DNA of 39,390 nucleotides from an uncultured Oscillospiraceae bacterium (GTDB lineage: Bacteria > Bacillota > Clostridia > Oscillospirales > Oscillospiraceae). The stretch spans positions 1 through 39,390 of the forward strand of contig CANRNU010000021.1 of NCBI GenBank assembly GCA_947632005.1, given 5' to 3'. Positions 1-39,390 of this stretch are shown here, piece by piece (within the stretch, counting starts at the first letter, position 1; each line of letters opens with the position of its first letter). The notes under the pieces were generated by a model that was not told the DNA's origin, ran no database searches, and saw nothing but the letters and a program-made list of their open reading frames with translations. The position numbers and the translations under genes are program-made.

Positions 1-128
1 GCGGCGAAGTCGCCGTTCTGGGTGTTCTTGGGGATGCTGACGGACCCGGAGGCGCCCTCCAGCGCCGGGACCGCCTTTTTGATGAGCGCGTCGATGTCCG
101 ACTTTGCCCGTTCGATCAGGTCAGCCAT
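1..128 (-). CDS. argS: Arginyl-tRNA synthetase, N-terminal fragment (runs off window)
   Basis: The first 42 codons of a minus-strand gene that continues beyond base 1. It begins MADLIERAKSD and includes SIPKNTQNGDFA, which matches the start of the ArgS N-terminal additional domain, where a Pro-Lys-x-x-x-x-Gly-Asp-[FY]-Ala motif is characteristic. ArgS is a cytoplasmic class I synthetase that charges tRNA-Arg. The ATG (126-128) lies inside the end of the upstream DUF1934 gene: the two share the eight bases 121-128, so they are probably translationally coupled. The order DUF1934-argS is the one known for ywiB-argS in Bacillus subtilis, which supports the call despite the short fragment. The catalytic HIGH and KMSKS motifs are outside the window. 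Confidence 0.85.
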   Translation of the reverse strand, partial: MADLIERAKSDIDALIKKAVPALEGASGSVSIPKNTQNGDFA

Positions 129-567
129 TTGTCTTCTCTTTCACGTTGATTTTAAACTGGTTCCGGCCCATGGGGGCGTGGTTGAAGTCGATCTCATAGT
201 CCAGCTCCATGGTGCCTCCGTGCTCGTCCAGTCTTGCGTCGATGCGGCGGGTATCCACCCCCATGGTGGCGCTGCCGTAGGGAGTCTCGTAGAGGAAGAA
301 ATCCTTCTGCCCTTCCCGGAACACCATCTCGGAGTTCAGACTGCCCTCCCGGCGGAGCACCACGCCCATGGGGCTGATGGTAAAGGTGGTGCGGGTGCCG
401 TCCAGCCCGGTCAGGTCGCTCTCCTCATAGGTGAAGCGGCTCTCCCCGTTCTCAAAGCCGTACTTGCCCGCCGTTACGAGCTCCACCGCGTCCCGCTGCC
501 CCGAGGGGTCACGCTGGACGCCGGTTATTGAAATGATCACATCTCGCATATTCATGTGGTCCATCAT
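121..567 (-). CDS. DUF1934 (YwiB-like) small beta-barrel protein
   Basis: About 148 residues, the usual size for DUF1934 proteins, which are predicted lipocalin-like beta-barrels of unknown function. Family hallmarks visible are a YEESDLTGLDGT segment, a downstream GVVLRREG, a TPYGSATMGVDT strand pair and a closing LDYEIDFNH strand. The start is uncertain. ATG at 567 has GGGAG 12 bases upstream. An in-frame TTG at 591 also has a GGAG nine bases upstream, but it would add an atypical Cys/Trp-rich N-terminus. ATGs at 555 and 549 are further options. Its 3' end overlaps the argS start by eight bases. Expression probably comes from the palindromic promoter region upstream (640-721). Confidence 0.85.
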   Translation of the reverse strand: MMDHMNMRDVIISITGVQRDPSGQRDAVELVTAGKYGFENGESRFTYEESDLTGLDGTRTTFTISPMGVVLRREGSLNSEMVFREGQKDFFLYETPYGSATMGVDTRRIDARLDEHGGTMELDYEIDFNHAPMGRNQFKINVKEKTNG

Positions 568-639
568 AATACAATTTCGCTCCCAACACAAGGAAAACTT
601 CTCCGGAAAGCAATAATTCGTTGCTTTGCCCTATAGAAC

Positions 640-721
640 ATTATAGCACAATGGTGCTATAATAGCCATGAGGAAGTTTGGGCCTGTGAGAAAGCACATT
701 ATAGCATAAAATTGCTATAAT
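640..721. promoter_or_regulatory. Divergent promoter region with two TTATAGCA/TGCTATAA palindromes
   Basis: Two near-identical inverted repeats lie 58 bp apart. One is TTATAGCAC-N4-GTGCTATAA (641-662) and the other TTATAGCA-N6-TGCTATAA (699-720). Each contains the extended -10 sequence TGCTATAAT on both strands (plus: 655-663 and 713-721; minus: 648-640 and 706-698). The region separates the minus-strand DUF1934-argS genes from the plus-strand gene at 755. It could be back-to-back promoters, operators for a dimeric repressor, or both. No good -35 hexamer accompanies any of the -10s. Confidence 0.5.
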
Positions 722-754
722 ACAATCGTGAGAGAAAATGGGGAGGTGAGCGTC

Positions 755-1162
755 TTGACGATCGAGCTGACCGACAAGGAGTTCCGGCGGCTCCTGGACT
801 TGGTGTATGTGGGGGACTGGGTGCTGAACTCCGCCCGGGGCGAGGACCGGTTCGAGGACTATGACATGCTGCAGGAGAAGCTGTTTGCCCTGTGTTCCCA
901 GGCGGGCATGCGCTCTCTCATCGAGACGTGGCAGGGCCATGTGTTTCCCTCCCGGGCCTATGAGGAGGGCGGCATCCATGAGGCCATCGCAGACTATGAG
1001 GACGCGGTGTTCTTTGACATCCTGGCCGAGGAACTGGCCCGCCGGGACATGGAGGGCGAGGGCCTGGACGCCAATGACGAGACAGAGCTGATGAACCGTA
1101 TGGAGGAGTATTATTCCGAATTTGAACAGCATGGCATCGACAACCTGATGGTAGAGCCTTGA
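755..1162 (+). CDS. Hypothetical acidic protein
   Basis: About 135 residues, very acidic, predicted mostly helical, with no signal peptide or membrane segment and no motif I recognise. The start chosen is TTG at 755 because GGGAGGTGA (741-749) lies about six bases upstream. The frame is open back to GTG 728, but that codon has no good ribosome site and would be at or near the transcript start if the -10 at 716-721 is used. The product begins MTIELTDKEF and ends in a glutamate-rich helix. It is the only plus-strand gene served by the palindromic promoter region and is followed by a strong bidirectional hairpin. Function unknown. Confidence 0.7.
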   Translation: MTIELTDKEFRRLLDLVYVGDWVLNSARGEDRFEDYDMLQEKLFALCSQAGMRSLIETWQGHVFPSRAYEEGGIHEAIADYEDAVFFDILAEELARRDMEGEGLDANDETELMNRMEEYYSEFEQHGIDNLMVEP

Positions 1163-1176
1163 ACGCTGCGAAACGA

Positions 1177-1210
1177 AATGACCGCCCGGATGGCCATCCG
1201 GGCGGTCATT
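1177..1210. terminator. Bidirectional terminator hairpin
   Basis: A perfect 34-bp palindrome: 15-bp arms (1177-1191 and 1196-1210) around a GGCC centre. It lies between convergent genes that end at 1162 (plus) and 1220 (minus). Short T-runs (ATT on the plus side, ATTTCGTTT on the minus side) make it a plausible shared terminator. Confidence 0.75.
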
Positions 1211-1219
1211 CTGCATGGG

Positions 1220-2107
1220 TCAGGGCATGTCCAGCTCCTGCTCGGTGCGCTCCAGGGTGAAGCCCCGGCCCCGGACCTCCTTGACCTGGGTGATGGTGAT
1301 GAAGGCCGCCGGGTCGATGGACTGGATGAGCTCCTTGGCGTCGTATAGCTTCCGCGGGGGGATGACGCACAGCACGCCCTGCTGCCGCTGCTGCAGCGCC
1401 CCGGTCTCGATCTGGACCATGGTGGCCCCCGCCTCCAGCTCCGTCAGGATGCGGCGGCGGATCTCCTCGTGGCGCTGGGAGACGGCGAAGACCTGGATCT
1501 GGGCCTGTCCCAGGATCATCACTTTGTCCAGCACCAGCGACTGCAGCACCACCAGCACCAGGGCGTAGAGGATGGGCTCCGGCGCGGAGAACAGCGCCTG
1601 CCCGCCGATGACCAGGATGTCCATGGCGTACACGCATACGGACAGGGGGATGTGGGTCCACTTGTGCAGCACGAGGCTGGCGATGTCTGTGCCGCCGGTG
1701 GAGGAGCCCACCCGCATCACGACGCCCAGGGACGCGCCCATGAGCACACCGGCGAACAGCGACGCCATCAGCGGGTCGTCCGTGAGGGCGCCGAGGGCCG
1801 GGATGCGGTCCATCAACCCCAGAAACAGCGGGTAGAGGACCGTACTGGCCAGGGTGGTGGTCACCAGCTTTTTCCCCAGCACCAGTCCGCCCAGCACCAG
1901 CAGCAGGCCGTTCATCACGAACACGCAGGCGGCCGTATCTATGCCGGTGACCCGCTCCAGCACGATGGCGATGCCTGTGGTGCCGCCCATGATGATGCCG
2001 TGGGGGATGATGAACGCCTCCACCGTGAAGGCCAGCAGCGCGTTCCCCGCCAGGATGGAGACACACGTCCGGGCCAGATCATATAACTTTTTTGTTTCTT
2101 TTGCCAT
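1220..2107 (-). CDS. YitT family membrane protein (DUF161 plus DUF2179)
   Basis: 295 residues. The N-terminal two thirds hold about five to six hydrophobic segments with the family motifs IIPHGIIMGGTTGIA and VGSSTGGTDIAS. The C-terminal ~80 residues form the soluble DUF2179 domain (TGALQQRQQGVLCVIPPRK, then DPAAFITITQVKEVRGRGF). Proteins of this family are integral membrane proteins of unknown substrate, abundant in Firmicutes. The DUF2179 domain is structurally PII/ACT-like and may bind a small ligand. Start ATG 2107 has GAGGT five bases upstream. The gene is monocistronic in this window and convergent with the gene ending at 1162. Confidence 0.9.
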   Translation of the reverse strand: MAKETKKLYDLARTCVSILAGNALLAFTVEAFIIPHGIIMGGTTGIAIVLERVTGIDTAACVFVMNGLLLVLGGLVLGKKLVTTTLASTVLYPLFLGLMDRIPALGALTDDPLMASLFAGVLMGASLGVVMRVGSSTGGTDIASLVLHKWTHIPLSVCVYAMDILVIGGQALFSAPEPILYALVLVVLQSLVLDKVMILGQAQIQVFAVSQRHEEIRRRILTELEAGATMVQIETGALQQRQQGVLCVIPPRKLYDAKELIQSIDPAAFITITQVKEVRGRGFTLERTEQELDMP

Positions 2108-2221
2108 GTCATACCTCTAAAAAACTTATCAATGTGATTATATGCGAAAAACGCCGTTTTGGCAAATCCTATGTATAATCTTCCACGCCCCGCCGCAAAA
2201 TACTGACCGGGTGATCGAGAT

Positions 2222-2662
2222 ATGAACATGACCAATGGGGAGTATAACGAGTATATCAAGGGCATGGCCCCCAAGTCGCCCCTGGCGGGGGACCTGGTGA
2301 AGGCGTTCGTCGTGGGCGGGCTCATCTGCTGCCTGGGCGAGGGACTGAGCATGCTCTATCGGGATCTTGCGGGCCTGGCGGAGGAGGACGCCGCCACGGC
2401 GGTGAGCATGACGCTGATCGCGCTGTCCGCGCTGCTCACCGGCCTGAACGTCTATGACAAGCTGGCCCGGTTCGCCGGAGCGGGGACGCTGGTGCCCATC
2501 ACCGGCTTTGCCAACTCCGTGGTGAGCCCGGCTCTGGAGTTCAAGACCGAGGGCTTCATCCTGGGTACGGCGGCGAAGATGTTCACCATCGCCGGCCCGG
2601 TCATCACCTTCGGCCTGACAGCCAGCGTGGTGTACGGCCTCATATTGTGCCTGCTGCAATAA
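2222..2662 (+). CDS. spoVAC: Stage V sporulation protein AC
   Basis: 146 residues with several membrane segments (about 29-45, 60-80, 88-100 and 120-144). The N-terminus YNEYIKGMAPKSPLAGDLVKAF and the core GFILGTAAKMFTIAGPV are typical of SpoVAC. SpoVAC is part of the SpoVA channel that moves dipicolinic acid into the forespore and out on germination. The usual neighbours spoVAD and spoVAE are not downstream. Instead the last ~129 bp, including the left arm of its terminator, is repeated at 7801-7929 with a lysine operon between the two copies. The gene itself is full length, so function is probably intact, but its terminator is interrupted at about 2680. Confidence 0.92.
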   Translation: MNMTNGEYNEYIKGMAPKSPLAGDLVKAFVVGGLICCLGEGLSMLYRDLAGLAEEDAATAVSMTLIALSALLTGLNVYDKLARFAGAGTLVPITGFANSVVSPALEFKTEGFILGTAAKMFTIAGPVITFGLTASVVYGLILCLLQ

Positions 2663-2680
2663 AAGCGCCTATGGCCGCCC
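2552..2680 (+). repeat. Direct repeat, copy A: spoVAC 3' end and half terminator
   Basis: Covers the last 37 codons of spoVAC, the stop codon and the left terminator arm (2665-2679). It matches 7801-7929 at a constant offset of 5249 bp. By eye there are nine differences in 129 positions. The first part is identical. Eight silent changes cluster in the last 15 codons, and one falls just after the stop. The matching right terminator arm is missing here and present only at copy B. Confidence 0.9.
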
Positions 2681-2978
2681 GAAAAGACTATGGCTGTGCT
2701 GAGGATCCCGGAGACGGAGCGGCCTGAAATATCTGAAACAGCTTGGGCAAAAAGCATGGTGCTCGAAATGCTGCTAAATGATGAATATTGCAATCTTGAG
2801 AAATGTTATATTTGTTACTGGCAACACAAAAAGATGGCAGTCACTTTCGTGCCTGCCTTCTTTTTGCCGTGGCAACAGTCATTCGGCGGCTTTTTCTATT
2901 TACTTCCTCAAAGTGCACAAAAGGTAAGAAAATGAGCACAAAAATTTTTCCCATTCCGCAGAAATTACCTGTGGGCCC
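2663..2978. other. Intergenic stretch without a convincing gene
   Basis: From the broken spoVAC terminator to the riboswitch promoter. An open frame from 2690 to 2935 has no ribosome site and a non-protein-like composition, so I do not call it. The only structured element seen is the hairpin at 2828-2865. The left edge (about 2680) is the presumed junction of the inserted lysine block. Confidence 0.5.
2828..2865 (+). terminator. Rho-independent terminator-like hairpin
   Basis: Arms 2828-2844 and 2849-2865 pair at 15 of 17 positions around a TTTC loop. The left arm starts with five A and the right arm ends in CTTCTTTTT, so it has the A-tract/stem/T-tract form of a bidirectional terminator. 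There is no gene between it and spoVAC. It may end spoVAC read-through or be left over from the original neighbour of the inserted block. Confidence 0.6.
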
Positions 2979-3007
2979 TTGACATTCAAACGCTAATGCG
3001 TTAAAGT
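2979..3007 (+). promoter_or_regulatory. Sigma-A type promoter of the lysine operon
   Basis: TTGACA (2979-2984), a 17-base spacer, then TAAAGT (3002-3007). The predicted transcript starts about 35-40 bases before the riboswitch P1 helix at 3053. Confidence 0.85.
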
Positions 3008-3052
3008 CAGACAAAATTTCACAGCGTTGCTTCGGCCCTATCCGGGCCGAGA

Positions 3053-3220
3053 CAATGATAGAGGCGCGGCGCGCATGAGTAAACCTCCGGCATGGGAGCA
3101 GGATCTCCCGGGGGATGGAAAGGGCCCGCCGCCGAAGCGGAATACGCCTCCTGCGGCGCGTTCTGCTGGGCCGGTCGAGAATATCTGCCGGACTGTCACG
3201 TATGTGGAGCGCTATCATTG
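3053..3220 (+). promoter_or_regulatory. Lysine riboswitch (L box) aptamer
   Basis: The outer P1 helix pairs CAATGATA (3053-3060) with TATCATTG (3213-3220). Between them the conserved L-box blocks appear in order: GATAGAGGCGCG at the P1/P2 junction, ATGAGTAAA, AAAGGG followed by GCCGAAG, CTGGG, and ACTGTCAC just before the 3' P1 strand. These are the recognised conserved segments of the lysine aptamer. A terminator stem follows at 3266-3308 in front of the binding-protein gene. The expected behaviour is that bound lysine favours P1 and the terminator, shutting off the transporter operon. This assigns lysine as the likely transported substrate. The call rests on motif order; no covariance search was run. 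Confidence 0.93.
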
Positions 3221-3265
3221 GCCGACAGCTTTCTCCGCTGAGAGAGCCTATCAGTTTTGAAATGC

Positions 3266-3308
3266 CAGCCATGGATGTTCCGCAGCATCCATGGCTGATA
3301 TTTTTATT
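3266..3308 (+). terminator. Riboswitch expression-platform terminator
   Basis: Perfect 12-bp arms CAGCCATGGATG (3266-3277) and CATCCATGGCTG (3286-3297) around an 8-base loop, followed by ATATTTTTATT. It lies 46 bp after the lysine aptamer and 30 bp before the first gene, the expected position for transcriptional attenuation. Confidence 0.88.
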
Positions 3309-3337
3309 GCAGTATTGAAACAGAAAGGAAAATCATC

Positions 3338-4267
3338 ATGAAACTGAGAAATTTTACTGCCTTGCTCCTGGTCCTGGCCATGCTGCTGTGCCTTGCTGCC
3401 TGCGGCAGCGCTAAGAAGGAGACTGCCCCGGAGGAGGCCCCCGCCGAAGAGACTGCTGAAAACGAGACCCCCGCTGAGGCGGCGTCCGCCGCCGACGCCG
3501 GGGAGGAAGCCCCTGCTGAAGAGACCGCCGACGGCGGCCAGCTCCGGGTGGGTATGGAGTGCGCCTACGCCCCCAACAACTGGCAGGAGACGGAGGCTTC
3601 GGACACCAACGTGCCCATTGAGAACGTGCCCGGCGCTTACGCCGAGGGCTACGACGTACAGATCGCCCGGTACATCGCCGATGCGCTGGGCAAGGAGCTG
3701 GTGATCGTAAAGCTGGGCTGGGACGGCCTGATCGAGGCGCTGAACCAGGGCCAGATCGACGCCATTATCGCCGGCATGATGGACACCCCCGAGCGGAAGG
3801 AGGCCATCAACTTCAGCGCCCCCTACCATGAGACCGTCTACGCCATGATGGTCAATGAGGACTCTCCCTATGTGGACGCCACCTCCATCCAGGATTTCTC
3901 CGGCGCCAGCGTCCTGGGCCAGAAGGACACTGCCCTGGACACCGTCATCGACCAGATCGAGGGCGTTGACCACCTGACCCCCGCCGAGAGCGTTCCTGAC
4001 ATGATCTCCCGCCTGCAGCAGGGCACCTGCGACGCCATCGTCATCAACCTGGAGAACGCCGACGGCTACCTGGCCTCCAACGCCAGCTTCCGCGTCGTCA
4101 CCTTCGACGGGGCCAACGGATTCACGCTGGAGTCCAAGGGCGCCTGCGTGGGCATCCGCAAGAGCGACACCGACCTGCTGGAGCAGGTGGACGCCGCCCT
4201 GGCCGACCTGGACAAGGCGGCCCGGGACGAGATGTGGAACACCGCCGTGGCAGACCAGCCCACCTGA
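3338..4267 (+). CDS. Lysine ABC transporter substrate-binding lipoprotein (SBP family 3)
   Basis: 309 residues. A lipoprotein signal peptide ends in the lipobox LAAC with Cys22 as the lipidation site. Residues ~25-67 are a Glu/Ala/Pro-rich linker with near-repeats of EEAPAEETA. From about residue 68 comes a family 3 bacterial solute-binding domain: RVGMECAYAPNNW, then a TPERKEAINFSAPYHET segment typical of polar amino acid binders. It captures substrate outside the membrane for the permease encoded next. Lysine specificity is inferred from the riboswitch. An AAGGAAAATCATC sequence serves as ribosome site before ATG 3338. First gene of a four-gene operon. Confidence 0.92.
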   Translation: MKLRNFTALLLVLAMLLCLAACGSAKKETAPEEAPAEETAENETPAEAASAADAGEEAPAEETADGGQLRVGMECAYAPNNWQETEASDTNVPIENVPGAYAEGYDVQIARYIADALGKELVIVKLGWDGLIEALNQGQIDAIIAGMMDTPERKEAINFSAPYHETVYAMMVNEDSPYVDATSIQDFSGASVLGQKDTALDTVIDQIEGVDHLTPAESVPDMISRLQQGTCDAIVINLENADGYLASNASFRVVTFDGANGFTLESKGACVGIRKSDTDLLEQVDAALADLDKAARDEMWNTAVADQPT

Positions 4268-4336
4268 ACCTGGATCCGGGAGGGCCGTATATGACGGCCC
4301 TCCCCACCCCAATGGCATCGTTTGGAGGAACAGAAC

Positions 4337-5497
4337 ATGAACCAAGCAGCAAGAAAAAAAGGACAGCTGCGCGCCTTCGTCCGAAATGACCACCGCTATG
4401 TCTTCCTGGGGGGCAGTCTGCTGGCGCTGGCGTGCCTGGCGCTCATCTCTGCCGCCCCGTCGGAGCACAGTTTCCTGGGGGCAGACAACTTCGTCTGCGG
4501 CCTTTTGGCGGCCCTTTGCAGCGCCTTCCTGGCTGTCGCCGTCCTTGCCCTTATCGTGAAGCTGACCCACTGGAAGACCTACGGCGGCACCTTTCTGAAA
4601 AAGCCCGGACCGGTCCGGGCCGCCCGGATATATTCTTATGTGCTGGCGGCGGTCTTTGCCCTGCTGGCTGTGGATCGGCTCGCCGTCAAGCTGGCGGACA
4701 CCGTCCGCATGTGCGCCGCCATGGACAGCAACCCGCCGGAATTCTTCCTGTCCATGTTCTACATGACCTCCAAATCCCTGGGCACCATCGCCTACGGTGT
4801 CAAGACCACCGTGTTCCTGGCCCTGGCTGGCACCGCCATTGCCTTCGTGCTGGGCATCCTGATGGCCTTCTTTCGCATCCAGACCCCGGACAAGCGGGAC
4901 AATGACCTGGTGAAATTCATCAAGTCCGTGGCCCGGACCTTCGCCTCTTTCTATATCACCGTCATCCGGGGCACCCCCATGATGGTCCAGGCCCTCATCA
5001 TCTTCTTCGCAGGCTTCAACGTCTTCACCCACTTCACCGACCTGTCCGTGGCGGAGATCAACCAGATCTGGTCCACCAGCACCGCCGGACTCATCACCAT
5101 CTCCCTGAACTCCACCGCCTATCTGGCGGAGGTGCTGCGGGGCGGCATGGAGTCCGTGGACGCGGGCCAGACCGAGGCCGCCCGCTCCCTGGGCATGACC
5201 GGCTGGCAGGCCATGTTGAAGGTGGTCTTCCCACAGGCGGTGAAAAACTCCATCCCTGCCATCGGAAATGAGTTCATCATCAACATCAAGGACTCCTCCG
5301 TGCTGTCCGTCATCGGCTGCATGGACCTGATGTTCGCAACCAAGAGCGTCAGCGGCATCTATTACCGGCAGCTGGAGATCTACTGCATGGCCGCCATCCT
5401 GTACCTCGTCCTGACATATCTCAGTTCCCTGCTGCTGCGATACCTGTCCCGCAAGCTGGATATGCCCGACACCCGGGGCATCCCCAGCTCCAATTGA
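4337..5497 (+). CDS. Lysine ABC transporter permease with extra N-terminal membrane region
   Basis: 386 residues. The C-terminal ~215 residues are a HisM/GlnP-type amino acid permease. They show the TM1 start [20 protein letters not shown], the IRGTPMMVQ motif and the EAA loop [18 protein letters not shown] that contacts the ATPase. The first ~165 residues are an additional region with three predicted membrane segments (roughly residues 19-37, 49-72 and 95-115) and are not part of the standard ~220-residue permease. The start is ATG 4337, with GGAGG (4324-4328) eight bases upstream; an in-frame TTG at 4322 precedes that site and is unlikely. There is only one permease gene, so the channel is probably a homodimer. 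Confidence 0.9.
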
Positions 5498-5507
5498 GGA
5501 GGTCCCC

Positions 5508-6254
5508 ATGGAACAGATACTGAAGATCGAAAATCTGGAGAAATCCTTCGGGGACCTGCAGGTGCTCAAGGGCATCGACCTGGAGGTGGACCGGGGCGAG
5601 GTCGTCTGCATCATCGGCGCCTCCGGCTCCGGCAAATCCACCCTCCTGCGGTGCATCAACCTGCTGGAAGAGGCCGACTCCGGCCATATCTGGTTCGGCG
5701 GCAAGGACCTGATGGACCTGAGCACCGACATCAACGCCCTGCGCCAGCGCATCGGCATGGTTTTCCAGAGCTTCAACTTATTCAACAATAAAAATGTGCT
5801 GGATAACTGCACGATGGCCCCCGTCGCTGTCCGGCACATCCCCAGGGCCCAGGCCGAGCAGACTGCCATCCGGCATCTGCGGACCGTGGGACTGGAGGAC
5901 TTCATCCACGCCGACTCCCGCCGGCTTTCCGGCGGCCAGAAGCAGCGTGTTGCCATCGCCCGGGCCCTTTGTATGGAGCCGGAGATCATGCTCTTCGACG
6001 AGCCCACCTCCGCCCTGGACCCGGAGATCGTGGGTGAGGTGCTGGACGTGATGAAGCGCCTTGCCAAAGAGGGCATGACCATGGTGGTCGTCACCCACGA
6101 GATGGCCTTCGCCAAGGAGGTCAGCGACCGGGTGGTATTCATGGACCAGGGCGTCATCCTGGAACAGGGGACCCCCGCCCAGGTCTTCGGCAACCCCAGG
6201 CAGGCCCGGACCAAGGAATTTCTGAGCCGGTATCTGGAGGACAAGAAGCAGTGA
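5508..6254 (+). CDS. Lysine ABC transporter ATPase (GlnQ/HisP-like)
   Basis: 248 residues, full length. Walker [10 protein letters not shown] (about residues 37-45), Q-loop VFQSFNLF, signature LSGGQKQR, Walker [15 protein letters not shown], and the switch His in VVTHEMAFA are all present. It powers import through the upstream permease. GAGGAGGT precedes ATG 5508 by six bases, and the gene starts ten bases after the permease stop. Its stop codon overlaps the GTG start of the next gene (GTGA at 6251-6254), which indicates one operon. Lysine is assigned from the riboswitch, not from the ATPase itself. Confidence 0.93.
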
Positions 6255-7654
6255 AGGACGTTTTTGATTTCTTCGCCCACGAGGACGACCTGCCGGACCT
6301 GGACGTCCGGGGGGCCGCAGAGCGCCTGGGCGAGGCCATCCGCTGCCGGACCGTCAACCCGGCGGACCACTCCCTTACCGATTACGGGGAGTTCGACAGG
6401 CTCCACGCCCACATCCGGGCCAGCTACCCTCATATCATGGCCGCCGGGACCTTTGAGGTCCTGGGCCACCACGCGCTGCTCATCACCCTGCCCGGCAGCG
6501 AGCCGGCCCTGCGGCCCTGCCTGTTCATGTCTCACCAGGATGTAGTGCCCGTGGTGGAGGGCACGGAGCAGGACTGGACCTATCCCGCCTTCTCCGGGAC
6601 CATCGCGGACGGCTATATCTGGGGCCGGGGCGCCCTGGACATCAAGCAGCAGGTCTTCGGCTGTCTGGAGGCGGCGGAGTATCTTCTGGCCCACGGCAGG
6701 ACCTTTGCCCGGACGGTGTACCTGGCCTTCGGGGACGACGAGGAGACGCTGAACCTGGGGGCCAAAGCCATCGCGGAGACCCTTCGGGACCGGGACGTGA
6801 CGCTTGAATTCGTCCTGGACGAGGGGGGCGGCAAGATCGAGAGCGGCGCGCCCTACGGGGCACCGGAGGCGGCGCTGTGCGCCGTGGAGCTGCTGGAGAA
6901 GGGCTACGCCGATCTGGAGCTGAGCGCCCAAAGTGCCGGCGGCCACTCCAGCCGTCCCTTTGGCGGCACCTCCCTGGGCCGCCTGAGCCAGGCTATCGCC
7001 CGTATCGTGGAGGCGCCATTCCCTGTCCGGCTCTCTCCCGTGATGGCCGGCGCGTTCAAGGCCCTGGCCCCCTATGTGACCGAGGAGCCCCTCCGGACCC
7101 TGGTCCGGGACGTGGATGCCAACGCCGACGCCATCGCCCGGTACTGCTATGGTCAGCGGACGCTGTTCCCCTACGTGACCACTACCATCGCCCCCACCGT
7201 CATCCGGGGCGGCAGCGAGGCCTGCAACGTCATGCCTCAGAACATGACCGCCGTGGTCAATTTCCGCATAGCCCAGGGCGAGACGGTCCGGGAGGTCTTT
7301 GATCACGCCAGGGCCGCTGTAGGGGACCTGGACGTGTCCATGCGATTCCTCCAGGCCAATGACCCCTCCCATGCCGCCCGCAGCGACGGCTACGGCTATG
7401 AGCGCCTGACCTGGTCCATGGGCCGATACTTCCCCGGGGTGGTGTTCGTCCCTTCCATGACCCCCGGCGCCACCGACGCCCGCCAGTACGAGATCGTCTG
7501 CGACACCTGCCTGCGGTGCAGCCCTTTCATAGGCAGCGCGGAGGAGGTGGGCCGGGCCGTCCACGGCACCAATGAGCGCATTGCCGTCCGGGCCTATGCC
7601 CAGGGCATCCGGGTTCTGGCACACCTGATGGAGCATACGGCTGTCCGGCCGTGA
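6251..7654 (+). CDS. M20 family metallopeptidase (carboxypeptidase S / dipeptidase type)
   Basis: 467 residues. The di-zinc site of family M20 is complete: His95 in SHQDVVPV, Asp130 in RGALDIK, catalytic Glu164 and ligand Glu165 in GDDEET, Asp190 in LDEGGG, and a late His (~438) in VHGTNERI. The lid-domain motif [15 protein letters not shown] is also clear. Such enzymes are cytoplasmic hydrolases of dipeptides or N-acyl amino acids. There is no signal peptide. The GTG start overlaps the ATPase stop by four bases, so the gene is the last of the lysine riboswitch operon. I infer it may release lysine, or process an imported lysine-containing compound. Exact substrate unknown. Confidence 0.9.
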
Positions 7655-7911
7655 ACCGGAAAAAAGCGAGTGGGCTTCGTTTCTTCAAGGAGAAGATCTT
7701 GAAGCGGGTTCTGCCGCATAGCGACAAGCTGTTCGGAATAGCGTGCTATGCTCCTTCCGTTCGACACAAAAAGTTTGGTCCTTCATTGACAGCAACGGAT
7801 GGCTTCATCCTGGGTACGGCGGCGAAGATGTTCACCATCGCCGGCCCGGTCATCACCTTCGGCCTCACCGCCAGCGTGGTATATGGTCTGATCCTGTGCC
7901 TGCTGCAATAA
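7651..7911 (+). pseudogene. Chimeric reading frame ending in a spoVAC 3' fragment
   Basis: A GTG at 7651 overlaps the peptidase stop, and the frame runs 86 codons. The first ~49 residues are basic and resemble nothing I know. The last 37 residues are identical to the C-terminus of SpoVAC (GFILGTAAKMFT to LILCLLQ). This is best read as the remnant 3' end of a spoVAC gene fused by chance to sequence at the right border of the inserted lysine block. It lacks most of the membrane protein and is unlikely to be functional. The junction is at about 7800. The original spoVAC terminator follows directly. Confidence 0.8.
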
Positions 7912-7929
7912 AAACGCCTATGGCCGCCG
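7801..7929 (+). repeat. Direct repeat, copy B: spoVAC 3' end
   Basis: Partner of 2552-2680. The coding part encodes exactly the same 37 residues, but the last 15 codons carry eight synonymous differences, so the two copies are diverged rather than a fresh duplication. Copy B is joined to the complete terminator. Confidence 0.9.
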
Positions 7930-7950
7930 GTCTCCGGCGGCCATAGGCGC
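7915..7950 (+). terminator. Intact spoVAC-type terminator
   Basis: Sixteen-base-pair arms CGCCTATGGCCGCCGG (7915-7930) and its complement (7934-7949) around a TCT loop, followed by CTTTATG. The left arm also exists after the full spoVAC at 2665-2679, but without its partner. Confidence 0.85.
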
Positions 7951-8137
7951 TTTATGGGTCCAGATCGTAAAGCTCAGCTTTTCGAGACGGCGCTGCCCTT
8001 TCAACAGGAATCTACGCTCCAGAATGCAGATTTCACAGAGTCATGTGCTCCAGGACTCGCCGGACGACGAAGGGATCCGCTTTTCCGGGCTGGCCTTTTT
8101 AACAGAGAAGTATGAACCGGCAAAAAAGACCGCGTAC
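7951..8137. other. Intergenic, nothing recognised
   Basis: Between the intact spoVAC-type terminator and the minus-strand gene ending at 8138. No ribosome site, tRNA or clear hairpin was seen. Confidence 0.4.
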
Positions 8138-8920
8138 TCATTCTTCGTGATCTGATAATATTCGCCGCAACGCTTTGCCGTACCGCATTGCAAGGTCGTA
8201 ATTGCTCAGCTCGGGACGGCTTTCCCAAGAGGCCAGAACGTCGTCCAGGATCTCGTCCAAATGAAGTTCCTTCTGATAACAACGGACGTCCCACAGGCGG
8301 CCTTCACGCACCAGTATCCTCAATGCCTCCTCGCGGGTAAGGTCCTTCCGCCCATCGTAATGGGTATCGCAGATATCAACGGCGCCGCAGGAATAGTTCT
8401 TCTCATAAAACTGATCAGCGGCAGGGGAATAATAGAGCTCGCCCCATCCGTATCCAAAGCCGGTGTGGGCGATCAGCTTCGGAGCGTCGGCAGGATCCGG
8501 AATACGCTTATTTGTGCCAGACTTCGCTTCTTTGTGTTCTTCCTTGGTTGTTTTTACGGTCTTGTTTTCCTCTGTCGGCGTATCCACAAGGGGAGGCTGC
8601 GCCGTCCGAGCGGGCGTCTGAGAGCTGCTTGTCCGAACAGCGGGCGCCGGGGCGGCCGGCTCCCGGGTCTGGACAACGGCAGTTTTCGGCGGGACCTGCT
8701 GCGCCGGCGCCTTGGGGCCCTGCGGCCGGCGCGTGAGAAGGTCCGGGCGATGGATCAGCAGCCCGGAGACCGTCAGAAGCGTTATCGTGGTCACCGTACG
8801 GAGCGCGACGACCCAGGGCGTGCGTACGGGAGCATCGGGATATATATGGGCAACGACCAGCACGGTAATGCTGATGGCGAGACACCACAAGATCGTTCGT
8901 TTGACGTACTGCATTTTCAT
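8138..8920 (-). CDS. Unknown two-helix membrane protein with Pro/Ala linker and soluble C-terminal domain
   Basis: 260 residues. Two predicted membrane helices (about residues 8-26 and 36-57) are followed by a long low-complexity linker rich in Pro, Ala, Thr and Lys (about 63-145). A compact C-terminal domain (about 148-260) contains GFGYGWGELYYSPAAD, a Cys pair in YSCGAVDICDTHYDG and a helical end. I do not recognise this domain. AGGAGG eight bases upstream of ATG 8920 makes the start secure. The gene stands alone: the flanking regions are non-coding, and it is transcribed away from the PadR operon. The layout suggests a membrane-anchored domain held away from the membrane by a flexible tether. 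Confidence 0.75.
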   Translation of the reverse strand: MKMQYVKRTILWCLAISITVLVVAHIYPDAPVRTPWVVALRTVTTITLLTVSGLLIHRPDLLTRRPQGPKAPAQQVPPKTAVVQTREPAAPAPAVRTSSSQTPARTAQPPLVDTPTEENKTVKTTKEEHKEAKSGTNKRIPDPADAPKLIAHTGFGYGWGELYYSPAADQFYEKNYSCGAVDICDTHYDGRKDLTREEALRILVREGRLWDVRCYQKELHLDEILDDVLASWESRPELSNYDLAMRYGKALRRILSDHEE

Positions 8921-9038
8921 GCCGGTCTCCTCCTGTATCCGATCCTATCCTGGCCTCTGCTCAAACGGGCTTTGCCCTCCTATCCAGTTTAGCCTGCGGC
9001 CCCGGGTTTGTCAATCGTTCCTTTTTTGCATGGATACA

Positions 9039-9067
9039 TTGACAGGCGAGGTATTACATGCTATGAT
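9039..9067 (+). promoter_or_regulatory. Promoter of the padR operon
   Basis: TTGACA (9039-9044), a 17-base spacer and TATGAT (9062-9067), a near-consensus vegetative promoter. It lies 55 bp upstream of the regulator start, so an operator overlapping it would give autoregulation, as is usual for PadR proteins. Confidence 0.85.
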
Positions 9068-9121
9068 ATATGCAGAAAATACATCGGCACACAAAGTATA
9101 ACGCGAAAGGAGGTTCCGGCG

Positions 9122-9454
9122 ATGTCCATTTCAGCGGATATCCTGCGGGGACACACAGACGCCATCATCCTGGCCCGGCTCCGGGAGGGGGACAGCTATG
9201 GCTATGAGATCAACAGGAAGGTATCTCAGCTCACCGGCGGCGCGTACGGTTTCAAGGAGGCCACGCTGTACACGGCCTTCAAGCGCCTGGAGCAGAACGG
9301 CCTCATCACCTCCTACTGGGGGGAAGACGGGCCCGGGGCCCGGCGGCGGTATTACGCCATCACCGAGGCGGGGATGGGTCAGCTGGCGGCGGACCGGCAG
9401 GAATGGGACGAGACGAAAGACGTACTGGACGCACTGATCGCAAAGGAGGGGTGA
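9122..9454 (+). CDS. PadR family transcriptional regulator
   Basis: 110 residues with a winged-helix domain. The helix-turn-helix and wing segments are recognisable: GDSYGYEINRKVSQL, then ATLYTAFKRLEQNGLI and the wing GARRRYYAITEAGMGQL. PadR proteins are dimeric DNA-binding repressors responding to small ligands or stress. The start is ATG 9122, eight bases after AAAGGAGGT; the frame is open further upstream but without a comparable site. The stop is two bases before the next start. The pair with a DUF1700/DUF4097-type protein is a common Firmicute arrangement, and the regulator probably controls its own operon. Confidence 0.92.
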   Translation: MSISADILRGHTDAIILARLREGDSYGYEINRKVSQLTGGAYGFKEATLYTAFKRLEQNGLITSYWGEDGPGARRRYYAITEAGMGQLAADRQEWDETKDVLDALIAKEG

Positions 9455-9456
9455 AC

Positions 9457-10740
9457 ATGGAGCAGATCAGGCAGAGATTCATCAATGAGATCGCGGCCAG
9501 TCTGGCCGGCGCAGCGGAGAGCGACGCGAAGGCGGAGATGGTCGAGGAACTGGCGGACAATCTGACGGGGCGGTATGAGGACATGACCGCCGCCGGGATC
9601 GGACCGGAGGAGGCGTTTGCCCGGGCCATGGGAGAGCTGGGCGACGTGGACGAGCTGACCGCCTATCTCAACAGCCTGGAGCCGGAGACGGCGGGAAAGG
9701 ACGAGCTGGACGAGCTGGTCCGGGCTGTGAGCGATATGGGCCGGGCCGCCGCGGATATGGGGAGGAAGGCCGTGGACAAGGCGGAGGACTTCCTGCGCAG
9801 CGATACGGCCCGCTCGGCTGTCCGGGAGGGGAAGAAGGCCGTCCAGAAGGCCGGAGACATCATCCGGAAGGCCGTGGAGCAGGGGGCCATCGCCTGGAAC
9901 AGCCGGAACGTGAAGCTGGACTTCACGGAGGACGAACAGGAGCAGTCTGTGCCCTCCGGAGAGCTGATGAGCCTGGATGTGGAGCTCCCCAACGGGGATG
10001 TGGACGTACGTCCGGCGCTGGAGCCGGACGCGCCTGTGCTGATAGAGGGAGATGCGGACCGGCTGGAGATCTTTACGTCGGAGGAGGGCGTTCTGACCGT
10101 CCGGCAGCGGTATACGGCCAGCGGCCAGTTCTTCTCCTTCCGGGGCATTTCCGGAACGGATGTGTCTTTGACCGTGCCGGCCAAAAAATGGGACAGCATC
10201 CGCATCGCCACGTCCTGCGGGGACGTGGGCATCGACGGCCTCGCGGCGGACAGGATCGCCGTCAGCACGGCCAGCGGCGACATCGACTGCCGCATAGACG
10301 CCTGTGGCCGGGGCGAGCTCAAGACGGCCAGCGGCGACATCCGCTGCCGGGGGAACTGGCAGAGCATCCTGGCGGAGACGGTCAGCGGAGATGTGGAGCA
10401 GGAGGGCGCCGTCGACGAGGCCCGGGTGACCACGGTCAGCGGGGACGTGGAGATGGAAGGAACGGTGACGGGCGCCCGGGTCCGCTCCATGAGCGGGGAC
10501 ATCCAGCTCCGGAGCGGGATGCTGCCCCGGGAGCTGGACCTGAGCTCCAAGAGCGGGGATATAGACGTCAGGCTCCCCGGGGATGCGGGGCCGTTCCACG
10601 CCCGGCTGGACACCGTCAGCGGCCAGGCGCGCTATGACTTCCCCGGCGCGTGGACCAGCGCGTCGGCGCCGGAGGACGGCGTGCCGGCGTATAAGCTGGC
10701 CAGCATCAGCGGGGACGTGAGTCTGAAAAAACTGGTATGA
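9457..10740 (+). CDS. DUF4097 beta-helix protein with N-terminal DUF1700-like helical domain
   Basis: 427 residues. Residues 1-~75 form a helical domain (QRFINEIAASLAG, MVEELADNLTGRYEDM, GPEEAFARAMGELGD) like the short domain before many PadR-linked membrane proteins. Residues ~170-427 are a right-handed beta-helix-type DUF4097 region with a repeating Ser-Gly-Asp-[Val/Ile] signature, seen at least eight times, roughly every 18-25 residues. No signal peptide or membrane helix is visible, so a cytoplasmic or membrane-peripheral location is likely. Function in this family is unknown. The GTG-rich junction with padR (two-base gap) indicates one transcript. Confidence 0.88.
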   Translation: MEQIRQRFINEIAASLAGAAESDAKAEMVEELADNLTGRYEDMTAAGIGPEEAFARAMGELGDVDELTAYLNSLEPETAGKDELDELVRAVSDMGRAAADMGRKAVDKAEDFLRSDTARSAVREGKKAVQKAGDIIRKAVEQGAIAWNSRNVKLDFTEDEQEQSVPSGELMSLDVELPNGDVDVRPALEPDAPVLIEGDADRLEIFTSEEGVLTVRQRYTASGQFFSFRGISGTDVSLTVPAKKWDSIRIATSCGDVGIDGLAADRIAVSTASGDIDCRIDACGRGELKTASGDIRCRGNWQSILAETVSGDVEQEGAVDEARVTTVSGDVEMEGTVTGARVRSMSGDIQLRSGMLPRELDLSSKSGDIDVRLPGDAGPFHARLDTVSGQARYDFPGAWTSASAPEDGVPAYKLASISGDVSLKKLV

Positions 10741-10757
10741 TAGACCCGGCGAAACGC

Positions 10758-10791
10758 AAAACAGCCCCTGTCGTGAGACAGGGGCTGTTTT
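10758..10791. terminator. Bidirectional terminator
   Basis: Perfect 15-bp arms AAAACAGCCCCTGTC (10758-10772) and its complement (10777-10791) around GTGA. The flanking A and T runs serve both the plus-strand DUF4097 gene and the minus-strand ABC operon that ends at 10816. Confidence 0.9.
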
Positions 10792-10815
10792 GCGGACAGA
10801 CGGACCGGGACCGGC

Positions 10816-11604
10816 CTATTTCATGTAATAGGCCGCCACCACGCTGGTGACCAGGATGCCGTCCACCTCGCCCTTCATAAGGGCCTGGAACAGACCGTCG
10901 GTGTTGGTCTGATAGATGACGGAGCCAAGGCTGTCCACGAATTTCTTGTTCTGATACAGGATATCCTCGTCCACCACGGCCACCCCCAGGGTCTTGCCCT
11001 TCAGGCCGGAGCGGCGGCGGATGTGGCTGCCGGCACGGGCCACCAGCACATACTGGCTGGTCAGATAGGCGGGGGAGTAGTCGAAGTCCGAGGACAGGTC
11101 CGCCTCCGGCACCGCCATGGCGATGTCGATGTTCCCGGCGTTCAGCTCGATCTGGGCGTCGGCGATGTTGATGGGATAGAAATTGATGCCCCAGCCCAGG
11201 TATCCGCAGATGAAGGTGATGAGCTCCACGTCGAAGCCCGCATACCCTCCGCCGGAGATATAGCTCATGGGCATATTGGTGGTGTCGATGCCCACGGTCA
11301 CGAACCGCTCGGGCTTTTCCTCCTCGATCTCGGACAGGGCGTCGCTGTCGCCCCGGATGTTTACCAGGTTCTCCCCGAACCAGGTGATGGACAGGTTGCG
11401 CAGCGTGTTGCTGGCGGCCAGCTCCTCCATGGCGGCGGTGACGAACTTCTGCAGCCGGTCTCCCTTCCGGAAGGCGATATAATAGCTGCCCTCGCCGCTG
11501 TACTCATCCACCACCCGGTAGCCGCTGCCAAAGTCGCAGCCGGCGAGCGGGAAAAGCATGGCGAGACACAGCGCGACACAGACAATGGGCCGGAGCTTTT
11601 TCAT
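10816..11604 (-). CDS. Substrate-binding lipoprotein with circularly permuted SBP family 3 domain
   Basis: 262 residues. A lipoprotein signal ends LAGC (Cys23). Immediately after, residues ~29-80 read like the C-terminal end of a normal family 3 binding protein: YRVVDEY, YYIAFRKGDRLQKF, an alpha helix, then LRNLSITWFGEN. After a linker (81-98), residues 99-262 read like the N-terminal beginning and middle: FVTVGIDTTNMPMSY, YAGFDVELITFICGYLGW, FDYSPAYLTSQYVLVA, GEVDGILVTSVVAAYYMK. The protein stops exactly where the first module would normally continue. A circular permutation is the simplest reading. It is the last gene of an amino acid ABC operon that has a second, conventional binding protein. 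Ribosome site GAGGAGG precedes ATG 11604. Confidence 0.8.
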   Translation of the reverse strand: MKKLRPIVCVALCLAMLFPLAGCDFGSGYRVVDEYSGEGSYYIAFRKGDRLQKFVTAAMEELAASNTLRNLSITWFGENLVNIRGDSDALSEIEEEKPERFVTVGIDTTNMPMSYISGGGYAGFDVELITFICGYLGWGINFYPINIADAQIELNAGNIDIAMAVPEADLSSDFDYSPAYLTSQYVLVARAGSHIRRRSGLKGKTLGVAVVDEDILYQNKKFVDSLGSVIYQTNTDGLFQALMKGEVDGILVTSVVAAYYMK

Positions 11605-11623
11605 GGCGTTCCTCCTCGGAAGA

Positions 11624-11699
11624 ATAACGCCGCACAGATGTGCAGCGTTATCGGATATGCGGCATTATTTATAGTAACTGATATCCTGCGGAAAATCAA
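11624..11699 (-). promoter_or_regulatory. Possible internal promoter and leader hairpin of the permuted lipoprotein gene
   Basis: On the minus strand TTGATT (11699-11694), a 17-base spacer and TACTAT (11676-11671) could form a promoter. A stem pairing ATAACGC with GCGTTAT (11624-11651), extended by an inner GCAC/GTGC helix, follows in the leader just before the ribosome site. There is no T-tract, so it is not an obvious terminator. The 102-bp gap suggests the last gene can be expressed separately. Confidence 0.45.
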
Positions 11700-11706
11700 G
11701 AGGTTT

Positions 11707-12492
11707 TCACGTCTGGTTGTAGCTGTCCAAAAACCGGCGCGTCCGCTCCTGGGTGGGGGCATTGATGACCTGCCGGGGGTCGCCCTCCTCCACGATCACG
11801 CCTTCGTCCATGAAGATGACGTGGGTGGATACGTCCCGGGCGAAGGCCATCTCATGGGTGACGATGACCATGGTGGTCTCCCGCTGGGCCAGCTCCCGGA
11901 TGACCCGCAGCACCTCCTGGGTCAGCTCCGGGTCCAGGGCGCTGGTGGGCTCGTCGAAGCACAGGATGTCCGGCTGCAGGGCCAGGGCCCGGGCAATGGC
12001 CACCCGCTGCTGCTGGCCGCCGGAGAGCTGGTGGGGGTAGTTGTCCATCCGGTCGGAGAGGCCCATCTGCCCCAGGAGCTGCCGGGCCTCGCTGTCGATG
12101 CGCTGGTATATCTCCCTCTTCCGGGCCTTGAAGTCCGGCGCCTCCCGGGCCAGGAGCTGCCCGGCCAGGGTCACGTTCTGCAGGGCCGTATACTGGGGGA
12201 AGAGGTTGAAGGACTGGAACACCAGCCCGAAGTGCAGTCGCTTGCGGCGGATGTCCGCCTCCCGCTGGGTGGTCGGATCGGCTGCGTCGAACAGGGTCTC
12301 CCCGTTCACAGCGATGGAACCGCCGTCGGGCTTTTCCAGAAAGTTCAGACACCGCAGCAGCGTGGTCTTGCCGGAGCCGGAGGAGCCGATGATGGATACC
12401 ACCTGGCCCTTCTCCAGGGAGAAGCTGATGCCCTTCAGGACCTCCGTCTGCCCAAAGCTCTTGCGGATGTCCTTTACGTCCAATATCGCCAT
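11707..12492 (-). CDS. Polar amino acid ABC transporter ATPase
   Basis: 261 residues. Walker [11 protein letters not shown]-loop [11 protein letters not shown], signature [15 protein letters not shown], Walker [15 protein letters not shown] and the H-loop [11 protein letters not shown] are complete. A slightly longer insert than in GlnQ (about residues 64-85) precedes the Q-loop. It drives the permease encoded 14 bases upstream. The transported amino acid cannot be told from the sequence; no riboswitch is visible in front of this operon. Confidence 0.93.
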
Positions 12493-12506
12493 CGTGTGCC
12501 CTCCTC

Positions 12507-13193
12507 TCAGCGGAAATAGTCCAGGCGCTTCTCCAGCCGGCCCAGCGCCACGGTCACCAGTCCGTTGAAGATCAGGTAATAGACCGCGGTGAAGAACAGC
12601 GGCCAGATAGCCCCGGCGATGCCGTGGGAGCCCTTCAGGAAGGACTGGCCCGCCCAGATGATCTCCTGCAGGGCGACGATCCGGGCCAGGGCGGTGTCCT
12701 TGACCAGGGTGATGATCTCGTTGGACATGGGCGGCACGATGCGCTTGATGACCTGCAGGAGGGTCACCTTATAGAATATCTGTCCCTTGGTCATGCCCAG
12801 CACCAGGCCGGCCTCCTGCTGTCCCTTGGGGATGGACTGGATGCCGCCCCGGTATATCTCGGAAAAGTAGCAGGAGTAGTTGAAAATGAACGCGATGGCC
12901 GAAGCCAGGAACCGCCCGGACTCGCCGCTGCCCCAGATGTTGTTTTTCAGCACCATGCCGGGGAAGTAGAAGATGATCAGCAGCTGGATCATCAGGGGCG
13001 TGCCCCGCACGATCCAAACTACCGTCCGCGTCAGCCAATTGAGGGGCTTGAAACGGCTCATGGAGCCGAAGGCGATCACCAACCCCAGGGGGAGCGCTCC
13101 CACGCCGGTGACGAAGAACAGCTTGAGCGTCTGTAAAAATCCAACGTTCAGGGCCTTGAGCACCACCGGCATTTGTTGAAGGATCAGTTCCAT
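12507..13193 (-). CDS. Polar amino acid ABC transporter permease
   Basis: 228 residues from the ATG at 13193, which has GGGAG six bases upstream; the frame is open further upstream into the repeat element but without a proper site. About five membrane helices. Family features are LQTLKLFFVTGVGALPLG, the IVRGTPLMIQL motif and the EAA loop region QEAGLVLGMTKGQIFYKV. The usual first EAA Ala is Gly here, which is tolerated. It pairs with the ATPase at 11707-12492. Unlike the permease of the lysine operon it has no extra N-terminal region. A MITE-like repeat separates it from the binding protein gene. Confidence 0.9.
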   Translation of the reverse strand: MELILQQMPVVLKALNVGFLQTLKLFFVTGVGALPLGLVIAFGSMSRFKPLNWLTRTVVWIVRGTPLMIQLLIIFYFPGMVLKNNIWGSGESGRFLASAIAFIFNYSCYFSEIYRGGIQSIPKGQQEAGLVLGMTKGQIFYKVTLLQVIKRIVPPMSNEIITLVKDTALARIVALQEIIWAGQSFLKGSHGIAGAIWPLFFTAVYYLIFNGLVTVALGRLEKRLDYFR

Positions 13194-13240
13194 GTCGTTC
13201 TCCCGGAAAACAGAAATCATCGCCGCAGGCGATGTACGGA

Positions 13241-13364
13241 AAAGGCTCCCTTGTGTAAAGGGAGCTGTCATGCGGAGCATGACTGAGGGATTGTACCTGT
13301 AAGAGCAAGTACAACCCCTCCGTCTCGGCTTCGCCGTGCCGCCTCCCCTTACACAGGGGAGGCA
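13241..13364. repeat. MITE-like dispersed repeat, copy 1 (inside ABC operon)
   Basis: About 124 bp starting AAAGGCTCCCTTGTG and ending in CCTCCCC-N7-GGGGAGGC. Each end folds into its own GC-rich hairpin, and the two ends are imperfect inverted repeats of each other. The core TGACTGAGGGATTGT is shared word for word with copy 2 at 26695-26824. No coding capacity. It lies 15 bases after the binding-protein stop and 48 bases before the permease start, so its hairpins are in the operon's mRNA. Confidence 0.85.
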
Positions 13365-13379
13365 TCAGGCGCGTCTGTG

Positions 13380-14207
13380 TTACGCCGCAGGGGCCTCCTC
13401 TTCGGCGGCCTCCTCTTCGGCGGTCTGGTCGATCAGTGCGGCCTGGACGCCGTAGGTCTCGGCGATCTCCTGCATGGTGCCGTCCTCCAGGGCGGCGGCG
13501 AAGAAGTCATTCAGAGCGGCGGCCAGGTCGGAGCCCTTCCGGAAGCCCACGCCGTACTCCTCGCTGTTGAGGTTGATGGTGTTGACCAGATCCTCGTAGC
13601 CGGTGCCCTCGCCTACCATGGCGGCGGCCATCAACAGGTCGATGACGGCGGCGTCAGAGGAGCCGGCGCTGACCTCCAGCAGAGCCATGGCCTGGCTCTG
13701 AACGGGTTCGGTCTCATAGCCCAGGGCCTCCACCTCGGCCTCGCCGGCGCTGCCGGCCTCCACCGCGAAGACCAGGTCGGCCATGTCCTCGGCGGTCTCA
13801 TAATCGCCGGCCTTGTCGGCGGGCAGGATCACGGTCTGGGCGTTGTTGCAGTAGGCGTTGGAGCACTCCATGGCCTCGGTGACCTCGTCGGTGAGGGTCA
13901 TGCCGTTCCAGACCACGTCGATGGTCTTGGCCTCCAGCTCCAGGACCTTGTTGTCCCAGTCGATCTCCACGAACTCCACGTCCACGCCCAGGCTCTCGGC
14001 AAAGGCGGCGGCCATGTCGGCGTCAAAGCCGATCCAGTTGCCGTCCTCGTCCTGGTAGTCCATGGGCTCGAACTCGGTGATGCCCACCACCAGGGTGCCC
14101 TTGTCCTGGACATAGGCCAGGTCGCTCTCCTCTTCGTCGGCCAGGGCGAAGACGGACATGCTCAGCAGCATCAGCGCCGCGAGGGTGAGGGAAAGAATCT
14201 TTTTCAT
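13380..14207 (-). CDS. Secreted (non-lipidated) amino acid substrate-binding protein, SBP family 3
   Basis: 275 residues in normal domain order: GTLVVGITEFEPMDYQDEDGNW, then IGFDADMAAAFAESLG, a DVVWNGMTLTDEV segment, and the C-terminal YGVGFRKGSDLAAALNDFF helix. The signal peptide ends ALA-D at about residue 23 with no lipobox Cys, which is unusual for a monoderm binding protein. It ends in an acidic tail EEEAAEEEAPAA. First gene of the minus-strand operon. AGGAGG lies ten bases before ATG 14207. It may depend on the lipid-anchored permuted protein encoded at the other end of the operon for membrane retention, which is inference. Confidence 0.9.
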   Translation of the reverse strand: MKKILSLTLAALMLLSMSVFALADEEESDLAYVQDKGTLVVGITEFEPMDYQDEDGNWIGFDADMAAAFAESLGVDVEFVEIDWDNKVLELEAKTIDVVWNGMTLTDEVTEAMECSNAYCNNAQTVILPADKAGDYETAEDMADLVFAVEAGSAGEAEVEALGYETEPVQSQAMALLEVSAGSSDAAVIDLLMAAAMVGEGTGYEDLVNTINLNSEEYGVGFRKGSDLAAALNDFFAAALEDGTMQEIAETYGVQAALIDQTAEEEAAEEEAPAA

Positions 14208-14398
14208 TTGGGGGAATCCTCCTGCGTTGTTTTGTTATCATGTTTAGCATGCTAGCACATTAGCGAGCTAAAGTAAAGGCTTTTTTTGCTGTTTGGAGAG
14301 ATTTTTACATTTTGTTCACCCTTGGCTTGAAGCGGGGTATATAATTGGTTTAAAATGAACAAGCCAGAGCCGGGAACGGTGCGAAGGAGGCAGATACC

Positions 14399-15088
14399 AT
14401 GGCGAAGAAGGCGCTGATCGTAGAGGATGACGGCAACATCTCGGAACTTTTGCGGCTGTACCTGGAGCGGGACGGCTTTGAGGTGCTGCAGGCGGCGGAC
14501 GGGGGCCGGGGCGTGGACTTGGCCCGGAGCGCGGAACCGGACATCGTGCTGCTGGACATCATGCTGCCGGTGAAGGACGGCTGGCAGGTCTGCCGGGAGA
14601 TCCGGGGATTTTCCAAGACGCCCATCGTGATGCTCACCGCCAAGGGAGAGACCCGGGACAAGGTGGCGGGCCTGGAGATGGGGGCGGACGACTATATCAC
14701 CAAGCCCTTTGAGGTGAAGGAGCTGCTGGCCCGGGTGCATGCGGTGCTGCGGCGGGTGGACGGCGTGCCGGAGGACAAGCCCCGGCGGCTGGAGTTCGAC
14801 AAACTCATCATCAATCTGGACTCCTATGAGCTGGTGGTGAACGGGGTGAAGGTGGACACGCCCCCCAAGGAGATGGAGCTGCTGTTCCACCTGGCCAGCG
14901 CCCCCAACCGGGTGTATACCAGAAACCAACTGCTGGACGAGGTCTGGGGCTTCGACTATTTCGGCGACTCCCGGACCGTGGACGTGCATGTGAAACGCCT
15001 GCGGGAAAAGCTGGAAGGCGTGTCCGATCAGTGGCGGCTGAAGACCGTCTGGGGCGTGGGGTATAAATTCGAGGTCGGGGAAGCATAA
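14399..15088 (+). CDS. OmpR-family response regulator
   Basis: 229 residues. The receiver domain has the acidic pair EDD (residues 9-11), phosphoacceptor Asp53 in IVLLDIMLP, the switch Thr in MLTAK and Lys in ITKPF. The C-terminal winged helix has the PPKEMELLFHLASAPNRVYTR and RTVDVHVKRLREKL segments. It binds DNA when phosphorylated by the kinase encoded one base downstream. GAAGGAGG precedes ATG 14399 by nine bases. The 191-bp gap to the divergent ABC operon presumably carries both promoters, but no clear hexamer pair stands out for this side. Confidence 0.93.
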   Translation: MAKKALIVEDDGNISELLRLYLERDGFEVLQAADGGRGVDLARSAEPDIVLLDIMLPVKDGWQVCREIRGFSKTPIVMLTAKGETRDKVAGLEMGADDYITKPFEVKELLARVHAVLRRVDGVPEDKPRRLEFDKLIINLDSYELVVNGVKVDTPPKEMELLFHLASAPNRVYTRNQLLDEVWGFDYFGDSRTVDVHVKRLREKLEGVSDQWRLKTVWGVGYKFEVGEA

Positions 15089-15089
15089 G

Positions 15090-16532
15090 GTGAAGCAGAG
15101 CGTCTTTTTCCGGAACTTCATGGTGACTACCGGCATGTTCGTCATGTGCTTTCTGGTGTTTGGCTTTACGATGTTCCTGATGGGCCGGGCATTCCTGGTC
15201 CGGGAAAAGCAGGAGAACCTGTATGCCACGGCTGGCGAGGTGGTGCGCTTTGCCGAGGCCATGCACACCGAAGAGGAGCTGGGCAGCTGGGAGCTGCGGA
15301 TGAATCTGGCGGCCATTGCCCAGAGCACCGGGGACCATATCCTGATCTGCGACCCCGCCGGACAGGTGGTGTCCAGCTCTGACCGGAATGTGATATCCCC
15401 GTATATCGGACGGCAGATGCCGGACAGCGTGATGGAACAGCTCCGCCTGGACGGGAGTTATGAGGCCATGACGAACCTTGACGGGTTTTATGACGGGATG
15501 TATTATGTGGTGGCGGAGCCCATTGCCGGCCGGGACGGCGGGACGGCGGGATATGTGTTCGCCAACTATGCCGGGTCAGGCTTTTTCAACGCCTGGGGCG
15601 GGTTCATGATGACGTTCATCTTCGTCGCTGCCGGGGTCCTGGGCCTGGCCATCATCTTTGAGTACGCCAACGACCGGCGTCTGGCCCGGCCTCTGAACGA
15701 GATGGCGGAGGCGGCCCACCGGTTTGCCCGGGGGGACTACAGCGTCCGGGTCACCCCCTATGAGGACGAGGATGAGATCGGCACCCTGACCCAGGCGTTC
15801 AATACCATGGCCGACAGCCTGGAGCGGAACGAGTCCCGCCGCCGGGAATTCATCGCCAACGTCTCCCACGAGCTGCGCACGCCCATGACGGCCATCTCCG
15901 GCTTTGCCGACGGCATTCTGGACGGCACCATCCCTCCCGCGGAGGAAAAGAAATATCTGCAGACCATCTCTTCGGAGACGAAGCGGCTGGGCCGGCTGGT
16001 GCGGAGCATGCTGGACATGTCCCGGCTCCAGGACGGTGATCCGGCCCGGCGGGAACAGACCTTCGACCTGGGGGAGACGGTGGTGCAGACCCTGCTCAGC
16101 TTTGAGGAGCGGGTGGACGCCAAGGGCATGAGCGTGGACCTGAACATGCCGGAGGACGCCCTGCGGGTAAAGGGAGATGTGGACGCGCTGACCCGGGTGG
16201 TGTATAATCTGATAGATAACGCCATCAAATTTGCCGACGAGGGCACGGAGCTGGCGGTGAGCGTCTGGAAGGAGAACGGCAAGGCGTATACCGCCGTGCA
16301 GGATACGGGGCAGACCATCCCCCGGGAGGAGCTGCCGCTCATCTTCGACCGTTTCCACAAGGCGGACCGGTCCCGTAGCCGGGACCGGGAAGGCGTGGGG
16401 CTGGGGCTGTACATGGTCCGGCAGATCCTGGCGGCCCACGACCAGGACATCTTCGTCACCAGTGAAAACGGCGTGACGGTGTTCACCTTTACCCTGGCCC
16501 TGGCCGAGAACGGACGGGCCGCCGGCAAATAG
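15090..16532 (+). CDS. Membrane sensor histidine kinase (HAMP, HisKA, HATPase)
   Basis: 480 residues from a GTG start one base after the regulator stop. Membrane helices at about 11-32 and 169-191 enclose a ~135-residue external sensor domain that looks like a single PAS/Cache-type fold. HAMP at about 192-246, phosphoacceptor His260 in FIANVSHELRTPM, then the N-box LIDNAIKFA, a QDTGQTIP stretch replacing the usual DNGxGI, and the G-box GVGLGLYMVRQIL. It phosphorylates the upstream regulator. The following HtrA protease suggests an envelope or secretion-stress role like CssRS, which is inference from context. Confidence 0.93.
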   Translation: MKQSVFFRNFMVTTGMFVMCFLVFGFTMFLMGRAFLVREKQENLYATAGEVVRFAEAMHTEEELGSWELRMNLAAIAQSTGDHILICDPAGQVVSSSDRNVISPYIGRQMPDSVMEQLRLDGSYEAMTNLDGFYDGMYYVVAEPIAGRDGGTAGYVFANYAGSGFFNAWGGFMMTFIFVAAGVLGLAIIFEYANDRRLARPLNEMAEAAHRFARGDYSVRVTPYEDEDEIGTLTQAFNTMADSLERNESRRREFIANVSHELRTPMTAISGFADGILDGTIPPAEEKKYLQTISSETKRLGRLVRSMLDMSRLQDGDPARREQTFDLGETVVQTLLSFEERVDAKGMSVDLNMPEDALRVKGDVDALTRVVYNLIDNAIKFADEGTELAVSVWKENGKAYTAVQDTGQTIPREELPLIFDRFHKADRSRSRDREGVGLGLYMVRQILAAHDQDIFVTSENGVTVFTFTLALAENGRAAGK

Positions 16533-16599
16533 GACCTGTTATTTCAGGCTATACTGTAATAAGCATCACAACATCCACCGCAGCAAGGGAGGAGACCAA

Positions 16600-17982
16600 A
16601 TGTCCCAAAATATGACGCCTCGCCCGGAAGACTGGTACGGGGCCGGGCGGGACCCCATCCAGGCCAGCGCCTGGTACCAGGCCGCGTCTGAGAAGCCGGC
16701 CGCCGCGCCGGCCCAGCCTTCCATCCGCCACGCGCCCTCCGACGCCCAGCGCCGCCGCAGGGCCTGGGTGAAGGTCGTCAGTCTGACTTTATGCGGCGTG
16801 CTGGTATGCGCGGCCGTGACGGTGGCCGTGCTGAACAGCGGCCTGCTCCGCCGGATCTATGCCGTCGAGGCCCGCATCGCCGATTCCGCTGGACATGACT
16901 TTGATTTCAGCTTCGGCCCGGAGGACTTCGGCAGCATCCCGGGGGAGGATTATGAGGACTTCCGGGACTACTTTGAAAATTACTATACCGCTTCCTCGGA
17001 GATCACCCTGCCCGCAGCGCCCACCGGCACCGGCGTGACATTGCGGCTGCATCCCCGCAAGAGCGAGGAGCTGTCTCTGCAGGAGATCTATGACAAGGTC
17101 AGCCCCGCCGTGGTGGGCATCAACGCCTTTGCGGACGACCTGCCCTACAGCTGGGGCACCGGCGTGGTGTTCACCGACGACGGCTATGTGGTCACCAACA
17201 CCCATATCCTCCAGGGCTGCTCCCAGGCCAATGTGGTCTTCAGCGACGGCACGGAGTATGAGGCGTATCTGGTGGGGGCAGATGAGCTGAGCGACATTGC
17301 GGTGCTCTACATCGGCGGGAAGGACCTGCCCTACGCCCAGTTTGGCCGGTCCGACGCCCTGAAGGTGGGGGACATGGCCGTAGCCATCGGCAACCCCCTG
17401 GGGAAGGAATATACCGGCACCATGACCGATGGCATCATCTCCGCCATCGACCGGAACGTGACCTATGACGGCCACACCATGACCCTGCTGCAGACCAATG
17501 CCGCCCTGAACGAGGGCAACTCCGGCGGGCCCCTCATCAACGCCGCCGGACAGGTGGTGGGCATCACCAATATGAAGATCATGTCCTCCTACATGACCAC
17601 GGTGGAGGGGATCGGCTTCGCCATTCCCTCGTCGGTGGTAAAGCAGATCGCGGACCAGCTCATCGAGACCGGCGTCGTGCCCGGGGAGCCCACCATCGGC
17701 ATCCTGGCCGGGGCCATGACCATGGAGGCCATGGAGAAATATGACCTGCCCCAGGGCGTGTATGTGTCCCGGGTGGACGAGGGGTCCGACGCGCTGAAAA
17801 AGGGCCTGCAAGTGGGCGACGTCATCACGGCGGTAAACGGAGAGCGGGTGGCAACTGTGGCCCAGGTGAACGCCGTCAAGGAGGGCCTGCAGGTGGGCGA
17901 CAGCATCACGCTGACCATCTTCCGGGACGGGGAGACCTTCGACGTGGACATCGTCCTGGTGGACAAAGCGGACATCCGATAA
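16600..17982 (+). CDS. HtrA/DegP-like membrane-anchored serine protease with PDZ domain
   Basis: 460 residues. A cytoplasmic N-terminus rich in Ala/Pro/Arg (1-56), one membrane helix (~57-79), an acidic linker (100-135), a trypsin-like domain with the triad His202 (TNTHIL), Asp232 (LSDIAVL) and Ser308 (NEGNSGGPL), and a C-terminal PDZ domain (~365-455; GLQVGDVITAVNG). HtrA proteases degrade or refold damaged exported proteins. GGGAGGAG nine bases before ATG 16600. It follows the two-component pair by 67 bp and is probably co-transcribed or regulated with it. Confidence 0.93.
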   Translation: MSQNMTPRPEDWYGAGRDPIQASAWYQAASEKPAAAPAQPSIRHAPSDAQRRRRAWVKVVSLTLCGVLVCAAVTVAVLNSGLLRRIYAVEARIADSAGHDFDFSFGPEDFGSIPGEDYEDFRDYFENYYTASSEITLPAAPTGTGVTLRLHPRKSEELSLQEIYDKVSPAVVGINAFADDLPYSWGTGVVFTDDGYVVTNTHILQGCSQANVVFSDGTEYEAYLVGADELSDIAVLYIGGKDLPYAQFGRSDALKVGDMAVAIGNPLGKEYTGTMTDGIISAIDRNVTYDGHTMTLLQTNAALNEGNSGGPLINAAGQVVGITNMKIMSSYMTTVEGIGFAIPSSVVKQIADQLIETGVVPGEPTIGILAGAMTMEAMEKYDLPQGVYVSRVDEGSDALKKGLQVGDVITAVNGERVATVAQVNAVKEGLQVGDSITLTIFRDGETFDVDIVLVDKADIR

Positions 17983-18015
17983 CTGCGGTCGGTCCGGCGG
18001 TATAACGGATCATAA

Positions 18016-18056
18016 AAACGGCATGGCTAAACGCCATGCCGTTTCTGCGTTTTTTA
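18016..18056 (+). terminator. Terminator of htrA
   Basis: Arms AAACGGCATGGC (18016-18027) and GCCATGCCGTTT (18033-18044) with a TAAAC loop, followed by CTGCGTTTTTT. It separates the protease from the potassium locus. Confidence 0.9.
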
Positions 18057-18142
18057 ATGTGATCTTTATGCCGGCCAGGCAAATGCTAACGCACATTTCA
18101 CAAAACTTGTGGCACAATGATGCCATCAGGGAGGTGAGGGCC

Positions 18143-19468
18143 GTGCGCAGGATGGAGAGGAACCTGTCCACATCGCAGATCATCATTCTGGGCTTTATGG
18201 CCCTCATCCTGCTGGGCAGCCTGCTGCTCATGCTCCCGGCTTCCACCCGGGACGGAGAGGGCGCAAACTTTTCCGACGCGCTGTTTACTGCCACTTCTGC
18301 CGTGTGCGTCACCGGCTTGGTGGTACGGGACACCGCCGCCTATTGGAGCGGCTTCGGGCAGGGGGTACTGCTGTTCCTCATCCAGATCGGCGGCATGGGA
18401 GTGGTGACGGCGGCGATGGCCATGGTTGCCCTGACCGGCAAGCGAGTGAGCCTAAAGCAGCGCACGGCCATCCAGGAGTCACTCTCCGCCCACTCCATCA
18501 GCGGAATCGTCCGGCTGGCGGGGACCATCATCTGTGCCGCAGTCATCATTGAACTGACCGGCGCGGCGGTCATGGCCCCGGTGTTCTGCCGACGTTATGG
18601 GCTGAAAGAAGGGATATGGTACGGGCTTTTCCACGCCGTGTCCGCCTTTTGCAATGCGGGCTTCGACCTGATGGGCCGGGAGGAGGCTTTTTCCTCGCTG
18701 ACTTCCTTTGCGGCCCAGCCGGTCATCAATCTCACCGTCATGGCGCTCATCATAGTAGGCGGCATCGGCTTTCTCACTTGGGAGGATGTGCGGACACACG
18801 GCGTTCATTTGCGCCGCTTTAGTATGCAGAGCAAGGTCATACTGTCTGTTACAGGGCTTCTTATCGCACTTCCTGCGGTATACTTCTTCTTCGGCGAGTT
18901 TGCTGCTTACCCCATGCGCCAGCGGGTATGGTCAAGTCTGTTCCAGGCGGTGACGCCCCGGACGGCGGGCTTCAACACCGTGGATCAGGCGGCCTTGAGC
19001 GATACAGGCCAGGCCCTCACCGTCGCGCTGATGCTCATCGGCGGGTCACCCGGCTCCACCGCAGGCGGTATGAAAACCACGACTCTGGCGGCACTTGCCG
19101 CCACCGCATGGGCGGTGTTCCGCCGCCGGGAGCATACGAGCCTTTTCGGCCGGCGGCTGGAGGAGGGCGCGGTGCGCACTGCCGCCACGGTGCTGGTGAT
19201 GTATCTGACCCTGTTTCTCTTGGGCGGGGCGGTCATCAGTCGGGCGGAAGCGCTGCCGTTGGGGACGTGCCTTTTCGAGACGGCCTCGGCTATCGGCACG
19301 GTGGGCCTGTCTCTGGGCATCACGCCCACGCTGGGACAGCTCAGCCGGGGCATCCTCATATTTCTCATGTTCTTTGGCCGGGCGGGCGGCCTGACGCTGA
19401 TCTTCGCCGCCCTGGCCGGCAGGAAGCGGGAGGCGCTCCTCCCGGCGGAAAAGCTGACGATAGGATAG
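18143..19468 (+). CDS. trkH: TrkH/KtrB family potassium uptake channel subunit
   Basis: 441 residues from GTG 18143, which has AGGGAGGTGA six bases upstream. A longer in-frame start would lie inside the htrA terminator and is rejected. The four filter-type loops of the family are visible: TSAVCVTGLVV, FHAVSAFCNAGFDLMG, TPRTAGFNTVD and ETASAIGTVGLSLG. About eight to ten hydrophobic helices. Transports K+ (with H+ or Na+ in some relatives) under control of the cytoplasmic RCK subunit encoded next. The stop is eleven bases before the trkA start. Confidence 0.93.
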   Translation: MRRMERNLSTSQIIILGFMALILLGSLLLMLPASTRDGEGANFSDALFTATSAVCVTGLVVRDTAAYWSGFGQGVLLFLIQIGGMGVVTAAMAMVALTGKRVSLKQRTAIQESLSAHSISGIVRLAGTIICAAVIIELTGAAVMAPVFCRRYGLKEGIWYGLFHAVSAFCNAGFDLMGREEAFSSLTSFAAQPVINLTVMALIIVGGIGFLTWEDVRTHGVHLRRFSMQSKVILSVTGLLIALPAVYFFFGEFAAYPMRQRVWSSLFQAVTPRTAGFNTVDQAALSDTGQALTVALMLIGGSPGSTAGGMKTTTLAALAATAWAVFRRREHTSLFGRRLEEGAVRTAATVLVMYLTLFLLGGAVISRAEALPLGTCLFETASAIGTVGLSLGITPTLGQLSRGILIFLMFFGRAGGLTLIFAALAGRKREALLPAEKLTIG

Positions 19469-19479
19469 GAGGTTTCGCT

Positions 19480-20127
19480 ATGAAGTCGGTATTGTTGATA
19501 GGACTGGGCCGTTTCGGCTCCCACATCGCGGAAAAGCTCTGCGAGATGCACTGCCAGGTGCTGGCGGTGGACAACAGCGAGGAGCGGGTCAGCGCGGTGC
19601 TGCCCATGGTGACGGCGGCCCAGATCGGGGACAGCACCAGCCGCGCCTTCCTCTCCGGTCTAGGGGTGCCCAGCTTCGACGTGTGCATCGTGGCCATCGG
19701 AGACAACTTCCAGAACTCTCTGGAGACCGCCGCCATTTTGAAGGACCTGGGGGCCAAAAAGGTCATCGCCCGTGCCGCCAGCGAGATGCAGGAGAAATTT
19801 CTGCTGCGCAACGGTGCGGACGAGGTGGTGTACCCGGAAAAGCAGCTGGCGGCCTGGACCGCCGTGCGCTGCACCAGCCGGAGCATCCTGGACTACATCG
19901 AGCTGGACGGGGACTGCTCACTGTTCGAGCTGGCCGTCCCGCCCGCCTGGAGCGGAAAGACGGTGGTGATGCTGGACATTCGGAAAAAGTACGGCCTCAA
20001 CATCCTGGGCATCCGGGAGGGCGGTCGGCTGAACACAGAGGTGGGGCCGGATACCACGCTGAGCACGGACGAGTCCATGCTGGTGCTGGGCAAGCCCCGG
20101 GCTGTGCAGCGGTGCTTCCGCATCTGA
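19480..20127 (+). CDS. trkA: TrkA/KtrA potassium channel regulatory subunit
   Basis: 215 residues: an RCK_N Rossmann domain (GLGRFGSHIAEKL nucleotide loop, Asp at the end of strand 2 in LAVDNSEERV, IGDSTSR, then VCIVAIGDNFQNSLE) followed by a TrkA_C domain (SLFELAVPPAWSGKTV to MLVLGKPRAV). A ring of these subunits gates the TrkH channel in response to nucleotides. ATAGGAGG precedes ATG 19480. A single RCK unit is the KtrA-like form rather than the tandem E. coli TrkA. Confidence 0.93.
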   Translation: MKSVLLIGLGRFGSHIAEKLCEMHCQVLAVDNSEERVSAVLPMVTAAQIGDSTSRAFLSGLGVPSFDVCIVAIGDNFQNSLETAAILKDLGAKKVIARAASEMQEKFLLRNGADEVVYPEKQLAAWTAVRCTSRSILDYIELDGDCSLFELAVPPAWSGKTVVMLDIRKKYGLNILGIREGGRLNTEVGPDTTLSTDESMLVLGKPRAVQRCFRI

Positions 20128-20182
20128 TGTAGAAGAAAAGCTGATTTTGTGCTATGATGAACATAGGAAAGGGGTGAAAGCC

Positions 20183-22117
20183 ATGGCGTCCGGCGTCGAG
20201 CATATTCTGGCGTGTCTTTCCTCCTCGCCCTCCAACGGGCGGATCATCCGCACGGCGGCCCGGATGGCCCAGGTCTTCGGCGGCACGTTCACAGCCCTGT
20301 ATGTAAAGACCCCGGACGGGGCTGCCGCCTCGGAGGAGGACAAACGGCGTCTGCGGGATAACCAGGCCCTGGCGGAACGGCTGGGGGCCCGGATCGAGAC
20401 GGTCTATGGCGAGGACGTACCCTTTCAGATCGCGGAGTACGCCCGGCTGAACGGCGTAACGAAGATCGTCCTGGGGCGCAGTGCCGCCGGGAAACGGCGT
20501 CTCTTCGGCCGACCGCCTCTGACGGAGCAGCTGCTCTCATATGCCCCGGAGGTAGATATCCATATCATCCCGGACAAGAGCGCGGATGGCCCTTACCGGC
20601 CCAAGCAAGCTGCGGAATCCGGCAAGAGCGTGGCGAAAAACGCCATGTGGAGCCTGGGCATTCTGGCAGTCGCTACGCTCATCAGCCTGCTGCTCCATGC
20701 TTGGGGCTTTACGGACGCTAACATCATCATGGTCTACATCCTGGGCGTGGTGCTCACCTCGGTGGTCACTACCCGCCCCGTCTATGCCCTGGTGTCCTCC
20801 GTGGCAAGCGTACTGGTGTTCAACTACCTCTTTACAGTTCCCCGCTTTTCCTTTGCGGCCTACGGCACCGGCTATCCCGTGACGTTCCTCATCATGTTCC
20901 TGACGGCCTATATCACCAGCACCTTGGCGATACGCTATAAGGCCCGGGCGGGACAGGCGGCCCTCACCGCCCGGCGGACGAAGATGCTCTTTGACGCCAA
21001 CCAAGCCCTGTCCAAGGCCAGGGGCCGGGACGAGATACTGGACACGGCGGCGGAGCAGTTGGTGGGCCTGTTGGGAAGGAATACCGTCATCTACCCGCTG
21101 GCGGACGGGCTTTTGCAGGAGCCGATGCTGTACCCAGCCGCGGGCAAAATGACCTACGATACGGATGCGGAGCGGCCTGCAGCGTGGCGTGCCCTGACGG
21201 AGGATGCCCCCGGCGAAGGGGACAAGGGCGGGTATCTCTATGCTCCCCTAAAGGTCAATGACCGAAAGTATGGCGTGGTGGGGCTGGACGTGCGCGCGGA
21301 AATGTTGGACGGCTCGGAGCGGGACATTCTGTCCTCCATCCTGGCGGAGTGCACCTTGGCGTTGGAGAACGAGCGCAACGCCCGGGAGAAGGAGGCTGCC
21401 GCGGTGCTGGCAGAGAGCGAGAAACTGCGGGCGGACCTTCTGCGCACCATCTCCCACGATCTGCGCACGCCCCTGACCACCATCTCCGGCAACGCGGCCA
21501 ATCTCCTGGCCAACGAGGACAAGTTTGACCCGAAGACCCGACGGGCCATCTATGGCGACATCTATGACGACGCCCAGTGGCTCACAGAGTTGGTGGAGAA
21601 TCTCCTGTACGCCACCCGCATCGAAGAAGGCCGCATGACCCTCCATCCCTCAGCGGAGCTGGTAAGCGACATCGTGGACGAGGCTGCGGCCCACACCCGC
21701 CGCAAGACGAGAAAGGGCGCTGTTCGGGTGATCCACTCCGAGGAACTGCTGCTGGTGCGGGCCGACGCCCGGCTGGTGGTGCAGGTCATCGTGAATCTTA
21801 TTGACAACGCCTTCAAATATGCCGGAGAAAACGCCGCCGTTACTGTAACAGACGACCGGTGCGGCGATATGGCGGAGGTGCTGGTGGCCGACGATGGGCC
21901 CGGCGTGGCGGACAACGAGAAGGAACGGGTATTTGAAAAGTTCTTCTGCGGCCAGGCGCCTGTGGCGGACGACCGCCGCCGGCTGGGGCTGGGGCTGTAC
22001 CTGTGCCGGGCTATTATCCAGGCCCACGGCGGGACCATAGAGGTCCGGGACAATCAGCCCCATGGCGCGGTGTTCCGCTTCACCCTGCCCCGGGAGGAGG
22101 TAAAGCTGCATGAATAA
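20183..22117 (+). CDS. kdpD: KdpD-like sensor kinase lacking the N-terminal KdpD domain
   Basis: 644 residues versus about 900 for E. coli KdpD. It begins directly with the universal-stress-like domain (VEHILACLSSSPSNGRIIRTA, to ~133). Four closely spaced helices of the DUF4118 membrane block follow (~153-252), then a GAF-like region (~280-390), HisKA with His425 in TISHDLRTPL, and an HATPase domain (LIDNAFKYA, DDGPGV, RLGLGLYLCRAI). The canonical N-terminal ATP-binding KdpD sensor domain is absent. Start ATG 20183 after GGAAAGGGGTGA. An extended -10, TGCTATGAT (20150-20158), lies upstream. Its last eight bases overlap kdpE. Confidence 0.9.
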   Translation: MASGVEHILACLSSSPSNGRIIRTAARMAQVFGGTFTALYVKTPDGAAASEEDKRRLRDNQALAERLGARIETVYGEDVPFQIAEYARLNGVTKIVLGRSAAGKRRLFGRPPLTEQLLSYAPEVDIHIIPDKSADGPYRPKQAAESGKSVAKNAMWSLGILAVATLISLLLHAWGFTDANIIMVYILGVVLTSVVTTRPVYALVSSVASVLVFNYLFTVPRFSFAAYGTGYPVTFLIMFLTAYITSTLAIRYKARAGQAALTARRTKMLFDANQALSKARGRDEILDTAAEQLVGLLGRNTVIYPLADGLLQEPMLYPAAGKMTYDTDAERPAAWRALTEDAPGEGDKGGYLYAPLKVNDRKYGVVGLDVRAEMLDGSERDILSSILAECTLALENERNAREKEAAAVLAESEKLRADLLRTISHDLRTPLTTISGNAANLLANEDKFDPKTRRAIYGDIYDDAQWLTELVENLLYATRIEEGRMTLHPSAELVSDIVDEAAAHTRRKTRKGAVRVIHSEELLLVRADARLVVQVIVNLIDNAFKYAGENAAVTVTDDRCGDMAEVLVADDGPGVADNEKERVFEKFFCGQAPVADDRRRLGLGLYLCRAIIQAHGGTIEVRDNQPHGAVFRFTLPREEVKLHE

Positions 22118-22805
22118 GTTTCTCATTCTCGTGGTGGAGGACGACCCGCCTGTGCGGAATCTGATCGCCACCACCCTGAAAGCCCACGACTACCGCTACC
22201 TCACCGCGGACACCGGGGAGGGGGCGGTGATGGAGGCTGCCTCCCACGCCCCGGATGTCATTTTGCTGGACCTGGGCCTGCCCGACATGGACGGCGTGGA
22301 GGTCATCCGCCGGGTCCGGGGCTGGTCCAACGTACCCATCATCGTCATCAGCGCCCGCAGCGAGGACGCCGACAAGATCGCCGCTCTGGACGCCGGCGCG
22401 GACGACTATCTCACAAAGCCCTTCTCCGTGGACGAACTGCTGGCCCGGCTCCGGGTCACCCAGCGGCGGCTGGCTCTGATGGGCGGAGACGAGAGCGCGT
22501 CCGTCTATGAAAACGGTGCGCTGCGCATCGACTTTGCCGCTGGGTGCGCCTATCTGGACGGGGAAGAGCTTCACCTGACGGCCATCGAGTATAAGCTTCT
22601 GTGCCTGCTGGCCCGGAACACCGGCAAGGTCCTGACCCACAAATTCATCACCCAGGGCGTGTGGGGAAGCTCTTGGGACAATGACGTGGCCAGCCTGCGG
22701 GTCTATATGGCGACCCTGCGCAAAAAGCTGGAGGCCGCCCCCGGCGCACCCCAGTATATCCAGACCCACATCGGTATCGGCTACCGGATGATAAAGGTCG
22801 AGTGA
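22110..22805 (+). CDS. kdpE: KdpE-like OmpR-family response regulator
   Basis: 231 residues. Receiver domain with EDD (10-12), phosphoacceptor Asp54 in ILLDLGLPDMDG, Ser in VISARSE and Lys in LTKPF. The winged-helix domain has LTAIEYKLLCLLARNTGKVLTH and VASLRVYMATLRKKLE, with the IGIGYRM ending typical of KdpE. It starts within the kdpD 3' end (eight-base overlap). With no kdpFABC here, its likely target is the adjacent trkH-trkA pair, which is inference. Confidence 0.92.
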   Translation: MNKFLILVVEDDPPVRNLIATTLKAHDYRYLTADTGEGAVMEAASHAPDVILLDLGLPDMDGVEVIRRVRGWSNVPIIVISARSEDADKIAALDAGADDYLTKPFSVDELLARLRVTQRRLALMGGDESASVYENGALRIDFAAGCAYLDGEELHLTAIEYKLLCLLARNTGKVLTHKFITQGVWGSSWDNDVASLRVYMATLRKKLEAAPGAPQYIQTHIGIGYRMIKVE

Positions 22806-22833
22806 GCATTTTTTCAAGCGCGCTGCCAAGAGA

Positions 22834-22859
22834 AAGGCGGGGCTGTCCGGCCCCGCCTT
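22834..22859. terminator. Bidirectional terminator between kdpE and minus-strand small ORFs
   Basis: Arms AAGGCGGGGC (22834-22843) and GCCCCGCCTT (22850-22859) with a six-base loop. The better T-run (CTTTCTCTT) is on the minus-strand side, which supports a real minus-strand transcript ending here. Confidence 0.8.
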
Positions 22860-22874
22860 CGGTGTGTTATAAGT

Positions 22875-23021
22875 TTACATAATGTGTTCTTCCGCGCAGT
22901 CATCCCGGACGCGCATGCCCATATCCTCCCGCGTACCGGTGGGATATTTGGCAATGGACGTGCTGTCGAACTTCGGCGCCAGCCTCGTCTCCGGGTCCAG
23001 GCGCGGATTTGCCCCTGTCAC
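22875..23021 (-). CDS. Small ORF in frame downstream of the Gln/Asn-rich peptide
   Basis: 48 codons from a GTG at 23021, ending in TAA 16 bases before a minus-strand terminator. Composition is protein-like (ANPRLDPETRLAPKFDSTS, then AKYPTGTREDMG). It lies in the same frame as the upstream peptide and is separated from its TGA stop only by five codons, so it may be a separate gene, a C-terminal part cut off by a nonsense change, or a read-through extension. The ribosome site is weak (GAAGG about 12 bases upstream). I do not recognise a family. Confidence 0.4.
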   Translation of the reverse strand: MTGANPRLDPETRLAPKFDSTSIAKYPTGTREDMGMRVRDDCAEEHIM

Positions 23022-23036
23022 GTCAGGGCCGTGCCT

Positions 23037-23138
23037 TCAATTCTGAGTGTTGTTCTGGCCGTTCTGGCTGTTCTGGTTGCTGCGGTTCTGTGTGTTCTGC
23101 TTGTTCTGGTTGTTTTTGCTCTGTTTGTCCTTGGACAA
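23037..23138 (-). CDS. Short Gln/Asn-rich peptide, probable spore-associated protein
   Basis: 33 residues beginning MSKDKQSKNNQNKQ and built from repeated Gln-Asn pairs with Lys, Ser and Thr between them. TTG start at 23138, with GAGGTGA five bases before it; a GTG at 23147 is an alternative. Such small, hydrophilic, Gln/Asn-rich, hydrophobic-free peptides resemble the composition of gamma-type small acid-soluble spore proteins, without being homologous in sequence as far as I can see. The sigma-G-like promoter directly upstream and the spoVAC gene elsewhere in the window fit a late forespore product. Role is inference. Confidence 0.6.
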   Translation of the reverse strand: MSKDKQSKNNQNKQNTQNRSNQNSQNGQNNTQN

Positions 23139-23155
23139 TGTTATCACCTCGCCGG

Positions 23156-23184
23156 TAGTATGCCCCGGGAACGGAGCGTTATAC
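23156..23184 (-). promoter_or_regulatory. Sigma-G-like (forespore) promoter
   Basis: On the minus strand GTATA (23184-23180), a 17-base spacer, then CATACTA (23162-23156). These agree with the forespore sigma-G pattern, -35 G[ACT]ATR and -10 CATNNTA. The start of transcription would be about 10-12 bases before the ribosome site of the Gln/Asn-rich peptide gene. Confidence 0.6.
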
Positions 23185-23279
23185 CAGGAGGAGATGCAAA
23201 TTTCATCCATGGACCGGGCGCGGGGAATGAGACGATTTGTGCACCTGGGAGAATAATTTCCGGACTGGGGGATTTTTCC

Positions 23280-23308
23280 TTGACAATCGGGGACGATTGA
23301 CGTTTAAT
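23280..23308 (+). promoter_or_regulatory. Promoter(s) of ppdK
   Basis: TTGACA (23280-23285), a 17-base spacer and TTTAAT (23303-23308). A second overlapping pair, TTGACG (23297-23302), a 17-base spacer and TAATAG (23320-23325), could act in tandem. The leader to ATG 23406 is about 80-95 bases. Confidence 0.75.
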
Positions 23309-23405
23309 AGGTATGTTCATAATAGGCGGGAAATGGGCTTTTGCCCGGGACGCCGCTTTTTGATGTCAATACAATTCACAGGAATTTTAAGGAGGAAAAC
23401 GCGCA

Positions 23406-26030
23406 ATGAAGTATGTCTATCTGTTCTCAGAGGGCAACGCCAACATGCGTGAGCTGCTGGGCGGCAAGGGCGCCAACCTGGCCGAGATGACCAACATCGG
23501 CCTGCCCGTCCCCCAGGGCTTCACCATCACCACCGAGGCCTGCACCCGTTACTATGAAGACGGCAAGCAGATCGGCGAAGATATCCAGGCGCAGATCATG
23601 GAGTATATCGCCAAGCTGGAGGGCATCACCGGCAAGAAGTTCGGCGACGCCGAGAATCCCCTGCTGGTCTCCGTCCGTTCCGGCGCCCGGGCCTCCATGC
23701 CCGGCATGATGGACACCATCCTGAACCTTGGCCTCAATGAGACCGTGGTGGACGTGCTCAGCCGCAAGTCCGGTAATCCCCGCTGGGCTTGGGACTGCTA
23801 TCGCCGCTTCATCCAGATGTATTCCGACGTGGTCATGGAAGTCGGCAAGAAGTACTTTGAGCAGCTCATCGATAAGATGAAGGCCGCCCGGAGCGTCACC
23901 CAGGACGTGGAGCTGACCGCCGACGACCTGAAGGAACTGGCCGAGCAGTTCAAGAGCGAGTATAAGGACAAGGTCGGCACCGACTTCCCCACCGATCCCG
24001 TGGAGCAGCTCATGGGCGCCATCAAGGCCGTGTTCCGTTCCTGGGACAACCCCCGCGCCAACGTCTATCGCCGGGACAACGACATCCCCTACTCCTGGGG
24101 CACCGCCGTCAACGTCCAGTCCATGGCCTTCGGCAACATGGGCGACGACTGCGGCACCGGCGTCGCGTTCACCCGTAACCCCGCCACCGGCGAGAAGAAG
24201 CTGTTCGGCGAATTCCTGACCAACGCCCAGGGCGAGGACGTGGTGGCCGGCGTGCGTACCCCCATGCCCATCAGCCAGATGGCCGAGAAGTTCCCAGAGG
24301 CTTTCAAGCAGTTCGAGAACGTCTGCCAGACCCTGGAGAACCACTATCACGACATGCAGGACATGGAGTTCACCGTGGAGCACGGCAAGCTCTATATGCT
24401 GCAGACCCGTAACGGCAAGCGTACCCCCGCCGCCGCTCTGAAGATCGCCTGCGACCTGGTGGACGAGGGCGCCATCGACGAGAAGCAGGCCGTGGCCATG
24501 ATCGAGCCCCGCTCTCTGGACGCGCTGCTGCATCCCCAGTTCGACGCCGAGGCCCTGAAGCGGACCGCCGTCATCGGAAAGGCCCTGGGCGCTTCCCCGG
24601 GCGCTGCCTCCGGCAAGATCGTCTTCACCGCTGAGGACGCCAAGGAATGGGCTGCCAAGGGCGAGAAGGTCGTCCTGGTCCGCCTGGAGACCTCCCCCGA
24701 GGACATCGAGGGCATGAAGGCCGCGCAGGGCATCCTGACCGTCCGCGGCGGCATGACCAGCCACGCGGCCGTGGTGGCCCGGGGCATGGGCACCTGCTGC
24801 GTCTCCGGCTGCGGCGACATCAAGATGGACGAGGAGAACAAGAAGTTCGAGCTGGCCGGCAAGACCTTCCATGAGGGCGACTGGCTGAGCCTGAACGGCT
24901 CCACCGGCGACATCTATGACGGCGCCGTGCCCACCGTGCCCGCCTCCATCAGCGGCGAGTTCGGCCGGGTCATGGGCTGGGCCGACAAGTACCGCCGTCT
25001 GGGCGTGCGCACCAACGCCGATACGCCTCATGACGCCGCCCAGGCCGTGAAGTTCGGCGCTCAGGGCATCGGCCTGTGCCGCACCGAGCATATGTTCTTC
25101 AACGAGGACCGTATCCCCGCCATCCGTGAGATGATCTGCTCCGATACCGTGGAGCAGCGTGAGAAGGCCCTGGCCAAGCTGGAGCCCATGCAGCAGTCCG
25201 ACTTCGAGGGCATGTACGAGGCTCTGGAGGGCCGGCCCATGACCGTCCGCTTCCTGGATCCCCCTCTGCATGAGTTCGTTCCCACCGAGGAGGCCGACAT
25301 CGAGAAGCTGGCCGCCGATATGGGCAAGTCCGTGGCCGACATCAAGGCCATCATCGCCGGCCTGCATGAGTTCAACCCCATGATGGGCCACCGTGGCTGC
25401 CGTCTGGCCGTCACCTATCCCGAGATCGCCGTGATGCAGACCCGCGCTGTCATCAAGGCCGCCCTGAATGTCCAGGCCCGTCACCCCGACTGGAACATGG
25501 TCCCCGAGATCATGATCCCCCTGGTGGGCGAGGTCAAGGAGCTGAAGTACGTCAAGAACGTGGTGGTGGAGACTGCTGACGCCCTGATCAAGGAAGCCGG
25601 CTCCAACATGAAGTACCTGGTGGGCACCATGATCGAGATTCCGCGCGCCGCTCTGACCGCGGACGACATCGCCAAGGAAGCCGCCTTCTTCTCCTTCGGC
25701 ACCAACGACTTGACCCAGATGACCTTCGGCTTCTCCCGTGACGACGCCGGCAAGTTCCTGGGCGCTTACTATGACAAGAAGATCTACGAGAACGACCCGT
25801 TCGCCAAGCTGGATCAGACCGGCGTGGGCAAGCTGGTGAAGATGGCCGCCGAGCTGGGCCGGTCCGTCAACCCCGACCTGCACCTGGGCATCTGCGGCGA
25901 GCACGGCGGCGACCCCTCCTCCGTGGAGTTCTGCCACAAGGTGGGCCTGGACTACGTGTCCTGCTCTCCCTTCCGTGTTCCCATCGCCCGCCTCGCCGCC
26001 GCACAGGCCGCGATCAAGGACGGCAACTGA
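23406..26030 (+). CDS. ppdK: Pyruvate, phosphate dikinase
   Basis: 874 residues, the full family length. Reversibly converts PEP, AMP and PPi to pyruvate, ATP and Pi in the cytoplasm; in anaerobes it often serves PPi-linked glycolysis. Order: ATP-grasp nucleotide domain (GGKGANLAEM near residue 19; SVRSGARASMPGMMDTILNLG at 88-108), the swivelling phosphohistidine domain with His453 in GGMTSHAAVVARGMG, and the C-terminal TIM barrel (GLCRTEHMFF, SFGTNDLTQMTFGFSRDD, ICGEHGGDP with the catalytic Cys). AAGGAGG before ATG 23406. Codon use is strongly biased to a few C-ending codons, as expected for a very highly expressed gene. Confidence 0.97.
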   Translation: MKYVYLFSEGNANMRELLGGKGANLAEMTNIGLPVPQGFTITTEACTRYYEDGKQIGEDIQAQIMEYIAKLEGITGKKFGDAENPLLVSVRSGARASMPGMMDTILNLGLNETVVDVLSRKSGNPRWAWDCYRRFIQMYSDVVMEVGKKYFEQLIDKMKAARSVTQDVELTADDLKELAEQFKSEYKDKVGTDFPTDPVEQLMGAIKAVFRSWDNPRANVYRRDNDIPYSWGTAVNVQSMAFGNMGDDCGTGVAFTRNPATGEKKLFGEFLTNAQGEDVVAGVRTPMPISQMAEKFPEAFKQFENVCQTLENHYHDMQDMEFTVEHGKLYMLQTRNGKRTPAAALKIACDLVDEGAIDEKQAVAMIEPRSLDALLHPQFDAEALKRTAVIGKALGASPGAASGKIVFTAEDAKEWAAKGEKVVLVRLETSPEDIEGMKAAQGILTVRGGMTSHAAVVARGMGTCCVSGCGDIKMDEENKKFELAGKTFHEGDWLSLNGSTGDIYDGAVPTVPASISGEFGRVMGWADKYRRLGVRTNADTPHDAAQAVKFGAQGIGLCRTEHMFFNEDRIPAIREMICSDTVEQREKALAKLEPMQQSDFEGMYEALEGRPMTVRFLDPPLHEFVPTEEADIEKLAADMGKSVADIKAIIAGLHEFNPMMGHRGCRLAVTYPEIAVMQTRAVIKAALNVQARHPDWNMVPEIMIPLVGEVKELKYVKNVVVETADALIKEAGSNMKYLVGTMIEIPRAALTADDIAKEAAFFSFGTNDLTQMTFGFSRDDAGKFLGAYYDKKIYENDPFAKLDQTGVGKLVKMAAELGRSVNPDLHLGICGEHGGDPSSVEFCHKVGLDYVSCSPFRVPIARLAAAQAAIKDGN

Positions 26031-26070
26031 GTTTCCAGAAACTGGTCACTCTGTTATAACGGAAAAACAG

Positions 26071-26105
26071 TCCCCGGTCAGCTTTGTGCTGACCGGGGAT
26101 TTTGT
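26071..26105 (+). terminator. Terminator of ppdK
   Basis: Arms TCCCCGGTCAGC (26071-26082) and GCTGACCGGGGA (26088-26099) around TTTGT, followed by TTTTGT; an A-run precedes the stem. Confidence 0.9.
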
Positions 26106-26147
26106 ATATGGGACGTGCCCGCCCGCGGTGGGCGGTATGCCGCCTCC

Positions 26148-26176
26148 TTGTGTTTTAGCGGGCGCGGGGGTATAAT
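26148..26176 (+). promoter_or_regulatory. Promoter of crcB
   Basis: TTGTGT (26148-26153), a 17-base spacer and TATAAT (26171-26176). The ~55-base leader to ATG 26239 contains a CAGTCA/TGACTG inverted repeat, but no recognisable fluoride riboswitch. Confidence 0.75.
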
Positions 26177-26238
26177 GACGCCAGTCATCATACCGAAATG
26201 TCGGGTGAGAAGTTGACTGCGGGACGGAGGAGGATAGC

Positions 26239-26604
26239 ATGGGTTTCTTATTTGTCGCGCTGGGCGGCGCAGCGGGCGCTATGGGGCGATATGCCATAAG
26301 CCTTTTACCGGTCAGGACGGGCTTTCCCATCCTGACGCTGCTCATCAATATCCTGGGCGCGGCGCTGATCGGCTTTATCGCGGGCGTCGCCGGGGACAAC
26401 AGTGATGTATCACCGAACACGGTCCTGTTTTGGAAGACCGGCGTGTGCGGAGGATTCACGACCTTTTCCACCTTTTCGCTGGAGGCGTTCACGCTTTTTG
26501 AAAGCAAGGCCTGGCTGGCCGGAGGCGTCTACATATTCCTGAGCGTGACCTGCTGCCTGGCGGGTGTCTTTTTGGGAAAAAAGCTGTCCATGCTGGTCCG
26601 CTGA
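26239..26604 (+). CDS. crcB: CrcB/Fluc fluoride ion channel
   Basis: 121 residues with four membrane helices. Family motifs GGAAGAMGRYAIS, TLLINILGAALIGF and GVCGGFTTFSTFSLEAF are all present, the last being the Phe-box/TFST segment that lines the fluoride path. Fluc channels are dual-topology homodimers exporting toxic fluoride. Many Firmicutes carry two neighbouring crcB genes; only one is here, so it would act as a homodimer. GGAGGAGG precedes ATG 26239. Monocistronic. Confidence 0.93.
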   Translation: MGFLFVALGGAAGAMGRYAISLLPVRTGFPILTLLINILGAALIGFIAGVAGDNSDVSPNTVLFWKTGVCGGFTTFSTFSLEAFTLFESKAWLAGGVYIFLSVTCCLAGVFLGKKLSMLVR

Positions 26605-26694
26605 CAGCCTGGAGGCCGCCGTGGGAATTGGGATAAGTTATGCTTGTATCAGCACGGCAGATTGGGAGTTGTCGCTGAAAGCGACACCATTTTG

Positions 26695-26824
26695 AAAGGC
26701 CCCCTTGTGCAAAGGGGGCTGGCAGCACGAAGCGCTGACTGAGGGATTGTTTCTCTGTTCCGGTGCGCAGCAACAACCTCTCCGGCCGCCTTTGGCGGCC
26801 ACCTCCCCTTGCACAGGGGAGGCA
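26695..26824. repeat. MITE-like dispersed repeat, copy 2
   Basis: About 130 bp, same architecture as 13241-13364: left-end hairpin CCCCCTTGTGCAAAGGGGG, the core TGACTGAGGGATTGT, AACCTCTCCGGCCGCC in the middle, and right-end hairpin CCTCCCC-N7-GGGGAGG. No coding capacity. It ends 51 bp before the efflux transporter start and so probably lies in that gene's promoter or leader. Confidence 0.85.
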
Positions 26825-26874
26825 TTGGGCCAGCGGTGACTTCGACAACTTCACGTTTGGTGAGGCGAGGAAGA

Positions 26875-27774
26875 ATGAAAAAATCTATATTCTTGGGGAT
26901 GCTGGCATCGCTTTTCTTTGCGGCCACCTTTGTGCTGAACCGCAGCATGAATCTGGGCGGCGGCTATTGGCTGTGGAGCGCCAGCCTCCGCTACCTGTTC
27001 ATGCTGCCTATGACATGGGCACTGGCAAGCCGCCGCGGCGGCGTTGGCGCGGTACTGAGAGAAGTCAAGGCAAACCTCGGCCCCTGGCTGCTGTGGAGTA
27101 CAGTGGGTTTCGGGCTGTTCTACGCGCCGCTGACTTGGGCGTCTGTGTACGGAGAAAGTTGGTTCGTGGCGGCAACATGGCAGCTGACCATCGTAGCCGG
27201 GATACTGCTGACGCCGCTGTTCGGGAAAAAGATCCCCGGAAAGAATCTGGCCTGTTCCGGCGTGATCCTGCTGGGGGTATTTCTGCTGCAAGCGGCGCAC
27301 TTCCGTACTATGCATCTGGAGGGAACGCTGCCGGCGCTGGTGCTGATCCTGATCGCGGCTTTCTCCTATCCCCTTGGGAATCGGAAGATGATGGCCTGCT
27401 GCCCTGCGGAGTTCTCGACCTTCCAGCGTGTGTTTGGCATGACCCTTTGCAGTATGCCTTTTTGGCTGTTGATGAGCGGGATCGCCCTGGCGGGTCACGG
27501 CCTGCCCTCCGCGGGACAGGTCGCCCAGGGCTTCACCGTGGCGCTCTTCTCCGGCGTCATCGCCACGCTGCTCTTTTTCGAGGCCACGAACCTCTCCAAG
27601 CACGACGCCCGGCAGCTTGCCATGGTGGAGGCCACCCAGTCGGGGGAGGTGCTGTTCACGATCCTGGGCGGCGTGCTGTTTCTGGGAGACAGTCTGCCCA
27701 CTGCAGTCGGCTTCGCTGGGATTGCGCTCATCGTAGCGGGTATGGTCGCCAACAGCTTCGCTGCCGCAAGGTAG
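26875..27774 (+). CDS. DMT-superfamily multidrug resistance efflux transporter
   Basis: 299 residues with about ten hydrophobic helices arranged as two five-helix halves (EamA-like fold; PF13536-type). The N-terminus FLGMLASLFFAATFVLNRSM and the C-terminal half LFSGVIATLLFFEATNLS, then VEATQSGEVLFTILGGVLFLGDSL are characteristic. Exports drugs or metabolites; substrate unknown. The start is ATG 26875, after GAGGCGAGGA. An in-frame ATG at 26809 lies inside the repeat element and is rejected. Next to the MITE-like copy, which may influence its expression. Confidence 0.88.
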   Translation: MKKSIFLGMLASLFFAATFVLNRSMNLGGGYWLWSASLRYLFMLPMTWALASRRGGVGAVLREVKANLGPWLLWSTVGFGLFYAPLTWASVYGESWFVAATWQLTIVAGILLTPLFGKKIPGKNLACSGVILLGVFLLQAAHFRTMHLEGTLPALVLILIAAFSYPLGNRKMMACCPAEFSTFQRVFGMTLCSMPFWLLMSGIALAGHGLPSAGQVAQGFTVALFSGVIATLLFFEATNLSKHDARQLAMVEATQSGEVLFTILGGVLFLGDSLPTAVGFAGIALIVAGMVANSFAAAR

Positions 27775-27903
27775 AATGGCAGTATAGACTGCTCGTGGCG
27801 TTATCAATTTCTTGAATTGAGTAGAAATGTGTCTCGCGGTATGCACAGGTCAAGAGTTGTTGGACAGAAAAAATCGGGAATGATGGAAAAAGGGTTTGAA
27901 GGT

Positions 27904-28563
27904 ATGGACAAGTTTTTGGAGATCAAACGGCGATTTGAATCAAGGGAAGATAAAGAAAATGCCGCTGCCATGTCAAAATATATGAGAAACATGTTTGATT
28001 TTTATGGCCTTCCTGCACCCAGGAGAAAGGAGGTCTATCATGACGTTATCAGGTCTGATAAGAAGGAAAAGACGGTAGATTGGGGCTTCCTGGATCAGTG
28101 CTATGATGACAAACACAGAGAATTTCAATATTTGGTTTATGATTATCTTCTTGCTTTGAAAGAATATGTATCCTTCGATGATATACTAAAAATCAAATAT
28201 TATATAACGACAAAATCATGGTGGGATACGATAGATTTTCTTTGCAAAGTAATCGGAGATATTGGATTGAGAGATCCCGGGGTCAAGGATCTGATGATCG
28301 ATTGGTCCAAAAATGAAAATATATGGCTCAAAAGGACCGCAATAGAGCATCAGCTTGGACTAAAAGATAAAACGGACACGAAATTGCTGGAAGTGATAAT
28401 AGTAAATAACTTTGGAAGCAATGAGTTTTTTGTAAATAAAGCGATCGGCTGGGCGTTGAGGGATTACTCAAAAACTGACCCGGGATTTGTGAAGAGCTTT
28501 ATCAACAGGCACAGGGATGAAATGGACGGTTTAAGCATAAAGGAAGCAGGCAAATACCTTTGA
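27904..28563 (+). CDS. AlkD-like DNA alkylation repair protein (HEAT-like repeats)
   Basis: 219 residues of helical HEAT-like repeats. The catalytic set of Bacillus cereus AlkD is conserved: second Trp of SWWDTID (Trp107), Asp111 and Arg144 in WLKRTAIEHQL. AlkD excises N3- and N7-alkylated purines. The start is ATG 27904, giving the usual AlkD N-terminus before MSKYMRNMFDFYGLPAPRR. Upstream in-frame ATGs (27880, 27883) or the open frame from 27817 lack support. The gene is clearly AT-richer than its neighbours, with many AAA, ATA and GAT codons, pointing to acquisition from a lower-GC donor. Confidence 0.88.
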   Translation: MDKFLEIKRRFESREDKENAAAMSKYMRNMFDFYGLPAPRRKEVYHDVIRSDKKEKTVDWGFLDQCYDDKHREFQYLVYDYLLALKEYVSFDDILKIKYYITTKSWWDTIDFLCKVIGDIGLRDPGVKDLMIDWSKNENIWLKRTAIEHQLGLKDKTDTKLLEVIIVNNFGSNEFFVNKAIGWALRDYSKTDPGFVKSFINRHRDEMDGLSIKEAGKYL

Positions 28564-28667
28564 GGATGGAGATCGACATCTTTACATTTATCGGGGAATA
28601 ATCCGTGCGGCAGAGCGGTATTTCACGACTTGATACATAGAAATTAAGATCGGCGGAGGGACAGGAT

Positions 28668-29309
28668 ATGACGAAGAAGATCATAGCGGTAAACGCCGGG
28701 CCGAGGAAAGGCTGGAATACAGATACGCTCATCACGGAAGCGGCAAAGGGCGCGGAATCTGCCGGCGCGAAGGTAGAGAAGTTTGACCTGTACCGGCTTG
28801 AAAAGTACACCGGCTGCATCTCCTGTTTTGGATGCAAGAAAGAGAAAAACAAGGGACGCTGTGTATGCAGAGACGGATTGACCCCTGTTCTGGATGCGAT
28901 CCGCGAGGCGGATGGTCTTATCATCGGCTCACCCAACTATCTCAGTGAACTGACGGCAGCGTTCCGCGCTCTTTACGAGCGGCTGGTCTTCCAGAACCTC
29001 ACATATAACATGGAAAGACCATGCTGTAATGAGCATCCGATCCCGGTGCTGCTGATCATGACTAGCAACGCGCCGGACGATATGTATCAGGACCTGCTGC
29101 AAAACTATCGGCAGTCTTTGAGCCGGTTCGTCGGGCCCACGGATGTTTTTGCCAGCGGAGATACCTTGCAACTGAAGGATTACAGCAAGACGGACTGGCC
29201 GTGGACGATGTTTGATGCCGAGGCAAAACAGACCCGGCGCGAGACGGTATTTCCTCAGGAATGCAAGAGCGCGCATGAGATGGGGGCCTCGCTGGTGAAG
29301 CGAGCATAG
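28668..29309 (+). CDS. NADPH-dependent FMN reductase / iron-sulfur flavoprotein family
   Basis: 213 residues, flavodoxin-like fold. The FMN phosphate loop is NAGPRKGWNTDTL near residue 9. Cys-rich SCFGCKKEKNKGRCVCRDG (about 52-70) resembles the Cys cluster of iron-sulfur flavoproteins but with altered spacing. GSPNYLSELTAAFRALYERL forms the second FMN contact. Probably a cytoplasmic NAD(P)H oxidoreductase; substrate unknown. GGAGG lies eight bases before ATG 28668. A 104-bp gap separates it from alkD. Confidence 0.88.
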   Translation: MTKKIIAVNAGPRKGWNTDTLITEAAKGAESAGAKVEKFDLYRLEKYTGCISCFGCKKEKNKGRCVCRDGLTPVLDAIREADGLIIGSPNYLSELTAAFRALYERLVFQNLTYNMERPCCNEHPIPVLLIMTSNAPDDMYQDLLQNYRQSLSRFVGPTDVFASGDTLQLKDYSKTDWPWTMFDAEAKQTRRETVFPQECKSAHEMGASLVKRA

Positions 29310-29360
29310 GCAGGCGGGGAGGAAGTTTGCGAATCGGTATTTAACGAGGCCAAGTAAGGA

Positions 29361-29933
29361 ATGGAGTATAAAAATATTTTACAAGTCGATTGCCGCAAAT
29401 CATTTCGTGAATGGCTCAGTGTTTATTCAGAACAAGAGACAGAATGCTGGGTTAATGTAAAACGTGGGAAGCCTGTTGATGACACCCACTTTTGGTATAT
29501 TGATGCTGTGGAAGAAGCGCTTTGCTTTGGTTGGATAGACAGCACCCACAGAATCATTGACGGAAAGAGGTTGCAGCGCTTTACACCCCGTAAAAAGGAG
29601 AGCAAGTGGACAGAACTCAACAAGGAGCGTGTTCGCAGACTGGACGCTTTGGGTCTGATGACTGATGCGGGAAGAGCAGTTCTCCCTTCTATGGGGATTC
29701 GCAGTTTTCAAATCGACCCTGATATTGAGGCGGCGTTGAAGGCTGCACGGGCGTGGTCGAAGTTCAGATCATTTCCTTCTTTATACCAAAGGGTACGAGC
29801 GGGAAATATTGCCTTCTATAAGAAACGAAACCCACAGATGTACGACCAAATGTTGGCGCACTTGATCGAGGAGACCAGGCAAGGTAAAATGTTTGGTGAA
29901 TGGAATGACTATGGCAGACTGTTAGATTATTAA
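29361..29933 (+). CDS. YdeI/OmpD-associated family protein
   Basis: 190 residues. Family signature EEALCFGWIDSTHRIIDGKRLQRFTPRKKESKW at about residues 50-82, followed by NKERVRRLDALGLMTDAG and a C-terminal helical segment containing AWSKFRSFP. Small cytoplasmic proteins of this family are widespread and of unresolved function; some were linked to resistance to cationic peptides or bacteriocins. Ribosome site is weak (AAGTAAGGA before ATG 29361). AT-richer than the window average, like alkD. Confidence 0.85.
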   Translation: MEYKNILQVDCRKSFREWLSVYSEQETECWVNVKRGKPVDDTHFWYIDAVEEALCFGWIDSTHRIIDGKRLQRFTPRKKESKWTELNKERVRRLDALGLMTDAGRAVLPSMGIRSFQIDPDIEAALKAARAWSKFRSFPSLYQRVRAGNIAFYKKRNPQMYDQMLAHLIEETRQGKMFGEWNDYGRLLDY

Positions 29934-29960
29934 TTCCGCTTTGTCGGGGGAGGTGATACC

Positions 29961-30878
29961 GTGTCCAAATATAATATAGACCCGGAACTGGCGGGGATCG
30001 CAAAGCTCAAAATGCCGGACAGCCCGGCGCTTCTGCCCCTGATGAACAAGATCATCGGCTTTTCCAAATGCCGGTCGGACGACACCGTTGTCGTTACCCG
30101 ACATAAGACGCCGGGATATGGCGGCGCGAGTCTTGACACGTTGATGATCGAGCCGGCTCATCATACGGGGCAGTTGCCCTGCATGGTGCTGTATCACGGC
30201 GGTGGTTTTGTGCTGAAAGCGTCTTTTGCCCACCACAATATGGCGAAGCTGTACGCCGCAAAACTGCCGTGCAGGGTCATATATACCGACTACCGTCTGG
30301 CGCCGGAGCATCCTTTTCCCGTCCCAGCGGAGGATTGCTATTGCACATACGAATGGGCGTTGGAGCAGGCCGGCAGCGCGCCTGTCATCGTCGCCGGAGA
30401 CAGCGCCGGCGGCGCTCTTGCCCTGGCTGTGACCCTGATGGCAAGGGACCGTGGCCTGCGTATGCCGGATGCGGAGCTTCTGGTCTATCCAGTCACGGAC
30501 CGGCGGATGACGACCGATTCCATGCAGAAATATGTTGACGCCCCAGTGTTTGATGCGAAGCTGACCAAAATGATGTGGGACGCCTACCTTGGGCAGCGAC
30601 AGCCGGAAAGGATCGAGTATGCCTCTCCCCTGGAGGCGGCGTCCTTTGCCCGGTTTCCGCCGACGTACATAGAGGTCGCGCAGTTCGACGCGCTCCGTGA
30701 CGAGGGTGTGCTGCTGTGTCAAAAGCTGAGGGAGCAGGGGATACCGGCTGAATACCATGAGGTGAAGGGCGCCTGTCACGGATTTGAAACAGCGACAAAA
30801 AGCGATTTGCTGAAGACCTGCGTGGAGAGAAGGCTGGATTGGCTCAGATCTGCTTTGGATGATGCAGATAACAGATAA
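29961..30878 (+). CDS. Alpha/beta hydrolase, HSL-type esterase
   Basis: 305 residues. The hormone-sensitive-lipase family features are the oxyanion motif HGGGF (79-83), nucleophile Ser148 in GDSAGG, the DYRLAPEHPFP signature (110-120), Asp near 243-247 in FDALRDEG and His273 in GACHGFE. No signal peptide, so a cytoplasmic carboxylesterase acting on small acyl esters is likely. GTG start with GGAGGTGA four bases upstream. Confidence 0.93.
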   Translation: MSKYNIDPELAGIAKLKMPDSPALLPLMNKIIGFSKCRSDDTVVVTRHKTPGYGGASLDTLMIEPAHHTGQLPCMVLYHGGGFVLKASFAHHNMAKLYAAKLPCRVIYTDYRLAPEHPFPVPAEDCYCTYEWALEQAGSAPVIVAGDSAGGALALAVTLMARDRGLRMPDAELLVYPVTDRRMTTDSMQKYVDAPVFDAKLTKMMWDAYLGQRQPERIEYASPLEAASFARFPPTYIEVAQFDALRDEGVLLCQKLREQGIPAEYHEVKGACHGFETATKSDLLKTCVERRLDWLRSALDDADNR

Positions 30879-31063
30879 AAACAGACGGAGGGCGGATATG
30901 TTTGCGTTTTGCTCGGATCCCAGTTTTTATGGTGTCGGGGTATTTTTCGATTTGATGCCGCCCAAACTCTTTTGAAGGCCAAAGACCAGATGGCCTGGGA
31001 GGGTCGGATGGGCACCCTCGCTGCCTGCGCGCGGGAGATCGCTTATGAGGAAGTCATAGTATG
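30879..31063 (+). other. Possible gene remnant
   Basis: A frame that is open from at least 30880 and ends at the TGA 31061-31063 encodes protein-like sequence toward its end (DAAQTLLKAKDQMAWEG, then REIAYEEVIV). It has no start codon with a ribosome site. In another frame GGAGGGCGGATATG at 30890-30901 starts a 25-residue ORF that goes nowhere. This may be the tail of a deleted gene, followed by its terminator. Confidence 0.3.
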
Positions 31064-31067
31064 AAGA

Positions 31068-31093
31068 GAGGGAGGCACAGTCGTGCCTCCCTC
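31068..31093. terminator. Terminator hairpin
   Basis: Arms GAGGGAGGCAC (31068-31078) and GTGCCTCCCTC (31083-31093) around AGTC, followed by AAACAGTTTTTAG. It ends the plus-strand hydrolase region. Confidence 0.7.
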
Positions 31094-31128
31094 AAACAGT
31101 TTTTAGAATTGGTTACACAAACACTGGG

Positions 31129-31257
31129 TCAGTGATTCGCCTTGGAAAATGGACACCGTTTGCTCAGTTCCTTTTTGTGGCATATCCCGCATTCCATCAG
31201 AACGTCCGCTTCAAGATACTCCAGCGGCGCCTTGCAGATCAAACACTCTTCTTGCAT
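31129..31257 (-). pseudogene. Truncated zinc-ribbon protein (DUF5714-like N-terminus)
   Basis: 42 residues beginning MQEECLICKAPLEYL, with Cys pairs CLIC and CGIC in the pattern seen at the start of DUF5714/Trm-type Cys-rich proteins, which normally run to 180 residues or more. Here the frame goes off after CHKKELSKRC and stops. The sequence beyond shows no continuation in the other frames. Likely a decayed remnant. It starts shortly after the CDF gene ends, so it may be transcribed with it. Confidence 0.5.
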
Positions 31258-31291
31258 ATGCGAACTCCCATCATATACAGCACCTGCTGCA

Positions 31292-32485
31292 TCAGTCTTC
31301 CTCCGTGCTCTCGTCGGCCACATAGCTCTTGTCCATGGTGATGACGCACAGATACCGCCCCTCCATCCGGTTGATCTGCCGGAGGATATCGAATTCCACC
31401 GCGTCCTGCCGCTTCTGGTCGTAGTCGTAGGGCACTAGCAGGCGGAAGCTCACGTCCGTGTAGCCGTCCTCCACCGAGAGACGGAAGTTATGTAGTTCCA
31501 GGCGTGGGTCGATCTGCTCCACGATCTCCGTCACCCTCCTGCGGATCCGGAGAATGTACTCGTCCCGCACCTCCACCGGGTCCACATGGATCACCAGGAG
31601 CACACCCAGCCGGCATGCCACATACCGCTCGATCTGCTCGATGAGTTCATGGGCCTGCTCAATGTCCATCTCCCGGGACACCGCCACCCGAGCGCTTGCC
31701 ATGCTTCGGTTCGGCCCGTAGCTGTGGATGATGAGGTCGTACACGTCCTCCACGCCCTCGAAGGACCGCATCTGCTCCATGATCGACTGATACAGCTCCC
31801 GTCCCGCGGGCTCGCCCAGCAGCGGCTCCAGCGTCTCCTTGGCGATCTTTATCCCGGCCACCATGACGAACAGCGACACCACCAGCCCCGCCCAGGCGTC
31901 CACGTCCACCCCGGTCACCTGGAAGATCAGCACGGACAGGACGGTCACGCCGGTGGACAGAGAGTCCCCCAGAGAGTCCGCCGCCGCGGCCATCATCACC
32001 TTGGAGTCGATGCGCCGGCCAATGTTCCTGTTGAAAAGGCCGAGCCACAGCTTCACGCCCACGGACAGCAGCAAAAAGAGAAACGGGAAAAGCTCAAAGG
32101 ACAGGTCCCCCGGCTTTCCGATCCGGCCCACGCTGCTTCTGAACAGGGAAAACCCCACCTCGATCACCAGAAACGCCACGATGAAGGCCGCGATATACTC
32201 CATCCGGCCATAGCCAAAGGGATGCTTGCGGTTGGCGGGCCTTTCCGCCAGCTTGATGCCGGCAAAGCCGATGACGGCGGAGGCAGCGTCGGAGAGGTTA
32301 TTGAAGGCGTCCGCCACCACGGCGATGCTCCCCATCACGAGCCCAATGGTCACTTTTGCCGCGAACAGAAGCGCATTGCACACGATGCCCACGATGCTGG
32401 CCAGCGTCCCGTACCTGGTACGCACCTCGGGGCTCTGCGTGTCCTCATAGCCGTGCACAAAGGTGCGCACAAGAAACTCTGTCAA
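31292..32485 (-). CDS. Cation diffusion facilitator (CDF) metal exporter
   Basis: 397 residues. Six membrane helices in the first ~220 residues, with metal-site motifs DAFNNLSD (TM2) and DSLGDS (TM5), and the HPFGYGRMEY segment between TM2 and TM3. It has a cytoplasmic ferredoxin-like domain (~225-305; VEDVYDLIIHSYGPNRSMASARV). About 90 extra C-terminal residues extend beyond the ~300-residue family norm. CDF proteins export Zn2+, Mn2+ or Fe2+ in exchange for H+; the metal cannot be assigned. TTG start 32485 with AGGAGG nine bases upstream; the ATG at 32492 is out of frame. Confidence 0.92.
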   Translation of the reverse strand: MTEFLVRTFVHGYEDTQSPEVRTRYGTLASIVGIVCNALLFAAKVTIGLVMGSIAVVADAFNNLSDAASAVIGFAGIKLAERPANRKHPFGYGRMEYIAAFIVAFLVIEVGFSLFRSSVGRIGKPGDLSFELFPFLFLLLSVGVKLWLGLFNRNIGRRIDSKVMMAAAADSLGDSLSTGVTVLSVLIFQVTGVDVDAWAGLVVSLFVMVAGIKIAKETLEPLLGEPAGRELYQSIMEQMRSFEGVEDVYDLIIHSYGPNRSMASARVAVSREMDIEQAHELIEQIERYVACRLGVLLVIHVDPVEVRDEYILRIRRRVTEIVEQIDPRLELHNFRLSVEDGYTDVSFRLLVPYDYDQKRQDAVEFDILRQINRMEGRYLCVITMDKSYVADESTEED

Positions 32486-32785
32486 CCGCCATCTCCTCCT
32501 CTTCGTTCACGGCCTGGCCCAGCCGACAATATCCCGGTCGCCATATTCAGCCCTATTATACTTTGGAGCGGTGAGTATTTCAACTATAATGGGAGGGGAC
32601 TGCCATAGGCAATATGGGCTGCTGTCTTGTTTTGGGCGGCGTGGATTGAACATAAACCGGAGAAACATCGAATGTTATGCTTTTGCTAGAACATGACCGG
32701 GGGATATGCTATAATCATTGAACAGATGCGGAAGTATCCCGTGTTTGGGAAAATGATACGCAGAGAGTAACAGAAGGAGGCAAAT
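32486..32785. promoter_or_regulatory. Divergent promoter region (CDF gene / aldo-keto reductase-like gene)
   Basis: Minus strand: TTGAAA (32583-32578), a 17-base spacer, TATAAT (32560-32555), a near-perfect promoter for the CDF gene. Plus strand: an extended -10, TGCTATAAT (32707-32715), 71 bp before the next gene, with TTGCTA as a poorly spaced -35. No other structure recognised between them. Confidence 0.75.
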
Positions 32786-33880
32786 ATGCAATATCGCACA
32801 CTGCCCCACGGCGGGGAGAAGATCGGCATCATCGGCATGGGCTCGGCTGTGGTGGGCCAGCAGAAAGAGAAGGACATCATTGAGACGGTGCGCACGGCGG
32901 TGGAGCTGGGTGTCAACTACTTCGACCTGGCGGCGGGCCATGCAACCTGCTTCCCTGCCTACGGGAAGGCCCTGGCCGACTGCCGGAAAAACGTGTACTT
33001 ACAGATCCACTTCGGCGCCAACTATACCACCGGCGAGTACGGCTGGACCACCGACCTGGATGCCATCAAGCGCTCCATCGGCTGGCAGCTGGACAACCTG
33101 AAAACGGACACTATCGACTTCGGCTTCATCCACTGCCTGGACGAGCGGACCGATGTAGAGACATACGAAAAGAGCGGGGCGCTGCAATATGTGCTGGACA
33201 TGAAGGCCCAGGGCGTGGTGCGGCACATCGGCCTTTCCTCCCACAATCCGGACACGGTCCATCATGTGCTGGACAAGGGCATCGTGGACATGCTCATGTT
33301 CTCCATCAACCCCATGTACGACTACGGCCAGGGGGAGTACGCCATCGGCTCCGACGGGGAGCGGCAGGCCCTCTACCGCCGGTGCGAGGCGGAGGGCGTG
33401 GGCGTTGCGGTGATGAAGCCCTTCAACGCGGGCCAGCTCCTGGACGCGAAACAGTCTCCCTTCAAGCGGGCCCTGACCCCGGCCCAGTGCATTCAGTACG
33501 CCCTGGATAAGCCCGGCGTGCTGACGGTGCTGCCCGGTGCGGCCAATGTGGACGAGTTGAAGCGGAATCTCGCTTATCTGGACGCGTCCGATGAGGAGCG
33601 GGATTATTCCGTCATCGCCAGTCTCGCCCCGGAGGAGTCCCGCGGCCGGTGCGTGTACTGCAACCACTGCGCGCCCTGTCCGGTGGGCCTGAACGTGGGC
33701 CTCATCAACAAGTATTATGACTTGGCCAAGGCGGGGGACCCCCTGGCGGCGGAGCACTATCATACCCTCGCCAAGACCGCCGCGGACTGTGTGGGCTGCG
33801 GGCACTGTGACAGCCGCTGCCCCTTCCATGTGGAGCAGTCGGCCCGGATGCGCGAGATCGCGGCGTATTTTCAAGAATAG
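32786..33880 (+). CDS. Aldo/keto reductase-like protein with C-terminal 4Fe-4S cluster sites
   Basis: 364 residues. An AKR-type TIM barrel (~1-270) is followed by a ferredoxin-like tail with CVYCNHCAPCP (~289-299) and CVGCGHCDSRCPF (~338-350), typical of anaerobe AKR-ferredoxin fusions. The barrel keeps the FDLAAG Asp and the FIHCLD His. The canonical Tyr is not at its usual place (GHATCFPAYGKAL), and the strand that should carry the catalytic Lys reads NVYLQIHFGA. A classical carbonyl-reducing tetrad therefore seems incomplete. GGAGG before ATG 32786. Electron-transfer or non-redox role possible; substrate unknown. Confidence 0.88.
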   Translation: MQYRTLPHGGEKIGIIGMGSAVVGQQKEKDIIETVRTAVELGVNYFDLAAGHATCFPAYGKALADCRKNVYLQIHFGANYTTGEYGWTTDLDAIKRSIGWQLDNLKTDTIDFGFIHCLDERTDVETYEKSGALQYVLDMKAQGVVRHIGLSSHNPDTVHHVLDKGIVDMLMFSINPMYDYGQGEYAIGSDGERQALYRRCEAEGVGVAVMKPFNAGQLLDAKQSPFKRALTPAQCIQYALDKPGVLTVLPGAANVDELKRNLAYLDASDEERDYSVIASLAPEESRGRCVYCNHCAPCPVGLNVGLINKYYDLAKAGDPLAAEHYHTLAKTAADCVGCGHCDSRCPFHVEQSARMREIAAYFQE

Positions 33881-34007
33881 GCCGGAGTACTTTTACACGT
33901 TACGCGGCGTTAAGACAAACTGATAGTTCCAATAAAACAGGTATATTGAACGCATACTCTACAAAACCACAATTACAAACTCGGCCTTATGTGAAAGGAA
34001 CACTTAA

Positions 34008-35066
34008 ATGACCACTTACGTCCAAGATCTAGCGAAACTGATTACAATGCTCCACCGGTTTCTGGCATTCGTGCGCTCCCGTGATGGAGACAGGCCCCTG
34101 AATTTTGTGGACAAGAACACTTTTCTTGGGCGGGAAGAAAACTATAAATCTATCGCATCAGAATTTGCCCGGAACGACCTTGACTATGACAAATGGGATG
34201 AATCCTGGATCGGGACCGGAAAAATACTGGAGCGCTGCAAAAAAGCAATGGACCGCGCTGGAAATCTCGTCTTTAGAAACCAGCAGATCCAGTTCAAGAA
34301 CATGATCGATCCGAAAAACGAAAAATTCAGGCCCAATGCTGAACGTGTGCTCTATGATATCTATAAGAGCTTACAACGCGATGAGGAAGCAGCCGCATTT
34401 TTCCAGGCAAAAAGAACTTTCGGTGGCCACTATGACACGATCGCTTACTTATTCTTTGTCAAAGATGCCTCTCGGTTTCTTCCGATCAGCCCTGGCAACT
34501 TTGAGAACAGTCTATCCTCTGTCGGCATCAATTATCCCCTCTCTGGACAGTGCAGTTGGCAAAATTACGACGGTTTCATTGAGATCGTCAAAGACGTTCA
34601 GGCGATCATGCAGGAAAATTTATCGGGCGTAGACATACGCCTGATCGATGCGCATTCATTCCTATGGGTCATTAATGAAAAAGCATTTCACCAATGGAAG
34701 GCAAATGTCGAAGAAGCAGAGATCGAGATAAGCGCGGAGAACTACTTAACTGCCAAAGCTGCCGAGGCCGCGACAAGGGAGAGACGGATCACAAGCTATT
34801 TTGCCCGCAGCACAGAAGTAGTAAGGGAAACGAAAAAACGAGCTAACGGCGTATGCCAGCTTTGTGGTAAACCAGCTCCATTCATGGATAGGCACGGTAC
34901 CCCTTATCTTGAAACACATCATATCGTCTGGCTGTCCCGCGGGGGCGAGGACAGTACTAGTAACACAGTTGCACTTTGTCCAAACTGCCATACTAAGATG
35001 CATATTGTTGATGACAGGGCCGATGTAAAGGTATTATTAGATAGCATAAAAGATAGCATAAAGTAA
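34008..35066 (+). CDS. HNH endonuclease, orphan restriction-like
   Basis: 352 residues. The C-terminal ~75 residues form an HNH nuclease with zinc-binding CQLC and CPNC pairs and the catalytic block LETHHIVWLSRGGEDSTSNTVALCPNCHTKMH (roughly residues 305-340). The N-terminal ~230 residues are a mixed domain I cannot name, with a TIAYLFFVKDASRFLPISP strand typical of stand-alone HNH restriction proteins. No methyltransferase is nearby, so it may be a modification-dependent (type IV-like) enzyme or a defence nuclease. AAAGGA before ATG 34008. Codon use is AT-richer than neighbours, suggesting transfer. Confidence 0.85.
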   Translation: MTTYVQDLAKLITMLHRFLAFVRSRDGDRPLNFVDKNTFLGREENYKSIASEFARNDLDYDKWDESWIGTGKILERCKKAMDRAGNLVFRNQQIQFKNMIDPKNEKFRPNAERVLYDIYKSLQRDEEAAAFFQAKRTFGGHYDTIAYLFFVKDASRFLPISPGNFENSLSSVGINYPLSGQCSWQNYDGFIEIVKDVQAIMQENLSGVDIRLIDAHSFLWVINEKAFHQWKANVEEAEIEISAENYLTAKAAEAATRERRITSYFARSTEVVRETKKRANGVCQLCGKPAPFMDRHGTPYLETHHIVWLSRGGEDSTSNTVALCPNCHTKMHIVDDRADVKVLLDSIKDSIK

Positions 35067-35152
35067 CCTAGCATATGGAAACAGTTTGCTCTTGTTGGCC
35101 TGTTTATGGGACATCGACTCTTTTACAGTGGTAAATATCGGGAGGTGTTTTT

Positions 35153-35341
35153 ATGAAACACAGGGTCAGAGCGCTGGTCCAGGTGGAGAAATATGGTCTG
35201 TTCGGAAAGACAAAGGTTTTTGAAGAGCGCAACATCACGGTGGACGGCAGGACGTACAGGAAGATGAAAAAGGCCGAGCGGGACCGCCCTTTTAGCATCG
35301 GGGAGATGATGTTCTACGACCTTTTGTGGGACGAGGATTGA
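35153..35341 (+). CDS. Small basic hypothetical protein
   Basis: 62 residues (MKHRVRALVQVEKYG onward) with a YRKMKKAERDRPFSIGEMM basic segment and no membrane helix. Not recognised. GGGAGGTG five bases before ATG 35153 makes translation credible. It is followed 42 bp later by another small gene and then tag, all on the same strand. Confidence 0.65.
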   Translation: MKHRVRALVQVEKYGLFGKTKVFEERNITVDGRTYRKMKKAERDRPFSIGEMMFYDLLWDED

Positions 35342-35383
35342 AGGCAGCGCGGCTTTGCGGTAAAATGAAAAGGAGGACGAAGT

Positions 35384-35662
35384 ATGAGCATCATTTTGAG
35401 AAGCTATCGTGAGGTGTGGCGGGATGCGCTGCGGGCGGAGGCGGGGCCTGATCAGGTGACACGCCTGCCCTTGCGCCGGATCGGGGCCAGGGACGGCGTG
35501 TACGTCATCTCGGGCGCCCGGCATGAGGAGGCGGCCCGGTACATGGAGGAGCAGCTGGCGGCTGGCCCCGGCTTGGCGGCGGAGATCACCTTGGCAGGTG
35601 AGGTGGAGGAGATGTACGGCGTAGCCGTGGACATAGAGTACCCCGGCGTGAGGGCCGGATAA
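35384..35662 (+). CDS. Hypothetical protein upstream of tag
   Basis: 92 residues, alpha/beta pattern (SIILRSYREVWRDALRAE; DGVYVISGARHEEAARYMEEQL; MYGVAVDIEYPG). No recognised domain. AAAGGAGGACGA precedes ATG 35384. It ends 11 bases before tag, so the two are probably co-transcribed. Confidence 0.7.
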   Translation: MSIILRSYREVWRDALRAEAGPDQVTRLPLRRIGARDGVYVISGARHEEAARYMEEQLAAGPGLAAEITLAGEVEEMYGVAVDIEYPGVRAG

Positions 35663-35673
35663 GGAGAACAATT

Positions 35674-36294
35674 ATGCAGAGATGTCCCTGGTGCCTGATG
35701 AATGAGCGGCAGACGCGCTACCACGACGAGGAGTGGGGCGTGCCGGTCCATGACGACCGCAAGCAGTTCGAGTTTCTCATGCTGGAGGCCATGCAGTGCG
35801 GCCTCAGCTGGGACACGGTGCTGCGCAAGCGGGAGATATTCCGCGGCTGCTTCGACGGGTTCGACTTTGACAAGGTGGCGGCCTACACCGATGAGGATGT
35901 GGACCGCATCATGGCCGTGCCCGGCATGATCCGCTCCCGGCGGAAGATCGAGGCGGTCATTAACAATGCCCGGTGCGTACAGCGCATCCGGGCGGAGTTT
36001 GGCGCGTTTTCGGACTACCTCTGGGGCTGGACCAGCGGAAAGACGATGCTCTACAAGGGCCACGAGCTGGGCCATATCCCGGCGTCCAACGACCTCTCTG
36101 ACCGCATCGCCAAGGACCTGAAAAAACGGGGCCTGAAGTACATTGGCAGCGTGACGGTCTATGCCCACCTGCAGGCCTGCGGGATCATCAATGACCATGT
36201 GAAGGAGTGCTTCCGGTATCGGGAGCTGGTGGATGGTGCGGATGATCGTTATATTGCAACTGAGACCCGGAACGGGGGATGCGGTCGTCAATGA
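35674..36294 (+). CDS. tag: DNA-3-methyladenine glycosylase I
   Basis: 206 residues. All landmarks of E. coli Tag are at the same numbers: zinc ligands Cys4, His17, His175 and Cys179, and base-binding Glu38. The WGVPVHDDRKQFEFLMLEAMQCGLSW segment is typical. It removes 3-methyladenine from DNA in the cytoplasm. AAGGAGAA precedes ATG 35674. The last ~20 residues after the zinc site extend past the usual end. It is the second alkyl-purine glycosylase in this window, with the AlkD homologue at 27904. Confidence 0.96.
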   Translation: MQRCPWCLMNERQTRYHDEEWGVPVHDDRKQFEFLMLEAMQCGLSWDTVLRKREIFRGCFDGFDFDKVAAYTDEDVDRIMAVPGMIRSRRKIEAVINNARCVQRIRAEFGAFSDYLWGWTSGKTMLYKGHELGHIPASNDLSDRIAKDLKKRGLKYIGSVTVYAHLQACGIINDHVKECFRYRELVDGADDRYIATETRNGGCGRQ

Positions 36295-36301
36295 AGTACA
36301 C

Positions 36302-36336
36302 AGCGCCCCGGTCGGTCCTTGCCCGGCCAGGGCGCT
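36302..36336. terminator. Weak hairpin between convergent genes
   Basis: Seven-base arms AGCGCCC (36302-36308) and GGGCGCT (36330-36336) with a 21-base loop. No T-tract. It may terminate tag or the minus-strand fusion gene, at low confidence. Confidence 0.3.
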
Positions 36337-36383
36337 TACGCAGATGCAATTGGACCGCAGGCGGCCTCTGCGGCGCCGGCACC

Positions 36384-37790
36384 TCAGTACCAATCGTGTT
36401 TTTCGTTCCTGTCCAGAGCGTTGAGCCGGGCCATCTCGTCCTCGGTCAGCTCAAAGCCGTACAGGTCCAGGTTCTCCCGGATGTGGTCGGGGTCGCTGGA
36501 ACCGGGTATGACCACCACGCCCTTTTGCAGGTTCCACCGCAGGATCACCTGGGCGGAAGATACCCCGTGGTCCGCGGCGATGGAGCAGATGGTCTCATCC
36601 CCCAGAAGCTCCGCCGTATGGCCCCGCCCGCCCAGCGGATACCAGCCTTGGACCACGATGCCCAGGCTTTGGATATAGGGGATGACATCATTCTCCTGGT
36701 AGTAGGGATGTATCTCGTTCTGTACCAGTGCAGGCGTGATGTTCACCTGGGGCAGAAACTCCTCCAGTTCCTTCACATACCAGTTGGAAAGGCCCAGGGA
36801 ATGTATCTTCCCCTCTGCCACCGCCTGTTCCATGGCCTTGTACGCCTTTACGTCGTTGGAGCCGGGATGGTGGAGCAGCATCATGTCGATGTAGCCGATG
36901 TCCAGTTTGTCGAGAGCCTCCTGGATGGCCTGTTCGGGGTTCGCGTATTGGGAGCCGGGGTATATTTTGGTGATGACGAATATCTCCTCCCGGGGTATGC
37001 CGGAGTCCCGGATGGCCCGGCCCACGGCGGCCTCGTTGCCATACATATAGGCGGTATCTATGAGCCGCCCACCGGCCTGGAGCAGGGCTGTGACGGAGTT
37101 ATAGCACTCCTCGTCGGACAGACTGTATGTCCCCAGGCCCATGATGGGCATTTCGTAGCCGCTGTTCAACATAACGGTTTTCCTTTCAAAGTCGAATACG
37201 CCGGTCTGCGGAGCGGCCTTTATGCCGCACGCATCCAGCCATGCGGCGATTTCATCCCTGGTCGTCCCGGCGGGGAAACGGCTCCCGTCCAGCCAATCGG
37301 CCTCCGGCGCCAGGAAGTGCAGATCATCGTCACTGGAGCCTATCCCGCTGGAATGGGACGTACAGAATGGCAGGATGGTCTTGCCGGAGAGATCATAGCT
37401 CTCCAGGAAGGTGCTGATGATCCGGGGCGCCTGGCCGTGCCAGATGGGATAGCCCAGCAGCACAGTGTCATACTGCCCCATATCCTCCACACCGCCGGAA
37501 ATGGCGGGACGGGCAGAGGGATCGTTCTGCTCCTGGTCGGCCCGGCCACCGGTATAGTAGGCCAGGTCCGCGTCCGTGTAGGGCTCGGCTGGCACGATCT
37601 CATAGATGTCCGCGCCCAGGATGTCCGCCGCGTAGTCCGCGATCGCCTTGGTGGTGCCGGTGGCGGAGAAATAGGCGACCAGGATGACGCTGTCCGGCTC
37701 TGCTTCTGACGCGCAGGCGGGGCAGCCGACACCGACGATCAGGCAAAGGACCAGCGCCATAACGCATAACGCAGACAAAATGTGTTTCAT
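36384..37790 (-). CDS. Exported flavodoxin - aldo/keto reductase fusion protein
   Basis: 468 residues. An N-terminal signal peptide (MKHILSALCVMALVLCLIVG...) most likely ends near ACA-SEA; Cys residues in this stretch do not form a good lipobox. A flavodoxin domain follows (~35-190; YFSATGTTKAIADYAADIL is the FMN loop). From ~200 comes a complete aldo/keto reductase barrel with Asp and Tyr in LIDTAYMYGNE, Lys in FVITKIYPG, His in MLLHHPGS, and the NADPH-site PGSSDPDHIRENL. AKRs are normally cytoplasmic because they need NAD(P)H, so an exported fusion is unusual. GGAGGTGA four bases before ATG 37790. Third gene of a minus-strand group with two hydrolases. Confidence 0.9.
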   Translation of the reverse strand: MKHILSALCVMALVLCLIVGVGCPACASEAEPDSVILVAYFSATGTTKAIADYAADILGADIYEIVPAEPYTDADLAYYTGGRADQEQNDPSARPAISGGVEDMGQYDTVLLGYPIWHGQAPRIISTFLESYDLSGKTILPFCTSHSSGIGSSDDDLHFLAPEADWLDGSRFPAGTTRDEIAAWLDACGIKAAPQTGVFDFERKTVMLNSGYEMPIMGLGTYSLSDEECYNSVTALLQAGGRLIDTAYMYGNEAAVGRAIRDSGIPREEIFVITKIYPGSQYANPEQAIQEALDKLDIGYIDMMLLHHPGSNDVKAYKAMEQAVAEGKIHSLGLSNWYVKELEEFLPQVNITPALVQNEIHPYYQENDVIPYIQSLGIVVQGWYPLGGRGHTAELLGDETICSIAADHGVSSAQVILRWNLQKGVVVIPGSSDPDHIRENLDLYGFELTEDEMARLNALDRNEKHDWY

Positions 37791-37812
37791 GCCGTCACCT
37801 CCGCGCTTTTTG

Positions 37813-38637
37813 TCATAAGCTCTTGAGCCAGTTTGCGGCCATATCCACCCACATGGAGATATTGGGGTTGGCCTTGCTCAGCTCCATAGCATTTTCATCC
37901 CGATAGGAAAGCGCATTTGCCACGCTCATGCCATGCTCGCCGCCGGTGTACAGGTGCAGCTCCACAGGGATATGAAGCTCGCACATCTTCTCCGTGATCA
38001 TCAGCGCGTTGCGCACCGGCACATATTTGTCGTTCTGGTTGTGCCAGACGAACAGCGGGCACACATGCTCGCCTACATAATGGATCATGTCCAGCTGCGG
38101 CGGGCAGCTTTTGGGAAATCGGGAGGCGTCGGGATTGACGAAGGCCGGATCGTTCCAGATGGTGCCGGAATTGTCCCAGCAGCCGTAGGCGATCACGGCG
38201 GCGTCCGGGCGAATGTACGAGGGCTCGACGCCCAGCGCTTTTGCGATCTGCGGATCGTTCCACTCCGCCGCGGACATCCCGGCGAGACACGCTCCGGCGG
38301 AAAAGCCCATCAAATACACACGGTCCGGAGCGATGTTCCATGCCTCGGCATTGTCCCGCACGACCTGTATCGCCTTGGAACACTCGATCAGCACATCGGG
38401 ATACCTGCAGTCATCTCCCACGGTGTATTCCAGCACAAAGGTGTTGAAGCCCTTTTGCAGAAAGGTCAGCGCCACCGGCTCCCCTTCCGAGGGCTCCAGT
38501 CTGGAGAAAGCCCCGCCCGGCAGGACGATGATCGCGCCGCGTCCGTTTTCCGCACCGTATGTGCCGATATCGTCGTGGATGTAAGTGGTCAGGGTCACTT
38601 CCTTATCGTCAAACAGCTTGAGCCTATCGTGTATCAT
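37813..38637 (-). CDS. Alpha/beta hydrolase (carbohydrate-esterase-like)
   Basis: 274 residues from ATG 38637, after AAAGGAAAGACG; the frame is open to 38661 without a site. Hydrolase features are AIIVLPGGAF (oxyanion strand), nucleophile Ser in GFSAGACLAG, Asp in WHNQNDKYVP and His in TGGEHGMS. The BD-FAE/Axe-type pattern suggests deacetylation of small sugar esters, but the substrate is not determined. No signal peptide. It begins 27 bp after the preceding hydrolase and ends 22 bp before the flavodoxin-AKR gene: one operon. Confidence 0.9.
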   Translation of the reverse strand: MIHDRLKLFDDKEVTLTTYIHDDIGTYGAENGRGAIIVLPGGAFSRLEPSEGEPVALTFLQKGFNTFVLEYTVGDDCRYPDVLIECSKAIQVVRDNAEAWNIAPDRVYLMGFSAGACLAGMSAAEWNDPQIAKALGVEPSYIRPDAAVIAYGCWDNSGTIWNDPAFVNPDASRFPKSCPPQLDMIHYVGEHVCPLFVWHNQNDKYVPVRNALMITEKMCELHIPVELHLYTGGEHGMSVANALSYRDENAMELSKANPNISMWVDMAANWLKSL

Positions 38638-38664
38638 CGTCTTTCCTTTCTGCCGAAGCAAAGT

Positions 38665-39390
38665 TTATTGCAAACATTCCCGGAAGAACATCTCCAGCTT
38701 ATCGAAGGGGATGGCGCTTTTGCCGCCGCCGTCATAGAGGTCGGTGTGGACCGCGTCCGGGATGATGAGAAGCTCCTTGTTGCCAGCCCAGGGATTGTCC
38801 TTCACCATGGCGGCGTAGGCGTCCCGGCTGAAGTAGCAGGAGTGGGCCTTCTCCCCGTGGACGAGCAGCATGGCGGACCGTATCTCGTTGGAATAGCGCA
38901 GGATGGGCTGGTTCATGAAGCTCATGCAGCCGATGACGTTCCAGCCGCCGTTGGAGTTGAGGGACCGGGGGTGATAGCCCCGCGGGGTCTTGTAATAGTC
39001 GTAGTAGTCCTTCACGAAAAAGGGCGCGTCCTCCGGAAGCGGGTCCACCACGCCGCCGCCCAGGGCGTAGGCGCCGGCCTTGAAGTCCGTGATGCGCTGG
39101 GCATTCATGGCCTTTTTCTTTTCATAGCGGGCGTCGGCGGAGTCCTCTGCGTCGAAATACCCGTTGGCGTTGACCCGGGTCATGTCATACATGGTCATGG
39201 CCGCCGTGGCCTTCACCCGGGTGTCCAGGGCCGCCGTATTGATGGCCATGCCGCCCCAGCCGCAGATGCCGATGATACCGATCCGGTCCGGGTCCACGTT
39301 CTCCTGGACGGATAGGAAGTCCACCGCCGCCTGGAAGTCCTCGGTGTTGATGTCCGGGGAGGCCATGTACCGGGGCTGGCCGCCGCTCTC
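38665..39390 (-). CDS. Alpha/beta hydrolase (DLH/YcjY-like), 5' end outside window
   Basis: The frame is open to the window edge (ESGGQPRYM precedes the ATG at 39366), so the true start lies outside. Visible are the DINTEDFQAAVDFL segment, the nucleophile elbow IGIIGICGWGG with Cys or an adjacent residue at the nucleophile position as in dienelactone-hydrolase relatives, MLLVHGEKAHS with the acid region, and VHTDLYD near the C-terminus carrying the His. Family members are cytoplasmic hydrolases of diverse esters. Ends 27 bp before the next hydrolase start. Confidence 0.88.
   Translation of the reverse strand, partial: ESGGQPRYMASPDINTEDFQAAVDFLSVQENVDPDRIGIIGICGWGGMAINTAALDTRVKATAAMTMYDMTRVNANGYFDAEDSADARYEKKKAMNAQRITDFKAGAYALGGGVVDPLPEDAPFFVKDYYDYYKTPRGYHPRSLNSNGGWNVIGCMSFMNQPILRYSNEIRSAMLLVHGEKAHSCYFSRDAYAAMVKDNPWAGNKELLIIPDAVHTDLYDGGGKSAIPFDKLEMFFRECLQ

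Follow-up and report, generated by a model that had tools for sequence, protein, structure and literature searches.

The gene at positions 10816–11604 (minus strand) very probably encodes a lipid-anchored solute-binding protein (SBP) of family 3 (type II) whose chain is naturally circularly permuted, through one of a series of such rotations repeated among the SBPs of its phylum. The stretch of DNA analysed here, referred to as the window, comprises 39,390 nucleotides from an uncultured Oscillospiraceae bacterium, and the gene was recognised from the ORF listing, Pfam and HMM matches as encoding a protein of 262 amino acids. At the level of the sequence, the circular permutation is real and conserved. 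The rotated order, which the first-pass annotation had proposed from the letters alone, was borne out by two-segment HMM and BLASTP alignments, by matches to the PDB entry 4zv1 and by hhalign.

Segment Order of the Window Protein

The protein begins with a signal peptide and lipobox (11536–11604, minus strand, as are all parts of the gene), where the directly read motif LFPLAGC (residues 17–23) places the lipobox cysteine at LAG-C23 (codon 11536–11538), marking a bacterial lipoprotein. Three parts follow. Residues 26–77 (11374–11529) are equivalent to the C-terminal end of an ordinary SBP according to HMM, BLASTP and profile comparisons. Residues 78–101 (11302–11373), the stretch between the two HMM segments, form a linker of 24 amino acids leading from the old C-terminus to the old N-terminus. 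Residues 102–261 (10822–11301) correspond to the first three quarters of the ordinary chain, as judged from HMM, Pfam and PDB matches. A C-terminal-type segment right after the lipobox had been described before and was confirmed, but its start lies earlier than had been given, at YRVVDE, before YYIAFRKGD.

Pfam assigned the protein to SBP_bac_3 (PF00497) with 68.1 bits against a gathering cut-off of 26.4 (E 8e-19), the match falling into two stretches, the best of which covered residues 102–243. With an HMM of 221 positions built from 18 ordinary-order SBPs, residues 26–77 matched profile positions 166–220 (15 bits) and residues 102–261 matched positions 2–163 (78 bits). The segment order of PF00497 is therefore rotated, positions 166–220 standing before 2–163 instead of following in the usual N to C direction, and the two-segment HMM alignment that had been suggested as a check returned exactly this reversal. 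Nearly all domain positions are covered, two profile positions being absent at the seam between the segments. When the window protein was doubled head to tail, a single match of 86 bits ran across the join from position 2 to position 220, a gain of 8 bits. Joining the C-terminus to the N-terminus restores the domain with almost no loss at the seam, as had been predicted. Among the other permuted proteins, doubling brought a clear gain only for L073 (77 bits) and little or none for most. With the old ends linked through 24 residues, the domain complete and the new ends lying inside the old chain, the protein has the make-up of a circularly permuted SBP.

The swap of blocks was also seen with single sequences. 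In a phmmer search of the PDB, residues 98–261 aligned with 19–190 of the 3hv1 chain and residues 34–81 with 205–252; in this single-sequence search, the N-terminal block alone was not significant (i-Evalue 36 for 3hv1 and 1.1 for 4zv1). BLASTP against the ordinary SBP of locus L060 aligned residues 104–261 with 53–214 (E 2e-22) and residues 26–86 with 218–279 (39% identity, E 1.1e-10 in a one-sequence search). In a profile of 40 permuted proteins, positions 5–58 matched the C-terminus of AncQR (4zv1, 179–233; E 4.2e-11) and positions 78–245 matched residues 8–176 of the same chain. When 30 N-terminal segments of the window's clade were combined into a profile and compared with the ordinary C-terminus by hhalign, the probability was 97.8, with E 6.8e-13 and a score of 74.4; the best of 30 column-shuffled control profiles scored 18.8.

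Conservation of the Gene

In a search of 149 related genomes, a strong match was found in 32 of the 35 genomes of the same genus, the window's own included; the three without a match are 64, 82 and 84% complete. Values of dN were well below dS in the seven orthologue pairs that were run, with ratios of about 0.07–0.25. Of 33 named relatives, 32 are Oscillospiraceae genomes, many of them carrying the labels Lapin and Red_deer, which we read as rabbit and deer; the remaining one, a Victivallaceae genome, matched weakly and only in part. The named relatives are metagenome assemblies or uncultured. Orthologues in Oscillospiraceae, which the first-pass annotation had recommended looking for, are present throughout most of the genus and in other genera. 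Counted by eye, a permuted SBP of some kind occurs in at least 16 of the 56 genomes searched from the same family outside the genus. The window's own genome holds eight ordinary single-domain SBPs, that of the operon included, and one permuted SBP. To the question of a rarity or a conserved clade, which had been left undecided, the answer is that the rotated order is conserved in the window's clade and recurs in others.

Operon and Genomic Neighbourhood

On the minus strand, the genes are ordered as ordinary SBP, permease, ATPase and permuted lipoprotein, followed by a palindrome and a convergent gene. The ordinary-order SBP_bac_3 protein (13380–14207, minus strand) was identified by Pfam and HMM. 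The permease of the same importer (12507–13280, minus strand) has a HEQRo_perm_3TM domain over the cut-off, and its true start codon may lie inside the listed ORF. The ATPase (11707–12492, minus strand) is of the type found in polar amino acid ABC importers, its best NCBIfam models, TcyN and GlnQ, both scoring below their cut-offs. Between the convergent genes, a palindrome with 15-bp arms and a GTGA loop was read directly at 10758–10791, where a scan gives a shorter stem (10779–10764); it is likely a two-way terminator at the end of the operon.

The window's clade is a separate clade of companion lipoproteins, encoded mostly by the last gene behind an ordinary SBP, a permease and an ATPase. 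Among 36 related companion genes, 23 lie at most 300 bp downstream of an importer ATPase on the same strand; three lie about 0.9 kb downstream, two are on the opposite strand, and for eight the retrieved locus contains no such ATPase.

The ordinary SBP of the operon (13380–14207) carries a signal peptide without a lipobox (VFALADEEE), and no lipobox was found in the printed stretch of the own-genome SBPs of L031, L032, L035 and L036 either. SBPs without a lipobox are unusual if the organism is single-membraned.

In L041, L042, L043, L050, L086–L089, L091 and L092, the companion is located near two further ATPase genes. A functional link between the companion and these ABC ATPases was considered and rejected, since gene lengths and start sequences in four loci suggest a housekeeping ECF cassette. 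We take the order in L041, L042, L043 and L086 to be methyltransferase, EcfA1, EcfA2 and EcfT, with TruA presumably next in L042 and L043. This ECF-like gene order beside the companion in the inspected loci indicates that the companion's position is partly conserved beyond the operon.

Census of Rotated Binding Proteins

Targeted searches yielded 95 distinct permuted single-domain SBPs, along with 82 ordinary SBPs and one truncated ORF that was left unassigned. Three cut sites were recognised by profile position, namely A (about 160–172; 88 proteins), B (about 91–106; six proteins) and C (about 100–128; one protein). The permuted SBPs come from 90 genomes that fall into 18 groups at family level; group f157 (site B) shares only the phylum with the window and so belongs to another class. 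All 178 census rows have distinct main segments, the permuted proteins of L103 and L104, from two genomes, being nearly identical; ORFs over 450 amino acids, loci L163–L195 and repeated cores were left out. These counts are not frequencies, as the query profiles held site-A proteins only, candidates were taken among the matches listed and some per genome were scored; the excess of site A is for the same reason partly an effect of sampling. In a phylum-wide search, the listed matches outside the class that started within the first 21 profile positions were either site-B proteins (G583, G847) or ordinary SBPs lying in tandem or next to each other (G887, G898, G815).

In other genera and families, rotated SBPs serve as the SBP of whole importer operons. 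Outside the companion clade, a permease gene adjoins 28 of 37 permuted SBPs on the same strand, accompanied in 26 of these by an ATPase gene, and 27 of the 28 have no second SBP ORF in the fetched locus. Most permuted relatives outside the window's clade look like primary ABC importer receptors.

Locus L064 encodes two site-B SBP lipoproteins (6014–6820 and 7846–8649) that are 91% identical to each other (186 of 204 columns) and only 26–27% identical to the best ordinary SBP in the set.

Phylogeny and Close Pairs of Different Order

For tree building, permuted sequences were re-rotated into the ordinary column order and aligned to one profile; the counts of changes obtained in this way give no direction. 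A tree of 66 rows was computed after dropping rows over 72% identical to a kept row. A tree of 78 rows leaves out the ordinary long-branch own-genome rows L031, L032 and L035–L038, the distant rows from L064 and any row more than 77% identical to one already kept with the same order. With the 66 rows, the AU test rejected a single clade of all site-A proteins (p 2.8e-5) as well as a single clade of all permuted proteins (p 1.9e-38). The 78-row tree requires 12 changes between ordinary and permuted order, of which well-supported branches make at least eight unavoidable, or 15 if the sites are distinguished; the 20 companion rows are all found on the same side of one branch.

Proteins of different order may be closely related. 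The permuted protein of L055, from another family of the order, and the ordinary SBP of L089, from the window's genus, are identical in 163 of 215 positions (76%). The corresponding values are 147 of 209 (70%) for the permuted/ordinary pair L048 and L060 and 138 of 211 (65%) for L059 and L085, and the permuted proteins of L141 and L143 share 62% identity with the ordinary SBP of L041. BLASTP of the raw proteins returned two main blocks in swapped order for all eight permuted/ordinary pairs that were run; a ninth pair, of which both members are permuted, aligned as one block.

The clearest case is the clade of the window's operon type (12 rows, support 100/99), which contains nine ordinary SBPs, that of the window included, together with L140 (site A), L196 (site B) and L073 (site C). 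Compared in separate blocks, L196 and L199 show 56–75% identity with ordinary SBPs from the window's genus. If these proteins are taken as one transporter subfamily, it shows four circular orders: ordinary (window), A (L140, L141, L143), B (L196, L199) and C (L073). By sequence comparison, the window protein exemplifies a rotation that recurs among family 3 SBPs.

Lipid Anchor, Linker and Side of the Tether

In the first set, a lipobox cysteine preceded the rotated domain in 49 of 49 permuted proteins under a relaxed rule; a stricter rule misses 11 of the 49. In the larger set, the rule identified a lipobox in 92 of 95 permuted versus 64 of 82 ordinary proteins, the search stretch being 12 residues longer for the permuted ones. 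Of the other three permuted proteins, L099 has a cysteine that was seen by eye, and L003 and L019 correspond to the genes of L076 and L083, in which the cysteine is present. The median distance from the cysteine to the first matched position is four residues in permuted versus 23 in ordinary proteins. Across the 95 permuted proteins, the old ends are connected by 18–31 residues, with a median of 24.

In type II SBPs, both old termini are located in lobe 1. Site A is taken to lie before the strand that leads back from lobe 2. From this family 3 topology, the membrane tether is expected to start at lobe 2 and no longer at lobe 1. A tether on either side may be acceptable to a homodimeric permease, which could explain why the rotation is tolerated. 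The companion as a simple substitute anchor for an unanchored SBP was rejected, because ordinary SBPs bearing a lipobox also adjoin companions.

Ligand Contacts

The roles of the contact residues, comprising the Thr/Arg clamp of the TxxR motif, the late Asp, the first-strand Asp and the aromatic residue, were assumed to be those of LAO and GlnBP. The TxxR arginine and the late Asp hold the α-carboxylate and α-amino groups of the ligand. Permuted SBPs outside the companion clade mostly keep these contacts (Thr in 33, clamp Arg in 30 and late Asp in 34 of 37). In the companions of the window's genus, the first-strand Asp is present in 24 of 24 proteins and the aromatic residue is replaced by Asn in all 24, the late Asp column holds Ser in 23 and Thr in one, and Arg occupies the clamp column in three of 24. 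The T and R clamp columns are among the most variable of these companions, with entropy ranks of 177 and 206 of 207. The TxxR Arg and late Asp expected of an α-amino acid receptor are thus mostly or wholly lost from the companions of this genus; in companions of other genera, the late Asp is kept in eight of 11. The description of the window protein as an amino acid binding protein is doubtful for the window's clade, since most of the canonical contacts are replaced, and the window protein is unlikely to be a receptor of the ordinary α-amino acid type.

The ordinary SBP of the operon type also has no clamp Arg (Val in 21 and Ala in one of 22 proteins), while Thr and the late Asp are kept in all 22. 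Loss of the clamp Arg is therefore not peculiar to the companion, and the substrate of the importer is itself uncertain; the importer may take an unusual substrate.

Proposed Origin

In the proposed scheme, a linker of about 24 residues bridges the ordinary C- and N-termini, and the new ends lie at a cut in the loop that precedes the strand returning from the second lobe. Most probably, an SBP gene was duplicated in tandem and fused in frame with its copy, after which the outer parts were lost; rotations of this kind have very probably occurred repeatedly among SBPs of the phylum. As judged from topology, the folded product should be an ordinary two-lobed flytrap with its tether leaving from lobe 2. 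We tentatively suggest, at somewhat below even likelihood, that in the companion clade of the window's genus, where the contacts are replaced, the protein docks on the importer of its operon, either binding a different ligand or playing an accessory part, these two roles being about equally likely.

Two arrangements of ordinary domains were found in the phylum. L144 (1312–2862) encodes a protein of 516 amino acids with two ordinary SBP domains separated by about 10 residues, next to a permease gene. L147 (877–2496) holds two adjacent ordinary SBP genes 12 bp apart, which appeared in the genome search as one match with a single TAG inside. The L144 fusion and the L147 gene pair are possible intermediates on the route to a permuted SBP. 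Giant fusions of SBPs with importer domains are encoded by L066 (620–4291, 1223 amino acids), L200 (2128–5535) and L202 (2720–6127; 1135 amino acids each). Each starts with an SBP's second half, which is followed by at least one complete SBP and by a first half cut near site B, and then runs on into importer domains; L066 ends in a permease domain, and L200 and L202 have permease and ATPase matches. Either all units of these fusions are permuted, or the array is closed by its two halves.

Alternative Explanations

The rotated order could be the chance leftover of a tandem SBP duplication, cut on its 5' side and without a selected function. Tandem SBP fusions do exist in the phylum (the 516-residue protein of L144), and tandem proteins such as 6h30 and 4q0c give junction-spanning profile matches in the same apparent order. 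Against this, the window gene has its signal peptide and lipobox directly before the rotated domain, is kept in 32 of 35 genomes of the genus and shows dN far below dS in seven pairs, and a functionless truncated duplicate was rejected on the genus-wide conservation and the dN/dS values; it is scarcely credible. The case named at the outset as one that would overturn the permutation, a tandem duplication truncated at its 5' end and lacking close homologues of the same order, fails because full-length homologues of the same order occur in the genus, in other genera and in other families. A single ancient permutation, with the ordinary-order tree neighbours being errors of short alignments, would fit the sharing of site A by 88 of the 95 permuted proteins, although the queries were site-A only, and the position of 20 of 20 companion rows on one side of a branch. 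It is contradicted by the AU tests, which reject one clade, by the eight changes forced by well-supported branches, by pairs of 65–76% identity that differ in order, and by the distinct sites A, B and C, with the B and C proteins being close to ordinary SBPs of the window's operon type. We regard a single event as very unlikely, and recurrent rotation is the preferred reading.

Two views on the companion's function are each rather less than evenly likely. It may be a true receptor for a solute other than an ordinary α-amino acid, feeding the operon's permease. The first-strand Asp kept in 24 of 24 proteins, the two contact positions fixed anew (Asn in 24, Ser in 23), the linkage to an importer ATPase in 23 of 36 cases and the missing clamp Arg in the operon-type ordinary SBP, whose importer may take an unusual substrate, all point in this direction; the variability of the clamp T and R columns is, however, unusual for a selected pocket. 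That same variable clamp loop and the replaced contacts would suit a companion that no longer binds a small ligand and instead assists or regulates either the importer or the ordinary SBP that has no anchor, and in the window it is indeed the companion that has a lipobox and the ordinary SBP that has none. Yet lipobox-bearing ordinary SBPs adjoin the companion as well (L070, L071, L075, L080, L081, L082, L086), and the invariant first-strand Asp likewise speaks against an accessory role of this kind.

Taken jointly, the preferred reading of recurrent rotation would be that amino acid SBPs of the phylum have repeatedly been rotated at a hot spot, shifting the lipid tether from lobe 1 to lobe 2, and that this was tolerated or favoured since a homodimeric permease accepts a tether on either side; one transporter subfamily would then have come to hold four circular orders, and the companion clade would be a rotated copy made into a new partner that is not an ordinary amino acid receptor. 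We consider this combined account to be close to, but a little short of, evenly likely.

Relation to Known Systems

The window protein resembles members of SBP_bac_3 (PF00497; GlnH, LAO, ArtJ, AncQR; type II/cluster F) in that nearly all domain positions are present, and differs from them in being rotated and, within its genus, in the replacement of most canonical contacts. The tandem domains of GlnPQ (6h30) and BvgS (4q0c) likewise present a C-terminal part followed by the next N-terminal part, so that a permuted profile matches across the junction. These proteins have two domains per chain, which we take to be complete, whereas the window protein is a single domain with exchanged ends. No PDB chain with the permuted order as a single domain was found among the best 60 of 339 sequences.

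Permuted SBPs are a kind already known from the type I case of TpMglB-2 (Tp0684), a circularly permuted glucose-binding lipoprotein, for which a "Type Ic/Cluster Bc" is proposed and whose topology is regarded as possibly an adaptation to anchoring in the excerpted account (PMC4990184). According to the same excerpts (PMC4990184), it shares with the window protein a natural permutation, a lipid anchor, the role of an SBP of an ABC importer and relatives in Gram-positive gut bacteria; it has, however, a type I glucose/galactose fold, cut in the N lobe and with a fourth hinge crossing, and those excerpts describe one topology and do not propose repeated events. The proteins studied here, in contrast, are of the type II amino acid family, where cuts occur at three sites and the order has changed repeatedly. 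The window protein falls outside Type Ic, which has a type I sugar-binding fold, because its PDB relatives by sequence are amino acid binding proteins. These relatives are, we assume, of type II. Circularly permuted constructs of ribose-binding protein are mentioned in excerpts of an article on the evolution of periplasmic binding proteins (PMC10601554), and a further article, in its excerpted part, is about other families (PMC3779223). Judged by title and the start of the abstract, no paper on naturally permuted family 3 SBPs was found among the open-licence matches listed.

The surprising part is the repeated rotation among close relatives. To our knowledge, a natural circular permutation is usually regarded as an old event that happened once. 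In the present case, one receptor exists in both ordinary and rotated form among close relatives, with up to 76% identity and beside the same kind of importer genes, and such pairs make the effect of chain order and tether site on folding, binding and docking to the importer directly testable. Annotation by one domain hit conceals this rotated fold in many gut bacteria.
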